A DNA stretch of 64,000 nucleotides, taken from positions 1-64,000 of the forward strand of contig CANGPN010000004.1 of NCBI GenBank assembly GCA_947456305.1, read 5' to 3'. Numbering within the stretch: the stretch's first letter is position 1; each line of letters begins with the position of its first letter. The stretch comes from Comamonadaceae bacterium (GTDB taxonomy: Bacteria > Pseudomonadota > Gammaproteobacteria > Burkholderiales > Burkholderiaceae_C). Under the pieces are notes generated by a model. The model did not search any database, was not told the origin of the DNA, and was given only the letters and a program-made list of their open reading frames with translations. Of this stretch, positions 1 to 64,000 are shown piece after piece. A program made the translations under genes and the position numbers.

Positions 1-68
1 TAAGGGTCGTTGACATGGTCGTTCAACCATGACTTGTTCACTTTTTTGCTCTGCGTTTTGACTTTCAA
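1..68 (-). CDS. rlmE: 23S rRNA (uridine-2'-O-)-methyltransferase RlmE, N-terminal fragment
   Basis: Only the first 22 codons lie in the window; the gene runs off the left edge. The reading frame gives a Lys-rich start followed by KSWLNDHVNDP, which matches the conserved N-terminal segment of RlmE (FtsJ/RrmJ), the enzyme that methylates U2552 of 23S rRNA. The proposed start is TTG, with GAGGG about eight bases upstream. Divergence from yhbY is the usual arrangement in Burkholderiales and supports the call. No catalytic residues are visible in this fragment. Confidence 0.72.
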   Translation of the reverse strand, partial: MKVKTQSKKVNKSWLNDHVNDP

Positions 69-102
69 TTCAACACCCTCTGTGTAGGAAGATAATACCC
101 GT

Positions 103-576
103 ATGCCTGCTATCCAACTGACCCCTGCTGAACGCAAAGTTCACCGCGCAAATGCGCACCATCTTGATCCTGTCATCATGATCGGCAACGACGGACTGAG
201 TGCCGCCGTTATCAAAGAAACCGAGCTTGCGCTGAATGCACACGGCTTGATCAAAATCCGCGTACTCGGCGACGACCGCAAACAACGCGAACTGATGTTT
301 CAAACGCTGGCCGATCAACTGAACGCCGCGCCGATTCAACACATAGGCAAATTGCTAGTGTTATGGCGTCCGCAGCCAGAAAAAGAAAAAAAACTGGATC
401 AGGACAAAATGCCCGGACCGCGCGAATTCAAAGTACTGAAATACAGCAGCCGGGGTGGTCAACGGCCTGAAATGAAACGAGTCACGATTTTGGGCAATCA
501 GCGATTAGCGGCAGGCGGTCAGGTCAAGCGCGCCAAACCCAAACAAAAATCGGTAAAGAAGAAAAATCAGATATAA
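103..576 (+). CDS. yhbY: YhbY family RNA-binding protein (CRM domain)
   Basis: A 157-residue protein with a CRS1/YhbY (CRM) domain over about residues 5-100, including the [15 protein letters not shown] start and an IGNDGLS segment matching the family's GxxG-type loop. YhbY proteins bind pre-50S ribosomal particles. The last 50 residues are a basic, low-complexity tail rich in Lys and Arg, longer than in E. coli YhbY (about 97 residues) but common in beta-proteobacteria; it probably adds RNA contacts (inference). It is divergent from rlmE with only 34 bases between, and its 3' end overlaps greA by ten bases tail to tail. Confidence 0.9.
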
Positions 577-1043
577 GAAACCTTGATGATTTCGTATTGT
601 TTGACGCCACCCGGCGCTTGAACACTGGCGACATCGCCCTCTTCCTTGCCGATCAAAGCTCTGGCAATCGGGCTGCTGATATTGATCAGCCCGAGTTTCA
701 AATCAGCCTCGTCCTCGCCAACGATTTGGTAGGTGACACGCTCGCCGGAGTCTTCATCTTCCAGATCCACAGTGGCGCCGAACACCACGCGACCACCGGC
801 ATCCAGTGAGGCCGGATCGATGATTTGCGACATTGACAACTTACTCTCAATTTCCTGAATGCGGCCTTCGATAAAACCCTGGCGGTCTTTGGCAGCATCG
901 TATTCGGCGTTTTCGCTCAAATCGCCTTGGGCACGCGCCTCTGCAATGGCGTTGATCACCCAGGGACGGTCTACCGTTTTCAAAGTGTGTAATTCTTGTT
1001 TGAGCTTTTCAGCGCCGACTTTGGTGATGGGAATGGTGGCCAT
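567..1043 (-). CDS. greA: Transcription elongation factor GreA
   Basis: At 158 residues this is the standard GreA length. The N-terminal coiled-coil finger (residues 1-75) has the [14 protein letters not shown] tip motif whose acidic residues enter the RNA polymerase secondary channel and stimulate cleavage of backtracked transcripts. The C-terminal FKBP-like domain follows, with the [12 protein letters not shown] signature of the family. It lies 23 bases downstream of carB on the same strand, the normal carA-carB-greA order of Burkholderiales, so it is probably the last gene of that operon. Confidence 0.97.
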
Positions 1044-1066
1044 GGCAAGTGTGTACAGTTGGTAAA

Positions 1067-4000
1067 TCAGGCTTGCAATTGAAGGTGCAAATCCTGCAAA
1101 GAATAAACATCCAGATTGTCCAAGTATTTCATGCCTTCGACCGCGGCTTCTGCGCCAGCAATCGTCGTGAAGGTGGTGACACGGGCCAGCAGCGAAGAAA
1201 TGCGTATCTGGCGCGAATCAGCGATGGCATTGCGGCGCTCTTCCACGGTGTTGATGACCAGTGCGATCTCGTTGTTTTTGATCATGTCGACCACATGCGG
1301 ACGGCCTTCAGTGACTTTGTTGACGGCCACAACCGGGATGCCGGCAGCTTGGATGGCGGCAGCTGTGCCTTTGGTAGCAACCAGCTCAAACCCGTAAGCA
1401 ACCAAATGTCGCGCTACTTCCACCGCACGAGCCTTGTCGGTATTTTTCACAGTTAGAAAAACTTTACGCACAGCATCCGTGGGACGCGGCAGTTTGGTAC
1501 CTGCACCCAACTGGCTTTTGACAAAAGCTTCGCCAAATGTCAGTCCCACTCCCATGACCTCTCCGGTGGACTTCATCTCCGGACCAAGGATGGTGTCGAC
1601 ACCGGGAAATTTCACAAACGGAAAAACGGCTTCTTTGACGCTGAAATAAGGCGGGTGCACTTCGCGGGTAATGCCTTGCGAAGCTAGACTTTGCCCCACC
1701 ATGCAACGCGCCGCAACCTTGGCCAGTTGTATGCCAGTGGCTTTGCTGACAAAGGGCACGGTGCGGCTGGCGCGCGGATTGACCTCAAGCACATAAATCA
1801 CGTCATGACCGTCTAGTTTTTGGATGGCAAATTGCACATTCATCAGCCCAACCACTTTGAGGCCGTGCGCCATTTCGGTGGTTTGGCGCTTCAACTCGGT
1901 AATAGTCTGGTCAGACAAGGAGTAAGGCGGGAGAGAACATGCGGAGTCACCGCTGTGCACACCGGCTTGCTCGATATGTTCCATGACACCGCCGATGAAG
2001 ACTTGTTTGCCGTCACAAATAGCATCGACATCACATTCGATGGCATCGTTCAAAAAGCGATCCAGCAGTACCGGGGATTCATGGCTGACTTTGACAGCTT
2101 CGCGCATATAACGCTCGAGGTCGCGCTGCTCGTGCACGATTTCCATGGCGCGACCGCCCAAAACATAGCTGGGGCGCACGACCAGCGGGTAACCGAGTTC
2201 CTGCGCTTTCTCAAGAGCCTCTGCTTCGGTTCTAGCGGTGGCGTTCGGCGGTTGACGCAAGCCTATGGCATGAAGCAATTGCTGGAAACGCTCGCGGTCT
2301 TCGGCCGCATCAATCATGTCAGGGCTGGTGCCAATGATGGGCACACCTTCGGCTTCCAAGCCTAGCGCCAACTTCAACGGGGTTTGACCACCGTATTGAA
2401 CAATCACGCCCAGCGGTTGTTCCTTGTCGACGATTTCCAGCACATCTTCCAGTGTCAATGGTTCAAAGTACAAGCGGTCGCTGGTATCGTAATCGGTGGA
2501 CACGGTTTCGGGGTTGCAATTGACCATGATGGTTTCATAGCCGTCCTCTCGCATCGCCAGCGCAGCGTGCACGCAGCAGTAATCAAACTCAATGCCTTGA
2601 CCGATGCGGTTGGGTCCGCCTCCGAGAACCATTATTTTTTTGCGTTGCGTTGGCGCGGCTTCGCACTCTTGCTCGTAGGTGGAATACATATAAGCGGTAT
2701 TGGTCGCAAACTCCGCCGCGCAAGTGTCAACACGTTTGAAAACCGGGCGCACGCCTAAAGTATGTCGGGCCTGGCGAACAGCCTTTTCCGTTGTCTTGAG
2801 CTGTCTGGCCAGTCGGCGGTCGGAAAAGCCTTTTTGCTTTAACAAACGCAGTTCACCAGCGCTAATGTCTGCGAGTTGATGCTTTTCAAGTTCGAGTTCG
2901 ATTTTGACAATGTCTTCGATTTGCACCAGAAACCAAGGATCGATGCGGGTGAGTGCATGCACTTCTTCGACGCTCATGCCCATGGCAAACGCGTCGCCCA
3001 CATACCAAATGCGCTCGGGGCCGGGCGCGCCGAGTTCTTTTTCAAGCACCTCGCGGTCCTGGGTTTTTTCGTTCATGCCGTCCACACCGACTTCAAGTCC
3101 GCGTAACGCCTTTTGAAAAGACTCTTGGAAGGTGCGACCTATGGCCATGACCTCCCCCACAGATTTCATTTGCGTGGTGAGCCGGCTATCGGCAGTAGGG
3201 AATTTTTCAAATGCAAACCGCGGGATTTTGGTAACCACGTAATCAATACTGGGCTCGAAACTCGCGGGCGTCGCGCCGCCGGTGATGTCATTGCGCAATT
3301 CGTCCAGCGTGAAACCGACCGCCAGTTTGGCGGCCACTTTGGCGATTGGAAAGCCTGTGGCTTTGGACGCCAACGCAGACGAGCGCGATACGCGCGGATT
3401 CATTTCAATGACCACCATGCGGCCATCAGCAGGATTGATAGAGAACTGTACGTTGGAGCCACCGGTGTCGACGCCGATTTCGCGCAACACCGCCAGACTG
3501 GCGTTGCGAAGAATCTGGTATTCCTTGTCTGTCAGTGTTTGAGCGGGCGCCACCGTGATGGAGTCGCCGGTATGCACGCCCATGGGATCCAAGTTTTCAA
3601 TGGAACATACGATGATGCAGTTGTCCGCTTTATCGCGCACCACTTCCATTTCGTACTCTTTCCAGCCGAGCAAGGATTCTTCAATCAGCAATTCGCTGGT
3701 GGGAGACGCTTCTAAACCGCGTTTGCAAATAACTTCAAATTCTTCAGGGTTGTAGGCAATGCCGCCGCCGGTGCCGCCCAGGGTAAAACTCGGGCGTATC
3801 ACCACCGGAAAGCCGACTGTTTTTTGCACCGCCCAGGCTTCATCCAGGCTGTGGGCGATGCCTGAACGCGCCGAACCCAGACCGATTTTGGTCATGGCGT
3901 CCTTGAACTTCAAACGGTCTTCGGCTTTATCAATCGCTTCGGGTGTCGCGCCAATCAATTCCACAGGCTTGCCGGTGTTGGCACCCAGGTATTTGTCGAG

Positions 4001-4321
4001 CACGCCGTGACGCCACAAATCCAAAGCGCAATTGAGAGCTGTTTGACCACCCATGGTCGGCAAAATCGCATCCGGTTTTTCCTTAGCGATGATTTTTTCG
4101 ACGGTCTTCCAAGTGATCGGTTCTATGTAAGTCACGTCGGCCGTTGCCGGGTCGGTCATGATGGTGGCCGGGTTGCTGTTGATCAATATGACCTTGTAAC
4201 CTTCCTCGCGCAAAGCTTTGCAAGCCTGTACGCCGGAGTAGTCAAACTCACAAGCCTGACCGATGACGATAGGTCCTGCACCGATGAGCAGAATGCTTTT
4301 GATATCTGTACGTTTAGCCAT
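1067..4321 (-). CDS. carB: Carbamoyl-phosphate synthase, large subunit
   Basis: A 1084-residue protein that makes carbamoyl phosphate for pyrimidine and arginine synthesis with CarA. The two homologous halves each have an ATP-grasp domain: [21 protein letters not shown] opens the first and [18 protein letters not shown] the second. The last 140 residues form the MGS-like allosteric domain, where UMP and ornithine act in E. coli. I chose the internal ATG (MAKRTDIKS) over an ATG 12 codons upstream because it matches the family N-terminus. Its start overlaps the carA stop by eight bases, so the two are probably translationally coupled. Confidence 0.97.
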
Positions 4322-5486
4322 GCTGAGAAACCGCCATTGAGTGAATAAAGCGGTCAAACAAATAACCGATGTCGTGCGGGCCTGGTGAGGCCTCAGGATG
4401 CCCTTGGAAACTGAAAGCCGGTTGGTCTGTTAACTCTAAGCCCTGCAAACTGCCGTCAAACAAACTGACGTGGGTGGCGCGTACATGCGCGGGCAGCGAT
4501 TTTTCATCGACCGCAAAGCCATGGTTTTGGCTGGTGATGGACACTCGGGAAGTCTGCAAATCTTTGACCGGGTGGTTGGCGCCGTGGTGGCCGAACTTCA
4601 TTTTGTAGGTGGCTGCACCGGTTGCCAGCGCCAGAATCTGGTGCCCCAAACAAATACCGAATAAAGGGATTTTTTTAGCGAGCAAGGCTTGCGTGGCTTC
4701 AATAGCGTAAGTGCAAGGCCCAGGGTCGCCAGGGCCGTTAGAGAGAAACACACCGTCCGGTTTTAACTGCAGCACATGCTCGGCTGACGTGGTCGCAGGA
4801 ACCACAGTGACCTCACAACCTCGTTGGGCCAGCATGCGAAGAATGTTTCTCTTGACGCCAAAGTCGTAGGCGACCACGCGAAAGCGGGCTTTGTCTAGCT
4901 TACGGTAGCCCGCACCCAGTTGCCACTCGGTCTCGCTCCACGGATAGGGCTGGGTCACACTGACTTGGGAAGCCAGGTCCAAGCCATTCATGGCCGGTGC
5001 TTGTTTGGCCAGTGCTACCGCTTGCGCCTTGTCCTCGGCTGTGATGACGTGGTCTTTGGGATAAGCCACGATGGCGCCGTTTTGGGCGCCGTTCTCGCGC
5101 AAATGTCTGGTCAACATGCGGGTGTCGATATCAGCAATAGCCACAGTGCCCTGGGTTTTGAGGAAATGGGTCAAGTCGCTGCTTGCACGGAAATTGGAAT
5201 GCATCAAAGGTAAGTTTTTGATGATCAGCCCGGCCGCATAAATACGATCAGCTTCGCTGTCTTCGGTATTCACGCCGTAATTGCCTATGTGCGAATAAGT
5301 CAGCGTGACCAATTGCTGGCAGTAACTCGGATCGGTCAGGATTTCCTGGTAACCGGTCATGGATGTATTGAATACTACTTCTCCGACAGTGTGGCCATCG
5401 TGACCGATGGATTGCCCCATGAAGACCGTGCCGTCTGAAAGCGCCAAAATAGCGGGAGGACGATTTCCCTGAAGAGTCAAAAGCAC
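4314..5486 (-). CDS. carA: Carbamoyl-phosphate synthase, small (glutaminase) subunit
   Basis: A 390-residue glutamine amidotransferase that supplies ammonia to CarB. The N-terminal CPSase domain holds the [17 protein letters not shown] signature. The C-terminal class I GATase domain has the nucleophile Cys in FGICLGHQ near residue 280 and the catalytic His-Glu pair in [11 protein letters not shown] near residue 365. The start is GTG with GGAG eight bases upstream. A 162-base gap separates it from the next upstream gene and contains a TATAAT box, so the car operon probably has its own promoter. Confidence 0.97.
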
Positions 5487-5604
5487 TCAGATCTCCGAGA
5501 TTCGGTGACGCCCCAGTTGCAAGAGAGGCCTTCTCTTTGGCTGCTATACAAGGGGATTGGCTTTTTTGCGAGCGTAGGGCGTGCGGTTGATATAAAAGTC
5601 AGAC

Positions 5605-5610
5605 ATTATA
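5605..5610 (-). promoter_or_regulatory. Candidate -10 box of the carAB promoter
   Basis: The minus strand reads TATAAT here, a perfect sigma-70 -10 hexamer, about 120 bases before the carA start. No good -35 hexamer lies 16-18 bases upstream, so the promoter may need an activator, or the box may be chance. Confidence 0.35.
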
Positions 5611-5648
5611 TCCCTGCCCTCCTGCAAGCCGGCTTGAAAAGTCTGCTA

Positions 5649-6437
5649 TTAACACTTCCCTACACGTTGACTGGCACTGGCATGCAAACAAATGGCAGCA
5701 GCAGCAGCCACATTCAGCGACTCCTGCCCTCCCGGTTGGGCAATCCTGACACGTTGCACTCTTTCATTTGGCCAATCAACACTGACCCCGCGACCTTCGT
5801 GGCCAAACACCCAGATACAAGGCCAGGGTAATTTTTTTTCCATTAACAGTTCATGCAAGTAATCGCCCCGGTGAACATCGGTCAGCAATACAGGCGTATT
5901 TAATTTCAAGATCTCAGATACATCCCAAGACTCGTGAACCTTCAGACTGAAATGCGCGCCCATCGCAGCTCGAATCACTTTGGCAGACCACAAAGCCACC
6001 GAGCCTGAAGTGGAGATGACCTGCTCAAAACCAAAAGCAGCAGCACAGCGCAAGATAGCGCCAGCATTGCCGGGATCCTGAACTTGATCAAGCACCACTG
6101 ATGAAGCCAGCGGGTTTGAGAGCGGATTTTGCGGCAACTCCACCACTGCACCAATCCATGATGGCGATGGTAATGCGCTCAGTTCGTTCATCAAACTGCC
6201 GGTCAACTGCAAAACAGATTCGCAGCGCAAAGCCCATGTATGTAGCCTGTTGTCCTGTACGGCATCCAGTAACACAAGTTGGTTAAAGCGCATACCGCTG
6301 TCCAGCGCGGCCTGGCATAAATGCTCGCCCTCTAGCCAAATTTGACCGCTGCTACGGTAAGACGTATTGTCAATTGCTAGCAATTTCAATTGCTTGTATT
6401 GAGGGTTATCTTTGGAACTGATGGACTTAATCGCCAT
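5649..6437 (-). CDS. RNA 2'-O-methyltransferase, SpoU/TrmH family
   Basis: A 262-residue SPOUT-class enzyme. An N-terminal substrate-binding domain (residues 1-105) precedes the SpoU knot domain, which shows all three motifs: [15 protein letters not shown] (motif 1), [11 protein letters not shown] (motif 2) and [14 protein letters not shown] (motif 3). It methylates ribose 2'-OH of rRNA or tRNA with SAM; the exact target cannot be read from the sequence, so I give no symbol (RlmB-like or TrmH-like). Its start overlaps the rnhB stop by 11 bases, which places it at the end of the lpx-rnhB run. Confidence 0.9.
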
Positions 6438-7077
6438 GCGCGTGCCCCTGATTTAAAACATCAAGCGTTGCAGCGACAGGCGCAAAACTTCTTCTGTGCC
6501 AAACAGTCGGACCCAGCGTGCGCAAGGCCTTCAGGTGTTCTGGAGTGCCGTAGCCCTTGTGTCTGGCAAAACCATAAGCTTCAAACTCGGTATCTATGGA
6601 GCAACACCAGCGATCGCGCTCTACCTTGGCAAGAATGGAGGCAGCGGAAATAGCCGCCACCTTGCTGTCTCCTTTGACAATCGCCTCTGCCAGCACATCC
6701 AGTACAGGCAAACGGTTGCCATCAATCAACACCTTGCCCGGCTTTAATCGCAAGCCAAGCACCGCCCTCTGCATGGCTAGCATGGTGGCTTGCAAAATAT
6801 TGAGCTCATCGATTTCCTGTACCGAAGCCTGGGCCACACAAAAACACAAAGCATTTGCCCGTATCTGGTCGTAAAGCTTGTCACGCTTCAATGCACTGAG
6901 CGTTTTTGAATCAGCCAGACCGCGCACAGGGGCCAAATCATCCAGAATAACGGCAGCGGCAAACACCGGGCCGGCCAAGGGTCCGCGACCGGCCTCATCA
7001 ACGCCTGCGATCAATACCGGGCCATCGTCCCAATTGAGCTTGACCTGCTCAGGCTTGAAGGATTTGTGCGATCGCAT
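6427..7077 (-). CDS. rnhB: Ribonuclease HII
   Basis: A 216-residue enzyme that removes ribonucleotides and RNA from RNA-DNA hybrids. The metal-binding acidic residues are visible in [16 protein letters not shown] (the DEAGRGP motif), in LIDGNRLP and in the [10 protein letters not shown] stretch. The ATG start lies 29 bases inside the 3' end of lpxB; a TTG just before [10 protein letters not shown] is a shorter alternative, but it would remove family-typical residues. lpxB-rnhB linkage is standard in proteobacteria. Confidence 0.95.
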
Positions 7078-8218
7078 CTGTAGCTACCTTAGGCGTGTCA
7101 GCCCTTAACGATTGGTGCATGCGGGAAAAAGTCTGTCGCAAGGCTTGTACTCTGGCAGGTTGCTCCAGCCACTCTGTGACGCAGCGAGCCAGTGCCGAAG
7201 GCGTTGCCTGTGATTGCAACAACTCGGGAACCACGAATTCACTGCACAAAATATTCGGCAAGCCGACCCAGGGCTGAAGGCGTTTGCGCTCAATGATTTG
7301 CCAGCTCAACCAGGGCATGGCGTAGGCGATCACCATCGGGCATTTGAACAAAGCAGCTTCCAGCGTCGCCGTACCGCTGGCAATCATGGACACATCGGCG
7401 GCGGCCATCACTGTATGGCTCTGGCCGGAAATAATTTTCAAATGATCGGCCCCGGGAAACTGCCTGGCAATGTCATGGACCAAGTTAGACATACCGGGAG
7501 CCACAGGCAAGACGGCAATCAAATTAGCCTGCTGTTGTCGCAGCAATTCAACGGCGGCTAAAAACCGCGGAAGCAAATGTTTAATCTCATCTTTGCGGCT
7601 GCCGGGAAGCACAGCCAACATTCTTATGTCCGGCGACAAACCCAATTGTGCTCTGGCAGCTGCCCTGTCTGCGTGTTCGGGGATCAAATTTGCCAAGGGA
7701 TGGCCAACAAAGGTAGCAGCAATGCCATGTTGCGACAAAAGATCGGGTTCAAAAGGAAAAATGCACAACACATGATTCACACTTTCACGGATTTTTTTCA
7801 GGCGCTGTGCACGCCACGCCCAGACCGAGGGACATACAAATTGCACGGTTTTCAATCCAGCATGTCTCAGGTCACGGGCCAGATCCAGATTGAAGTCAGG
7901 TGCATCGATACCTATGAATACATCGGGTTTGGCGTCCAGTAAACGGGCCTTGAGTTGCCGCCTGATAGCAACGATTTCCCGGTAATGCTTGAGTACTTCC
8001 ACGTAACCGCGCACTGACAGCTTTTCCATGGGCCACCAAGAGCTGAATCCACGCTGCTGCATTCGCGGACCGCCGATACCGGCCATGCGCAACATTGGCC
8101 AGCGTTGTTGTAAACCCGGAATCACCAGAGAGGCCAGTAGATCTCCGGAAGTCTCGCCTGCCACCATCGCTATTTCCAGGGCAGATCTTTCAGTCATGGA
8201 GTAAGCTGCAATTTTCAA
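7049..8218 (-). CDS. lpxB: Lipid-A-disaccharide synthase
   Basis: A 389-residue GT-B type glycosyltransferase (GT19) that joins lipid X and UDP-diacylglucosamine at the inner membrane. Recognisable segments are [14 protein letters not shown] near the N-terminus, [14 protein letters not shown], and [17 protein letters not shown] in the C-terminal half. The proposed start is a TTG that overlaps the lpxA stop as TTGA; an ATG seven codons downstream ([10 protein letters not shown]) is a fair alternative. Confidence 0.96.
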
Positions 8219-9009
8219 CGGATGATGCCGCGACCAGGCGACACCTGAGCCAGAAAAGTGGACATGACATCAACCACTTCGACAATGCCCGAATCTGAGT
8301 GGGACATGGCTTGAATCTGTTCGATTGCAGCTTGCAATGTGAGCTCTTCGCGATAAAGCGCCTTGTGCATTTGCTTGACGGCTTGTACCTGCGCTGCAGA
8401 AAAACCGCGGCGCTTCAAACCTTCGTAATTCATGGAACGCACTTGCGCCGGTTGTCCTTGGCACATAGCAAATGGAGGAAGGTCTGCAAACAACAAGGAG
8501 TTCATAGCTGTGAAGCTGTGAGCGCCGAGCCGGCAAAACTGATGTACCACAGTGAAGCCGCCCAGAATCGCCCAGTCACCGACCTGCACGTGACCGGCCA
8601 ACTGTGTGCTGTTGGCAAATACAGTGCGGTTGCCGACTTGGCAGTCGTGGGCCAGATGCACATAAGCCATCAACCAGTTATCGTTACCAATACGCGTCAC
8701 GCCTTGGTCTTGGGCGGTACCTATGTTGAAAGTGCAAAATTCCCTGATGGTATTGCGGTCGCCAATGATCAGCTCACAAGGTTCACCAGCGTATTTTTTA
8801 TCCTGCGGTACAGCACCTAAGGAATTGAATTGAAAAATACGGTTGTCTTCGCCTATGGTGGTTCGGCCTTCAATCACGCAATGCGAGGCCACCGTCGTGC
8901 CTGCACCGATGCGGACATGGGGCCCAATGATGGTGTAAGGGCCGACTGTGACCGATTCGTGAAGTTGTGCGCCCGGGTCTACCAGTGCGCTCGGGTGTAT
9001 GTGAGCCAT
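8215..9009 (-). CDS. lpxA: UDP-N-acetylglucosamine acyltransferase
   Basis: A 264-residue left-handed beta-helix enzyme that transfers a 3-hydroxyacyl chain from ACP to UDP-GlcNAc, the first lipid A step. Hexapeptide repeats fill residues 5-185, followed by the helical C-terminal domain. The catalytic His is in YVHLAHDCQVG. I chose the ATG of MAHIHPSALV, seven bases after fabZ, over an in-frame TTG five codons upstream that would overlap fabZ. Confidence 0.97.
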   Translation of the reverse strand: MAHIHPSALVDPGAQLHESVTVGPYTIIGPHVRIGAGTTVASHCVIEGRTTIGEDNRIFQFNSLGAVPQDKKYAGEPCELIIGDRNTIREFCTFNIGTAQDQGVTRIGNDNWLMAYVHLAHDCQVGNRTVFANSTQLAGHVQVGDWAILGGFTVVHQFCRLGAHSFTAMNSLLFADLPPFAMCQGQPAQVRSMNYEGLKRRGFSAAQVQAVKQMHKALYREELTLQAAIEQIQAMSHSDSGIVEVVDVMSTFLAQVSPGRGIIR

Positions 9010-9016
9010 GGGCAAA

Positions 9017-9460
9017 TCAATCAATACGACGCATGGTGCACATCAACTCGGCTTCAACCGCCAATTCTTCACCCACCATGGCCTTGGCCTTGAATTTAAA
9101 AATACCGGCTTTCATACGATCTAGTTCGACCATCAGTGTCAATGCATCACCGGGCTCAACCGGGCGCTTGAAACGTGCGCCATCAATCCCAGCGAAATAG
9201 TAAATCGTGTTGTCATCTGGCACGACTTCCATGGTGTGAAAAGACAGCAATGCAGCAGCCTGGGCCAGAGCTTCGAGCATCAAAACGCCCGGCATCACAG
9301 GGCGATGCGGGAAGTGGCCGTTGAAAAACGGTTCATTGATAGTGACATTTTTCAAGGCGACTATGGATTTACCTTTGTCAAGTTGCAACACCCGGTCTAC
9401 CAAAAGAAAAGGGTAGCGGTGCGGCAGCATTTTTAAAATTTGATGAATATCCATTTTCAT
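9017..9460 (-). CDS. fabZ: 3-hydroxyacyl-[ACP] dehydratase FabZ
   Basis: A 147-residue hot-dog fold dehydratase of type II fatty acid synthesis. The active-site His is in [21 protein letters not shown] and the family N-terminus [17 protein letters not shown] is intact. It competes with LpxA for 3-hydroxyacyl-ACP, which explains its conserved position between lpxD and lpxA. The start overlaps the lpxD stop as ATGA; an in-frame ATG two codons further on is also possible. Confidence 0.97.
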
Positions 9461-10446
9461 GATCCTGATGTATTGAAATTATTTTCTAAACGACGTAGGC
9501 GCTCGCGAAGCGCATTCAATTGCCGCAAGCTGGCGGCGTTTTTCTGCCAGGATGTATTTTCGTCTATGGGGAAGACACCACTGTAGGTCCCTGCTTTAAG
9601 CAACGAATGGGTAACCACCGATGCGGCCGAAACGTGCACATGGTCTGCCAATTCAAGATGGCCAAGTATGACCGCGCCTCCGCCGACGGTGCAATACGCA
9701 CCGATTTTGGCGCTACCGGCGACACCGACACAGCCGGCCATGGCTGTGTGTTTACCTATGTGGACATTGTGTCCTATCTGAATCAGGTTATCGAGCTTGA
9801 CACCATCCTCCAGCACAGTGTCTTCAATGGCGCCGCGATCCACACATGTATTGGCACCGATCTCAACATTGCTGCCTATGACAACGCCACCGAATTGCTC
9901 TATCTTGACCCATTGCCCTTGGTCTTGCGCAAAACCGAATCCATCAGCCCCAATCACCACACCAGCATGCAAAATACAGTTATCTCCAATGACACAACTA
10001 GCTCCAACGGTAACGCCGGATTTGAGCCAGGTGCCGGCACCTATGACGGCGCCCTCTTCAACCACACACAAAGGTCCAATACGCGCCGTAGGATCAATAA
10101 AGGCAGTCTCTGAAACCACCGCTGTAGGGTGAATCGCTGCAGAAGTCTTGTAAGGTAAAACGTGCTGACGCCATAACTGAGTCAATTTAGCCCAATATAA
10201 ATATGGATTGTCGACCACCAGACAACAACCACGCGACCTGGCAGACGCAGCGTGCGAATGGGAAACAATTACGCAAGCGGCTTGGCTGCGATCAAGTTGT
10301 GAAACGTACTTGGGGTGACTGAGAAAACACAACTGGCCGCTTTCGGCAGACGCAAGCGGCGCTAAACCTGAAATAACAGTATCAGGCGAACCATGCAATG
10401 TTCCGCCAAGTTGCTCAACGATGAACCCTAATGCAAGGGACACCAC
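9457..10446 (-). CDS. lpxD: UDP-3-O-(3-hydroxyacyl)glucosamine N-acyltransferase
   Basis: A 329-residue trimeric acyltransferase for the third lipid A step. An N-terminal uridine-binding domain (residues 1-95) is followed by hexapeptide repeats and a C-terminal helix. The catalytic His is in the [15 protein letters not shown] segment. The start is one of two tandem GTG codons, four bases after the skp stop. Confidence 0.96.
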
Positions 10447-10450
10447 GCCA

Positions 10451-10957
10451 TCACTTGCCGCTGTTGATGACTTTAATCACCTTGTCGGTGATGTCATGCT
10501 TGGGGCTAATGTAGACGGCTTCTTGTAGTATCAGGTCGTATTTTTCAGCTTCAGCAATTTGTTTGACCACTTTATTGGCCTTTTCCAGAACTTGCTGAAG
10601 TTCCTCATTTTTTCTGGCATTTAAATCTTCTTGAAATTCGCGTCTTTTGCGTTGAAATTCGCGATCCTGATCGGACAACTGTCTTTGGCGTGCTGTGCGC
10701 TGAGAATCAGATAGCGTAGGGGAATCTCGTTCAAGTTTTTCTGAGTTGGACTTCAATGCGCCACCGAGTTCAACGAGTTCTTTTTCCCGTTTGGAGAATT
10801 CCTGCTCAAGTTTGGTTTGCGCCACCTTGGCCGTGCTGGATTCTTTGAAAATCCTATCGGTATTGATAAAACCAATGCGAAGTTCTTCAGCATACGCATT
10901 CAGGCTTGCAAGACCCAAAAGTGAAAGCAACAGTGAACGTGTCAGTTTAGTTTTCAT
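10451..10957 (-). CDS. skp: Periplasmic chaperone Skp/OmpH
   Basis: A 168-residue protein with a signal peptide cleaved after LNAYA (about residue 23). The mature protein starts [13 protein letters not shown], the strand that builds the trimer core, followed by long charged helices (residues 45-140) that form the jellyfish-like arms holding unfolded outer-membrane proteins. It starts within the last base of bamA (TGATG), so the two are probably coupled. Confidence 0.93.
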
Positions 10958-13260
10958 CAGAATGAAGTCCCGATCTGGAATTGAAAGCTCTGTATTCTAT
11001 CGTTATCGAATCGTTTGATGGGTTTGGCAATAGCCAGGCGAAGCGGCCCGACAGGAGATATCCAACTCAGACCTAAACCCGTAGAGCTTCTGAGTTGACT
11101 CAAATCCACAGATTCCTGGTCTGTATAAACGTTACCTACGTCGATAAATGTATAAAGCCTGAGGGTTTTGTCAGTACCTACACCAGGAAAAGGCATGAGA
11201 AATTCAGTATTGAGCAGAATTTTCTTGGATCCCCCGGTAGCGTACTGACCGCTGTAACGGTCATAAGTCGTATCCGTCTGCAAGGAATTCTGCTGGAAAC
11301 CGCGCACCGACCCTAATCCACCAGAATAGTAATTCTTGAACACGGGGAAATCGTGGCCTTGAATACCACCTCCAAGACCAAGTTCTGCATTGATCGCAAG
11401 CGTGTATTTGCGTGTGAGAGGCCAATATTGCTGGTATTGACCAGAATTTTTGTAGTAACGGGAATCACCCATCAAACCCAGTTCTGAATTAAGGCGCATA
11501 AATTTGCCTTTATTGGGCGCCAATGTGCTGTCGCGGCTGTCGCGGGCCCAGCCCAAGGTCAAAGGAATTGAAGTAAAGGGCTCATTCACGTAGTTGGTGT
11601 AAGCCAAGGGCAGGTTTGAACCATTTGACACTGATGTGCTGTCATAAGCCGCACCCACAAAAATAGTATCAGTCTCAGCAATGGGAACGCCAAAACTCAG
11701 GCCAAGTCCACTGGAATTGATATTGTAGTAAGTGCTGGAAGTCGAATATGGTCTTGAATTTTTGCTGTACAAATTAAAAGTTCGTGAAATACCATCTTCC
11801 GTGAAGTATGGATCTGTCGTGTGTACAGAATAAACTTTGTTGTATTGGCTGGTATTAATTTGTACGCCAACTGAATTGCCAGTACCGAAAAAATTATCCT
11901 GATTCAAACCAAACGACAAAAATGCATTCTCAGATGAGGAAAAACCTACACCAAGAGATAAAGAATTAGTTGGCTTCTCAACGACTTTCAAATTGATATC
12001 AACCTGATCCGGATTGTCTGGAACTTCCTGTGTATCGATAGTTACTTCAGTGAAGAACCCCAAACGATCTACCCTGTCACGGGAGGACCGAATGCGTTGA
12101 CCGTCATACCAAGAAGATTCCATTTGGCGAAATTCCCTGCGGATGATTTCGTCTTTGGTGCGATCATTGCCGGCGATATTGATACGGCGGACATAAGCGC
12201 GCCTGGACGGGTCTGCTTGCAAAATGATTTTGACCTGGCTGGTTTGTCTGTCAATTTCAGTTCGCTGCTCAACTCTGGCAAAGGCAAAGCCAAAATTACC
12301 GAAATATTCAGCAAATGCTTTGCTAGTGTCCACCACATCGCTCACGTTGTAGGCTTGCCCCGGTTTAATGGTGATCAAAGACTTGAACTCGTTGTCTCTA
12401 CCAAGGTAGTAACCTTCAAGAGCCACTTCACTGACCACAAACCGCATGCCTTCAATGATGTTGATCGTAATGGTGATGTCTTGTTTGTTAGGTGAAATGG
12501 CAACTTGGGTTGATTCAACCCTGAACTCAAGATAGCCGCGTGACAAATAAAAGGACTTCAGATTCTCCAGGTCGGCATTGAGTTTGGCTTGAGAATACCT
12601 GTCAGATTTGGTGTACCAGGACATGTAATTGGGTTCAGACAAATCCAGTTGATCTTTGATTGTTGGTAAATCGAAGGCTTTATTTCCAACGATTTTGTAT
12701 TCTTTGATCTTGGAAACATCACCTTCGATCACAGTGAAATTCAAATTGACCTTGTTACGTTCGGCAGGAGCCACGGTTGTAACGACCTCAGCACCATATA
12801 AACTGCGGTTGATGTACTGGCGCTTGAGTTCCTGCTCTGCTCGGTCTGAGGAGGCTTTGTCAAAAGGTCGACCCTCAGACAATCCGATATCTTTGAGTGC
12901 TTTTTTCAAAGTATCTTTATCAAACTCTTTGATACCTACAAAGTTGATCGAAGAAATCAAAGGTCTTTCTTCGACCACTACAGTCACTATATTGTCTTTA
13001 ACTTCAATTCGTACGTCCTTGAATAAGCCTAAGGCAAATAAATTCCTGATAGCCAAAGTGCCCTTATCGTCCGAATAATTTTCACCCACCTTGAACGGCA
13101 ATGTAGCCAGAACATTGCCAGGCTCTACCCTTTGTAAGCCTTCTAAACGAATGTCTTTGACCTGAAAAGGCTCAACGGCAAATGCAGCCTGTGACATGAA
13201 AACTGCAATCACCACGGTTAGACAAAAACGGATAGCTTGAAACATTAATAAGAATTTCAT
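10957..13260 (-). CDS. bamA: Outer membrane protein assembly factor BamA
   Basis: A 767-residue Omp85 protein that inserts beta-barrels into the outer membrane. A signal peptide ends at AAFA (about residue 28), five POTRA domains fill roughly 30-430, and the C-terminal barrel carries the conserved VRGF segment (GGLGSVRGFQ) and ends in Phe, as barrel substrates do. The open frame extends 71 codons upstream of the chosen ATG (MKFLL), but that extension has no family similarity and would bury the signal peptide. The gene normally upstream, rseP, is missing here. Confidence 0.96.
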   Translation of the reverse strand: MKFLLMFQAIRFCLTVVIAVFMSQAAFAVEPFQVKDIRLEGLQRVEPGNVLATLPFKVGENYSDDKGTLAIRNLFALGLFKDVRIEVKDNIVTVVVEERPLISSINFVGIKEFDKDTLKKALKDIGLSEGRPFDKASSDRAEQELKRQYINRSLYGAEVVTTVAPAERNKVNLNFTVIEGDVSKIKEYKIVGNKAFDLPTIKDQLDLSEPNYMSWYTKSDRYSQAKLNADLENLKSFYLSRGYLEFRVESTQVAISPNKQDITITINIIEGMRFVVSEVALEGYYLGRDNEFKSLITIKPGQAYNVSDVVDTSKAFAEYFGNFGFAFARVEQRTEIDRQTSQVKIILQADPSRRAYVRRINIAGNDRTKDEIIRREFRQMESSWYDGQRIRSSRDRVDRLGFFTEVTIDTQEVPDNPDQVDINLKVVEKPTNSLSLGVGFSSSENAFLSFGLNQDNFFGTGNSVGVQINTSQYNKVYSVHTTDPYFTEDGISRTFNLYSKNSRPYSTSSTYYNINSSGLGLSFGVPIAETDTIFVGAAYDSTSVSNGSNLPLAYTNYVNEPFTSIPLTLGWARDSRDSTLAPNKGKFMRLNSELGLMGDSRYYKNSGQYQQYWPLTRKYTLAINAELGLGGGIQGHDFPVFKNYYSGGLGSVRGFQQNSLQTDTTYDRYSGQYATGGSKKILLNTEFLMPFPGVGTDKTLRLYTFIDVGNVYTDQESVDLSQLRSSTGLGLSWISPVGPLRLAIAKPIKRFDNDRIQSFQFQIGTSF

Positions 13261-13469
13261 GAATTGTTGAAATGTATCGGACAAAGAAATTTCAAAAATG
13301 GAATCGCCTGAAGAACGGGCAAGTTTCAGGCCCCGCAAACCGCAAAAACTGTCAGTGTTGCAGGATGCAATACGCCTAGTTTCAAGCGCCTGACTCGATA
13401 ATACATCACAGACAAGTTCAAACTGCCAGTATCGCCTTATGCAAGCGACTATGCGTCCAGCTGAGTTTT
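13261..13469 (-). other. Gene-free gap where rseP is expected
   Basis: A 209-base stretch between dxr and bamA. Reading all frames I find no zinc site, PDZ domain or other trace of the RseP protease normally encoded here. On the minus strand GAACTT is followed 15 bases later by TCGAG, a weak resemblance to the sigma-E pattern that drives bamA in E. coli; otherwise nothing definite is seen. A local bamA promoter is plausible. Confidence 0.5.
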
Positions 13470-14666
13470 TCAATGTTTTTGTAATAGCTTGGCTGCCACT
13501 TGACGGGCTTGTGAGCGTGCATGTAAGTCAATCTCGAGTAAATCCTCTAAGGATTGGGGTTTTGGCGGAGCACAGGCAGCCAAAGTCCCGAGATTGACGG
13601 CGTTTATCTGATCAAAACGGATAGAGCGGCTTAAGAACAATTCAACCGCCACTTCGTTAGCTGCATTCAACACAGCCGTAGTGCCGCTAGGCGCTTGCAG
13701 CGACTCCCAAGCCAGTGCCAAACCTGGAAATCGTTGCAAGTGCTCAGGCTCATGCATGGACTCGAATGTCATCAATGCATTTTTTCTAAAATCAATAAAC
13801 CCAGCCCCGGATGCAATCCGATCAGGCCAGGCCAGTCCGTAGGAGATGGGCATTCGCATATCTGGCGTACCAAGTTGCGCAACAATGGAGCCGTCTACAA
13901 ACTCCACCATAGAGTGAATAATGCTTTGCGGGTGTATGACTACCTCAATTTGCTGATGAGAAACCGCGAATAAAAACCTGGCTTCTATGACCTCAAGTGC
14001 TTTGTTCATCATGGTTGCCGAATCAACCGATATTTTTCTACCCATGACCCAATTAGGATGGGCACAAGCTTCCTCAGGTGTGACCAAGTGCAAACTATCC
14101 ACAGAACGGTTTCTGAACGGCCCGCCTGAAGCAGTCAATATTATTTTGTTAACCACGTCCGGCCAGGTCGAGGCATCTTCAGGTAAAGCTTGAAAAACGG
14201 CTGAATGCTCACTGTCAATGGGCAAAAGTTTGGCGCCGCCTTGTTCGACGGCGTCTAAAAATAACTCACCACCCACCACCAGTGCTTCTTTATTGGCTAG
14301 TAATAAACGTTTACCTGCTCGCGCTGCACTTAAACAAGAGGCCAAACCCGCAGCACCCACAATCGCCGCCATCACCATGTCCACTTCGGGAGCACTGGCC
14401 ACTTCGTTAAGCGCTTGCGCACCACTCAACACCCTGGTTGTTGAGCCCTCGACGCGTAATTTTTCCTCCAATTGCTGCGCGGCAAGTGGGTCAACCATCA
14501 CTGCAAACACCGGTTTAAAAGCAGCGCATTGGGCGAACATTTTGTCCACTTGGGTGGCACCGGTTAAAGCAAAAATACGATAGCGGTCAGCATGCCTGGC
14601 GACAATATCCAGCGTATTGACGCCTATAGATCCTGTAGAACCAAGCACGGTCAGATTTTTTTTCAT
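13470..14666 (-). CDS. dxr: 1-deoxy-D-xylulose 5-phosphate reductoisomerase
   Basis: A 398-residue enzyme that converts DXP to MEP, the committed step of the MEP isoprenoid pathway, with NADPH. The nucleotide-binding loop is VLGSTGSIGVNTLD at the N-terminus; the metal/substrate site includes LLPIDSEHSAVFQAL and the NKALEVIEA stretch. ispD and ispF of the same pathway are at 31-32 kb. It lies ten bases downstream of cdsA. Confidence 0.97.
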   Translation of the reverse strand: MKKNLTVLGSTGSIGVNTLDIVARHADRYRIFALTGATQVDKMFAQCAAFKPVFAVMVDPLAAQQLEEKLRVEGSTTRVLSGAQALNEVASAPEVDMVMAAIVGAAGLASCLSAARAGKRLLLANKEALVVGGELFLDAVEQGGAKLLPIDSEHSAVFQALPEDASTWPDVVNKIILTASGGPFRNRSVDSLHLVTPEEACAHPNWVMGRKISVDSATMMNKALEVIEARFLFAVSHQQIEVVIHPQSIIHSMVEFVDGSIVAQLGTPDMRMPISYGLAWPDRIASGAGFIDFRKNALMTFESMHEPEHLQRFPGLALAWESLQAPSGTTAVLNAANEVAVELFLSRSIRFDQINAVNLGTLAACAPPKPQSLEDLLEIDLHARSQARQVAAKLLQKH

Positions 14667-14676
14667 AGCTGGTGAA

Positions 14677-15510
14677 TTACATCAAAGCAAGTAACACGGC
14701 TACAGGCAATGTAGGCAACAAAGCATCCAACCGGTCAAGTACACCTCCGTGGCCGGGTAACAGACCACTGCTGTCTTTCACCCCGGCGCTGCGTTTGAGC
14801 AAAGATTCAAACAAATCACCAGCTGCACTGATCAAGGTCAGACCCAATACTCCCGCCAGCATGGACAAACTGCCATGTACATAAAGTCTGTCAAACAAAC
14901 TGCCCCCCATCGCAGGAAAACGGGTCTGCAAGCTCAGCCAGGTAAAAGATAAGAGCACCACGCCAAGCAAGCCTCCCACCAGTCCTTCACGGCTTTTGCC
15001 GGGGCTGATAGTTGGTGCGAGTTTGTGTTTGCCCCATTGCTTTCCAACGAAGTATGCAGCGATATCCGCCACCCAGACAAGCAATAGCACAGAGGTCAAC
15101 AAGGACGTACCCGCGTTTTTAGCTTGGAACAAAGCCAGCCAAGTCATGGTAAGAGCCAATATGCCGGTCAGATTTCGCACAATGGCCGGAAACAAGCGCC
15201 AGCTGTCTACCCCGTTTTTTAAGAAATACAACAACAAAGCAACCCAGAAAATACTGATGAACAGCCAAACAGCAGAAGGTAATAAAGCACGCGTCTGAAC
15301 AACCCATAAAACAGCGCATGCCGCCAGACACAAGGCTGACATAGACAAAGCCGATTTGGCCGACATGTCATTCAAACGGCCCCACTCCCAGGCGCCGGCA
15401 ACGACCAATAAAAGGCCTGCAATACCAATCCATAGCGGATCGGGATGAAACAACGCAGGTAAAAAAACCGCCAATAAAAGCAAAGCGGTGATGATGCGTT
15501 GTTTAAGCAT
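14677..15510 (-). CDS. cdsA: Phosphatidate cytidylyltransferase
   Basis: A 277-residue polytopic inner-membrane enzyme that makes CDP-diacylglycerol, the precursor used by PssA encoded at 49 kb. The family signature is complete near the C-terminus: LKRSAGVKDSSGLLPGHGGV followed by LDR. About eight hydrophobic segments are visible. It starts only 13 bases after frr, so the undecaprenyl diphosphate synthase gene usually found between them is absent. Confidence 0.95.
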   Translation of the reverse strand: MLKQRIITALLLLAVFLPALFHPDPLWIGIAGLLLVVAGAWEWGRLNDMSAKSALSMSALCLAACAVLWVVQTRALLPSAVWLFISIFWVALLLYFLKNGVDSWRLFPAIVRNLTGILALTMTWLALFQAKNAGTSLLTSVLLLVWVADIAAYFVGKQWGKHKLAPTISPGKSREGLVGGLLGVVLLSFTWLSLQTRFPAMGGSLFDRLYVHGSLSMLAGVLGLTLISAAGDLFESLLKRSAGVKDSSGLLPGHGGVLDRLDALLPTLPVAVLLALM

Positions 15511-15523
15511 GTGAAAAAGCTGC

Positions 15524-16084
15524 TTAGACAGCCATGATTTCCTGCTCTTTGGATGCCATCAATTTGTCAATGTCTGCAATATGCTTATCAGTGACTTTTT
15601 GTATATCGGCTTCAGCACGCTTTTGTTCATCCTCGGACGCCAATTTATCTTTCACCAACTTTTTCACGGCCTCGTTAGCATCACGCCGTAAGTTGCGCAC
15701 AGCCACTTTGGCATTTTCACCTTCGTTGCGAACGATTTTAGTCATCTCTTTTCTGCGTTCCTCGGTCATAGGAGGCATAGGTACACGTATCAAGTCACCC
15801 ATGGAAGAAGGATTAAGACCTAAATCGCTTTCACGAATAGCTTTTTCAATTTTGGGGCCTAGTCCTTTTTCCCAAGGTTGAACGCTGATGGTGCGCGCGT
15901 CTAACAAAGATACATTGGCAACTTGAGACAACGGCGTAGGGTTGCCGTAATACTCAACCATGATGTTGTCAAGCAAGCCTGGATTGGCACGTCCAGTGCG
16001 TATTTTGCTTAAGCTGTTATTGAAGGCCGCAATGGATTGATCCATTTTGCTTTCACTGTTTTTTTTAATCTCACTGATATCCAT
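15524..16084 (-). CDS. frr: Ribosome recycling factor
   Basis: A 186-residue protein that, with EF-G, splits post-termination ribosomes. The family hallmarks [13 protein letters not shown] and the long three-helix bundle with MTEERRKEM are present, and length is normal. It follows pyrH by 36 bases in the conserved rpsB-tsf-pyrH-frr order. Confidence 0.97.
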
Positions 16085-16120
16085 GATTCCAACTCCTGTG
16101 CCGCTTTTGTCAAAAATTTA

Positions 16121-16843
16121 TCAGGCGAAAACAAGTGTCCCTTCATCTTCACCCATGACCACCCTTTTAAGCGCTCCGTGTTTGAAAATCGAAAACACGG
16201 TAATGGGCAACTTCTGGTCACGGCACAAGGCAAATGCGGTTGCGTCCATGATGCCCAGATTCCCGCGGATGGCATCATCAAAACTGATTCGACTATAGCG
16301 GGTTGCCGAGGGATCTTTTTTCGGGTCAGCGCTGTAAACACCGTCGACCTTGGTAGCTTTCAACACCATGGCAGCACCGATTTCAGCTCCTCGCAAAGCT
16401 GCTGCCGTGTCAGTGGTAAAAAACGGATTGCCTGTACCTGCAGCGAAAACCACCACCTTGCCCTCTTCCAAATACTGCAAAGCCTTAGGCCGCACGTAGG
16501 GCTCTACTACTTGCTCAATACCGATGGCGGACATGACGCGGGCGACCAAACCGGCCTTGTTCATGGTGTCCGCCAATGCCAGTGCATTCATTACTGTGGC
16601 CAACATGCCCATGTAGTCAGCGGTTGCACGGTCCATGCCGACAGAACCACCGGCTACGCCGCGAAAAATATTCCCGCCGCCAATAACCACAGCCACTTCA
16701 ACACCAAGACGGGTAATCTCTGCAATTTCCTCAACCATGCGAACTATAGTATCGCGATTGATACCGAAAGCATCATCTCCCATCAAGGCTTCACCGGAGA
16801 GTTTGAGCAAAATCCTTTTATAAGCAGGTTGTGGGACTGTCAT
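16121..16843 (-). CDS. pyrH: Uridylate kinase
   Basis: A 240-residue UMP kinase of the amino-acid kinase fold: [14 protein letters not shown] opens the fold and [11 protein letters not shown] forms the phosphate-binding loop, with [13 protein letters not shown] further on. I chose the ATG of [10 protein letters not shown], which has GGAGAA eight bases upstream; the frame is open for 43 more codons, but that part runs through the tsf terminator. UMP kinase links this run to carAB pyrimidine supply. Confidence 0.97.
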
Positions 16844-16880
16844 TGCAAAATTCTCCGGTACAACAAATAGGACAAGCTTC

Positions 16881-16915
16881 AAAAAAAAGGGGACTAACTT
16901 GTGTCCCCTTTTTTT
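16881..16915 (-). terminator. Rho-independent terminator after tsf
   Basis: GGGGAC and GTCCCC form a stem around an eight-base loop, flanked by eight A on one side and seven T on the other, so it can work in both directions and the A/T runs extend the stem. It sits two bases after the tsf stop and before pyrH, so it probably lowers readthrough from the highly expressed rpsB-tsf genes. Confidence 0.85.
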
Positions 16916-16916
16916 A

Positions 16917-17810
16917 TCACGCTGATTGTTTGGCTGCAGCCACCTGAGCAGCCACCTCGGCTGCAAAGTCATCTACTCTTCGCTCAATGCCTTCACCGAC
17001 CACGTACATAGTGAACGCTTTGACAGTAGTTTTAGCCGACTGAAGCATTTGTTCAACTGTTTGCTTGTCATTTTTAACAAACGGCTGGTTAAACAAAGAA
17101 ACTTCTTTCAAATATTTTTGTACGGAACCTTCGATCATTTTGGCAGCGATATCAGCAGGTTTGCCTGACTCAGCAGCCTTGGCAGTTGCCACGGAACGCT
17201 CGCGCTCAATCAGTTCAGTCGGCACATCTGCACTGGTCAGCGAAACCGGCTTCATGGCTGCAACGTGCATGGCGACATCGCGAGCAGCTGCTTCGTCGCC
17301 GTTATATTCAACAACCACACCAATTCTCGTGCCATGCAAATAAGAAGTGAGGTGGTTGCTTTGGTCAAAATATTTGAAGCGACGAAAGCTCATGTTCTCA
17401 CCGATTTTGCCGACAAGGCCTTTGCGCACGTCTTCGACTGTCGGTCCAAATCCGTCCTGCGCGTAAGTCAAGGCGGATAAAGCAGTCACATCAGCCGGGT
17501 GATGTGCGGCGATCAAAGCGGCAGCCGCATTGGCAAGAGCCAAAAAGCTGTCATTCTTGGTGACGAAGTCTGTTTCGCAATTAACCTCTAACATGGCGCC
17601 AGCTCCACCGTGCATAGCAATCGCTACCACGCCTTCAGCTGTGACTCGCGCAGCAGCTTTGCTGGCTTTGCTGCCGAGCTTGACGCGCAGCAATTCTTCT
17701 GCCTTGACCATATCGCCCTCGGCTTCGGTCAATGCCTTTTTACATTCCATCATCGGCGCGTCAGTTTTTGCACGCAGTTCTGCGACCATGCCTGCCGTAA
17801 TTGTTGCCAT
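16917..17810 (-). CDS. tsf: Elongation factor Ts
   Basis: A 297-residue nucleotide exchange factor for EF-Tu. The N-terminal UBA-like domain has [16 protein letters not shown], and the core contains [12 protein letters not shown], the TDFV contact motif with EF-Tu. The coiled-coil and C-terminal module are complete. It lies between two hairpin terminators, one after rpsB and one after itself. Confidence 0.97.
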
Positions 17811-17850
17811 ATCTAACTCCTGTATTTTTTGCGTTTATTCAAAGGGGTGC

Positions 17851-17877
17851 AAAAAAGGGGCCAATCAAGCCCCTTGG
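17851..17877 (-). terminator. Hairpin terminator/attenuator between rpsB and tsf
   Basis: On the minus strand AAGGGGC pairs with GCCCCTT across a seven-base loop and is followed by a run of T. It lies 20 bases after the rpsB stop and probably sets the rpsB to tsf transcript ratio, as an attenuator in this position does in E. coli. Confidence 0.75.
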
Positions 17878-17895
17878 TCTCAAAAACCGCCAGAC

Positions 17896-18648
17896 TTAAG
17901 CAGGCGTGCCGCTTTCAACTTCGACAAATTCATCTTCTGCGTCAGTGACTGCTTTGACCACCTCATTGACCGCATTAGCGCGACCTTCGAGGATGGCATC
18001 TGCAATGCCTCTGGCGTACAAAGTAACCGCTTTAGAGGAATCGTCATTACCGGGAATCACGTAGTCAATGCCTTCAGGAGAGTGATTGGAATCCACCACA
18101 CCGATGAGAGGAATGCCCAGTTTTTTGGCTTCGGCAATGGCGATTTTGTGGAAACCCACGTCGATCACAAAAATAGCGTCAGGCAAAGTGACCATGTCTT
18201 GAATGCCGCCAATGTCTTTTTCCAATTTCTCAAGTTCACGCATAAACATGAGTTGTTCTTTTTTAGACATCGCATCCAGACCGATTTCCTGCTGAGCCTT
18301 CATGTCCTTGAGGCGTTTGATGGAAGTCTTGACGGTCTTGAAATTGGTGAGCATGCCGCCGAGCCAGCGTTGGTCGACACAAGGAACACCAGCGCGCTTG
18401 GCTTCGCTGGCGATAATTTCACGCGCCTGTCGTTTGGTGCCGACCATCAAAATGTTGCCACGGTTGGCTGCCAGTTGCTTAGCGAACTTCATGGCGTCCT
18501 GAAATAAAGGCAGCGACTTTTCCAGGTTGATGATGTGAATTTTGTTACGATGGCCGAAAATATAAGGTGCCATTTTCGGGTTCCAGAAACGTGTTTGGTG
18601 GCCAAAGTGGACACCGGCTTCCAGCATTTCACGCATGCTTACTGACAT
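17896..18648 (-). CDS. rpsB: 30S ribosomal protein S2
   Basis: A 250-residue small-subunit protein. Family segments [19 protein letters not shown] at the N-terminus and [19 protein letters not shown] near residue 190 are intact. It heads the long minus-strand run. The 201-base gap upstream must hold its promoter and leader; I see a TTAAAAT -10-like box there but no convincing -35. Confidence 0.98.
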
Positions 18649-18849
18649 AAATTACTCCAAAGGTTAAGTCTAAAATCCGGTTCGCCATCACTAGAATCAC
18701 AGAATGAACTGTCAGTCAGCAACACCTTTATTGAACCGGTTTGGGATTGGCCTTGTCTCATCAAATCATCCGATTTGCGCAAAGCCTTTGAATTTTAACA
18801 TACCTGCAACAACGTTCCTGCCACGGCAGACCTGCACCGGAAAGGCACT
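18649..18849. other. Divergent intergenic region, rpsB / D-amino-acid dehydrogenase
   Basis: A 201-base gap holding the 5' regions of two divergent genes. The rpsB side is long enough for the autoregulatory leader known for rpsB in other proteobacteria, but I cannot confirm a fold. The dehydrogenase side has GGAAAGG just before its ATG. No reading frame with gene-like features is seen. Confidence 0.4.
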
Positions 18850-20088
18850 ATGAAAATTGCCGTCATCGGAGCAGGGGTGGTGGGTGTAACAACAGCTCTT
18901 GAACTTGTATCACATGGCCACGACGTAGTTGTTTATGAAAAAGGCTCAGGCATAGCACAGCAAGCCAGTTTTGCATCCTCCGGATTCATGGGGCCGGGCA
19001 TGGTCAACACTTGGACAGCGCCAGGCCTGTTTTCCCGTCAACTCAAAAAATGGCTGTTGGGCCAAAGCGGCATCCGCTTGAACGGCTTGCCACAATTTCC
19101 AGCGTCCTGGCTATGGCAATGGATGCGCGCCTGCCAGAGGCCTGAATTTCAATTGCAGTTTGCTGCCCTACAAAGACTGGCCTTCTACAGCCTGGAAGTC
19201 TTTCAAGGTATCACGGAGCAGTACGGCTTGAGTTATGAAAACAGCCAAGGCACTTTGTTGCTCTGCCGCAGCGAATCAGATTTTGTCGAACTGCAATTGC
19301 CATTGTCATTACTGACAGAAGCGGGGATCGGTTTCAAAGCGCTTCAGCCAGATGAGGCCCGAGAATTAGAACCGGCTTTATCAGCACAAACACCCCTATG
19401 GGGCGCAGTCAGTTTTCCCCAAGATGTCGTAGCCAATTGCCGCCAATTCACTTTACTGGCTAAGCAAGAGGCCGAAAAGCTGGGCGTTGTCTTCAAAACC
19501 GGCCATGAAGTGCTGCCTTTGTCACCTGCGAAGCCCCGGTTTGTGCAATGTGTGAACCAGGAATCAGCATTGTTTGATCATGTGATTATTTGTGCAGGTA
19601 TTCACAGCCGGGAACTGGTATACAAATTGGGCATTCATCTACCCTTGCTGGCGGTACACGGTTATTCACTAAGTGCGGCCTTGCGAGAGCAAATGGATGC
19701 CCCGGCGCTCGGAGTGATGGACGCCTTTCATCAAGTAGCAATGAGTAAATCAGGACAACGCGTGCGCGTCAGTGGCATGTGCGAGATTGGCACCAGCAAA
19801 GACACACGCCAAGAAAACACCGCCCTGCTTTACAAGGTCTTGAACGATTGGTTTCCGGGCGCAGCCAAGACCCAGGACAATGTGCAGGTCTGGCGCGGCT
19901 GCAGAGACTTGATGAGTGATGGCTTGCCGGTCTTGGGCTTGAGCGGCGTGCAAGGTGTTTGGCTTAATACCGGGCACGGCAACCACGGCTGGGCTTGCAG
20001 CAACGGCAGCGCCCGAGCCATCGCTGACATGGTCTCAGGCAGAGATTGCGAAATCGACCTCAAAGGCTTAGGACTAGAACGCTTTTAG
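18850..20088 (+). CDS. dadA: D-amino acid dehydrogenase, small subunit type
   Basis: A 412-residue FAD enzyme of the DAO family that oxidises D-amino acids to keto acids and passes electrons to the respiratory chain. The dinucleotide-binding motif [16 protein letters not shown] and the [14 protein letters not shown] segment match DadA proteins; the C-terminal [20 protein letters not shown] closes the FAD domain. GGAAAGG precedes the ATG. No alanine racemase gene is adjacent, so the exact substrate is open. Confidence 0.82.
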
Positions 20089-20837
20089 CCCCGGCCAACG
20101 AAAGGCATATTGGTCGCCATCACAGTATGGAAAAGCACATTAGCACTGGCGGGCAAGCTGGCCATGTACAACACGGATTCACCTACGTGAGACACGTCCA
20201 TCAGGGGCTCGGCCTTGATTTCGCCGTTCGCCTGAGGCACACCTAACGCCATCTTGGCAGCCATGTCTGTGCCCGCATTACCGATATCGATTTGTCCGAC
20301 TGCGATATTGAAATTCCGTCCATCGAGTGCTGCGGTTTTAGTCAAACCTGTTACGGCATGCTTAGTTGCGGTGTATGCAATGGAGTTAGGGCGCGGCGCA
20401 TAAGCTGAAATCGAGCCGTTATTGATGACGCGCCCGCCCATAGGGTTTTGGGTTTTCATGGCTTTAAAAGCTTGTTGCAAACAGTAAAACATACCATTCA
20501 AGTTGATATCAACCACATTACGCCATTGCTCGATGCTCAACTCGTCCAAAGGCACACCAGGCGCACTGACACCGGCGTTGTTGAACAACAAATCCACACG
20601 GCCGCAGGTTTTCACAGTGGTGGCGAATAGCGCAGCCACAGATTCAGGGTCGGCCACATCGGTTGACACCGCCAAACTTCGGGCGGATTCACCCAGACTG
20701 TGAGCGAGTTCATCCAAAGGTTGTTGTCTGCGCCCGGCCAGTACCACCCGCCATCCAGCCCCAGCCAATGCCTGGGCTGCAGCTTTACCCACACCTGTAC
20801 CTGCGCCTGTGACGATGGCAGTTTTTTGTTGACTCAT
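20085..20837 (-). CDS. Short-chain dehydrogenase/reductase (SDR)
   Basis: A 250-residue classical SDR with the cofactor motif TGAGTGVG at the N-terminus, NNAG near residue 90, and the catalytic Ser and YTATK (Tyr-x3-Lys). The substrate cannot be inferred. I chose the ATG of MSQQKTAIV, preceded by GGAGATAA, over a longer frame seven codons upstream. It converges on dadA with a four-base tail overlap and follows rnr by 17 bases. Confidence 0.9.
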
Positions 20838-20854
20838 GTTTATCTCCTGAAATA

Positions 20855-23125
20855 TCAAGCGCGTTTTTTGGCGCTTTTGGTTTTTTGGGGTGAAGCGGTC
20901 GGCGATTTTTTCGCCGTTTTGGCAAACGGTTTTTGTGAGCCGCGCTTGGAGCCTGTGCTCTTCTTCGCGCTGCTGATACCGGTTTTACCCGAAATTTTGC
21001 GCAACTCATCCACAGGCAAAGGTTTGGGTTTGCGCACGACTCCTGCATTGCCGTCGATGACATCGTCCTGGACCCAACGGAAATCAATTTTGCGTCCATC
21101 AAGATCGACTCGGCTGACTTGTACGCGCACGCGCGCGCCGATGGCGTAGCGAATACCGGTGCGCTCTCCGCGCAATTCCTGCCTGGCTTCATCGAAACGG
21201 AAGTAATCGCCACCGAGTTCGGTAATGTGCACTAGGCCCTCAACATACATGGCATCCAGAGTGACAAACACGCCAAATGTAGTGACAGCGGAAACGGTGC
21301 CGCTGAAATCTTCACCCAGATGCTCGCGCATGTACTGGCATTTCAACCACGCTTCAACGTCTCGACTGGCTTCGTCTGCGCGACGCTCGTTGGCACTGCA
21401 ATGCAAACCTGCCGCCTGCCAGGACTGCAATTCAGGCGAGTGTTTGACGTTCGCCTGTGATGAAGGCTTGGATGATTTGGCCGCTTGGGTGGCCAGTCTG
21501 CGGACAAGTTTGGCGTGCGCCTCACCGGGTGTAGGCAGCGCCGGCAGTTGATAGCGTTTGGCTTGCAATATGGACTTGATGACACGGTGCACCAGTAGAT
21601 CCGGGTAGCGGCGGATTGGGCTGGTGAAATGGGTGTAAGCCTCGTAGGCCAGCCCGAAATGACCGCTGTTGATAGGCGTGTAAATCGCCTGTTGCATCGA
21701 TCTCAACAACATACTGTGGATTTGCTGTGCATCCACCCTGTCTTTGGTGGCGTTAGCAATCGCCTGAAAATGCTCCGGCTTTGGCGATTCACCGATATGC
21801 ATCCCTACGCCAATGGCTTTGAGGTAATTGCGCAAAATTTCGATTTTTTCCAGCGTCGGTCCTTCGTGCACCCTGAAAAGCGCAGCGTGTTTGCTGTTCA
21901 TGATGTAGTCGGCGCTGCAAACGTTAGCCGCCAACATAGCCTCTTCAATCAAACGGTGAGCTTCGTTGCGAACGCGTGGAACAATTTTTTCAATTCTTCC
22001 GCTTTCATCGCAGACGATTTGTGTCTCGGTGGTTTCAAAATCCACGGCGCCGCGCTTGAGACGCGAATTGAGCAAGGCCCGGTACACATCGTGCAAATGG
22101 ATCAAATCATTGACGCGCGCCTTATGTTTGATTGCTTGCGGCCCGCGCGTATTAGACAAAATGGCAGCCACGTCTGTGTAGGTGAAACGCGCATGACTGT
22201 GCATCACAGCTTCATAAAACTGGTAGGCAAACACCTCTCCGTCTATGCCCACCATCATGTCGCACACCATGCACAAACGATCCACCTGGGGGTTCAGCGA
22301 ACACAAACCATTGGATAATTTTTCCGGCAGCATGGGAATCACCCGGCGCGGGAAATACACGCTGGTGGCGCGGTCGTAGGCGTCGATATCAATGGCACTG
22401 CCGGTGTCCACATAATGACCTACGTCAGCGATAGCTACCAGCAATCGCCACCCTGGTTGCGACTTGTCTGTCAGCGGTTCGCAATACACCGCATCGTCAA
22501 AATCTCGCGCGTCTTCGCCATCTATTGTGACCAAAGCCACATCGGTCAAATCCACACGGTTTGGTGTGTCTTTGGCCATTACTTTGTCCGGCAAGCCTTC
22601 TGCCTGCTTCAAACAAGATTCTGAAAAACGGTGGGGGACGCCGTATTTTCGCACCGCTATTTCAATCTCCATGCCAGGGTCGTCCATCTCGCCCAGCACT
22701 TCCTGTACACGTCCCACAGGTTGGCCGTACAAACTCGGCGGTTCTGTCAACTCGACCACCACTACTTGACCGACCAGCGCCTTACCCGTGGCGGATTTAG
22801 GAACCAGAATATCCTGACCGTATCGCCGGTCTTCAGGTGCGACAAGCCACACACCGCTTTCCTGCAACAGGCGCCCGATAATGGGATGCGCCGGTCTTTC
22901 AGTGATTTCCAGAATCCGTCCTTCGGGTCTGCCCTTTTTATCTGTGCGGGTCACACGTGCAATCACACAGTCACGATGCAACACGGCACGCATCTCATTA
23001 GGCGGCAAATACACATTGGCTTGACCATCGTCGCGGATGACAAATCCATGGCCATCACGATGACCTTCTACGACGCCTTTGAATTCTTCAAGGAGTACGA
23101 CGGTATTAGGGGTGTTTTTTTTGAT
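20855..23125 (-). CDS. rnr: Ribonuclease R, apparent AUC start
   Basis: A roughly 756-residue 3'-5' exoribonuclease. It has the cold-shock-like domain ([18 protein letters not shown]), the RNB catalytic domain with [17 protein letters not shown] carrying the metal-binding Asp residues, an S1 domain ([18 protein letters not shown]) and a Lys-rich tail. There is no ATG, GTG or TTG between the antisense of tRNA-Leu and the first conserved residues. The best start is ATC, five bases after GAGG, giving an N-terminus of KKNTPNTVV. The winged-helix domain of E. coli RNase R is absent. Confidence 0.9.
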
Positions 23126-23130
23126 ATGAT
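23122..23130 (+). promoter_or_regulatory. Extended -10 promoter of tRNA-Leu
   Basis: TGATATGAT is an extended -10 element (TGn-TATGAT) placed 18 bases before the tRNA gene. No clear -35 is present, which suits an extended -10 promoter. The same bases on the other strand hold the RNase R start and part of its ribosome binding site. Confidence 0.5.
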
Positions 23131-23147
23131 CCTCTGCTTTCCTGAAG

Positions 23148-23232
<85 letters not shown>

Positions 23233-23272
23233 ATCTTACAGACCAACGAACCGCTACACCGGTTTACACAGA

Positions 23273-24634
23273 TCAAACCGGCAATCCAATCAAATCATGT
23301 CCTTGTGTTCCAAGGATTTTCACTTTGGTGAATTCACCAGCACGATAACTTTTACTTATTTTTTCAGGTGCCACCATGTGTACCAGCCCGTCAATTTCAG
23401 GTGCATCCCGGAAACTGCGGCCCACACCACCTTGGCGTCCCATGGCTTTGGCACTGTCAACCAAAACTTGCATGGTCGAGCCAACATAACGGTTTAATTT
23501 GGCGGTTGATATTTCTTCTGCCACCGCCATGAACCTGGAACGCCGGTCTTCGCGCACCTCTTGCGGCAACATGCCAAACAGTTGATTGGCCGTCGCGCCA
23601 TCAACCGGGCTGTAGGCAAAACAGCCTGCATGGTCAATCTCCGCTTCACGCATGAATTGAAGCAAGTGCTCAAACTCCTGCTCTGTTTCGCCGGGAAAGC
23701 CCGCAATGAAAGTGCTGCGAATCACCAGTTGCGGACATATCTTGCGCCAGGCATCGATGCGCTCCAGGTTTTTCTCGCCACTGGCCGGGCGCTTCATGCG
23801 CTTAAGCACATCGGGATGGCTGTGCTGAAAAGGCACATCCAAATAAGGCAGGATGCGACCAGTTGCCATCAAAGGCAAAATTTCATCGACACTCGGGTAG
23901 GGATAAACGTAATGCAAGCGGACCCAGGCGCCGAAAGGCTCTGCCAGTTCAGCCAAGGCTTGCACCAGATCAAACAAACGTGATTTCACCGGTCTGCCGT
24001 TGAAAAAACCGGTCTGGTATTTGATGTCAACGCCATACGCCGAAGTGTCCTGGCTGATGACCAGCAACTCGCGCACGCCAGACTCAAACAGGGCCTTGGC
24101 TTCGTTCAACACATCGCCTACAGGGCGCGACACGAGGTCACCGCGCATCGAAGGAATGATGCAAAACGAACAACGGTGGTTACAACCTTCACTGATTTTC
24201 AAATAAGCATAATGCTTGGGTGTCAGCTTGATCCCAGCCGCGGGCACCAGATCTGAAAACGGGTCATGCGGCTTAGGCAAATGCAAATGCACCGCTTCCA
24301 TGACCTCGTGGGTGGCGTGCGGGCCGGTGACCGCCAGCACGCTGGGGTGCAAGTCTTTGACCAGGTTGCCGCCGTCAGCATTGGTTTTAGCGCCCAGGCA
24401 GCCGGTGACGATGACTTTTCCGTTTTCCGCCAAAGCTTCACTGATGGTGTCCAGACTTTCTTTGACCGCATCGTCAATGAACCCACAGGTGTTGACGATC
24501 ACAAGATCGGCACCGGCAAAGGTTTTCGAGGTTGTGTAGCCTTCTGCGCTCAGTCGCGTGAGGATCAGTTCTGAATCGGTCAGAGCCTTGGGGCATCCCA
24601 GACTGACAAAACCGACAGTTGGCGTGGTAGACAT
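23273..24634 (-). CDS. rimO: Ribosomal protein S12 methylthiotransferase RimO
   Basis: A 453-residue radical-SAM enzyme that methylthiolates Asp of ribosomal protein S12. The UPF0004 domain starts [15 protein letters not shown]; the radical-SAM cluster motif is [11 protein letters not shown] (CxxxCxxC); a C-terminal TRAM domain follows. Its ATG overlaps the phaR stop as TGATG, so both are likely in one transcript, the usual phaR-rimO pairing of this order. Confidence 0.96.
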
Positions 24635-25173
24635 CAGCGTTTTAATCCCATGGCTTTGAGCATTTGCTCTTGTAATTGCATCATCATTTGGTTGGACTGT
24701 TGCGTATAGCTGCCGACCAGGGAAGGCAGGCCACCTGCCGGGTTGGCAAGAAACTGCGCCCAGACTTCAGGGCTCATATGCTGGGACTGCTGCGCCAATT
24801 GCGTTTGCATATCGAGAAATTGTTGAATATTTTTTTCCAAGTAGTTGCCCATGAACGGCTGCATGGCATGGCCGTAAAAACGAATCATATTGGCCAGCGC
24901 TGCCTCTGAAAACAATGGCAATCCGCCGGCCTCTTCTTCAAGAATGATTTGCAAAAAAATACTTCGCGTGAGGTCTTCGTCGGTTTTTGCATCGACCACT
25001 TTGATTGTTTGAGCATCAATCAACATGGCCTTGACTTCCTGCAGAGTGATGTAACTGGATGTGCAGGTATCGTACAGCCGACGGTTAGGGTATTTTTTGA
25101 TCAACCGGAGAGAATCAGGTTGCGCAGATTCGTCCGGGGAGGGTGTGCGGTTAGGGTCTTTGGAACGTGACAA
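24634..25173 (-). CDS. phaR: Polyhydroxyalkanoate synthesis repressor PhaR
   Basis: A 179-residue PHB-accumulation regulator. The DNA-binding domain is recognised by [22 protein letters not shown] and the following PHB_acc repeat ([17 protein letters not shown]). PhaR binds PHB and releases phasin and PHA-gene promoters when polymer builds up. The Gln/Met-rich C-terminus is typical. A 3-hydroxybutyrate dehydrogenase gene lies 4.5 kb away, consistent with a PHB-storing cell. Confidence 0.94.
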
Positions 25174-25244
25174 GAGTTGTCCTAAAGAATATGTCGCCTA
25201 GTGTGGATAAATCATGATGAAACACATACCTGCCACTAAGGCAT

Positions 25245-25321
25245 TGGTAGGCGCGATTGGACTCGAACCAACGACCCCCACCATGTCAAGGTGGTGCTCT
25301 AACCAGCTGAGCTACGCGCCT
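25245..25321 (-). tRNA. tRNA-Val (GAC)
   Basis: A 77-base tRNA with encoded CCA. Acceptor stem AGGCGCG pairs fully with CGCGCCT; the anticodon stem CCACC/GGTGG closes TTGACAT, giving anticodon GAC. The D arm AGCTCAGCTGG and T loop TTCGAGT are standard, and most of the body is identical to E. coli tRNA-Val(GAC). Confidence 0.97.
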
Positions 25322-25398
25322 TCGTTGCCGAATAGCTTATTCTAGCAGCAAGAAATACCCCGCTTGAAAACATAACCATCGTCTCTTAAGCTGGAGGA

Positions 25399-27297
25399 TC
25401 AGCGATGGAAAAACTGTGTCTCTTCATTGATCAAGGTCAGTATGTCTGGACTGCTGATATCCGCGCGATTGACTCTCATGTCTTGCCAGTCGTAATGCAG
25501 ATGCGCCAGCAACTTGTCTTGAACTGCGCCGTTAACCCAATACGCTGAGCTCACGTAAGAGCCAATGACTGTGCCCCGCTTTTCAGGCAATTCATCTAAC
25601 AGCAAACCATTCGCGTACTTGGTGATGTCTTGCCCGGCGCAACCCAAGGCCCGTGTCATCAGTGTAGGAACCACGTCCTGGTGGGTGGAGTAACGGTCAA
25701 ATTTCTGCGGTGTGTAATCCCCCGCAGGTTTGATGATCAAGGGCACATGGGTTTGCCAGCGGGAGAAATTGCTGGCGTGCCCCCAGTATTTCAAGCCGTT
25801 GTCGTTGAATTCTTCCCCGTGGTCACCCACTACCAACAGCCAAGTGTTGTTCCAATATGGGCTTTGCCTCAATGTCTTCACAATTTGACCCAACAAGTGA
25901 TCGACAAAATTCAAACTGTTGCGGTAATCGTTCTTCAAGGGTTGCGGATCAATGTCGCGTCGTAAAAAATGTTCGGCTTTATTGGTAGACGTGGGCGTAA
26001 ATGGTATGTTTGACTGCGGATAACTGTAGGGGTAGTGCGGAGAAGACAGAAACACAAAATCAAACCGCGGTTGCGCATGACTTTCGCTCACAGAAGCTTG
26101 CCAGGCTTTCAATACGTACTGATCCCCTTGATCAAGTGACTGCGCATCAGCAGCGACGTAATGTTCATCACTGACTCTTGAAAAAAGCAAAGGCCGCAAA
26201 GCAAAGTTGTTAAACGAGGAGTTGGTGAAGACCCGGTTGTCATAGCCTTGTTTGTGCAAAGTTTCTGTGAAAAAAGATCGGTTAAGAAAAGCTTGGGTTC
26301 TGAATGCTTCGTAATAGCTGGCATGCAAACCGGTCATCAGGCTGAAAACACCTGGAATCGTGGAGTTGCCGCCGGAGATATGGTTTTTGAAATGCCATGC
26401 GGTGGATGCCAGCGCAAAAGTACTCGGCATGACTGAGGGGTTCAACATATCGGCCTGCCAACTCACTACCACCACCATCAAAATATGCGGCTTGCTACTA
26501 CCTGGACACATCACATCAGACAAAGGGTAACGAATGAGTTTGGTCTCAGTCAAGTCATTACCGGTTAATTGGCCATCGGTCGCGGGGAAAACAGAAGGCC
26601 AAACCAGACTCAACCACTTCACACCTTGAGGGTCTTGTACCGGAAAGTAAAAAGGCAAATAGGCGCTGTATTTGGTGATTTCAGATCGGTAAAAATAACT
26701 CGCCCAAGCGTGTATTGATTGATTGAAAGCGAATATCAGCACAGCCAGGACAATACCAAAAACTCCCCTCGACCAATGGATTACCGGTCGAAGCACAGCC
26801 ACTTGCCACAGGCCGTAACTGACTGCAAATAACAAAAGAACAGACAGCAATGCATAGATTTGAAGAAACCACGGCAATCCAAGTCCCTTGAAATCCAAAA
26901 AAAACATCTGTATAAAAAATAAATTGATATGAAAACGGTAGGCATTAAAAACAATGATGTCTACTGCCAACAGATTCAACCATAAGCCGCCAAGTACCGG
27001 AAGCAGCAATCTAATTCGGGCAATCATAGCGACTGGCCAGCACAAGACACTGAATAGCAAAAGGATGAAAACGTAATAAAAAGGCAGAGTCCACCAATAC
27101 AGCCAGGTCCTCACATCCAAGGGCAAAGGTGCTTGCGACAAAAAGAAATAAATACTTGCCAGTGTGGGTAGACAAAGCCAGATCACATAACGAAATAAGT
27201 TTGCGCTTGACGCAACCACAAGCATCTTCATTCCGGAAAACCAATCAGAGCGGTAGCGTAGCCGGACAAATCCGCGTTTCTTGACTGGGTTTGACAT
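25399..27297 (-). CDS. YejM/PbgA-like inner-membrane sulfatase-fold protein
   Basis: A 632-residue protein with five hydrophobic segments in residues 20-220 and a periplasmic alkaline-phosphatase/sulfatase-fold domain from about 270. This is the layout of E. coli YejM (PbgA/LapC), which senses lipopolysaccharide and controls LpxC turnover. The NSTIPGVFSLMTGL segment sits where sulfatases have the nucleophile, and GDHGEEF and the later GHASNFSRWQTHVPL carry metal-site-like Asp and His. Whether it is a hydrolase or a sensor cannot be decided from sequence. Confidence 0.75.
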   Translation of the reverse strand: MSNPVKKRGFVRLRYRSDWFSGMKMLVVASSANLFRYVIWLCLPTLASIYFFLSQAPLPLDVRTWLYWWTLPFYYVFILLLFSVLCWPVAMIARIRLLLPVLGGLWLNLLAVDIIVFNAYRFHINLFFIQMFFLDFKGLGLPWFLQIYALLSVLLLFAVSYGLWQVAVLRPVIHWSRGVFGIVLAVLIFAFNQSIHAWASYFYRSEITKYSAYLPFYFPVQDPQGVKWLSLVWPSVFPATDGQLTGNDLTETKLIRYPLSDVMCPGSSKPHILMVVVVSWQADMLNPSVMPSTFALASTAWHFKNHISGGNSTIPGVFSLMTGLHASYYEAFRTQAFLNRSFFTETLHKQGYDNRVFTNSSFNNFALRPLLFSRVSDEHYVAADAQSLDQGDQYVLKAWQASVSESHAQPRFDFVFLSSPHYPYSYPQSNIPFTPTSTNKAEHFLRRDIDPQPLKNDYRNSLNFVDHLLGQIVKTLRQSPYWNNTWLLVVGDHGEEFNDNGLKYWGHASNFSRWQTHVPLIIKPAGDYTPQKFDRYSTHQDVVPTLMTRALGCAGQDITKYANGLLLDELPEKRGTVIGSYVSSAYWVNGAVQDKLLAHLHYDWQDMRVNRADISSPDILTLINEETQFFHR

Positions 27298-27365
27298 GAC
27301 TTTGGATCATGGAGAGGTTGCCACGCTGCATGAAAGCCGTATTGCCCCAGTCAAATCTCAACAAA

Positions 27366-29570
27366 TCAATGCCTTCTGGCTGATCTGACACCATTGACTG
27401 CATTCAACAGTGCCAGCATCTTTTGTAATCCCGATGCGTTATGGACTTCCACTGTGAACGTCATCCAAGCAGTATCTTTTATAGATTGGGTTTTGACACC
27501 GACCACATTCATTTTTTCTCTGGCAAAAACTTCGGATATGTCACGCAGCAATCCTTGCCGGTCATCAGCCATTAATTGAATATCCACCAGATATTTCTCT
27601 GTACCCTGCCTTTCCACGGGTGACTGCCAGTCGACATCAATCACACGGTCCGGGTTGTTCTGCATCAATTGCATGAAATTGCCGCACTTGGCACGATGAA
27701 CACTGACGCCTTTGCCTTTGGTGACGTAACCCTTCACAACATCTGGCGGGGCCGGGCGACAGCACTTAGCTAATTGCGTCAACAGCGAATCCATGCCTAC
27801 CACCAGCAAGCCGCCAGACCGGGTTGAAGATTGGGGTTGCTGGGCCTTGCGGAAAAGCTTGTCATCCTCAGCAGGTACAAACACCGCCGGGCGCAAGATC
27901 AATTCAATATTGCGTAAAGCAAATTCGTCTTTACCTACAACCTCAAACAAATGTGCTGCAGTTTCAAAACCGAGTTTTTTAGCCAGATCCTCTAATTTGT
28001 AGGAGGTCCGCCCTTCCCTTTGCAGCAGTTTTTCAATCAACTCTCTGCCGCGCGCCATGGTTTGGCTGACTTGTTGCGCATTGAACCAGGCTCTGACTTT
28101 GGCTTTGGCGCGGGCAGTGGCAATAAAGCGCAATTCAGGGTTTAACCAATCGCGCGAGGGACCGCCCTCTTTCACCGATGTAATTTCAACTGTTTGGCCG
28201 TTTTGAAGCTTGGTTGACAAAGGCACGAGTACGCCATCGAGTTTGGCGCCGCGGCAGCGATGTCCCAATTCGGTATGCAATGTGTAGGCGAAATCCACGG
28301 GTGTGGCACCTTGCGGTAATTCCACAATCGATGCCTGTGGCGTCAGCACGTAAATTTTTTCTTCCACACTTTTTGACAACACCTGGCTGGCGTGTTGCTC
28401 TGCACTCAAGTCTCTTTCCCAAGCCAACAATTGGCGCAGGACTGCCACTTTTTGCGCTTGAACCGTCGGTACCGTCACTCCACCGTAACCTTTGAGACCG
28501 GCTTCCTTGTAAGCCCAATGGGCAGCCACACCGTACTCAGCGTGTTCGTGCATCGCCCGGGTACGTATTTGAATTTCAAACACCTGGTTGAGCGCAGACT
28601 TCACGACCGTATGCAAGGACTGGTAACCATTGGACTTGGGTTTGGCGATGTAGTCATCAAACTCGTTGTCAACAGCGCGCATTTGCTGGTGCACCAAAGC
28701 CAGTGCACGGTAGCAATCCTCTACTTTTTCGACAATGATGCGCATGGCCAGCAAGTCCAGTACTTGCTCAAATTTCAAAGACTTGCCGCGCATTTTTTTA
28801 ACAATGCTGTAAATGTTTTTAGGCCGCCCCTGAATTTCTGCCTGAATGCCTTGGGACAGCAGAAGCGTATGTAATTCTGCTTTGGCCATTTCAATCTCTT
28901 GTTCGCGTTCTGTGCGTTTTTTTTCAAGTAAACCGGCAACTTCTTTGTAAACACCCGGCTCCAGCAAACGAAAAGCCAAATCTTCCATTTCCCATTTCAC
29001 TTGCCAGACGCCCAGGCGGTTAGCCAAAGGTGAAAAAATGTGCAACACATCTTGCGCCAGTGATTCAAAGCCGCTGATTTTTTGTGCCGTGGCGTAACGC
29101 AAACTCACCAACTGAGAGGCGAGCAGCAACATGACCACGCGCAAATCCTTGGAAAATGCCAGCAACATTCGTCGCACGTTTTCAATTTGCAAAACTGTTG
29201 TCTGAACGCTTTTGCTGTTTTCGCGCGCAACTTTCTGTAACTGAAACAATTTATGGGCTGAAATCGCCAAGTCTGTCAGGTTGTCGCCAAAAGGGCCCGC
29301 TAGGGTGTCCTCAGGTTTGTTCAGGACCGCTGCACCATACGCCAGATACACCGCAGCCTGAATGTCCTCGGTTGCCCCCATCGCTGTCAGCAAGGACACC
29401 ACACCATCGGCGTGCGCCAGAGTGGGCTCGCCTCCAGCCTCTCTCATACCGCTTAACAGGGGTTCGGCAAACTGTCTGGCCTTGGTGCAAACCTTGTGCC
29501 GGTCTGGTTCAGCTACATCGCCTAATTCGTGTGATGTAGTAGCGGCTGGGGCTGGGGCAAAAATTTTCAT
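27366..29570 (-). CDS. relA: GTP pyrophosphokinase RelA (synthetase only)
   Basis: A 734-residue RelA/SpoT homologue that makes (p)ppGpp on starved ribosomes. The HD-type hydrolase domain is degenerate: where SpoT has the HD pair this protein has VYLAYGAAV, so hydrolysis should be lost. The synthetase domain is intact, with the EFDD motif of monofunctional RelA (near residue 305) and SNGYQSLHT. TGS (from residue 400) and a C-terminal ACT domain follow. It is divergent from bdhA across 71 bases. Confidence 0.93.
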   Translation of the reverse strand: MKIFAPAPAATTSHELGDVAEPDRHKVCTKARQFAEPLLSGMREAGGEPTLAHADGVVSLLTAMGATEDIQAAVYLAYGAAVLNKPEDTLAGPFGDNLTDLAISAHKLFQLQKVARENSKSVQTTVLQIENVRRMLLAFSKDLRVVMLLLASQLVSLRYATAQKISGFESLAQDVLHIFSPLANRLGVWQVKWEMEDLAFRLLEPGVYKEVAGLLEKKRTEREQEIEMAKAELHTLLLSQGIQAEIQGRPKNIYSIVKKMRGKSLKFEQVLDLLAMRIIVEKVEDCYRALALVHQQMRAVDNEFDDYIAKPKSNGYQSLHTVVKSALNQVFEIQIRTRAMHEHAEYGVAAHWAYKEAGLKGYGGVTVPTVQAQKVAVLRQLLAWERDLSAEQHASQVLSKSVEEKIYVLTPQASIVELPQGATPVDFAYTLHTELGHRCRGAKLDGVLVPLSTKLQNGQTVEITSVKEGGPSRDWLNPELRFIATARAKAKVRAWFNAQQVSQTMARGRELIEKLLQREGRTSYKLEDLAKKLGFETAAHLFEVVGKDEFALRNIELILRPAVFVPAEDDKLFRKAQQPQSSTRSGGLLVVGMDSLLTQLAKCCRPAPPDVVKGYVTKGKGVSVHRAKCGNFMQLMQNNPDRVIDVDWQSPVERQGTEKYLVDIQLMADDRQGLLRDISEVFAREKMNVVGVKTQSIKDTAWMTFTVEVHNASGLQKMLALLNAVNGVRSARRH

Positions 29571-29641
29571 TGAAAACAGTCGAAATACCGGACTCGGGCA
29601 AAATCCTTGGATACAACATCCTAAAGGATAGGAAACATCTC

Positions 29642-30424
29642 ATGACACACGGTTTTTTAAGCGGTAAAACCGCGCTGGTTACCGGCTCAACCAGCGGTAT
29701 CGGTTTGGGTATTGCCAAAACGCTGGCTCAGGCAGGAGCGCGTATCGTGATCAATGGCTTTGGTGAAGTAGATCAGGCGCGTTCGCAGATTGAGGCGCTG
29801 GGCGTAGCTTCGCTCTACCACGCTGCTGATATGCGCCGTCCCGCAGAGATTGAAGACATGGTGAAGATGGCAGCTAGCCAATGGGGGCCAATAGACATAT
29901 TGGTCAATAATGCCGGCATACAACACGTCGCCCCCGTGGATCAATTTCCCGTCGATAAATGGGACGATGTGATTGCCATCAATCTTTCCAGCGCGTTTCA
30001 CACCACCCGGTTGGTGCTGCCTGGCATGCGTCAACACAATTGGGGCCGCATATTGAATATAGCCTCGGTACACGGTCTGGTGGCCTCTGCGGACAAATCC
30101 GCGTATGTGGCTGCCAAACATGGCCTGGTCGGATTGACCAAAGTGACCGCACTGGAAACAGCCACCACGGGCATCACCTGCAATGCGATTTGTCCAGGCT
30201 GGGTACTGACGCCACTGGTGCAAAAACAAGTTGACGCCAAGGCGCAGTCCGCCGGCGTAACGGTTGAGCAGGCGACACGGATGCTGTTGAGTGAAAAAGA
30301 ACCCTCCATGCAATTCACCACACCTGAAGAACTTGGACAACTGGCTGTGTTTATGTGCTCCGAGGCTGGTAACAACATTCGCGGCGTTGCATGGAACATG
30401 GATGGCGGCTGGACCGCACAGTAA
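29642..30424 (+). CDS. bdhA: 3-hydroxybutyrate dehydrogenase
   Basis: A 260-residue SDR that oxidises (R)-3-hydroxybutyrate to acetoacetate during PHB breakdown. Features are TGSTSGIGLGIA, NNAGIQHVAPVDQFP, the catalytic SVHGLVAS and YVAAKHGLVG, and the C-terminal NMDGGWTAQ; the NNAGIQHVAP and Ser-Val-His stretches match this subgroup. The ATG of MTHGFLSGK, preceded by AGGATAGGAAA, was preferred to a start 24 codons upstream. Confidence 0.93.
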   Translation: MTHGFLSGKTALVTGSTSGIGLGIAKTLAQAGARIVINGFGEVDQARSQIEALGVASLYHAADMRRPAEIEDMVKMAASQWGPIDILVNNAGIQHVAPVDQFPVDKWDDVIAINLSSAFHTTRLVLPGMRQHNWGRILNIASVHGLVASADKSAYVAAKHGLVGLTKVTALETATTGITCNAICPGWVLTPLVQKQVDAKAQSAGVTVEQATRMLLSEKEPSMQFTTPEELGQLAVFMCSEAGNNIRGVAWNMDGGWTAQ

Positions 30425-30546
30425 ATCACTGCGCTTGGTTTGTCTATCAACGAAATGATGGAGACAGCTTCCCGCGTTATTCAGTTAATTAAAAAGTAAG
30501 TATCACTCTGTTGCCAATTTTGCAGGACTGTTTTATCGTTCTGAAC

Positions 30547-31005
30547 ATGAAAAAACACACCCTCAACCCCGAATCGCAGGCTTTTGCAGCTCGTCTTCGT
30601 CACGCCATGAAAGAAGCCGGCCTGAAGTCCTCTGCCACCCATCTCGCTGATGCGTTCAACATGCGCTACTGGGGAGATGGCATCACGCCACACGCGGCGC
30701 GAAACTGGATGATCGGCGCATCCATTCCCAAGCAAGACAAACTCAAAACCTTGAGCGAACTGCTACAAATCAGCCCGCATGACTTATTATTCGGCCCGCA
30801 AACTTCCTCACTGCCATTGAACGAACCTGCACAATCACAAAGCCTAGGCTTGTGTGATGCGGAGATGTTGCGTCAGTTCATGAAATTGAACGCTGAACAC
30901 AAGCGCCTGGTCAGACATTGGGTGAAACTGGCTTATTTGTACGAGCAGACCGGATACCCTAAACAAGTATCGCCGCCTGATAACAATCAGGGCTCAGCCG
31001 GCTGA
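30547..31005 (+). CDS. Small HTH (XRE-like) DNA-binding protein
   Basis: A 152-residue protein. Residues 8-80 resemble a lambda-repressor-type helix-turn-helix: [22 protein letters not shown], the turn around [21 protein letters not shown] and [15 protein letters not shown]. The rest is a short helical tail. It is probably a transcription regulator of unknown target. A TTGCCA / TTTATC pair with 15-base spacing precedes it. Its 3' end overlaps ispF by 12 bases tail to tail. Confidence 0.75.
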
Positions 31006-31485
31006 ACACAGCAACACAATGGCCTGCGCTTCTATCGATTGACCTTGCCCTACAGGCCCCAACTTTTCAGCAGTTTTAGCTTTGATATTCACATTAGAAA
31101 TGTCTATGGACAAAGCCCCGGCTATTTGCTCGCGCATGGCATAGATAAATGGCGCGAGTTTTGGAGCCTGAGCAATCACGGTACTGTCCAGGTTTTGTAA
31201 TAACCATCCATTGTCTTTCAGTAAAGACGCGCACGCAGACAACAATTTCAGCGAATCAGCGTTTTTCCAGCGCTCATCCGTGTCCGGAAAATGCGTCCCT
31301 ATATCACCCAGAGCTGCAGCACCCAACATGGCATCAATCACGGCATGCAACAACACATCCGCATCTGAATGACCCAGAAGTCCCAGGGGATAAGGAATCC
31401 GGACACCGCCAATGACAAGTTCACGCCCGGGTACCAGTGCATGCACGTCCCAACCCTGACCGATGCGAATAGCTTGGTGACTCAT
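30994..31485 (-). CDS. ispF: 2-C-methyl-D-erythritol 2,4-cyclodiphosphate synthase
   Basis: A 163-residue trimeric MEP-pathway enzyme. Metal ligands are in [11 protein letters not shown] (DxH) and in [13 protein letters not shown]; the C-terminal [15 protein letters not shown] is the nucleotide-binding part. Its ATG overlaps the ispD stop as ATGA, so the two are coupled. Confidence 0.97.
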
Positions 31486-32234
31486 GATTTTTCTTCCAAC
31501 TGCGTGTTGATGGAGATATGACGACTGGCCAATACCGCTTCAGCCAACTGAAAGTCATGTGGATAGGTGACCTTGAAATTGAATGCTGCTGCAGTAACTA
31601 ACTTCGGGGAATGTCCCATGGCCTCTAGCGCAGAAGATTCATCTGTGACTTGATCGCTAGCTTGCTGCAAGGCAGTGATTAAATTCTCCATGCGAAACAT
31701 TTGGGGAGTTTGAGCCAACCATTTATCGCTTCTTGGCAATGTAGATGTCACTCTGTCGTTTTCTCCGGATTTCAAAGTATCCGGCACCGGCAAGGCAAGC
31801 AATCCGCCGACGGCATCTGATTGGCAAGCCAGCCACAATTTTTCAATCAATCCAGTGGTGACGAGGCAACGGGCGGCATCATGCACCATCACCCATTCAT
31901 TGCCAGCGACTCCCTGCGACTCTAAATACCGCAAACCGGCCAACACGCTTTGAGCTCGCGTGGCACCGCCCGTACGGCTGATGACAAAGTGCTGTTGCGG
32001 GTGTTGTTCGAACACGTCTGCTATGTCACTGTCCTCAGGTGAAACCACCAAGACCCCCTTCCCCATGTGAAGCAAACCTGAAAACGCGCGCATGGTGTGA
32101 ACCACCATGGGAACACCAGCCAGCGGTACATATTGTTTAGGTGTGGCGACACCTGCGCGACTGCCGCTACCGGCGCAGGGAATAACCACATGGAATCGGG
32201 CTTGGGATGAATCTGTCACAAGGGGTAAATGCAA
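31482..32234 (-). CDS. ispD: 2-C-methyl-D-erythritol 4-phosphate cytidylyltransferase
   Basis: A 250-residue nucleotidyltransferase of the MEP pathway. The CTP-binding loop is [20 protein letters not shown], and [11 protein letters not shown] holds the conserved Asp. The start is uncertain: the frame opens with TTG (ribosome binding site AAGAAG, weak), and a GTG five codons later would also work. It is divergent from mfd with about 80 bases between. Confidence 0.95.
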
Positions 32235-32240
32235 AGCTTC

Positions 32241-32270
32241 TTACAAAATGGCTGTGCCCCATTCTAGAAT
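32241..32270 (+). promoter_or_regulatory. Candidate sigma-70 promoter of mfd
   Basis: TTACAA and TAGAAT are spaced by 18 bases, upstream of mfd. A transcript from here would start near 32277, just before a strong hairpin, which would make the ATG at 32276 unusable and favours the start I give for mfd. Confidence 0.45.
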
Positions 32271-32280
32271 CAGCCATGTT

Positions 32281-32308
32281 CACCCCCGTTTGCCCGCATC
32301 CGGGGGTG
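32281..32308 (+). promoter_or_regulatory. Hairpin covering the mfd ribosome binding site
   Basis: CACCCCCG and CGGGGGTG are perfectly complementary (8 bp, 12-base loop). The 3' arm contains the only G-rich ribosome-binding stretch, six bases before the mfd ATG. It is not followed by a T run, so termination is unlikely; hiding the binding site or protecting the 5' end is more plausible. Confidence 0.5.
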
Positions 32309-32314
32309 TTTGTC

Positions 32315-35300
32315 ATGCCGGTTCCATTTAAATTCATGCAGTTACCCGATCTCGCCGCCGCCAAACGTTTTCACCTGAGCAAACCACCCGGATCTGCGGA
32401 TGCGGCCATGTTGTCGGCGCTGATTGACCGCGAACTGGCGCTTGGCCGCAGGATAGCCATCTTCACCGCCGACGCTTTCGATGCACAACGGTTGTTAGAT
32501 GAATTGCCTTTTTTCTCACCGGATGCGCGCTGCGTGCTGTTTCCCGATTGGGAAACGCTGCCTTATGACGGCTTCTCGCCGCACCAGGACTTGATCAGCG
32601 AACGACTGGCCACACTGTGGCGCATTTCTCAAGGCGATGCCGATGTGATACTGGTGCCAGCCACTACTGCGCTTTATCGTTTGGCACCCCCAGCGTTTTT
32701 GGCGGCCTATACCTTTCATTTCAAGGTCAAGCAAAAGCTGGATGAAGCCAAGTTGAAATCCCAGTTAACGCTGGCGGGGTACAGCCATGTGAACCAAGTC
32801 ATCAGCCCGGGGGAGTACACGGTTCGCGGCGGCCTCATCGATTTGTTTCCCATGGGCTCGCTGGTGCCCTACCGGGTCGATTTGTTTGACGATGAAATCG
32901 ACTCGATACGCACCTTCGACCCGGACACGCAGCGCAGCCTCTACCCGGTGCCCGAAGTGCGTTTGCTGCCCGGCCGCGAATTTCCCATGGATGAAGATGC
33001 CCGCGTTCTGTTCAGAAGCCGTTGGCGCGAAATGCTGGAAGGCGACCCGACCCGCAGCCGTCTTTACAAAGACATGGGAAACGGTGTTGCTACAGCAGGT
33101 ATTGAATATTACTTACCGCTGTTTTTTGAAGAAACAGCCAGTGTGTTTGATTACCTCGGCGAACAAGCCGTGGTGGTGTTGCACGGCGACATAGAACCGG
33201 TGCTCACCCGTTTCGGTCAAGACGCGCAAGATCGGTTCCGGCTGGCGCAAGGTGATGCTGAACGCCCGGTGTTACCGCCAGCTGAACTGTTTTTGAACGC
33301 AGAACAGTTTTTCACTGCCGCCAATGCACACGCCGTGCTCAGCGTTCGCCCGTCTACACAACTACAAACACTGCCATGGGTTGATAGTCTGCCGTTGATG
33401 ACGGTAGAGCGCGGCGCTGATCAACCTCTGCTCAAGCTGACCCAACGCCAGCAAAGCAGCGCTCAGCGCTTGCTGATACTGGCTGAATCTGAAGGCCGCC
33501 GCACCAGCCTGCTGGACTTTTTATCCGCATCAGGCATTCAGCCCAAGGTGTTTGACAGCTTGCAGGCATTTGTAGACAGCAGCGACACCTTTGGCATGGC
33601 GGTCAGCCAATTGCACACCGGTTTTGCCTGGCTGGAACACGGCATTGATCTGATCACCGAAACAGAGCTGTTTGCGGCCGGGCCCACGCTCAGGCGCAGG
33701 CGCAAGCAGGAAGAAGTCAGCGATGTCGAATCGCTCATTCGCGATTTGTCCGAGCTGCAAGTCGGCGACCCGGTGGTTCACAGTTCACATGGCATTGGCA
33801 GGTACCGAGGACTGATCAACATGGACATGGGGCAAGGTGTGGATGACAAAGGCCAGCCCCTGTTGCAAGAGTTTTTGCATCTCGAATATGCAGATGAAGC
33901 CACGCTGTATGTGCCTGTCAGTCAACTGCATTTGATCAGCCGCTACAGCGGAATGAACCCGGAATCGGCACCACTGCACCGGCTGGGTTCGGGCCAATGG
34001 GACAAAGCCAAGCGCCGCGCTGCCGAACAAGTGCGCGATGCCGCCGCTGAGTTACTCAACATCTACGCCAGACGCGCAGCCAGACAAGGCCATGCGTTCC
34101 GCTACAGCGCCAACGACTACGAAACATTCGCCACCGATTTCGGCTTCGAAGAAACCGCCGATCAACGCGCCGCTATTCACGCCGTGGTGCAAGACATGAT
34201 CAGCCCGCGCCCCATGGACAGGTTGGTCTGCGGCGATGTCGGCTTTGGCAAAACCGAAGTCGCATTACGCGCAGCCTTTGTGGCTGTCATGGGCGGGAAA
34301 CAAGTCGCCATACTCGCACCAACCACTTTGTTGGCGGAGCAGCACTTTCAAACGCTGACCGACCGCTTCTCAAAATGGCCGGTGAAGATCGCCGAACTCA
34401 GCCGTTTTCGTTCGGCCAAAGAAATCAAGCAAAGCATTGAAGGACTGGCGCTGGGCAACATCGACATCGTGGTCGGCACACACAAACTGCTGAGCGAATC
34501 TGTGAAGTACAAAGACCTCGGGTTGTTGGTGATTGATGAAGAACACCGCTTCGGTGTCAAGCACAAAGAAACCTTGAAAGCCTTGCGCGCAGAGGTAGAT
34601 GTACTGACACTCACCGCCACGCCCATTCCACGCACCTTGGGCATGGCGCTCGAAGGCATGCGCGACCTGAGCGTGATTGCCACTGCACCGCAGCGTCGTT
34701 TATCCATCAAAACCTTTGTGCGCACCGAAGACAACGGCGTGATTCGCGAAGCGGTGCTGCGCGAACTCAAACGCGGTGGCCAGTGCTACTTCTTGCACAA
34801 CGAAGTCGAGACGATTCAAAACCGCTTAGAGCGATTGCAAGAATTGATACCCGAGGCACGCATTGCGATTGCCCATGGCCAAATGCCTGAGCGTGAACTG
34901 GAAAAAGTCATGCGCGATTTTGTGGCGCAGCGCTTCAATATTTTGCTGTGCTCGACCATCATTGAAACCGGCATTGATGTGCCCTCGGCCAACACCATAT
35001 TGATGAGCCGCGCTGACAAATTCGGATTGGCACAGTTGCACCAACTGCGCGGGCGCGTCGGTCGCAGCCACCACCAAGCCTATGCGTATTTGCTGGTGCC
35101 GGATATTCAAGGACTGACCAAACAAGCCAGCCAGCGACTCGATGCCATTCAGCAAATGGAAGAGCTGGGCTCGGGCTTTTACCTCTCCATGCACGACTTG
35201 GAAATACGCGGAGCCGGCGAAGTGCTGGGCGACAACCAAAGCGGCAATATGCAGGAAATGGGTTTTCAGCTCTACAACGAAATGCTGGCCGAGGCGGTGC

Positions 35301-35815
35301 GAGCGTTGAAGAACGGCGAAGAGCCGGATTTGCTCAGCCCCTTGCAAGTCACCACCGAAATCAATTTGCATGCGCCTGCTTTGCTGCCGGATGACTACTG
35401 CGGCGATGTGCATTTGCGCTTGTCGTTTTACAAAAAATTGGCGACCGCCAAATCCCAAGATCAAGTCGACGCATTGATGGAAGAACTGATAGACCGTTTC
35501 GGCAAACTGCCCAGCCAAACACAAACCTTGATTGATTCGCACCGTTTGCGTGTGTTGGCCAAACCTTATGGCGTAGCCAAAGTGGACGCAGCGCCCGGGG
35601 TCATCCTGATCAACTTCAAACCGAATGCCCCGGTTGACGGCATGCGCATCATCCAACTGGTGCAAAAAAACAAACACATCAAACTTGCAGGCAACGACAA
35701 ATTGCGCATAGAAAAAGACATAGCCGATGTGAAAGACAGAGCACAAATGGTCAGAGACGTTCTGCGTTCGCTGGGTGACCCGCTGGCACCCGCCCCGAAG
35801 AAAGCCGCCGTATGA
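32315..35815 (+). CDS. mfd: Transcription-repair coupling factor Mfd
   Basis: A 1166-residue ATP-driven translocase that removes stalled RNA polymerase and recruits UvrA. The UvrB-like N-terminal modules are followed by the polymerase-interaction domain (VGDPVVHSSHGIGRYRG, near residue 480), the RecG-like helicase core with GDVGFGKTEVALRA (near 642) and IDEEHRFG (near 740), and the TRCF C-terminal domain. The ATG of MPVPFKF follows GGGGGTG; the ATG of MQLPDLAAAKRF, seven codons later, is the main alternative. serB overlaps its stop as ATGA. Confidence 0.95.
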   Translation: MPVPFKFMQLPDLAAAKRFHLSKPPGSADAAMLSALIDRELALGRRIAIFTADAFDAQRLLDELPFFSPDARCVLFPDWETLPYDGFSPHQDLISERLATLWRISQGDADVILVPATTALYRLAPPAFLAAYTFHFKVKQKLDEAKLKSQLTLAGYSHVNQVISPGEYTVRGGLIDLFPMGSLVPYRVDLFDDEIDSIRTFDPDTQRSLYPVPEVRLLPGREFPMDEDARVLFRSRWREMLEGDPTRSRLYKDMGNGVATAGIEYYLPLFFEETASVFDYLGEQAVVVLHGDIEPVLTRFGQDAQDRFRLAQGDAERPVLPPAELFLNAEQFFTAANAHAVLSVRPSTQLQTLPWVDSLPLMTVERGADQPLLKLTQRQQSSAQRLLILAESEGRRTSLLDFLSASGIQPKVFDSLQAFVDSSDTFGMAVSQLHTGFAWLEHGIDLITETELFAAGPTLRRRRKQEEVSDVESLIRDLSELQVGDPVVHSSHGIGRYRGLINMDMGQGVDDKGQPLLQEFLHLEYADEATLYVPVSQLHLISRYSGMNPESAPLHRLGSGQWDKAKRRAAEQVRDAAAELLNIYARRAARQGHAFRYSANDYETFATDFGFEETADQRAAIHAVVQDMISPRPMDRLVCGDVGFGKTEVALRAAFVAVMGGKQVAILAPTTLLAEQHFQTLTDRFSKWPVKIAELSRFRSAKEIKQSIEGLALGNIDIVVGTHKLLSESVKYKDLGLLVIDEEHRFGVKHKETLKALRAEVDVLTLTATPIPRTLGMALEGMRDLSVIATAPQRRLSIKTFVRTEDNGVIREAVLRELKRGGQCYFLHNEVETIQNRLERLQELIPEARIAIAHGQMPERELEKVMRDFVAQRFNILLCSTIIETGIDVPSANTILMSRADKFGLAQLHQLRGRVGRSHHQAYAYLLVPDIQGLTKQASQRLDAIQQMEELGSGFYLSMHDLEIRGAGEVLGDNQSGNMQEMGFQLYNEMLAEAVRALKNGEEPDLLSPLQVTTEINLHAPALLPDDYCGDVHLRLSFYKKLATAKSQDQVDALMEELIDRFGKLPSQTQTLIDSHRLRVLAKPYGVAKVDAAPGVILINFKPNAPVDGMRIIQLVQKNKHIKLAGNDKLRIEKDIADVKDRAQMVRDVLRSLGDPLAPAPKKAAV

Positions 35816-36528
35816 ACAGCTTGAAAGAACACAGCCCCGGACTCTGGACGCAAAACCTGCCCTCCACGCTGGCTTTGTCAGACTACAAATTGATTGCGTT
35901 TGACATGGACTCGACATTGATCAACATCGAGTGCATAGACGAAATGGCCGGCATGGTTGGTCGTCAAAGGGAAGTCTCTGCAATTACCGAGGCCGCCATG
36001 CGCGGTGAAATTACCGACTACAAAGACAGTTTGCGACAGCGTGTGGCTTTGCTCAAAGGCGCACCGGCCAATGTGATGCAGCAGGTGTTTGAGCAAAAAC
36101 TGCAACTCAACCCGGGCGTGAAGTCACTGATTGCGGCTTGTCAAAAAGCAGGGCTGTACACCTTGATTGTCAGCGGCGGATTCGACTATTTCACCGACAG
36201 GCTGCAAGCCATGTTTGGCATCGAGGCTACACGCAGCAACAAACTGGAAATTGTTGATGGTGTGTTAACCGGTCGTTTGCTAGATCAGGACTGGGGCGAT
36301 ATTTGCGATGGCGAAGAAAAAAAACGCATGATTCAACTCACCTGCAGCCAAAAACAAATTCATGCCAGCCAATGTATAGCGGTGGGCGATGGCTCCAACG
36401 ACTTACCCATGATGGCGTGGTGTGGCTTGTCGGTGGCGTATCAGGCCAAGCCCAAGGTCAGGTTGCAGGCGAACATCGCGATTGACAGCGGCGGTCTTGA
36501 CAGAATGCTGGAAATCATCCGGCCTTGA
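35812..36528 (+). CDS. serB: Phosphoserine phosphatase SerB
   Basis: A 238-residue HAD-family phosphatase for the last step of serine synthesis. The nucleophile motif is FDMDSTLINIECIDE (DxDxT), motif II is LIVSGGFDYFTD, and motif III is AVGDGSNDLPMM. It lacks the N-terminal ACT domain of E. coli SerB, as in many beta-proteobacteria. It is translationally coupled to mfd and ends one base before uvrC, which comes from the other strand. Confidence 0.95.
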   Translation: MNSLKEHSPGLWTQNLPSTLALSDYKLIAFDMDSTLINIECIDEMAGMVGRQREVSAITEAAMRGEITDYKDSLRQRVALLKGAPANVMQQVFEQKLQLNPGVKSLIAACQKAGLYTLIVSGGFDYFTDRLQAMFGIEATRSNKLEIVDGVLTGRLLDQDWGDICDGEEKKRMIQLTCSQKQIHASQCIAVGDGSNDLPMMAWCGLSVAYQAKPKVRLQANIAIDSGGLDRMLEIIRP

Positions 36529-36529
36529 A

Positions 36530-38446
36530 TCAATGCAGCGCAGCGTAAATGGCCTGAGCCAACTCCAACGAAATACCTTCCACCGTACACAGGTCTTGCA
36601 CGCTCGCATCCGCGACACCGCGCACACCGCCAAAACGTTGCAAAAGCTTTGCGCGCTTGCGCGGACCCACACCGGGAATGTCTTCCAAACTGCTGGAACC
36701 GGTTCTGACTTTGGCGCGCTTAGCCCGCATACCGGTGATGGCAAAACGGTGTGCTTCGTCACGAATTTGCGCGACCAACATCAGCGCAGATGAATCCTGA
36801 CTCAGCGTGAGTTTGGGTCGCCCATCGGCAAACACCAGTTCTTCTAAACCAACTTTGCGCCCCTCACCTTTTTCCACGCCCACCAATCGGGACACATCCA
36901 GATCCAAGGCTTCAAACACCGACTTGGCCATGCTGATCTGCCCTTTGCCGCCATCGATCAACACCAGATCCGGAAACTTGGCTTCACCTGCGCGAACCGC
37001 TTCCGCCAGTTTGCTGTAGCGACGTGTCAACACCTGGCGCATGGCTGCGTAGTCATCACCACCGGTGATGCCTTCGATGTTGTAGCGCCTGTACTGCGCA
37101 GCCTGCATTTGGTGGTGGTGGAACACCACACAAGACGCTTGCGTGGCTTCACCTGCTGTGTGTGAAATATCAAAACACTCGATCAAAAAACTGTCGATGT
37201 CTTCTGGCGCAAGGTCTAAGGCATCTATCAAAGCTCTGGTGCGCGACTGTTGAGAGCCTTCCTCGGCCAGCAAACGCGCCAGCTTGATGGCTGCGTTTTG
37301 TTGCGCCATTTCCAGCCAGGCTTTGCGCTGTTCGCGTGGTTGGTGGATAACGTGTAACTTGATACCGATTTGCTCACTCAAAGCACTGACCAAAGTTTTG
37401 TCCACCGCATGGCTGGTGATCAAGGTGGGCGGCGCAGCAATCTCAAGGTAATGCTGGCTGATGAACGCCTCCAACACCTCGACAGGTTCAGCGTTGTCCA
37501 CATGCGTTGGGAAATACGGGCTGTCCCCCAAATGTCTGCCGCCTCTGACCATGGCCAAATTCACACAGGCTTTGCCGCCTTGTACCAGCACAGCCAATAT
37601 GTCTACATCGCGGTCGTCGACCGAATCGACCGATTGCTGGTGCAGTACTTTGGACAATGCGTTGATTTGATTGCGTACATCGGCAGCCGCTTCAAATTCC
37701 AACACCTCAGCGTGCGCCATCATGCGTGACTCCAAGGCTTTCATCACTTCGCGAGTACGACCGCTCAATAATTCACATGCGTTTTGCACATCCTGCTGAT
37801 AGTCTTGTTCACTGACCATGCCGACACAAGGTGCAGAGCAACGCTTGATCTGATGCAGCAAACATGGGCGTGTGCGGTTTCTGAACACCGTGTCCTCGCA
37901 AGTACGCAAACGGAATACTTTTTGCAATAGCTGAATGGCTTCTCTCACCGCCCACACGCTGGGATAAGGGCCAAAATAATCGTGCTGTCTATCCACAGCG
38001 CCCCGGTAATACACGACACGGGAAATGGCTTTGGGTGAAGGATGCCCGAGCGAATCCACTTCAGCTGATTTCGCGCGGGTGATTTTCAAATACGGGTAGC
38101 TTTTGTCATCGCGAAACAAGATGTTGTAGCGAGGCTTGAGCGTCTTGATTAAATTGTTTTCCAGTAACAGTGCTTCTGCTTCAGACCTGACCACGGTCGT
38201 TTCCATGCGGGCGATTTTGGACACCATGTGTCCGATGCGAGTGCCGTCATGGGTTTTTTGAAAATAACTGCTGACGCGTTTTTTCAAATGGTTGGCTTTG
38301 CCTACATACAGCACTTGCCCTTCTGCATCAAAGTAGCGATACACGCCCGGTAAGGAAGGCAGTGCCGCGACTTGGGACAACAACTCCGCTGGGAAATCGG
38401 GCTTGTTGTCTTTAGGCGGTTCAGCGTTCTCGGTGGCAGTGGTCAA
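36530..38446 (-). CDS. uvrC: Excinuclease ABC subunit C
   Basis: A 638-residue nuclease that makes both incisions in nucleotide excision repair. The N-terminal GIY-YIG domain ([21 protein letters not shown]) cuts 3'; a UVR motif lies near the middle; the C-terminal RNase H-like domain ([10 protein letters not shown] and [10 protein letters not shown]) cuts 5'; and tandem HhH motifs ([21 protein letters not shown]) close the protein. I chose a TTG eight bases after the neighbouring stop; the frame is open further but would overlap the glyoxalase gene. Confidence 0.96.
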
Positions 38447-38453
38447 AGCGCAA

Positions 38454-38873
38454 TCACCATTGACCGATGTTCGGCATGCTTGACCAAGGCTCAGCAGCTG
38501 GCAAAGGTTGCCCGGCTTGCAATAACTCAATGGAAATGTTGTCCGGAGAGCGCACGAACGCCATGTAGCCATCGCGTGGCGGTCTGAGTATGGCTACCCC
38601 ATGTTGCTGTAGTCGTTCACAAGTTGCGTAAATATTGTCAACAGCATAGGCCAGATGACCGAAATTGCGTCCGCCAAGCAGCTCTTCAGGATCCCAGTTG
38701 TAGGTCAATTCCACTTGGGCGGAACTGTCACCGGGAGCCGCCAGAAATACCAATGTGAACCTACCTGAGGGGACTTCTCTGGAACGCAGGACTTCCAATC
38801 CCAAAGCATCCCGGTAAAACTTTAAAGAGGCTTCGAGGTCTGTGACACGAACCATGGTGTGTAAATAGCGCAT
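38454..38873 (-). CDS. gloA: Glyoxalase-fold protein, lactoylglutathione lyase-like
   Basis: A 139-residue VOC-fold protein. Two beta-alpha-beta-beta-beta modules are visible: [27 protein letters not shown] and [18 protein letters not shown]. The metal ligands of glyoxalase I fit His in LHTMV, Glu in QVELTYNWD, His in FGHLAY and Glu in SIELLQ. It should convert the methylglyoxal-glutathione hemithioacetal to S-lactoylglutathione. The start is the ATG of MRYLHT rather than an upstream TTG. Confidence 0.87.
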
Positions 38874-39001
38874 ATGCAATACCGTTGATCAAGTTGGCAA
38901 AACTTTAACTCATTGGACAGCGGTTGCAGTCTGGATCGCCATTGACCTCAATGTCGCACATGCGTATTGCACAGCTTTCATTGAATGGCAGACCTGTAGG
39001 G

Positions 39002-40315
39002 TCAGCGGACTGCTTTGTCCTGCGCGGCTTTCAAAGACTGGGTAGCCACATCTTCCAACCAAGACAAATCTACAGTGGCATGGGCTTCGCAAAAAAACCA
39101 TGGCTCGCGAGAATCGGGCTCCAGCATCACGCCGCGCTCAATCAACTCCCAAGCGAATAAGTTGTACAAGCGGCTGTCGGTTTTGCGCCAATCGCGGTAG
39201 GTCTGCGGCACATCAGGGGTGAAATGAATGCCCAGCATGGCGGGTGGCCCGGCGAATGCATGGGCCAGTCCTGCACGCGTGAATACATTGGACAACACTT
39301 GCTTGATGCGCGTACCGGCCTCGTCCACTGTGTTCAATGCATCCGTGTTCGCCAGAATATCTAACGTGGCATGCGCTGCACTCAAACCCACCAGATTGGC
39401 GGTGTAGGTGCCTCCATGAACCACTGCGCCCTTGTTCGAGCCGACCACATCCATGACCTCGGCGCGGCCACCAAAAGCCGCCACCGGGTAACCATTGCCC
39501 ATGGCTTTGGCATAGGTCGTCAAGTCAGCATAAATGCCGTACAAAGACTGTGCGCCGCCTTTGGCCACACGAAAACCGGATTTGACCTCGTCGATCAACA
39601 GCAGTGTGCCGTTCTGGTCGCACAAATCACGCAAACGCTGCAACCAGGTTTGACTCGCTGAAATACTGCCTGCGTTGCCGATGATGGGCTCAAGCAACAC
39701 ACACGCCAGTTGATCCGAACGATGCTTAAACAAATGTTCCAGCGCCTCAAAATCGTTCAGACCAATGATGTCAACCAGCTCTCTGGTTTTTGCCGGAATG
39801 CCGGCGCCAAAGGGAATCACACTGGGTGCATGCTTGTCGCCGGGCTGCCAATTTTCAATATCGGATTTCCACATCAGTTCGTCGTACAAACCATGGAAGC
39901 TGCCTTCGACAAGTGCAATTCGCTCACGTCCCGTGAAACCTCTGGCGGTGCGCACTGCGCCCATCACAGCTTCCGTGCCGGAGTTGGCAAAACGCATTTT
40001 GTCTATGTGAGGACACAAGGCCTTGATTTGTTTCACCACTTCTGTGTCAAGCTCGGTGGCAAAACCGGTCAAGATTCCAGACTGTTTGATTTGTCTAATG
40101 ACGGCATCATCCACACGCGCGTCCTGGTAACCCAAGATGATCGGTCCGTAACCCAATCTGAAATCAACATACTTTTTGCCATCGCTGTCGGTCAATTCGC
40201 AACCATGGGCGTGTTGAATGAAGACGGTTTTATCGTCGCCCCAATAGCGGTAGTTCTCTGCCACGCCTTGCGGCATGTGCAAATGCGCTTCCTTCATCAG
40301 TTGCTGTTGCTTCAT
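39002..40315 (-). CDS. Class III PLP aminotransferase, HemL-like
   Basis: A 437-residue fold-type I enzyme resembling glutamate-1-semialdehyde aminomutase and omega-aminotransferases. Seen are MRFANSGTEAVMGAVRTARG (phosphate-binding part), LIDEVKSGFRVAKGG (the Asp that binds the PLP ring nitrogen) and TYAKAMGNGYPVAAFGG with the Schiff-base Lys. HemL proteins usually keep more of the SxxP(G)GVNSPVR start, which is only partly present here as PQGVAENYRYW, so I do not call it HemL. It is the third gene of an operon, two bases after a hydroxyacid dehydrogenase; that context suggests an amino acid/semialdehyde substrate. Confidence 0.85.
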   Translation of the reverse strand: MKQQQLMKEAHLHMPQGVAENYRYWGDDKTVFIQHAHGCELTDSDGKKYVDFRLGYGPIILGYQDARVDDAVIRQIKQSGILTGFATELDTEVVKQIKALCPHIDKMRFANSGTEAVMGAVRTARGFTGRERIALVEGSFHGLYDELMWKSDIENWQPGDKHAPSVIPFGAGIPAKTRELVDIIGLNDFEALEHLFKHRSDQLACVLLEPIIGNAGSISASQTWLQRLRDLCDQNGTLLLIDEVKSGFRVAKGGAQSLYGIYADLTTYAKAMGNGYPVAAFGGRAEVMDVVGSNKGAVVHGGTYTANLVGLSAAHATLDILANTDALNTVDEAGTRIKQVLSNVFTRAGLAHAFAGPPAMLGIHFTPDVPQTYRDWRKTDSRLYNLFAWELIERGVMLEPDSREPWFFCEAHATVDLSWLEDVATQSLKAAQDKAVR

Positions 40316-40317
40316 GG

Positions 40318-41229
40318 CTAACTCTGCGTGTCAGCAGCCGGTCTGAGGTAATGGCCGACCTGGTCTTCAAGCAGTTTGACCACGTGCAACTCTGCCGCAT
40401 CAGCCCCGTAAACCGATTTGGCTTTTTCAAACAAAGCCAAGGCATGTGCGCCCATGGGCAGGCTGTAGCCTTGTGAGTGCGCGATGTCGTTGATCAGCCC
40501 CAAGTCTTTGCAACACAAAGCCAGTGAGAAGCTAGGATCGTAATGACCGGCGAAGATGGAAGGCACGTCGTGCTCCGCCACCCAGCTGTTACCGGCGCTT
40601 GACTTGATGGCTTCCCACACCGTGTTCAAAGGTATGTCGGCTTTGGCTCCCAGCATCAAAGCTTCACCGATGGTGGCTGCACTGACAAACCACAACAGAT
40701 TGGTTAACAACTTCACTGTCGCGCCGTTACCTGCTTTACCCACGTGAAATATTTTTTCACCAATCACTTCAAAAATAGGTTTGCATTTTTCAAATGCATC
40801 GAGCGAGCCGCCCACAAAAATAGACAGCCTGCCCAAGGCAGCGAAGTCGACTGCATTCGTGACAGGCGCTTCAAGGTATTCAATATTTTTTTGCGCTGAA
40901 AGTTGAACCAGTTGTTGAATCAACTCCACTGAACTGGTGGTGGTGTCGATCACTGTGGTGCCAGGCTTTAAATGCGACAACACGCCTTCATCACCCAGCA
41001 TGACTTGAGCTACCTGAGGCGGTCCGGGCAATGACACCATGACCACATCTGTGTTTTGAACGGCTTGCTGCAAGGACGCTGCCACACTGGCACCGGCGGT
41101 TTGCAGGTTCTTCGTTTTGGCTACATCGATATCAAACACAGTGACTGCATAGCCGGCCTTGACCAGATTCATTGCCATGGGGTTACCCATGTTTCCGACC
41201 CCGATGAAAGCCAAAGATGGTTTGTTCAT
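40318..41229 (-). CDS. NAD(P)-dependent beta-hydroxyacid dehydrogenase
   Basis: A 303-residue member of the 3-hydroxyisobutyrate dehydrogenase / tartronate semialdehyde reductase family. The Rossmann motif FIGVGNMGNPMAMNLVKAG is at the N-terminus, the substrate motif appears as EAPVTNAVDFAALGRLSIFVGG, and the catalytic Lys lies in GNGATVKLLTNLLWF. The usual GG in xAPVSGG is replaced by TNAVDF here, so substrate preference may differ. It overlaps the methyltransferase stop as ATGA and is followed two bases on by the aminotransferase. Confidence 0.87.
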   Translation of the reverse strand: MNKPSLAFIGVGNMGNPMAMNLVKAGYAVTVFDIDVAKTKNLQTAGASVAASLQQAVQNTDVVMVSLPGPPQVAQVMLGDEGVLSHLKPGTTVIDTTTSSVELIQQLVQLSAQKNIEYLEAPVTNAVDFAALGRLSIFVGGSLDAFEKCKPIFEVIGEKIFHVGKAGNGATVKLLTNLLWFVSAATIGEALMLGAKADIPLNTVWEAIKSSAGNSWVAEHDVPSIFAGHYDPSFSLALCCKDLGLINDIAHSQGYSLPMGAHALALFEKAKSVYGADAAELHVVKLLEDQVGHYLRPAADTQS

Positions 41230-41936
41230 GACTTCACAAAACTCAAAAATTGAGGCAATGCTGCGGATGAAGGCTGGTGTGTGAAACCAAACTCGGCTAA
41301 CAATTCCAACGCTTCGGAAAAAGTGTAGGTCCTGTAGTCAATGCACTGCTCCATCAATTTCTCGTCGTTGGCGTGCAGAAAATAATGTTTGGTAAAGCCA
41401 TGTGCAATGGGTTTGATCGTTTGGGAGTAGATGTAGCCATTCGTGATCGGGCTTTGGTAATCTTTATGTGGACCTTGTACACCCAATAGCAAATGTCCAC
41501 TGGTACGTACATGCTCAGACACCCTGGCCAATCCTTCCTCATTGGCTTTTTCGTCATAGATGTGGCTGACCAAAAAAGGTTCGTTCACTCCGTCCATGAC
41601 GAAGTACCAAACACCGCCGTATGAGAATGCCAAATCAAATTGCTTGTCCAAAGACAGTGCAGTGACGTTTTGATGAGCCAGTTGCACTTGAGGAAACTTG
41701 TCGAGTCGATTCTTGGCAATTAACAACATGGCTTCGGTCAAATCAAAGCCGGTGATTTCAACGTCTTTTTTTCTGCTGGCCAATTCTTCCAGGATCAAAC
41801 CGGTGCCGCATCCAATTTCAAGCACTTGGTGGAAATCTGCATTAGAAATTAACTCATTAACTATTTTTGGATAGTCGTAATAGCCGGATGTCATTATTAG
41901 GTCGTAATAACCCGACATATTTGTGTAATCGCCCAT
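41226..41936 (-). CDS. SAM-dependent class I methyltransferase
   Basis: A 236-residue protein with motif I LEIGCGTGLILEELA near residue 45, followed by ITGFDLTEAMLLIAKNRL (acidic residue for ribose) and a motif IV-like FDLAFSYGGVWYF. The substrate is unknown; the first 30 residues are Tyr-rich (MSGYYDLIMTSGYYDYP). I chose the ATG with GAGGAAA upstream over one 25 codons earlier. It heads a coupled three-gene operon. Its base composition looks more AT-rich than its neighbours, which may mean transfer. Confidence 0.85.
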   Translation of the reverse strand: MGDYTNMSGYYDLIMTSGYYDYPKIVNELISNADFHQVLEIGCGTGLILEELASRKKDVEITGFDLTEAMLLIAKNRLDKFPQVQLAHQNVTALSLDKQFDLAFSYGGVWYFVMDGVNEPFLVSHIYDEKANEEGLARVSEHVRTSGHLLLGVQGPHKDYQSPITNGYIYSQTIKPIAHGFTKHYFLHANDEKLMEQCIDYRTYTFSEALELLAEFGFTHQPSSAALPQFLSFVKS

Positions 41937-42052
41937 TGTTTTCCTCGAATTGAATACATACTCCGAGTAACCGGTTCTACAAAAAACAAACCGATACTTT
42001 TGATCAAGCATATCAGTATGTTGAAACGCTAAGACTTAGCGCATAATTTCTC

Positions 42053-42478
42053 ATGGACAAACCAATCACATGCACTTATTGCTCGCTGGCCCCGGCCCGC
42101 ATCATTGATGAAAGCGCTTTGTCAATCGCATTTCACGATGTCTTCCCCGTTTCTCCTGGACACACTCTCATCATTCCAAAACGACACACTGCTTCATTTT
42201 TTGACCTGACTAACCAGGAACGTGAAGACATGATGGCCTTGATGATGCGCGTCAAAAACAAATTACAGGAAGAGCACAACCCGCAAGGCTTCAACGTCGG
42301 TGTGAACGAAGGCTTTGCCGCCGGCCAGACGGTGATGCACATCAATATGCACTTGATACCGCGCTTCAAAGGCGATGTGACTGACCCGCGCGGCGGCATT
42401 CGCTGGTTGTTTCCGGACAAAGCCGTTTTCTGGGACAAAAAACCAGAGATACCTGATGCCGGCGACGCCAAGCCCTGA
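42053..42478 (+). CDS. HIT-like protein with Asn at the nucleophile position
   Basis: A 141-residue histidine-triad fold protein with an N-terminal CxxC pair (ITCTYCSLAP), the PVSPGHTLIIPKRH segment and GFNVGVNEGFAAGQTVMHINMHLIPR. In the HxHxHxx motif the middle His, which forms the nucleotidyl intermediate, reads Asn (HINMHLI). Other family landmarks, such as the conserved tail DPRGGIRW, are kept. It may be a non-hydrolysing nucleotide-binding protein, or use another residue. Confidence 0.85.
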   Translation: MDKPITCTYCSLAPARIIDESALSIAFHDVFPVSPGHTLIIPKRHTASFFDLTNQEREDMMALMMRVKNKLQEEHNPQGFNVGVNEGFAAGQTVMHINMHLIPRFKGDVTDPRGGIRWLFPDKAVFWDKKPEIPDAGDAKP

Positions 42479-42498
42479 TACTCCAACCGGTCTCAATC

Positions 42499-42846
42499 AT
42501 GAAAAAAAATCCTATCGTCCGACTCGCTACGTTAATACTTGCTGTGTTAGTTGTTGGCGCATGTACTCAAGAACAACAAAACAAAATCGGGCGAGGCATA
42601 CAAAACTGGACCGGTACAGACGGTGTACTCGAAATCTACGCTGGTGACAAACTGGTACGGCGTTTCTTACAAGTAGACAAACTCAGCACTGCGCTAGGAA
42701 CGGATGACGGCAAACCACGTGAATACCGTTATGGTTATGGCTATCTGGACGAAAACCTGAACATGCAAGTCGACCCGGGAGAAAAAAAAGTCTACTTTGA
42801 ATTCAGTAATTATTCAAACATCGTATTTTTTGAAAACCCGCACTGA
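42499..42846 (+). CDS. Small lipoprotein of unknown function
   Basis: A 115-residue protein not recognised as any characterised family. A signal peptide ends in the lipobox VVGAC, so the mature protein should be lipid-anchored at about Cys22. The rest is polar and beta-rich, with LEIYAGDKLVRRFLQVDKL, a Tyr/Gly patch and an acidic YLDENLNMQVDPGEKK stretch. It starts 20 bases after the HIT-like gene on the same strand, probably one transcript, and ends one base before the opposing enoyl-CoA hydratase gene. Confidence 0.75.
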   Translation: MKKNPIVRLATLILAVLVVGACTQEQQNKIGRGIQNWTGTDGVLEIYAGDKLVRRFLQVDKLSTALGTDDGKPREYRYGYGYLDENLNMQVDPGEKKVYFEFSNYSNIVFFENPH

Positions 42847-43641
42847 TCAAGCCTCAGAGCTCCAGGACGGTTTGCGCTTGTCCAGAAAAGCCTGAAAGCC
42901 TTCCTGCGCTGTTTCATCCATCATGTTGCAAGCCATGGTCTGACCGGCTAACTGGTACGCTGCTGCAATACCCATCTCGATTTGCTTGTAAAAAAGCGCT
43001 TTGCCCATTCTGACTGCAGGCTCAGGTTTGGCGCTGATCTTGAGGCACAGATTCACTATAGTGTCTTCAAGTTGCGCTATGGGTACGCTGTGGTTAATCA
43101 AACCGCGCTCTACCGCCTGCGATGCGTCAATAAAGTCACCGGTTAACAGCATTTCCATGGCTTGCTTGCGGTGCATGCTGCGGCTCAAGCCAACGCCAGG
43201 CGTCGAACAAAATAAACCGTAATTTATGCCGGAGACAGCAAATTTGGCACTGTCGGCAGCGACAGCCAAGTCACACATGCTGACCAACTGACAGCCCGCT
43301 GCAGTAGCAATACCTTGCACCTGGGCCACCACTGGTTGCGGCAACTGCTGAATCTGCATCATCACCTTGGAGCACAAAGCAAACAAATCTGTGTAATAGG
43401 CCTGGTCGGGGTGGCTGCACATTTCACGCAAATCATGTCCGGCCGAGAACGCCTTACCCAGTGCGGCGAGCACAATCACCCGGCAATCGGCTTTGGCACT
43501 GGTGACAGAGAGAGCATCATTCAATGCCTGCAACATCTGCGTCGACAATGCGTTGAAGCTGTCAGGCTTGTTCAGAACAAGCCGCCATATGCCGGGCGCG
43601 GGATTCTCGGTGATCACCAGAGTAGAGGTGGATGCTTGCAT
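42847..43641 (-). CDS. Enoyl-CoA hydratase/isomerase family protein
   Basis: A 264-residue crotonase-fold protein. The oxyanion-hole segments are AFSAGHDLREM near residue 67 and VQGIATAAGCQLVSMCDLAVA near residue 115. The AGHDLREM pattern resembles ECHDC3-type enzymes. One catalytic Glu of classical hydratases is not obvious, so activity could differ. The ATG of MQASTSTLV was chosen over a start 24 codons upstream that would overlap aat. Confidence 0.87.
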   Translation of the reverse strand: MQASTSTLVITENPAPGIWRLVLNKPDSFNALSTQMLQALNDALSVTSAKADCRVIVLAALGKAFSAGHDLREMCSHPDQAYYTDLFALCSKVMMQIQQLPQPVVAQVQGIATAAGCQLVSMCDLAVAADSAKFAVSGINYGLFCSTPGVGLSRSMHRKQAMEMLLTGDFIDASQAVERGLINHSVPIAQLEDTIVNLCLKISAKPEPAVRMGKALFYKQIEMGIAAAYQLAGQTMACNMMDETAQEGFQAFLDKRKPSWSSEA

Positions 43642-43663
43642 GGTGTATCTTCTCCCTGAATAA

Positions 43664-44443
43664 GTGCCAGATGATGAATCTACCCCTATTGTGATGCAAC
43701 AACCCCAGGTCATTCAGTTGTCCGCTTACGACCCTTTGCCGCCACCGAGCAGAGCGTGGGGACGAGACACTGTGGCACCTGGTCTGCTGGCCATTGGCGG
43801 CGGTCTGGCTTTGCCTCGCTTGCTAGAAGCCTACGGGCAAGGCTGCTTCCCCTGGTACAGCGATGGTCAGCCGGTGATGTGGTGGAGCACCGATCCCCGG
43901 ATGGTGTTGCACTGCGATGAATTCAAATTGCACCGGTCTTTACGCAAAATCCTCACACACGCCGTGCTGGACGGTACGCTGCAAATCCGTATGAACTGCG
44001 ATTTTGAGGCGGTGATACAACACTGCGCGCGGGCGCCTCGTCCCGGTCAGTCCGGCACTTGGATCGTCAAAGATATGGTGAATGCCTATGTGCAACTGCA
44101 CAAGGCCGGTTATGCACACAGCGTGGAAGCCTGGGTCAACGACCGGCTGGTCGGCGGCTTGTATGTCATTGCACTGGGTCAAGCCGTATTTGGTGAATCC
44201 ATGTTCAGTTTAGAGCCTAACGGCTCCAAGCTGGCGCTTGCCGGGCTGATGGCCTATTGCAAAGCGCACGGGGTGAAGTGGGTAGATTGCCAGCAAAAAA
44301 CAGCGCATTTGGCCAGTCTGGGCGCTCGTGAAATCAGCAGAATTGAATTTCTCGAACACTTGATGCATGCCAAAACCCAGGCTGCAATGCCATGGGAATT
44401 CCTACCTATATACTGGCAGCACATATTGAAAATAAGCCGCTGA
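43664..44443 (+). CDS. aat: Leucyl/phenylalanyl-tRNA--protein transferase
   Basis: A 259-residue (or 249 from the later ATG) enzyme of the bacterial N-degron pathway that adds Leu or Phe to proteins with N-terminal Arg or Lys for ClpS/ClpAP breakdown. The signatures [40 protein letters not shown] and [20 protein letters not shown] are all intact. The first start is GTG; the ATG ten codons later ([10 protein letters not shown]) is equally possible. bpt follows two bases after its stop. Confidence 0.96.
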
Positions 44444-44445
44444 AC

Positions 44446-45183
44446 GTGACGCATCTCAAGGATTTACCGCTTCAATCTTTGCAGTTTTATGCCACTGCGC
44501 CCTACCCATGCAGTTACTTGGAAGACAGACAGGCCAGATCCCAAGTTGCCACTCCCAGTCATTTGATACATAACGACACTTACTCAGAACTTGTGGCCAA
44601 AGGCTTTAGACGCAGCGGTTTGTTCACTTACCGGCCATATTGCGATGGTTGCCGTGCTTGCGTTCCCTTACGGATTTCAACCGACCGGTTTCAGCCCAAC
44701 CGCAGTCAGCGACGCACCTTGAAACTGCTCGCCGGTTTGTCGGTGCATATTTCTGAACTGGCCTATGTGCCAGAACACTACGACTTGTACCTGAATTACC
44801 AGACAGGCAGGCATTCAGGCGGCGGCATGGACCAAGACAGCGTCGAGCAGTACACCCAGTTTTTGTTGCAAAGCCGGGTCAATTCGCGACTGGTCGAATT
44901 CCGCGACCCGGCTTTGCCTGACGGTACACCCGGCAAATTGCGCATGGTGTCCATACTGGATGTGCTCAATGACGGATTGTCAGCTGTCTACACTTTTTTC
45001 GATCCAATGGCCAAATCTGGCTTGGGCACTTTTTGCGTGCTCTGGCAAATAGAACAAGCCAGACAACTCGGTCTGCCCTATGTTTATCTCGGCTATTGGA
45101 TAGCCCAAAGTCCGAAAATGGATTACAAAGCCCTTTTCAACCCGCACGAGCTATTGGTTGACGGTCAATGGCGAGAGGCCTGA
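44446..45183 (+). CDS. bpt: Aspartate/glutamate leucyltransferase
   Basis: A 245-residue transferase related to eukaryotic ATE1, which adds Leu to N-terminal Asp or Glu. The conserved [29 protein letters not shown] (Cys pair) and [20 protein letters not shown] are present. The GTG start two bases after the aat stop gives the normal family length; a longer frame would overlap aat by 52 bases. Together with Aat it covers both N-degron classes. Confidence 0.95.
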
Positions 45184-45206
45184 CACCTAAGCCGTAAAAT
45201 CCCGTC

Positions 45207-45989
45207 ATGCGAAATTCAGATGACGATAACGATCGTGCTCCCTCTATCCAGGTATTGGAGCGGATGTTTACTTTGATGAACGAGTTGGCATCCAGAGAAG
45301 GCTCAACCACACTCAAGGACATCAGCGAAAAAACCGGCCTTCACCCATCCACCGCTCACAGAATTTTGAATGACCTGGTCATAGGACGGTTTGTCGATCG
45401 TCCCGAGCCGGGGCATTACCGGCTTGGCATGCGGCTGCTGGAATTAGGCAATTTCGTCAAAGCCCGATTGAACGTGCGCGACGCCGCGCTCAAACCCATG
45501 CGTGAATTGCACCAAATGATTCAACAACCGGTGAATCTGAGTGTGCGCCAGGCGGATGAAATTGTCTATGTGGAGCGCGCTTACAGCGAGCGCTCCGGCA
45601 TGCAGGTAGTGCGCGCCATAGGCGGGCGGGCACCGCTGCATTTGACCTCGGTGGGCAAATTATTTCTGGCGGCAGACGAAGCAACTCGCGTGCGTGCGTA
45701 TGCCACCAAAACCGGCCTCAGTGGCCATACACGCAACAGCATTACGCAGTTGGCTGCGTTGGAAAAAGAACTGGCCAAGGTCAGGCAAAACGGCTTTGCG
45801 CGGGATAACGAAGAATTGGAGTTAGGCGTGCGTTGCATGGCCGCCGGTATATACGACGACCAAGGCAAGCTGATTGCAGGTTTGTCTATCTCGGCGCCGG
45901 CCGACCGTCTGGACGAGGGATGGCTAGCCAAACTGCAAGCCACCGCCCGCCAGATATCCGGGGCGCTGGGCTTTGCATTGAATGAATAG
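45207..45989 (+). CDS. IclR family transcriptional regulator
   Basis: A 260-residue regulator. The N-terminal winged helix holds the HTH in TLKDISEKTGLHPSTAHRILNDLV; an IclR effector-binding domain follows from about residue 90, with SVGKLFLAA, and the Cys in ELGVRCMAAGIYD aligns with the usual ligand pocket. The effector is unknown. It lies 23 bases after bpt and three bases from the end of pbpG, which comes from the other strand. Confidence 0.93.
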   Translation: MRNSDDDNDRAPSIQVLERMFTLMNELASREGSTTLKDISEKTGLHPSTAHRILNDLVIGRFVDRPEPGHYRLGMRLLELGNFVKARLNVRDAALKPMRELHQMIQQPVNLSVRQADEIVYVERAYSERSGMQVVRAIGGRAPLHLTSVGKLFLAADEATRVRAYATKTGLSGHTRNSITQLAALEKELAKVRQNGFARDNEELELGVRCMAAGIYDDQGKLIAGLSISAPADRLDEGWLAKLQATARQISGALGFALNE

Positions 45990-45992
45990 CGA

Positions 45993-46967
45993 TTAGGTTT
46001 GGGGCTGTTGCGCCGGGTGACGCAGTTCCACCCAGCGGCGAACCCGCTCGGCATCTGCGATGCGGCTTAATTTACCGGCGGAATCAAGGAACACCATCAC
46101 CAGTTTGCGGCCGGCGATCTTGGCTTGCATCACCAGGCATTGACCTGCTTCCGAGATATAGCCGGTTTTTTGCAAATCGATGTTCCATTGCGGGTTGGTA
46201 ACCAGACGGTTGGTCGAACGGTATTTCAAAGTGTGGTTACCGACTTCGACCGCAGTGCCACCGGAGGTAGTCAGCTCACGCAACATGGCGTCGTTGGCGG
46301 CATAAGCGACCAGGGTAGCTAAATCTTTGGCTGAAGACTGGTTTTTGCTGGACAAGCCGGTAGGTTCTGCGTAGTTGGTGTCGCTCATGCCCAATTGCTT
46401 GGCCTTGGCGTTCATCTGCTGGATAAAAGCGGAAAGGCCTTGGGGGTAAGTGCGGCCAAGCGCATGCGCAGCGCGATTTTCACTGGACATGAGAGCAAGG
46501 TGCAGCAATTCACCTCGGGTCAATGTGGTACCGGGACGCAAACGGGAGCTGCTGCCCTTTTCCATATCCACATCTTCATTGGTGATGGTGATGGGTTCAT
46601 CCAAACTGAGGTTGGACTCTCGTATCACTAAACCCGTCATTAACTTGGTGATAGAGGCAATCGGCAATATGGCGTTGTCGTTTTTGCTGAACAAAACTTC
46701 CTGTGTGTCCTGGTCGATGACATAAGCGACGCTGGATTTGAGCGACAACTCGTCGCTGCCGCCGTGTAAACCCGCGATTTGCCCGAACGAGGGACGGGCA
46801 GGAACCTCTGCTCGTGCACGCAATTTGATTTTTTTACGACTGACCGTGGCTTTGACCACTGTTTTTTTACCTGCCGCCATGTGTTGGCGGGCAAAAGCGG
46901 GGCTTGAAAACACGGCTAGGCTCAAAGCCGTGGCGGCAAAAATCATAGATATACGCAAAATTTTCAA
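45993..46967 (-). CDS. pbpG: D-alanyl-D-alanine endopeptidase, PBP7 type
   Basis: A 324-residue S11 peptidase that cuts peptidoglycan crosslinks in the periplasm. A signal peptide ends near FSSPAFA; a basic linker rich in Lys follows. The three active-site motifs are SITK (nucleophile Ser, near residue 106), SSEN and KTG. It has no PBP5-type C-terminal domain, which fits PBP7. Confidence 0.92.
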   Translation of the reverse strand: MKILRISMIFAATALSLAVFSSPAFARQHMAAGKKTVVKATVSRKKIKLRARAEVPARPSFGQIAGLHGGSDELSLKSSVAYVIDQDTQEVLFSKNDNAILPIASITKLMTGLVIRESNLSLDEPITITNEDVDMEKGSSSRLRPGTTLTRGELLHLALMSSENRAAHALGRTYPQGLSAFIQQMNAKAKQLGMSDTNYAEPTGLSSKNQSSAKDLATLVAYAANDAMLRELTTSGGTAVEVGNHTLKYRSTNRLVTNPQWNIDLQKTGYISEAGQCLVMQAKIAGRKLVMVFLDSAGKLSRIADAERVRRWVELRHPAQQPQT

Positions 46968-47011
46968 AAGACTGTCCTTGTCTGGTGTGAAACCTGATTT
47001 AACAGAGTTTA

Positions 47012-47040
47012 AGCGTATTTGAAAAATCTGGCAATATCAA
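47012..47040 (-). promoter_or_regulatory. Candidate sigma-70 promoter of pbpG
   Basis: On the minus strand TTGATA and TACGCT are separated by exactly 17 bases, about 45 bases before the pbpG ATG. The rest of this 126-base gap shows nothing else. Confidence 0.5.
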
Positions 47041-47093
47041 AGACTTGCGTGTCATTTTTAAAGCACCTAGGGTTTACGATAGGCCATCAAAAC

Positions 47094-48632
47094 TCAGCCC
47101 TGGGCAGCTACGCGCTCCGCTTTGCTTTGCAACTTATTCAAAGCACTCAAATACGCTTTGGCAGATGCCACAACGATATCCGGGTCTGAACCGACACCGT
47201 TGACAATGCGCCCGTTGTTTTGCAAACGCACAGTGACCTCCCCTTGGCTTTCAGTCGAACCGCTGATGGCGTTGACCGAATACAAAACCATTTCTGCGCC
47301 GCTTTGTACGTGCTTCTCAATGGCCTTCAGAGATGCATCTACCGGTCCGTTACCGCCCGATTCGCAAGACACTTCTTTGCCAGCATCGGTGAATACGATA
47401 GCTGCATGAGGTTGCTCACCGGTTTCACTGCGTTGGGAGAGTTTGACAAATGTGAACACATCGCCATCGTGCGACACGCTTTCTTCGCTGACCAACGCAA
47501 GGATGTCTTCATCAAAAATTTCACTCTTGCGATCAGCCAATTCTTTGAATCGTGCGAATGCAGCATTGGTCTCGGCTTCGCTTTCCAACTCCACACCTAA
47601 CTCCTGCAGGCGTTGTTTAAAAGCGTTACGGCCACTTAATTTACCGAGCACGATTTTGTTGGCGCTCCAGCCCACATCTTCGGCACGCATGATTTCATAG
47701 GTGTCGCGGGCTTTCAACACACCATCCTGGTGGATGCCTGAAGCGTGGGCAAAGGCATTTGCGCCAACCACGGCCTTGTTGGGTTGAACCACGAAACCGG
47801 TGGTCTGGCTGACCATGCGACTGGCCGCCAAAATGTGTTGGGTTTCAATACCGAGTGTCAAGCCGAAATAATCCTTGCGGGTTTTGACCGCCATGACAAT
47901 TTCTTCCAGCGAGCAATTACCTGCGCGCTCACCCAAGCCATTGATGGTGCATTCCACCTGACGTGCTCCTCCGATTTGCACACCGGCCAAAGAATTGGCA
48001 ACGGCCATGCCCAAATCATTGTGGCAATGCACAGACCAGATGGCTTTGTCTGAATTCGGGATACGCTCGCGCAAGGTTTTGATGAAGTTACCGTACAACT
48101 CGGGAACAGCGTAACCCACGGTGTCGGGTACGTTGATGGTGGTTGCGCCTTCAGCAATCACCGCTTCAATTACTCTGCATAAAAAATCGACATCGCTGCG
48201 ATAACCGTCTTCCGGACTGAACTCCACGTCTGACACCAGGTTTCTCGCAAAACGCACGGATTGCTTGGCCTGCTCGAACACCTGGTCGGGCGTCATACGC
48301 AATTTCTTTTCCATATGCAAGGCAGATGTCGCGATGAACGTATGAATACGTGAGCGCTTGGCTCCCTTGAGTGCCTCTGCGGCACGTGAAATGTCGCGGT
48401 CGTTGGCGCGCGACAGTGAGCAGACTGTTGATTCGGTGATGGCGTTGGCAATGGCTTTGACCGCTTGAAAATCTCCTTCGGAACTGGCTGCAAAACCAGC
48501 TTCGATCACATCAACCCGTAATCGCTCTAACTGCCTGGCAATGCGCAGTTTTTCGTCCCTTGTCATGGAGGCGCCAGGGGATTGCTCGCCATCCCGCAAA
48601 GTGGTGTCAAAAATTATCAATTGATTGCTCAT
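47094..48632 (-). CDS. leuA: 2-isopropylmalate synthase
   Basis: A 512-residue enzyme that condenses 2-oxoisovalerate with acetyl-CoA, the first step of leucine synthesis. The TIM-barrel starts [18 protein letters not shown] (metal Asp), with [19 protein letters not shown] (metal His residues) and [13 protein letters not shown]; the C-terminal LeuA allosteric domain for leucine feedback is present. AGGAGC lies seven bases before the ATG. Expression is probably set by the attenuator described just upstream. Confidence 0.97.
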
Positions 48633-48677
48633 GATTCAGCTCCTGTGTCATCAACCACCGTCATACCCGTAGCGCAC

Positions 48678-48714
48678 CAAAACAAAAGGCCCGTTGCGGG
48701 TGCATACGGGCCTT
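48678..48714 (-). terminator. Leucine attenuator, 3:4 terminator stem
   Basis: On the minus strand AAGGCCCGT pairs perfectly with ACGGGCCTT (9 bp, 11-base loop) and is followed by TTTTGTTTT, a Rho-independent terminator 46 bases before leuA. Its 5' arm (GGCCCGT) can instead pair with ACGGGCC at 48744-48750 inside the leader peptide gene, giving a 2:3 antiterminator. Confidence 0.85.
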
Positions 48715-48733
48715 GGAAATAATCGCGCAAGCG

Positions 48734-48787
48734 TTACTGTCTGGGCCCGTTGGAGCCTAGTAGCAGTAAGTTGAGCGAGAAGTTCAT
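48734..48787 (-). CDS. leuL: leu operon leader peptide
   Basis: A 17-codon frame encodes MNFSLNLLLLGSNGPRQ, with five Leu codons, four of them in a row (TTA, CTG, CTA, CTA, two being rare types). It precedes a stem-loop pair in which the 2:3 and 3:4 stems exclude each other. By analogy with enteric leu attenuation, a ribosome stalled at the Leu codons would favour the 2:3 stem and leuA transcription. The ribosome binding site is weak. It is too short for usual gene callers. Confidence 0.82.
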   Translation of the reverse strand: MNFSLNLLLLGSNGPRQ

Positions 48788-48802
48788 GGCCAAAATGTAG
48801 CA

Positions 48803-48835
48803 TAAAGAAGAAATTGATCGAGGCATCGATCTTCT
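48803..48835 (-). terminator. Possible terminator after pssA
   Basis: On the minus strand GATCGA pairs with TCGATC across a four-base loop and outer AAGAA/TTCTT bases add to it, followed by a T-rich stretch. It starts at the pssA stop. It may end the ilv-psd-pssA transcript before the leu leader; the T run is broken, so efficiency is uncertain. Confidence 0.45.
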
Positions 48836-49638
48836 TAATGCAAGCCCTTCTCGTCAGGCTCATCAGTGGAGGTGCTGATCACGCTGGTCGGCAAGCCTTT
48901 GGCTTTGCGCCAAGCGTAAACCACGTACCCGCTGAAACCATAAGCCATAAACAAAGAAAAAAGCACGATGGGCGGATGGATATTAATGACCGCAATAGCA
49001 AGCGCAATAGACACTATGACAGCAAAAGGTACGCTTTTACGCATCCGGAAATCTTTGAAACTGTAGAAAGGCACATTGCTGACCATGGTCAAACCGGCGT
49101 ACATGCTGAGCGCAAAAATCAGCCATGCCATATCGCTCTTATTGATATCCAGCACTGTGACCAACCAGACAAATCCCATCACCAAGGCTGCGGCAGCTGG
49201 CGAAGGGAGTCCTTGAAAAAACCGTTTATCCACAACTTCAGTATTTACGTTAAAACGCGCTAAACGCAATGCAGCACATGCGCAATAAACAAAAGCAGCA
49301 AACCATCCCCAGCGGCCCAAATCTTTCAGCGCCCATTCGTAGCTGATTAATGCAGGAGCTGCACCGAATGACACCATGTCTGCCAATGAATCCATTTGGG
49401 CACCAAAAGCAGATTGGGTATTGGTCATGCGGGCCACGCGTCCATCCAAACTGTCAAGCACCATGGCTGCAAATACGCCGATTGCCGAAGCTTCATAGTG
49501 ATTGTTCATGGCCATGACAATGGCGTAAAAACCACCGAACAATGCCGCCAGTGTGAACAGGTTGGGCAATACATAAATGCCCTTGCGCAAACGGCTTGGC
49601 ACTTCTTCGACGGGGTCGCTGGACTCTTGGGGATTCAT
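48835..49638 (-). CDS. pssA: CDP-diacylglycerol--serine O-phosphatidyltransferase
   Basis: A 267-residue membrane enzyme that makes phosphatidylserine. The CDP-alcohol phosphotransferase signature is complete: DGRVAR, then eight residues, G, three residues, D, three residues, D (to MDSLADMVSFG). About seven hydrophobic segments follow LPNLFTLAALFGG. The ATG of MNPQESSDP lies four bases after psd; a longer frame would overlap psd. Psd next to it converts the product to phosphatidylethanolamine. Confidence 0.95.
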   Translation of the reverse strand: MNPQESSDPVEEVPSRLRKGIYVLPNLFTLAALFGGFYAIVMAMNNHYEASAIGVFAAMVLDSLDGRVARMTNTQSAFGAQMDSLADMVSFGAAPALISYEWALKDLGRWGWFAAFVYCACAALRLARFNVNTEVVDKRFFQGLPSPAAAALVMGFVWLVTVLDINKSDMAWLIFALSMYAGLTMVSNVPFYSFKDFRMRKSVPFAVIVSIALAIAVINIHPPIVLFSLFMAYGFSGYVVYAWRKAKGLPTSVISTSTDEPDEKGLH

Positions 49639-49642
49639 GGCA

Positions 49643-50289
49643 TTACAGCGTGGCCAACACTGTGCTTGTGGCAGACACTTTGTCGCCCGGTGCGACGCGG
49701 ACAATCGCTGTCAGAGGCAAATACACATCCACCCGCGAACCGAAGCGTATGAAACCATAACGCTGACCTTTTTCCAAAGCGTCGCCGGGGTGCACATAAC
49801 AAAGAATGCGACGCGCAATCAAACCCGCCACTTGCACCAATGTGACGACTTGGTTTTCGCCATTCATATTCGCATCGATGATGACCGCGTTGCGTTCATT
49901 TTCTGTCGAAGCCTTGTCCAGATCAGCATTGACAAACAAACCGGGAAAGTAATGCACAGCGCGCACACGACCATTGACACTGGAACGGTTGCTGTGAACG
50001 TTAAAAACGTTCATGAATACGCTGACGAGCAAAGCATCGCGGTCAGCGTAGGGATCACGCACTTTTTCAATTTTGACAATGCGGCCGTCCGCAGGGGACA
50101 GCACAGCATTCGCCTCATTAGGTACCGCCCGTGGCGGGTCGCGGAAAAACTGAATGACAAACACCAAAATGATGTAAGCAGGCAATGCAGCCAGCCAGCC
50201 CCACAACAGTGTCAACACCAGGGAAGCAACGGCGGCCAACCCAATAAAGGGCCAGCCTTCGCGCGCCAGCAATGGGTGCGGATAGTTCA

Positions 50290-50290
<1 letters not shown>
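49643..50290 (-). CDS. psd: Phosphatidylserine decarboxylase proenzyme
   Basis: A 215-residue pyruvoyl enzyme of the short (PSD-A) class. An N-terminal membrane segment is followed by [14 protein letters not shown] and [16 protein letters not shown]. Self-cleavage should occur at the Gly-Ser of [11 protein letters not shown], creating the pyruvoyl group on a short alpha chain. The ATG overlaps the ilvC stop as TGATG. This ilvC-psd-pssA-leuA order is typical of Burkholderiales. Confidence 0.96.
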
Positions 50291-51318
<1,028 letters not shown>

Positions 51319-51335
51319 TTAAATGTTGATTCAAT

Positions 51336-51827
51336 TCAAACCCGCAACACCCGTTCACCACGGCCAATGCCGCTGGCACCTGTGCGCACTGTTTCCAAAA
51401 TGGCGCCGCGCTCGATGGCTTCTATAAAAGCATCGTTTTTTGACACATCGCCGGTTAACTCAATGGTGTAACTTTTGTCGGTCACATCGATGATGCGGCC
51501 TCTGAAAATATCCGCCATGCGTTTCATTTCTTCGCGCTCTTTGCCGACTGCGCGGACCTTGACCATCATCAATTCACGCTCTGTGTAAGCGCCTTCGGTC
51601 AAGTCAACCACTTTGACCACTTCGATCAAGCGATTCAAGTGTTTGGTGATTTGCTCAATCACGTCGTCTGAGCCTGATGTCTGCAACGTCATGCGAGACA
51701 AACTAGGGTCTTCCGTCGGGGCAACAGTCAGCGATTCAATGTTGTAGCCGCGTGCGGAAAAAAGGCCAACGACCCGGGACAAGGCACCGGGTTCGTTTTC
51801 TAACAATACTGCAATGATGTGTTTCAT
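51336..51827 (-). CDS. ilvH: Acetolactate synthase, small regulatory subunit
   Basis: A 163-residue protein with an N-terminal ACT domain (MKHIIAVLLENEPGALSRVVGLFSARG) that binds valine, and a C-terminal domain that activates IlvB. Length and sequence match IlvH/IlvN of Burkholderiales. It follows ilvB after a 93-base spacer with a strong GC-rich hairpin, and ilvC follows 29 bases on. Confidence 0.96.
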   Translation of the reverse strand: MKHIIAVLLENEPGALSRVVGLFSARGYNIESLTVAPTEDPSLSRMTLQTSGSDDVIEQITKHLNRLIEVVKVVDLTEGAYTERELMMVKVRAVGKEREEMKRMADIFRGRIIDVTDKSYTIELTGDVSKNDAFIEAIERGAILETVRTGASGIGRGERVLRV

Positions 51828-51858
51828 GGTTGTGTAACTCCTCTTTTCGCCGCCCTCC

Positions 51859-51880
51859 CCGCCAAGCGGTAACTTGGCGG
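51859..51880 (-). repeat. Strong GC-rich hairpin in the ilvB-ilvH spacer
   Basis: CCGCCAAG and CTTGGCGG form a perfect 8-bp stem with a six-base loop. No T run follows, so it is not a normal terminator. It probably affects mRNA stability or the ratio of IlvB to IlvH. Confidence 0.6.
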
Positions 51881-51920
51881 CTCGACGGACAATAGATTCG
51901 TCAAATGTGAGTTGAGAAAA

Positions 51921-53702
51921 TCAAAGGTCTTCGCTGCCGAGCAGCATTTCAGTGATGCCTTTACCGGCTTGAACCATAGGGAAAACGTTTTCGGTCTGGT
52001 CGGTGCGGAAGTCCATGAACACTGTTCTGTCTTTGAGTTTGCGCGCTTCGCGCAAAGCGGGTTCGACATCTTCCGGGCGTTCGATCAACATACCGACATG
52101 ACCATAGGCTTCAGCCAGTTTCACGAAGTCCGGCAAAGCGTCCATGTAACTGTGGCTGTAGCGGCCTTCATATTCCACCTCTTGCCATTGACGCACCATA
52201 CCCAGATAGCGGTTGTTCAAAGACAGAATTTTGATGGGTGTGTTGTATTGCAGGCATGTGGAAAGCTCTTGGATACACATTTGCACAGAGCCTTCACCGG
52301 TGACGCAATACACCTCGCTGTCGGGCTTGGCCAGTTTGATACCCATGGCGTAAGGAATGCCAACGCCCATGGTGCCCAATCCACCGGAATTGATCCAGCG
52401 GCGCGGTTCGTCAAACCGGTAGTACTGTGCAGCCCACATTTGGTGCTGACCGACATCGGAGGTGACGTAAGCGTCAGCATCCTTGGTCATGTTCCACAAG
52501 GTTTCAATAACCTTTTGAGGCTTGATGACCAGCGTGTTATTGCGGTCGTACCTCAAACAATCACGCGCACGCCAAGCTTCGATGGTTTCCCACCAAGCTG
52601 CCAAGGATTTCGGATCGGGCTTGGTTGGCGTTTCGTTCAGCATGCCAATCATTTCAGTGAGAACGTCCTTGACATCACCGACGATGGGAATGTCCACCTT
52701 GACTCGCTTGGAAATGCTGGACGGGTCAATATCTATGTGAATGATCTTGCGCTCGTTTTGCGCAAAGTGCTTGGGATTGCCGATGACGCGGTCATCAAAG
52801 CGGGCGCCAACTGCCAGCAACACATCGCAATTTTGCATGGCGTTGTTGGCTTCGACCGTGCCGTGCATGCCCAGCATGCCAAGGAATTTACGGTCACTGG
52901 CAGGATAGGCACCCAAGCCCATCAAGGTATTGGTGCAGGGGAATCCCAGCATATCTACGAGCTTACGCAATTCAGCCGAAGCCTCGCTCATTAATACGCC
53001 GCCGCCGGTATAAATGAACGGACGTTTGGCAGTCAGCAGCAATTGCAGTGCTTTGCGGATTTGACCAGAGTGGCCTTTGCGTACCGGGTTGTAAGACCGC
53101 ATTTCCACGTTAGTAGGATAACCGGCATAGATGGTTTTCTTGAAAGACACATCCTTGGGTATGTCCACCACCACCGGGCCGGGTCGGCCGCTACGGGCAA
53201 TGTGGAAGGCTTTTTTCATGACATCGGCGAGTTCGCGGACATCCTTGACCAGAAAATTGTGTTTGACGATAGGGCGTGTGATACCAACCGTATCGCACTC
53301 TTGGAATGCATCCAAACCGATGGCGTGTGTCGGCACCTGCCCGGTAATGATGACCATGGGAATGCTGTCCATATAGGCAGTAGCAATACCGGTGATGGCA
53401 TTGGTCACGCCGGGCCCGGAAGTCACCAAAGCCACGCCCACATCTCCGGTGGCACGCGCGTAGCCGTCTGCGGCATGAACGGCAGCTTGCTCATGACGAA
53501 CAAGCACATGTTGAATGGTTTCTTGTTTGTAAAGCGAGTCGTAAATGTATAAAACGGCGCCGCCGGGATAGCCCCAGACGTATTTGACGTTTTCAGCTTG
53601 CAGACATTTAACAAGAATGTCGGAGCCGTTGATTTCTATTGGAGCCTGGTTTTGCTGACTGGCAACAGCAGCTGATAGCAGCTCGGCTTTGGAGATTTCC
53701 AT
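51921..53702 (-). CDS. ilvB: Acetolactate synthase, large catalytic subunit
   Basis: A 593-residue ThDP- and FAD-dependent enzyme that makes acetolactate and acetohydroxybutyrate for valine, leucine and isoleucine. The ThDP-activating Glu is in [20 protein letters not shown], and [21 protein letters not shown] plus the following Asn carry the metal-binding motif. SADDs such as [13 protein letters not shown] are conserved. Gene order ilvB-ilvH-ilvC-psd-pssA points to one operon. Confidence 0.97.
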
Positions 53703-53976
53703 GGTGTTGAACCTTTGTGAATTTCGGGGACGAAAAACCCAGGGTGCCTTTTTGCCACCTCTTGTGAAGGCGCATCAAGACTTTGGAAACCAGGCCACAA
53801 GCGTTTAACACCATGCCCGGATCCTTTTCTTGGGGAGCCAGAGATTATGACATTGTTTAGTCATGGTTTTTGCCTATTAGAACAAACGCTGTTTGCGATG
53901 CCATAATGCAAAGTTTGGCAAGTTTGTGTCCCTTCAAACTCCGTTTTGCTTGCGAATCAACTGCACCTGCAACCTC
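53703..53976. other. Divergent control region, ilvB / ECF sigma operon
   Basis: A 274-base gap, the largest in the window, serving two divergent operons. On the minus strand CATAAT (53844-53849) is a fair -10 box for ilvB. A frame starting at 53814 with AAGGA upstream opens [17 protein letters not shown], rich in Val and Leu, but it runs on into ilvB. A weak imperfect hairpin (GGTG/CACC) with TTTTT nearby is not convincing as a terminator. Confidence 0.45.
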
Positions 53977-54543
53977 TTGGCCTCCGACAAAGAACTTTCA
54001 GATTTTCTGGCTAGCGTTGAAAAACGCGCCTTTAAAAGATCGCTTTATCACGTGCGTGAGGAGGATGCGGCGCTGGATATCGTGCAAGACAGCATGATGA
54101 AACTGGCCGAGCATTACGCGGACAAACCGGCTGACGAACTGCCCATGTTGTTCCAGCGTATCCTCTCCAACACTACCTTGGACTGGTTCAGGCGGCAGAA
54201 AACCCGCAATGCTCTGTTCAGCAACTACAACGACTTTGGGCCGGAAAATGAGGACGAAAGCTTTGATTTTCTTGACATTCTGGACCAGTCCGGGACCACA
54301 CCGGCAGCAGAAAGTGCCCAGGATTTGCTTTCGCGCACCGAAATCGTGCGGGATATCGAGTCCGAAATAGAAAAACTGCCGGGACGTCAACGGGAAGCCT
54401 TCCTGCTGCGTTATTGGGAGGAGCTAGACGTATCCGAAACCGCTGCAGCCATGGGTTGCTCTGAAGGAAGTGTTAAAACACACTGCTCCAGAGCTATTCA
54501 GGCATTGCACAAAGCCTTGACTGCCAAAGGATTGAAACCATGA
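53977..54543 (+). CDS. ECF-like RNA polymerase sigma factor
   Basis: A 188-residue sigma-70 family protein. Region 2 appears as DIVQDSMMKLAEHYAD and LDWFRRQKTRNALFSN; region 4 as IEKLPGRQREAFLLRYWEELDVSETAAAMGCSEGSVKTHCSRAIQALHKAL, ending in a typical HTH. I place the start at a TTG (ASDKELSDFLASVEKRAF) because upstream residues are not family-like; no clear ribosome binding site is seen. The next gene overlaps it by four bases. It is likely paired with the membrane protein encoded there. Confidence 0.88.
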   Translation: MASDKELSDFLASVEKRAFKRSLYHVREEDAALDIVQDSMMKLAEHYADKPADELPMLFQRILSNTTLDWFRRQKTRNALFSNYNDFGPENEDESFDFLDILDQSGTTPAAESAQDLLSRTEIVRDIESEIEKLPGRQREAFLLRYWEELDVSETAAAMGCSEGSVKTHCSRAIQALHKALTAKGLKP

Positions 54544-54974
54544 AAAACTCACCAATCACACCTCAAGACCAGATTGGCATGCGCATGGCAGCGCTTTTGG
54601 ATCAACACAGCCAGCAATTGCCGTATGACATTACAGAGCGCCTTCGTGCCGCCCGCACCCGTGCTTTGGCTGCCGGGCGTGCCAAGCGTGCCGAGTTGAG
54701 CACCATCTCAGACGCGCAAATCCAGTCAAATGGCACTGTGCGTTTACCCTTTCAGTCCTCAACCCATGATATTTACAAACTGCTGGCGTCTTTCATTCCT
54801 CTGGTGTGTCTGGCTGCAGGTTTGATGTTGCTATACGAATTCCACAATAACCAAGCAGCCATGGAGTTGGCGGAAATCGACTCGGCGCTCTTAATCGATG
54901 ACCTGCCTCCTCAAGCCTACGCCGACCCGGCGTTCTTCGATTTTCTTAAAAACAAATCCCTGCAAAAAGATTGA
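54540..54974 (+). CDS. DUF3619 family membrane protein
   Basis: A 144-residue protein of the DUF3619 family, found in Burkholderiales directly after this sigma factor. It has an Arg/Ala-rich cytoplasmic part (ERLRAARTRALAAGRAKRAE), one membrane segment (about residues 79-100, LLASFIPLVCLAAGLMLLYEF) and an acidic C-terminus. The layout is that of an anti-sigma factor, but this role is inference from position. It overlaps both neighbours. Confidence 0.8.
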   Translation: MKNSPITPQDQIGMRMAALLDQHSQQLPYDITERLRAARTRALAAGRAKRAELSTISDAQIQSNGTVRLPFQSSTHDIYKLLASFIPLVCLAAGLMLLYEFHNNQAAMELAEIDSALLIDDLPPQAYADPAFFDFLKNKSLQKD

Positions 54975-55624
54975 TGCGCCTTCGTTTTGACGATACCTTG
55001 CCTTCATTTGGACTGGCCGTTGCACTGACACTGCTGCCGGTTTTCAGTGCTGTCTGTCCGGCGCAAACCCAATCCCAAAGCCAGACAACTGCACCTGAAT
55101 CTGCCGGCAAAACAACGCATGGCGAAGAGCTAGGCCCGCGCTGGGCTGAACTGAACGAAGAGCAGCACCAAATCCTGCGCCCGCTGCAAAATTTATGGCC
55201 TACGCTGGAAGAAAATCGAAAACGTAAATGGCTGGCAATTGCCAAAAACTTCCCCAACTTGAGCCCGGCGGCGCAAGCCATTGCGCAAGAGCGCATGCGT
55301 GAATGGGCAGCGCTCACTCCGGCCCAGCGTTACCAGGCCAGATTGCATTTCGCTCAGTCACAACAACTGAGCGCTGACGAAAAAATTGCTAAATGGGAAG
55401 CCTATCGGTCACTCAATGACGAAGAAAAAAATAAGTTACCCCAAGGCAAACCTGCTTGGTCCAAAGGAGCTGCTATGGCTGCGCGACCAGTAGCGGCTGA
55501 CAAATTGACGGTGACGCCTGTGGCCAAAGAAGGTCAGGAAAAGCCACAGCGTATTGAAACTGCCGAAGTCAATCCCCTTACCCTGCTGCCTATCAAAAAA
55601 CGCAACACTGTTGATAAACCGTGA
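54974..55624 (+). CDS. DUF3106 family exported protein
   Basis: A 216-residue protein with an N-terminal hydrophobic signal (about residues 10-30) and a DUF3106 domain marked by repeated Trp-containing helices: WAELNEEQHQILRPLQNLWPTL, RKRKWLAIAKNFPNLSP and RMREWAALTPAQRYQARLHF. Such repeats resemble LTXXQ-type periplasmic sensors. Function unknown. It starts by TGATG overlap with the DUF3619 gene. Confidence 0.8.
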   Translation: MRLRFDDTLPSFGLAVALTLLPVFSAVCPAQTQSQSQTTAPESAGKTTHGEELGPRWAELNEEQHQILRPLQNLWPTLEENRKRKWLAIAKNFPNLSPAAQAIAQERMREWAALTPAQRYQARLHFAQSQQLSADEKIAKWEAYRSLNDEEKNKLPQGKPAWSKGAAMAARPVAADKLTVTPVAKEGQEKPQRIETAEVNPLTLLPIKKRNTVDKP

Positions 55625-56172
55625 TGTCTGCGCTTGAGTCGCAGGGCATACAAACGCATCGCCAAACAACCCCATCGGTATTGCGCCGGCTCAGTTGCTG
55701 GGTCTACGAAGGCATATTGTTATTCGGCGTTATTTTCATTGCTGGTTATCTCTTCAGCACCTTAAGTCAAACCCGGCACGCTTTAGACAACCGCCACGGC
55801 TTACAGGCTTTTGTCTGTCTGGTGCTTGCTGTTTACTTCACCTGGTTCTGGCACAAAGGTCAGACCTTGGCCATGAAAACCTGGCACATCAAAGTACGGG
55901 ATTTGCAAGGGGAACCGCTCACTCAGCAGCGTGCTTTGTTGCGTTACGCGCTGTGCTGGGTGTGGTTTTTGCCGCCTTTACTTGCTTCGCAAATCGCACA
56001 ATTGCCGCTGTTCGCGACGATGCTGGCCTGCCTGATCTGGATTGCCCTGTGGGCGTGGTTGAGCCGCTTCCATCCTGAACGCCAGTTCTGGCACGACCAA
56101 TGGAGCGGTACGCGCCTGATTGACGTCAGACCTGGTCCATCCGACGGTCACACCTCTGACTCAGATACCTGA
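55624..56172 (+). CDS. RDD family membrane protein
   Basis: A 182-residue protein with three or four hydrophobic segments and the RDD-family core: RRLSCWVYEGILLFGVIFIAG at the start and KGQTLAMKTWHIKVRDLQG in the middle, with HDQWSGTRLIDVR near the end. Function unknown; transport has been suggested for some relatives. It starts within the stop of DUF3106 (TGATG) and closes the sigma-factor operon. Confidence 0.85.
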   Translation: MSALESQGIQTHRQTTPSVLRRLSCWVYEGILLFGVIFIAGYLFSTLSQTRHALDNRHGLQAFVCLVLAVYFTWFWHKGQTLAMKTWHIKVRDLQGEPLTQQRALLRYALCWVWFLPPLLASQIAQLPLFATMLACLIWIALWAWLSRFHPERQFWHDQWSGTRLIDVRPGPSDGHTSDSDT

Positions 56173-56184
56173 CAACATCCTGTA

Positions 56185-56769
56185 ATGAAATCAGCTTTTT
56201 CTCTTTGCGTATATTGCGGTTCACGCCCCGGCAGCCTTGACAGTTACACGCTGACCGCCACGGCCGTCGGTCAATGGATAGGTTCGCGACAGGGGCAACT
56301 GATTTATGGCGGCGGCGGCAACGGCCTGATGGGCACTGTCGCCATGGCCACTAAGGCCGCGGGCGGACGGGTGGTCGGCATCATTCCGCATGCACTGGCT
56401 GAAAAAGAAACCGCCAATACGCATTGCGACGAATTGCACATGGTGGACAACATGCACCAGCGCAAATTCATGATGGCCGAACGCGCCGACGCCTTTCTGG
56501 CCTTGCCGGGAGGCATTGGCACGTTTGAAGAATTGTTTGAGGTCTGGACCTGGAAGCAGCTGGGTTTTCACAACAAACCGATCGGCCTGTTGAATGTGGA
56601 TGGCTATTACAACGGCTTATTGAACTTTATGCAAAACACGGTTGATCACGGTTTTGTCTCTGACTGGCAAATGGACTTTGTTTTGCAGTCCAGTTCGACA
56701 GAGGATTTACTGCCCCGGCTCATAGAGGCGGCAGGCCTGTCAGTTTCTGACGGATTGCAAGGCATTTAA
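56185..56769 (+). CDS. LOG family protein (TIGR00730), nucleotide 5'-monophosphate phosphoribohydrolase
   Basis: A 194-residue protein with the LOG hallmarks: LCVYCGSRPG, LIYGGGGNGLMGTVA and the catalytic PGGIGTFEELFEVWTW (PGGxGTxxE). Relatives remove the ribose 5-phosphate from cytokinin nucleotides or AMP; in bacteria the physiological substrate is often unclear. It starts 12 bases after the RDD gene and may be co-transcribed. Confidence 0.93.
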   Translation: MKSAFSLCVYCGSRPGSLDSYTLTATAVGQWIGSRQGQLIYGGGGNGLMGTVAMATKAAGGRVVGIIPHALAEKETANTHCDELHMVDNMHQRKFMMAERADAFLALPGGIGTFEELFEVWTWKQLGFHNKPIGLLNVDGYYNGLLNFMQNTVDHGFVSDWQMDFVLQSSSTEDLLPRLIEAAGLSVSDGLQGI

Positions 56770-56820
56770 ACCCTTTCCCATGGATCTTTGCGGCGCCCGA
56801 TGGAGCGTAAAGCTAGACAG

Positions 56821-57195
<375 letters not shown>

Positions 57196-58860
57196 TCAGG
57201 CGCGAAAAAGACTGGTTATAGGATAACGCCAATCCTTGCCGAAGCCACGGTGGGTTATCCGCACCCCTATCGGCGCTTGACGACGTTTGTATTCATTGAT
57301 GCGAATCAAGCGTATGACTTGATCCACATCAGCCTTACTAAACCCCGCCGCCTCGATCTGTTGCTGGCTCTGGTCTTGCTCCATATAGCGTTCGATGATG
57401 GCGTCCAGCACATCATATGGCGGCAGACTGTCTTGGTCGGTCTGGTCCTCGCGTAACTCAGCGCTGGGCGGCCGCGTGATGATGCGCTCTGGGATGGGCG
57501 AAGTGCAAGTGCTGAAAGGGTCATGCTGATTGCGCCAGCGGGCCAGTTCGTAAACCAAGGTTTTACACACATCCTTGATGACCGCAAAACCACCTGCCAT
57601 GTCGCCATACAAAGTGCAGTAGCCGGTGGCCATCTCGCTTTTGTTACCGGTGGTCAGCACGATAGAGCCATGCTTGTTGGACATGGCCATCAGCAAGGTA
57701 CCACGTATGCGCGCTTGTATGTTTTCTTCGGTGGTATCGACTGGCTTTCCTTCAAAATCTGTGGCCAGCGTTTGCAGGAAATCGTTGAACATAGGCACGA
57801 TGGATAACTCGTCGTAACGCACCTGCATGCGTTGCGCCATCTCGCGGGCATCGGTCAAAGAAATGCCTGCGGTGTAGGGCGAGGGCATCATCACCGCGCG
57901 AACACGGTTTGCGCCCAAAGCGTCTACTGCAATCGCCATTACCAGCGCTGAATCAATGCCGCCGGACAAGCCCAGCAAGACGGATGGGAATCTGTTTTTG
58001 CCTATGTAATCGCGCACACCTAACACCAGCGCCTGCCAGACATCCGACAAATCGTCAGACATGCCAACTTGCTGTGCTGTCAGCTCACAACGCCCGGCAT
58101 GCAACTCACAACCGACATCGAAAGCAGCTTCCACAAAACCGGGCGCACGACCTGCAATATCACCATTGGCTTGCAGCGCAAAAGAGCGTCCTTCGAACAC
58201 CACCTCGTCTTGCGCCCCGACCAGATGGGCATAGACCAAAGGCAAACCTGTTGCCAGCGAGCGCGCCTGCATGGCTTGCTCGCGCTCCAAGCTTTTGCCC
58301 CGGTGAAAAGGTGAAGCGTTCATCACCACCAGTAATTGCGCGCCGGCTTCACGGGCATCGAAAGCGGGTTGCTCGAACCAAGCGTCTTCGCAAATCAGCA
58401 AGCCAATCTTCACACCTTGCACTTCAAATACACAGTTGTCCTGCCCGGGAGTGAAGTAACGACGCTCATCGAACACCTGGTAATTGGGCAGCTCGCGTTT
58501 GGCGTAACTGGCGACCCGTTGTCCTTCGCAAAACACCGAGGCCATGTTGAACCGCTGTTGCACTGCGACCGAGCGCGTGCGTTTGTCGTCGCCGCTGGGG
58601 TGACCTACCACCACATGCAAACCTTTTAAATCAGCCAATTCGTTTTGCACCAGCGACACAGCTTGTTGACAGGCCGCAATGAAAGATGGACGCAAAAACA
58701 GGTCTTCGGCGGCATAACCGCAAATCGCGAGTTCGGGGGTGATCAGCAAACGAATACCGCGCTGGTAAGCCGCACGGGCGGCGTCGATGATTTTTCGGGC
58801 ATTGCCCGCCATGTCGCCGACGGTGAAATTGAGCTGGGCTACACTGAGTTGAAGCGTCAT
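57196..58860 (-). CDS. nadE: Glutamine-dependent NAD+ synthase
   Basis: A 554-residue two-domain enzyme for the last step of NAD synthesis. The N-terminal nitrilase domain (residues 1-260) carries the catalytic Glu in LLITPELAICGYAAEDL, Lys in AKRELPNYQVF and Cys in GLLICEDAWFEQP. The synthetase domain begins near 290 with LGLSGGIDSALVMAIA. Its ATG overlaps that of the divergent FemAB-like gene in the four bases CATG. Confidence 0.97.
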   Translation of the reverse strand: MTLQLSVAQLNFTVGDMAGNARKIIDAARAAYQRGIRLLITPELAICGYAAEDLFLRPSFIAACQQAVSLVQNELADLKGLHVVVGHPSGDDKRTRSVAVQQRFNMASVFCEGQRVASYAKRELPNYQVFDERRYFTPGQDNCVFEVQGVKIGLLICEDAWFEQPAFDAREAGAQLLVVMNASPFHRGKSLEREQAMQARSLATGLPLVYAHLVGAQDEVVFEGRSFALQANGDIAGRAPGFVEAAFDVGCELHAGRCELTAQQVGMSDDLSDVWQALVLGVRDYIGKNRFPSVLLGLSGGIDSALVMAIAVDALGANRVRAVMMPSPYTAGISLTDAREMAQRMQVRYDELSIVPMFNDFLQTLATDFEGKPVDTTEENIQARIRGTLLMAMSNKHGSIVLTTGNKSEMATGYCTLYGDMAGGFAVIKDVCKTLVYELARWRNQHDPFSTCTSPIPERIITRPPSAELREDQTDQDSLPPYDVLDAIIERYMEQDQSQQQIEAAGFSKADVDQVIRLIRINEYKRRQAPIGVRITHRGFGKDWRYPITSLFRA

Positions 58861-60037
58861 GGATGAAATGCAAAATAAGCTGAACGATTATGGCATTCGG
58901 GTGCACGAACACCCGGGTGAACTGCCCGCCGCCGACTGGGATGCCCTGCTCGCTACGCAAGACTGCCCCACCCCGTTCATGCGCCACGCGTATTTGCTGG
59001 CCATGCACAACAGCCACAGCGCATTGCCTGCAAGTGGCTGGACACCCAGGTATTTTTCACTTTGGTTGAACAACACATTGGTAGCGGCCTGTCCGCTGTA
59101 CTTAAAAACCCATTCTTATGGCGAATATGTTTTCGACTGGGCTTGGGCCAACGCCTACAACCAGCACGGGCTGGACTATTACCCGAAAGCCTTGATCGCA
59201 GTGCCGTTCACGCCGGTGCCCGGTTCACGCCTGCTGGCTGACAGTGAAGAACACCGCGACATGTTGTTGCAATCTGTTATCTCATGGTGCGCTGAAGAAA
59301 AACTCTCTTCCCTGCATTTGCTGTTTGGCAGTGCGGCTGACATGGCATCCACCACACGGGCTGAGTTACTCCATCGCCAAACCGTGCAATTCCATTGGCA
59401 AAACCTGGGCTGGACGGACTTCGATGTATTTTTGGGCAGCCTGAATCAGGAGAAACGCAAAAAAATCCGTCAGGAAAGGCGCAAAGTGACTCAAGCCGAC
59501 GTGGTGTTCAGACACGCACAAGGCACGGCCATCAGCAATGCAGATTGGGATTTTTTCTACCAATGCTATGAGCGCACTTACTTGGAACATGGCAACGCCC
59601 CCTACCTCACACCGGATTTTTTCCAACGCATGCGCACAGACATGCCAGAGAACTGGTTATTGTTTATCGCCGAGCGCAACGGCCAGGCCATCGCCAGCAG
59701 TTTGATTGGCATTCACGGTTTTGGTAGCCAACAAGCGGTGGCATACGGGCGCTATTGGGGTGCTTTGGAACGGGTAGATTGTTTGCACTTTGAAGCTTGC
59801 TATTACCAACCGCTGCAATGGTGCATCGCCAACGGCGTGCAGCGTTTTGAGGGAGGCGCTCAGGGCGAACACAAGATGGCGCGGGCATTGATGCCTGTCA
59901 GTACGCACAGCGCGCATTGGCTGGCCGATGCGCGTTTTTCAAAAGCTGTTGAGGAATTTTTAAGCCGCGAGGGTCGAGGTGTGGATAACTACCTCGAACA
60001 CCTCGATGAACGCAATCCCTTCAAACGCAACCTATGA
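58859..60037 (+). CDS. FemAB-like / GNAT-fold acyltransferase (PF04339 type)
   Basis: A 392-residue protein of the FemAB_like family, annotated elsewhere as peptidoglycan-recognition or N-acyltransferase protein. Recognisable parts are CPTPFMRHAYLLAMHNSHSA, LNQEKRKKIRQERRKV, YERTYLEHGNAPYLTPDFF and the C-terminal ACYYQPLQWCIANGVQRFEGG followed by GEHKMARALMPV. The reaction is not established. Its ATG overlaps the nadE ATG head to head; an ATG three codons later is possible. Confidence 0.85.
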   Translation: MDEMQNKLNDYGIRVHEHPGELPAADWDALLATQDCPTPFMRHAYLLAMHNSHSALPASGWTPRYFSLWLNNTLVAACPLYLKTHSYGEYVFDWAWANAYNQHGLDYYPKALIAVPFTPVPGSRLLADSEEHRDMLLQSVISWCAEEKLSSLHLLFGSAADMASTTRAELLHRQTVQFHWQNLGWTDFDVFLGSLNQEKRKKIRQERRKVTQADVVFRHAQGTAISNADWDFFYQCYERTYLEHGNAPYLTPDFFQRMRTDMPENWLLFIAERNGQAIASSLIGIHGFGSQQAVAYGRYWGALERVDCLHFEACYYQPLQWCIANGVQRFEGGAQGEHKMARALMPVSTHSAHWLADARFSKAVEEFLSREGRGVDNYLEHLDERNPFKRNL

Positions 60038-60038
60038 A

Positions 60039-60575
60039 TCAGGGATGCAGTTTGCGGTAGTTGGCAATGCCTTCTTCGATTTCCTGCATGGCTGAAGTGG
60101 GACCTTCCCAACCGATGATCTTCACCCACTTACCTTGCTCTAAATCTTTGTAATGCTCAAAGAAATGGGCAATGGTTTTTAAGCGCATGGGGTTCATGTC
60201 TTCAGGCTTTTGCCACTGGGTGTAAATGGACAAAATTTTGTCGGTGGGCACTGCCAGCACCTTGCCGTCCATACCGGCTTCATCTTCCATTTTCAAGATG
60301 CCGATGGGGCGGCAAGTCACCACCACACCGGGAATCAAGGGCACGGGTGTGATCACCAGCACATCCACCGGGTCGCCGTCTCCGCTGATGGTTTTGGGCA
60401 CATAACCGTAATTGGTCGGGTAATGCATGGACGTGCTCATGAAGCGGTCTACAAAAATCGCACCGGTTTCCTTGTCAACTTCGTACTTGATCGGGTCGGC
60501 GTTCATGGGAATTTCAATGATCACATTGAATTCATGCGGTGTATTTTTTCCAGCGGTAACGTTATCTAAGGCCAT
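60039..60575 (-). CDS. ppa: Soluble inorganic pyrophosphatase
   Basis: A 178-residue family I PPase that hydrolyses pyrophosphate from biosynthesis. The signature DGDPVDVLV holds the metal-binding Asp residues, with KYEVDKETG and DRFMSTSMHYPTNYGYVP upstream. Length is normal. It faces away from the membrane pyrophosphatase gene across a 233-base region, so both may respond to the same control. Confidence 0.97.
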   Translation of the reverse strand: MALDNVTAGKNTPHEFNVIIEIPMNADPIKYEVDKETGAIFVDRFMSTSMHYPTNYGYVPKTISGDGDPVDVLVITPVPLIPGVVVTCRPIGILKMEDEAGMDGKVLAVPTDKILSIYTQWQKPEDMNPMRLKTIAHFFEHYKDLEQGKWVKIIGWEGPTSAMQEIEEGIANYRKLHP

Positions 60576-60710
60576 GTTGAATTTGGAAGAGGTGGAAGAA
60601 TCAAAAATTATCGCATTGTTTATCAGTAGTTACCCTTGATTTGATTCACAACATCAACCGAATATGTCAAAAACGTAACGCGAATCACGTACATTCGCGG
60701 GGTTGGCCAA

Positions 60711-60732
60711 TCACGCTCTCATGAGTGCGTGA
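60711..60732 (+). promoter_or_regulatory. 22-bp imperfect palindrome upstream of hppA
   Basis: TCACGC and GCGTGA flank a central CTCATGAG, giving dyad symmetry with only one mismatched pair in 22 bases. It could be an operator for a dimeric regulator or form a hairpin in the transcript. Confidence 0.5.
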
Positions 60733-60736
60733 GGAA

Positions 60737-60803
60737 GCAACGCAAAGGTGGGGCTGACAACCTTTGAACGTTGCCCCTCCTCTTCGCGAAACAACTCAAG
60801 GAG
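60737..60803 (+). promoter_or_regulatory. Candidate switch-like 5' leader of hppA
   Basis: Three stems compete. Stem A pairs GCAACG (60737) with CGTTGC (60769), with AAAGGT/ACCTTT inside. Stem B pairs GGGGC (60750) with GCCCC (60773) and cannot coexist with A. CTCCT (60777) can pair with AGGAG (60799), the hppA ribosome binding site. This looks like a regulated leader, but no known riboswitch class was recognised. Confidence 0.4.
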
Positions 60804-60808
60804 ATCTT

Positions 60809-62998
60809 ATGACTGGTTCTACAGCGCTTGTATTTGCGCTCATCTGCGGCTTCATCGCCGTGATTTACGGGTTCTGGGCCCGCAGCTGGATTCTTTCCCA
60901 AGACGCAGGCAATGCCCGCATGCAAGAGATTGCTGCTGCCATTCAAACCGGCGCAGCTGCTTACCTCGCCCGGCAATACAAAACCATCGCCATGGTCGGT
61001 GTGGTTCTGGCAGTTCTCATTGCATGGGTCTTAGACCCGTTAAGCGCCGTCGGTTTTGTGCTCGGTGCTGTGCTGTCTGGTGCATGCGGTTTTATCGGCA
61101 TGAACATTTCTGTCCGCGCCAATGTGCGCACAGCACAAGCAGCGACCAAAGGCATTGGCCCGGCGCTGGATGTCGCTTTCCGTGGCGGTGCCATCACCGG
61201 CATGTTGGTGGTTGGCTTAGGTCTGCTCGGTGTGACCGGTTTTTACTGGTACCTGACCCGCGCTGGCGTACCTGCTGACGGCAAAGCGCTGGCTGGCATG
61301 CTCAATCCACTGGTGGGTTTTGCTTTTGGCTCTTCACTGATTTCCATCTTTGCCCGTTTGGGCGGCGGCATTTTCACTAAAGGCGCTGACGTCGGCGCTG
61401 ACTTGGTGGGTAAGGTTGAAGCCGGTATTCCTGAAGATGACCCGCGCAACCCGGCCGTGATTGCGGACAACGTCGGAGACAACGTGGGCGATTGCGCCGG
61501 TATGGCCGCCGATTTGTTCGAAACCTATGCAGTGACCTTGATCGCCACCATGGTGCTGGGTGCGCTGCTGGCCGGTACCGCCGGTCCGAACATGGTGCTC
61601 TACCCGCTGGTACTCGGCGGCGTGTCTATCGTTGCTTCCATCATTGGTTGTTTCTTTGTCAAAGCCAGCCCCGGCATGACCAACGTGATGCCAGCGCTTT
61701 ACAAAGGTTTGGCCGTCTCCGGCATCTTGTCGTTGATCGCTTTTTACTTTGTGACCCAGTCGCTGTTTCCCGCACCCATGGCTTTGCCTGATGGCACAGC
61801 GTTGAGCGCCGGTAAATTGTTTGGCACCTGCGCCATCGGTTTGATTTTGACCGGCGCGCTGGTCTGGATCACCGAGTACTACACCGGCACGCAGTACGCG
61901 CCTGTGCAGCACATCGCGCAAGCATCGACCACCGGTCACGGCACCAACATCATTGCCGGCTTAGGCGTGTCCATGCGCTCCACCGCTTGGCCCGTGTTGT
62001 TTGTGTGTGCTGCCATTTACAGCGCCTTTGATCTGGGTGGTTTGTACGGCATCGCTATCGCTGCGACTTCCATGCTGAGCATGGCCGGTATCGTGGTGGC
62101 TTTGGACGCATATGGTCCTATCACCGATAACGCAGGTGGCATTGCTGAAATGGCTGAATTGCCGGCAAGCGTGCGTGACATCACCGACCCGTTGGACGCT
62201 GTAGGTAACACCACCAAAGCAGTGACCAAAGGCTATGCCATCGGCTCTGCCGGTCTGGCAGCTCTCGTGCTGTTTGCTGACTACACCCACAAGCTCGAAG
62301 GCCTGGGCGCGCACATCAAGTTTGACTTGAGCGACCCCAAAGTCATCATCGGTTTGTTCATCGGTGGCTTGATTCCTTACTTGTTCGGCGCGATGGCGAT
62401 GGAGGCCGTGGGCCGCGCCGCCGGTGCGGTGGTGGTGGAAGTGCGCCGCCAGTTCAAGGAAATCAAAGGCATCATGGACGGTACCGGCAAGCCTGAGTAC
62501 GACACAGCGGTGGACATGTTGACCACAGCAGCCATCAAAGAAATGATGGTCCCCAGCTTGTTGCCTGTCGTCGCACCTATCGTGGTTGGCTTGGTCCTCG
62601 GCCCTGCGGCTTTGGGCGGTTTGTTGATGGGCACCATCGTCACCGGTTTGTTCGTGGCCATTTCCATGTGTACCGGCGGCGGTGCTTGGGACAACGCCAA
62701 GAAGTACATCGAAGATGGACACCACGGCGGCAAAGGTTCTGACACCCACAAAGCTGCTGTGACAGGCGACACCGTGGGCGACCCCTACAAAGACACTGCC
62801 GGTCCTGCGGTCAACCCCTTGATCAAGATCATCAACATCGTGGCACTGCTGATCGTGCCCGTGATGATGCATTTCCACAGCGGCAGCATTGCTGCACCGG
62901 CGGCAGTGGAAACACCACCAGCCGTAAGCGCACCAGCTGACACTGCAGCAGCTCCGGCGGCTGCGCCTACAGCGCCTGCAGTTGAAGAAAAGAAATAA
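60809..62998 (+). CDS. hppA: Membrane-bound proton-pumping pyrophosphatase
   Basis: A 729-residue polytopic enzyme that couples pyrophosphate hydrolysis to H+ pumping. The catalytic core is [15 protein letters not shown], then [30 protein letters not shown]. The GNTTKA motif near residue 467 has Lys where K+-dependent enzymes have Ala, which indicates the K+-independent H+ type. The last 40 residues form an Ala/Pro-rich, charged tail. AAGGAG lies six bases before the ATG of MTGSTALV; a longer frame 15 codons upstream has no support. Confidence 0.96.
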
Positions 62999-63031
62999 GT
63001 TAATCTAGCTTTTACCTTTTCGTTATGAAGA

Positions 63032-63058
63032 AGACCCGCCTAGGTGGGTCTTTTTTTG
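63032..63058 (+). terminator. Rho-independent terminator after hppA
   Basis: AAGACCC and GGGTCTT form the stem (with inner CC/GG pairs possible), followed by seven T. It sits about 35 bases after the hppA stop and before the end of the opposing comEC gene. Confidence 0.88.
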
Positions 63059-63111
63059 GCAATGACACCAAATTTGCACAGGTGCAACTGCCAGGCATTG
63101 CACGAGGGACA

Positions 63112-64000
63112 TCAATTTTTCTCAAACCGCCAATACCGCTTATCCAACTCCCTCTGACACAGCACCTCATCGGGGAGATCGCTGCGCCAATGCATGGCCC
63201 CGCAATGCGGTGAATCCAGCATGCGAATACCACGCGCTTCGTAGCGCTGCACCACCACAGGCGCGGGGTGGCCGTAGCGGTTGCGGTAACCGTGTTGCAG
63301 CAGCGCCCAGCGCGGTTGCACTGCATCAAGAAAGCTTTCGGTAGACGATGTTTTGCTGCCGTGGTGCGGCACCAGCAACACATCGGCTTTGAGATCGTCG
63401 CCCATGCGTTGCACCAGTGCGTGTTCTTGCAAGGCTTCAATATCAGCGGTCAGCAACACGGCTTGCCCTTGCGCTCGAATGCGCAATACGCAACTGCGTG
63501 AGTTAGGGCTTAAGGGTTTGTCGTAATCGGCAGGCAGCGGGTGAATGAAATCGAACTGCACGCCGTCCCACTCCCATGCCTGCCCTGCCGCGCAACGCTG
63601 CAAGGGCAAGCGTTGCGCCAGCCAATGCGTGTCGGTGATGGACGACCACAGCAGTGTTTGCTTATGCTGCTTAAATACCGACAACGCGCCGCCGGTGTGG
63701 TCGCTGTCCTGGTGGCTGAGCACCAATGCATCGAGGCGTTCGTCCATGGTTTGCAGCACAGGCAGCAGCACGCGTTGTCCGGCATCGCTGTCCACACCAA
63801 ATCGCGGGCCGGTGTCAAACAACACGCTGTGTTGCGCGGTACGCACCAACACTGCATTGCCCTGCCCTATGTCGGCAATCAAAACTTGCACAGCACCATG
63901 CGAGGGCCGGGGTGCTTGCCAAAAAAACACTGGCATCACCAACGCTGCACTGGCCATGCGTCGCCAAAATTGTTGTTGCGTGATGAACAACGCAACGCCC
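63112..64000 (-). CDS. comEC: ComEC/Rec2 DNA-uptake channel, C-terminal metallo-beta-lactamase part
   Basis: The frame is open to the right edge, so the 5' part, with the membrane channel, lies outside. The visible 296 codons begin in a hydrophobic segment and then show the MBL domain: IADIGQGNAVLVRT, FDTGPRFG, LSHQDSDHTGGA (metal ligands HxDxDH) and LVPHHGSKTSSTESF. This domain is thought to degrade one DNA strand during uptake. The C-terminus RYWRFEKN is complete. Confidence 0.88.
   Translation of the reverse strand, partial: GVALFITQQQFWRRMASAALVMPVFFWQAPRPSHGAVQVLIADIGQGNAVLVRTAQHSVLFDTGPRFGVDSDAGQRVLLPVLQTMDERLDALVLSHQDSDHTGGALSVFKQHKQTLLWSSITDTHWLAQRLPLQRCAAGQAWEWDGVQFDFIHPLPADYDKPLSPNSRSCVLRIRAQGQAVLLTADIEALQEHALVQRMGDDLKADVLLVPHHGSKTSSTESFLDAVQPRWALLQHGYRNRYGHPAPVVVQRYEARGIRMLDSPHCGAMHWRSDLPDEVLCQRELDKRYWRFEKN

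Follow-up and report, generated by a model that had tools for sequence, protein, structure and literature searches.

A probable leucine attenuator with a predicted leaderless leader peptide is common before leuA in Comamonadaceae

Introduction

In Escherichia coli and Salmonella, leuA heads the leuABCD genes and is preceded by a leader peptide with Leu codons and an attenuator (leuL). How is leuA controlled where it lies behind other genes? The question is raised by a 64,000-nt stretch of DNA, hereafter the window, from a Comamonadaceae bacterium whose genome comprises 2.59 Mb over 52 contigs. On the minus strand of the window, the gene order is ilvB, ilvH, ilvC, psd, pssA and leuA, so that leuA, encoding 2-isopropylmalate synthase (47094..48632; NF002087, 895.5 bits), stands behind an ilv-psd-pssA group and not at the head of leuABCD. 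The last gene of this group, pssA, is listed as an ORF from TTG (48835..49704), and its true start is probably internal. The first-pass annotation of the window had proposed a leucine attenuator in the pssA-leuA gap that sets leuA under leucyl-tRNA control, separately from the genes upstream. Here we analyze this leader and its relatives and find that it very probably controls leuA by ribosome-mediated attenuation of transcription, with charged leucyl-tRNA as the signal sensed.

Results

The pssA-leuA gap holds the parts of a probable leucine attenuator

The leader lies on the minus strand, in the gap between pssA and leuA. Its ORF of 17 residues (MNFSLNLLLLGSNGPRQ, 48734..48787, stop TAA) carries four successive Leu codons, TTA CTG CTA CTA (48758..48769). 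The first-pass annotation had read this ORF as part of a switch between two exclusive stems, one of them a terminator with a T run, and all of these parts are borne out by the letters. Segment 2 (ACGGGCC, 48744..48750), within the end of the leader ORF, is the perfect 7-nt complement of segment 3 (GGCCCGT, 48706..48712), which is just as perfectly complementary to segment 4 (ACGGGCC, 48688..48694). Together, segments 3 and 4 make up the stem of the terminator, and segment 4 is followed by the U-run TTTTGTTTT (48679..48687), the predicted 3' end of the attenuated transcript. Segment 1, absent from that first description, is also present: UUACUG (48764..48769) lies within the Leu codons and is complementary to CAGUAA (48734..48739), which consists of the last sense codon and the stop and with which it can form a protector hairpin.

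The leader therefore combines the features by which leucine attenuators are classically recognized. These are a short ORF with control codons for the amino acid that the pathway produces, an intrinsic terminator (3:4) ahead of the gene to be controlled, an antiterminator (2:3) that excludes the terminator and has segment 2 inside the ORF, seen here by conservation and without column covariation, and a protector hairpin (1:2) that includes the control codons. By its position before leuA, the gene under control would belong to the leucine pathway.

The list of ORFs begins the leader frame at an upstream in-frame ATG (48826), which gives 30 aa. Relatives conserve the 17-residue start and not the 30-aa start, and transcription as predicted below would begin 3' of the ATG at 48826.

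The leader is conserved across the family

We gathered 188 stretches upstream of leuA homologues, made up of the window, 80 named loci and 107 further loci of the same family; leuA matches without a leuA start were left out. This sample is biased to near relatives, and some genomes are counted twice across the two sets. The nearest named relative by LeuA is L032, a Comamonadaceae bacterium whose protein is 95% identical. A homologous GCCCG-type terminator stands directly upstream of leuA in 111 of the 188 stretches. One of these, L065, is cut by a contig end and has no ORF in reach, leaving 110 leaders to be scored. The best small ORF was picked for each leader by a choice that favored Leu-rich and ATG-started frames. 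At least three Leu in a 5-residue window were found in 106 of the 110 leaders, 102 of the 106 being ATG-started, as against only 7.5% when the identical picking was applied to dinucleotide-shuffled sequence. The earlier reading had named relatives that keep the stems but lose the Leu codons as the finding that would speak against it; the Leu run is conserved.

Probable leucine attenuators whose peptide is predicted to be leaderless are thus common before leuA in Comamonadaceae, the leader being found in 78 of the 80 named loci. It stands directly before leuA in 57 of them (L050 and L065, both cut by contig ends, are counted by the terminator alone) and in the other 21 before leuA2, which precedes leuA in a tandem (L105, L071, L096, L068 and L111 are examples). 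leuA2 encodes a longer-type 2-isopropylmalate synthase in L105 and L068 (TIGR00970, 771.7 and 775.3 bits). A covariance model (R1) built from 71 leaders, the window's among them, scores 102.3 bits (E 4.4e-20) at 48677-48810 of the window. The model was run over 48 sources, and in the 21 tandem loci it gave no second match between leuA2 and leuA.

The leader is absent before leuA in the two remaining named loci, L036 and L044, in which leuA directly follows pssA. Among the unmatched genomes listed, G088 (L024), of the same family, has no leader match in its whole genome under stricter filters. These three would be natural losses, whose leucine control could be compared with that of relatives that carry the leader. 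Several of the 107 further loci have only 0.7 to 1.5 kb of upstream sequence, too short for an absence to be informative. At the level of the order, a search with stricter filters (E ≤ 1e-4) matched 15 of 399 genomes, of which 11 belong to the same family and 4 to one genus of another family, and a search of plasmids with the leader gave no match. The leader model matches L200, L202, L203 and L204, from one genus of another Burkholderiales family, and in L203 and L204 the leader stands before a leuA2-like start. By eye, a downstream GCTGGTG in L204 can be seen to complement the loop CACCAGC.

Leader Leu codons are strongly biased to CTA

Across 72 non-redundant leaders, CTA accounts for 150 of 334 Leu codons (45%), compared to 5 of 1291 (0.4%) in the leuA genes available among the same 72. 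The odds ratio is about 210 (Fisher p about 1e-109, with relatedness ignored). In the Salmonella leu leader, replacing CUA control codons by CUG is described as lowering the sensitivity of the attenuator (PMC1183508). Together with the Leu run and with leuA downstream, this bias argues for leucine control of leuA, as first proposed. Besides leucyl-tRNA sensing, CTA codons may in part serve the CTA/TAG pairing of the protector hairpin described below.

A conserved -10 element predicts a leaderless start

Upstream of the leader ORF, the window carries an extended -10 promoter element, TGCTACATT (48794..48802), whose last base lies 6 nt 5' of the leader ATG. A -10-like element is present in 103 of the 110 leaders, 102 of the 103 with an extended TGn, and in 88 of the 103 its last base precedes the leader start codon by 6 or 7 nt. 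When TGnTAnn[TC]T is required at a spacing of 6-7 nt, 74 of 109 leaders match, versus a mean of 0.1 for shuffled upstream sequence and none of 111 leuA starts. No Shine-Dalgarno-like tetramer (AGGA, GGAG, GAGG or AAGG) was found at -16 to -4 in any of the 110 leaders, compared to 101 of the 111 leuA starts. This spacing and the lack of such tetramers lead us to predict a leaderless transcript that starts at the leader ATG; in the window, where the -10 element ends 6 nt before the ATG, +1 would be the A of the ATG itself (48787).

Since a conserved -10 element within the pssA-leuA gap supports a promoter of its own, the proposed control of leuA apart from the ilv-psd-pssA genes is likely, although transcripts may also read through from upstream. 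Just 3' of pssA, at 48816-48831, the window holds a perfect hairpin, GATCGA-TGCC-TCGATC, followed by a T-rich stretch. This hairpin possibly serves as a weak terminator of pssA; a -35 element would be expected close to it.

Conserved pairings of the terminator, antiterminator and protector

The terminator stem (3:4) is paired in 98.9% of alignment cells and includes exchanges between A-U and C-G (37/31) and between G-C and A-U (58/12). Segment 2 has a GGGC core that is nearly invariant among relatives, and its helix with segment 3 (ACGGGC/GCCCGT) is paired in 92% of cells. In 70 of 110 relatives, segment 3 finds a perfect complement of 6 nt or more within the end of the leader ORF; shuffled ORF ends contain one in 8.2%. 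The 2:3 structure is 86% paired, versus 10-51% when slid, and a permutation of its duplex energies gives z = -3.9, a value that none of 2000 permutations attains. A column count detects no covariation in 2:3 (score 0.117 versus 0.115 shuffled, reached by 177 of 500 shuffles), because these pairs hardly vary. Part of the conservation of 2:3 may be due to segment 2 coding for residues of the peptide.

The protector (1:2) consists of a helix between a CTA Leu codon and the TAG stop, plus a GC-rich part around segment 2. Its helices are paired in 84.4% (CTA/TAG), 74% and 70% of cells over 71 leaders, which leaves 16-30% unpaired; UUACUG/CAGUAA is the window's counterpart of the CTA/TAG pairing. 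Taken together, 1:2 and 3:4 show a covariation score of 0.265, against 0.169 in shuffled alignments, with 0 of 500 shuffles reaching it. Pairs with double changes are not in excess in 1:2 and 3:4 (7 versus a shuffle mean of 6.7; 278 of 500 shuffles reach 7).

A plain fold of the 202-nt window leader is moderately unusual (z = -2.07). The leader hairpin was not listed by a simple terminator scan of the window, probably because its loop exceeds the 8 nt allowed. When the window leader is folded up to the U-run, without kinetics, 3:4 forms with P 0.96 and 2:3 with P 0.04. Antitermination is kinetic in known attenuators, and as 3:4 outcompetes 2:3 in this equilibrium fold, it would have to be so here.

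A fifth segment covaries with the terminator loop in relatives

About half of the relatives carry a further segment, segment 5, downstream of the U-run and complementary to the terminator loop. Loop CCCGCAAC is matched by a segment 5 such as GTTGCGGG, loop CCAGCAAC by GTTGCTGG, loop CCTGCAAC by GTTGCAGG or GTTGCGGG, and loop CCAGCGAC by GTCGCTGG. Segment 5 is absent in the window, where GGTGCGCTACGGG stands at this position (48666..48678; p = 0.93), and in L032 (p = 0.43).

In 45 of 106 distinct leaders, the loop matches its own downstream sequence better than dinucleotide-shuffled downstream sequence (p ≤ 0.05). A second scoring, with different shuffles and scores, finds segment 5 significant in 50 of 111 leuA-type and 18 of 21 leuA2-type leaders. 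In a MAFFT alignment of the terminator and downstream sequence (A2, 98 rows), segment 5 falls out of register because its distance varies, and permutation tests were therefore used in place of a column-wise pair count. Swapping the partners of loop and segment 5 among species gives z = -11.4 for all leaders (n = 110), -9.7 for the 79 non-redundant ones, -8.0 for 62 non-consensus loops and -7.7 for 54 distinct loops, and 0 of 2000 permutations reach the observed mean wherever this count was printed; these statistics do not remove all effects of relatedness. Control loops give z = 0.4 when reversed, 0.5 when complemented and -0.9 when reverse-complemented. For leuA2-type leaders, z is -4.9 over 12 loci and -3.7 over 6 distinct loops, these being the subset of the 21 with downstream sequence. 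On the LeuA tree, each of two loop columns underwent 14 or more changes of pair type; since the rows were chosen beforehand as paired, these counts show diversity and are no test of pairing.

Such a partner is not a general property of terminators. Only 1 of 36 other terminators, taken from loci L032-L111 and the window, reaches p ≤ 0.05, which differs from the leaders with Fisher p = 2e-6 (leaders were dinucleotide-shuffled and the other terminators mononucleotide-shuffled). Nor is segment 5, as a rule, part of a second terminator, as at least four T in the next 6 nt are found in only 22 of 68 leaders that have it. A role as a competitor that keeps 2:3 formed is not favored either: in read-through RNA of 47 leaders with segment 5, 3:4 forms with a mean P of 0.90, as computed by folding tools that treat nested structures only and no pseudoknots.

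The loop strand ends at most 1 base from the base just 5' of the terminator GGGC in 62 of the 68 leaders, and the helix would thus overlap little beyond the tip of the terminator stem. Its partner, segment 5, stops 18-47 nt short of the start codon in 62 of the 68 leaders and 51-155 nt short of it in the other six. A helix reaching only to the tip of the stem, together with a terminator stem that is kept in predicted read-through RNA, makes an H-type pseudoknot seem likelier than a competing hairpin. Because polymerase would be past the U-run before segment 5 is made, segment 5 is unlikely to affect termination directly. It would act only after the termination decision, and the candidates are effects on leuA translation or on mRNA decay, or a role as a target for the released leader RNA. 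We thus put forward tentatively, as a reading with somewhat less than an even chance of being right, that the fifth segment pairs with the terminator loop as an H-type pseudoknot in read-through mRNA, as a second layer of control or as a target of the released RNA. The covarying segment 5 suggests that attenuators may include a further base-pairing step after the termination decision.

Discussion

A model for leucine sensing and its alternatives

In the model that we favor, RNA polymerase, using the extended -10 promoter, would begin transcription with the A of the leader ATG, and a ribosome would load on the 5'-AUG without a Shine-Dalgarno sequence and translate the 17-residue peptide behind the polymerase. 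When leucine is plentiful, the ribosome would reach the UAA and cover segment 2, or 1:2 would pair; in either state the 3:4 terminator could form, and transcription would end at the U-run. When leucine is short, the ribosome would stall on UUA CUG CUA CUA and open 1:2, so that 2:3 could pair, no terminator would form and leuA would be transcribed.

The hairpin could be nothing more than the terminator of the upstream ilv-psd-pssA genes, with the small ORF incidental. A hairpin in the pssA-leuA gap would indeed also stop transcripts arriving from upstream, but a plain terminator needs neither a conserved ORF with CTA codons nor a fixed start spacing nor a segment 2, and the leader also precedes leuA2 in 21 named loci; we consider this explanation very unlikely. 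The possibility that the leader belongs to a described family of cis-regulatory RNA, such as a leucine T-box, deserves mention since amino-acid genes are under T-box control in other phyla. The window leader has no Rfam match at the gathering score, and up to E = 5 its one match is to a snoRNA (E 3.4), 3' of the hairpin; the leaders of 10 relatives have no match up to E = 0.1. A known family is accordingly an explanation that we give almost no weight.

It could also be that the leader acts mainly on leuA translation, or as a trans-acting RNA, rather than by termination. If terminated as predicted, the leader RNA would resemble rnTrpL of Sinorhizobium meliloti in being a leaderless mini-mRNA; for rnTrpL a role in trans is described (PMC7298713), and in relatives with segment 5 the loop complements a site that in 62 of 68 lies close before the start codon. 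Yet the window has no such loop complementarity, the terminator stem is nearly invariant, and in cis the loop of the mRNA itself would probably compete with that of a released RNA. Such a main role is highly improbable to our mind, and ribosome-mediated attenuation of leuA transcription remains the reading that we prefer.

Relation to known leaders

Judged from its parts, the window leader would work like the classic leucine attenuator. E. coli leuL follows the 1:2, 2:3 and 3:4 pairing scheme and has a Shine-Dalgarno sequence, whereas the window ORF is predicted to start at +1 without one. The E. coli peptide is described as having 28 aa with 4 Leu (PMC6123439), and the Salmonella leu leader is described as using rare CUA control codons (PMC1183508), as the window's family does. 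The S. meliloti rnTrpL transcript likewise begins at the ATG of its leader ORF (PMC7298713), as is predicted for the window, but it senses Trp and controls trpE(G). In Streptomyces lividans, LeuL1 and LeuL2 are described as leaderless Leu-run peptides upstream of leuA and leuS, LeuL1 (leuA) lacking a typical terminator and LeuL2 having one (PMC8079986); they come from another phylum and are likened to the window leader by description. The actinobacterial LEU element also lies upstream of leuA with an ORF of Leu codons, and is described as having a conserved pseudoknot, with pairing between its Leu run and the Shine-Dalgarno sequence of leuA (PMC1262725). In the leaders studied here, by contrast, it is the terminator loop that would pair, with a segment upstream of the Shine-Dalgarno sequence, and in the window's relatives only.

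Putative leader peptides and terminators are described before branched-chain amino-acid genes in various Gram-negatives (PMC6123439, citing Vitreschak et al. 2004), and that 2004 survey of proteobacterial attenuators may include the leader studied here. By title and abstract, searches of open-access papers, a scope that leaves out most subscription journals, gave no description of this leader. The architecture with segment 5, found outside the window, is possibly a new variant.

Other possible RNA elements in and before the upstream ilv genes

A strong Rfam match to ilvH RNA (RF02993, 84.3 bits) lies at 51835-51902 on the minus strand, between ilvB and ilvH, so that the ilv genes upstream of leuA contain another RNA element, distinct from the leader. 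Upstream of ilvB, from 53814 downwards on the minus strand towards the ilvB start, a small Val/Leu-rich ORF preceded by AAGGAT can be seen by eye and is possibly an ilv leader.
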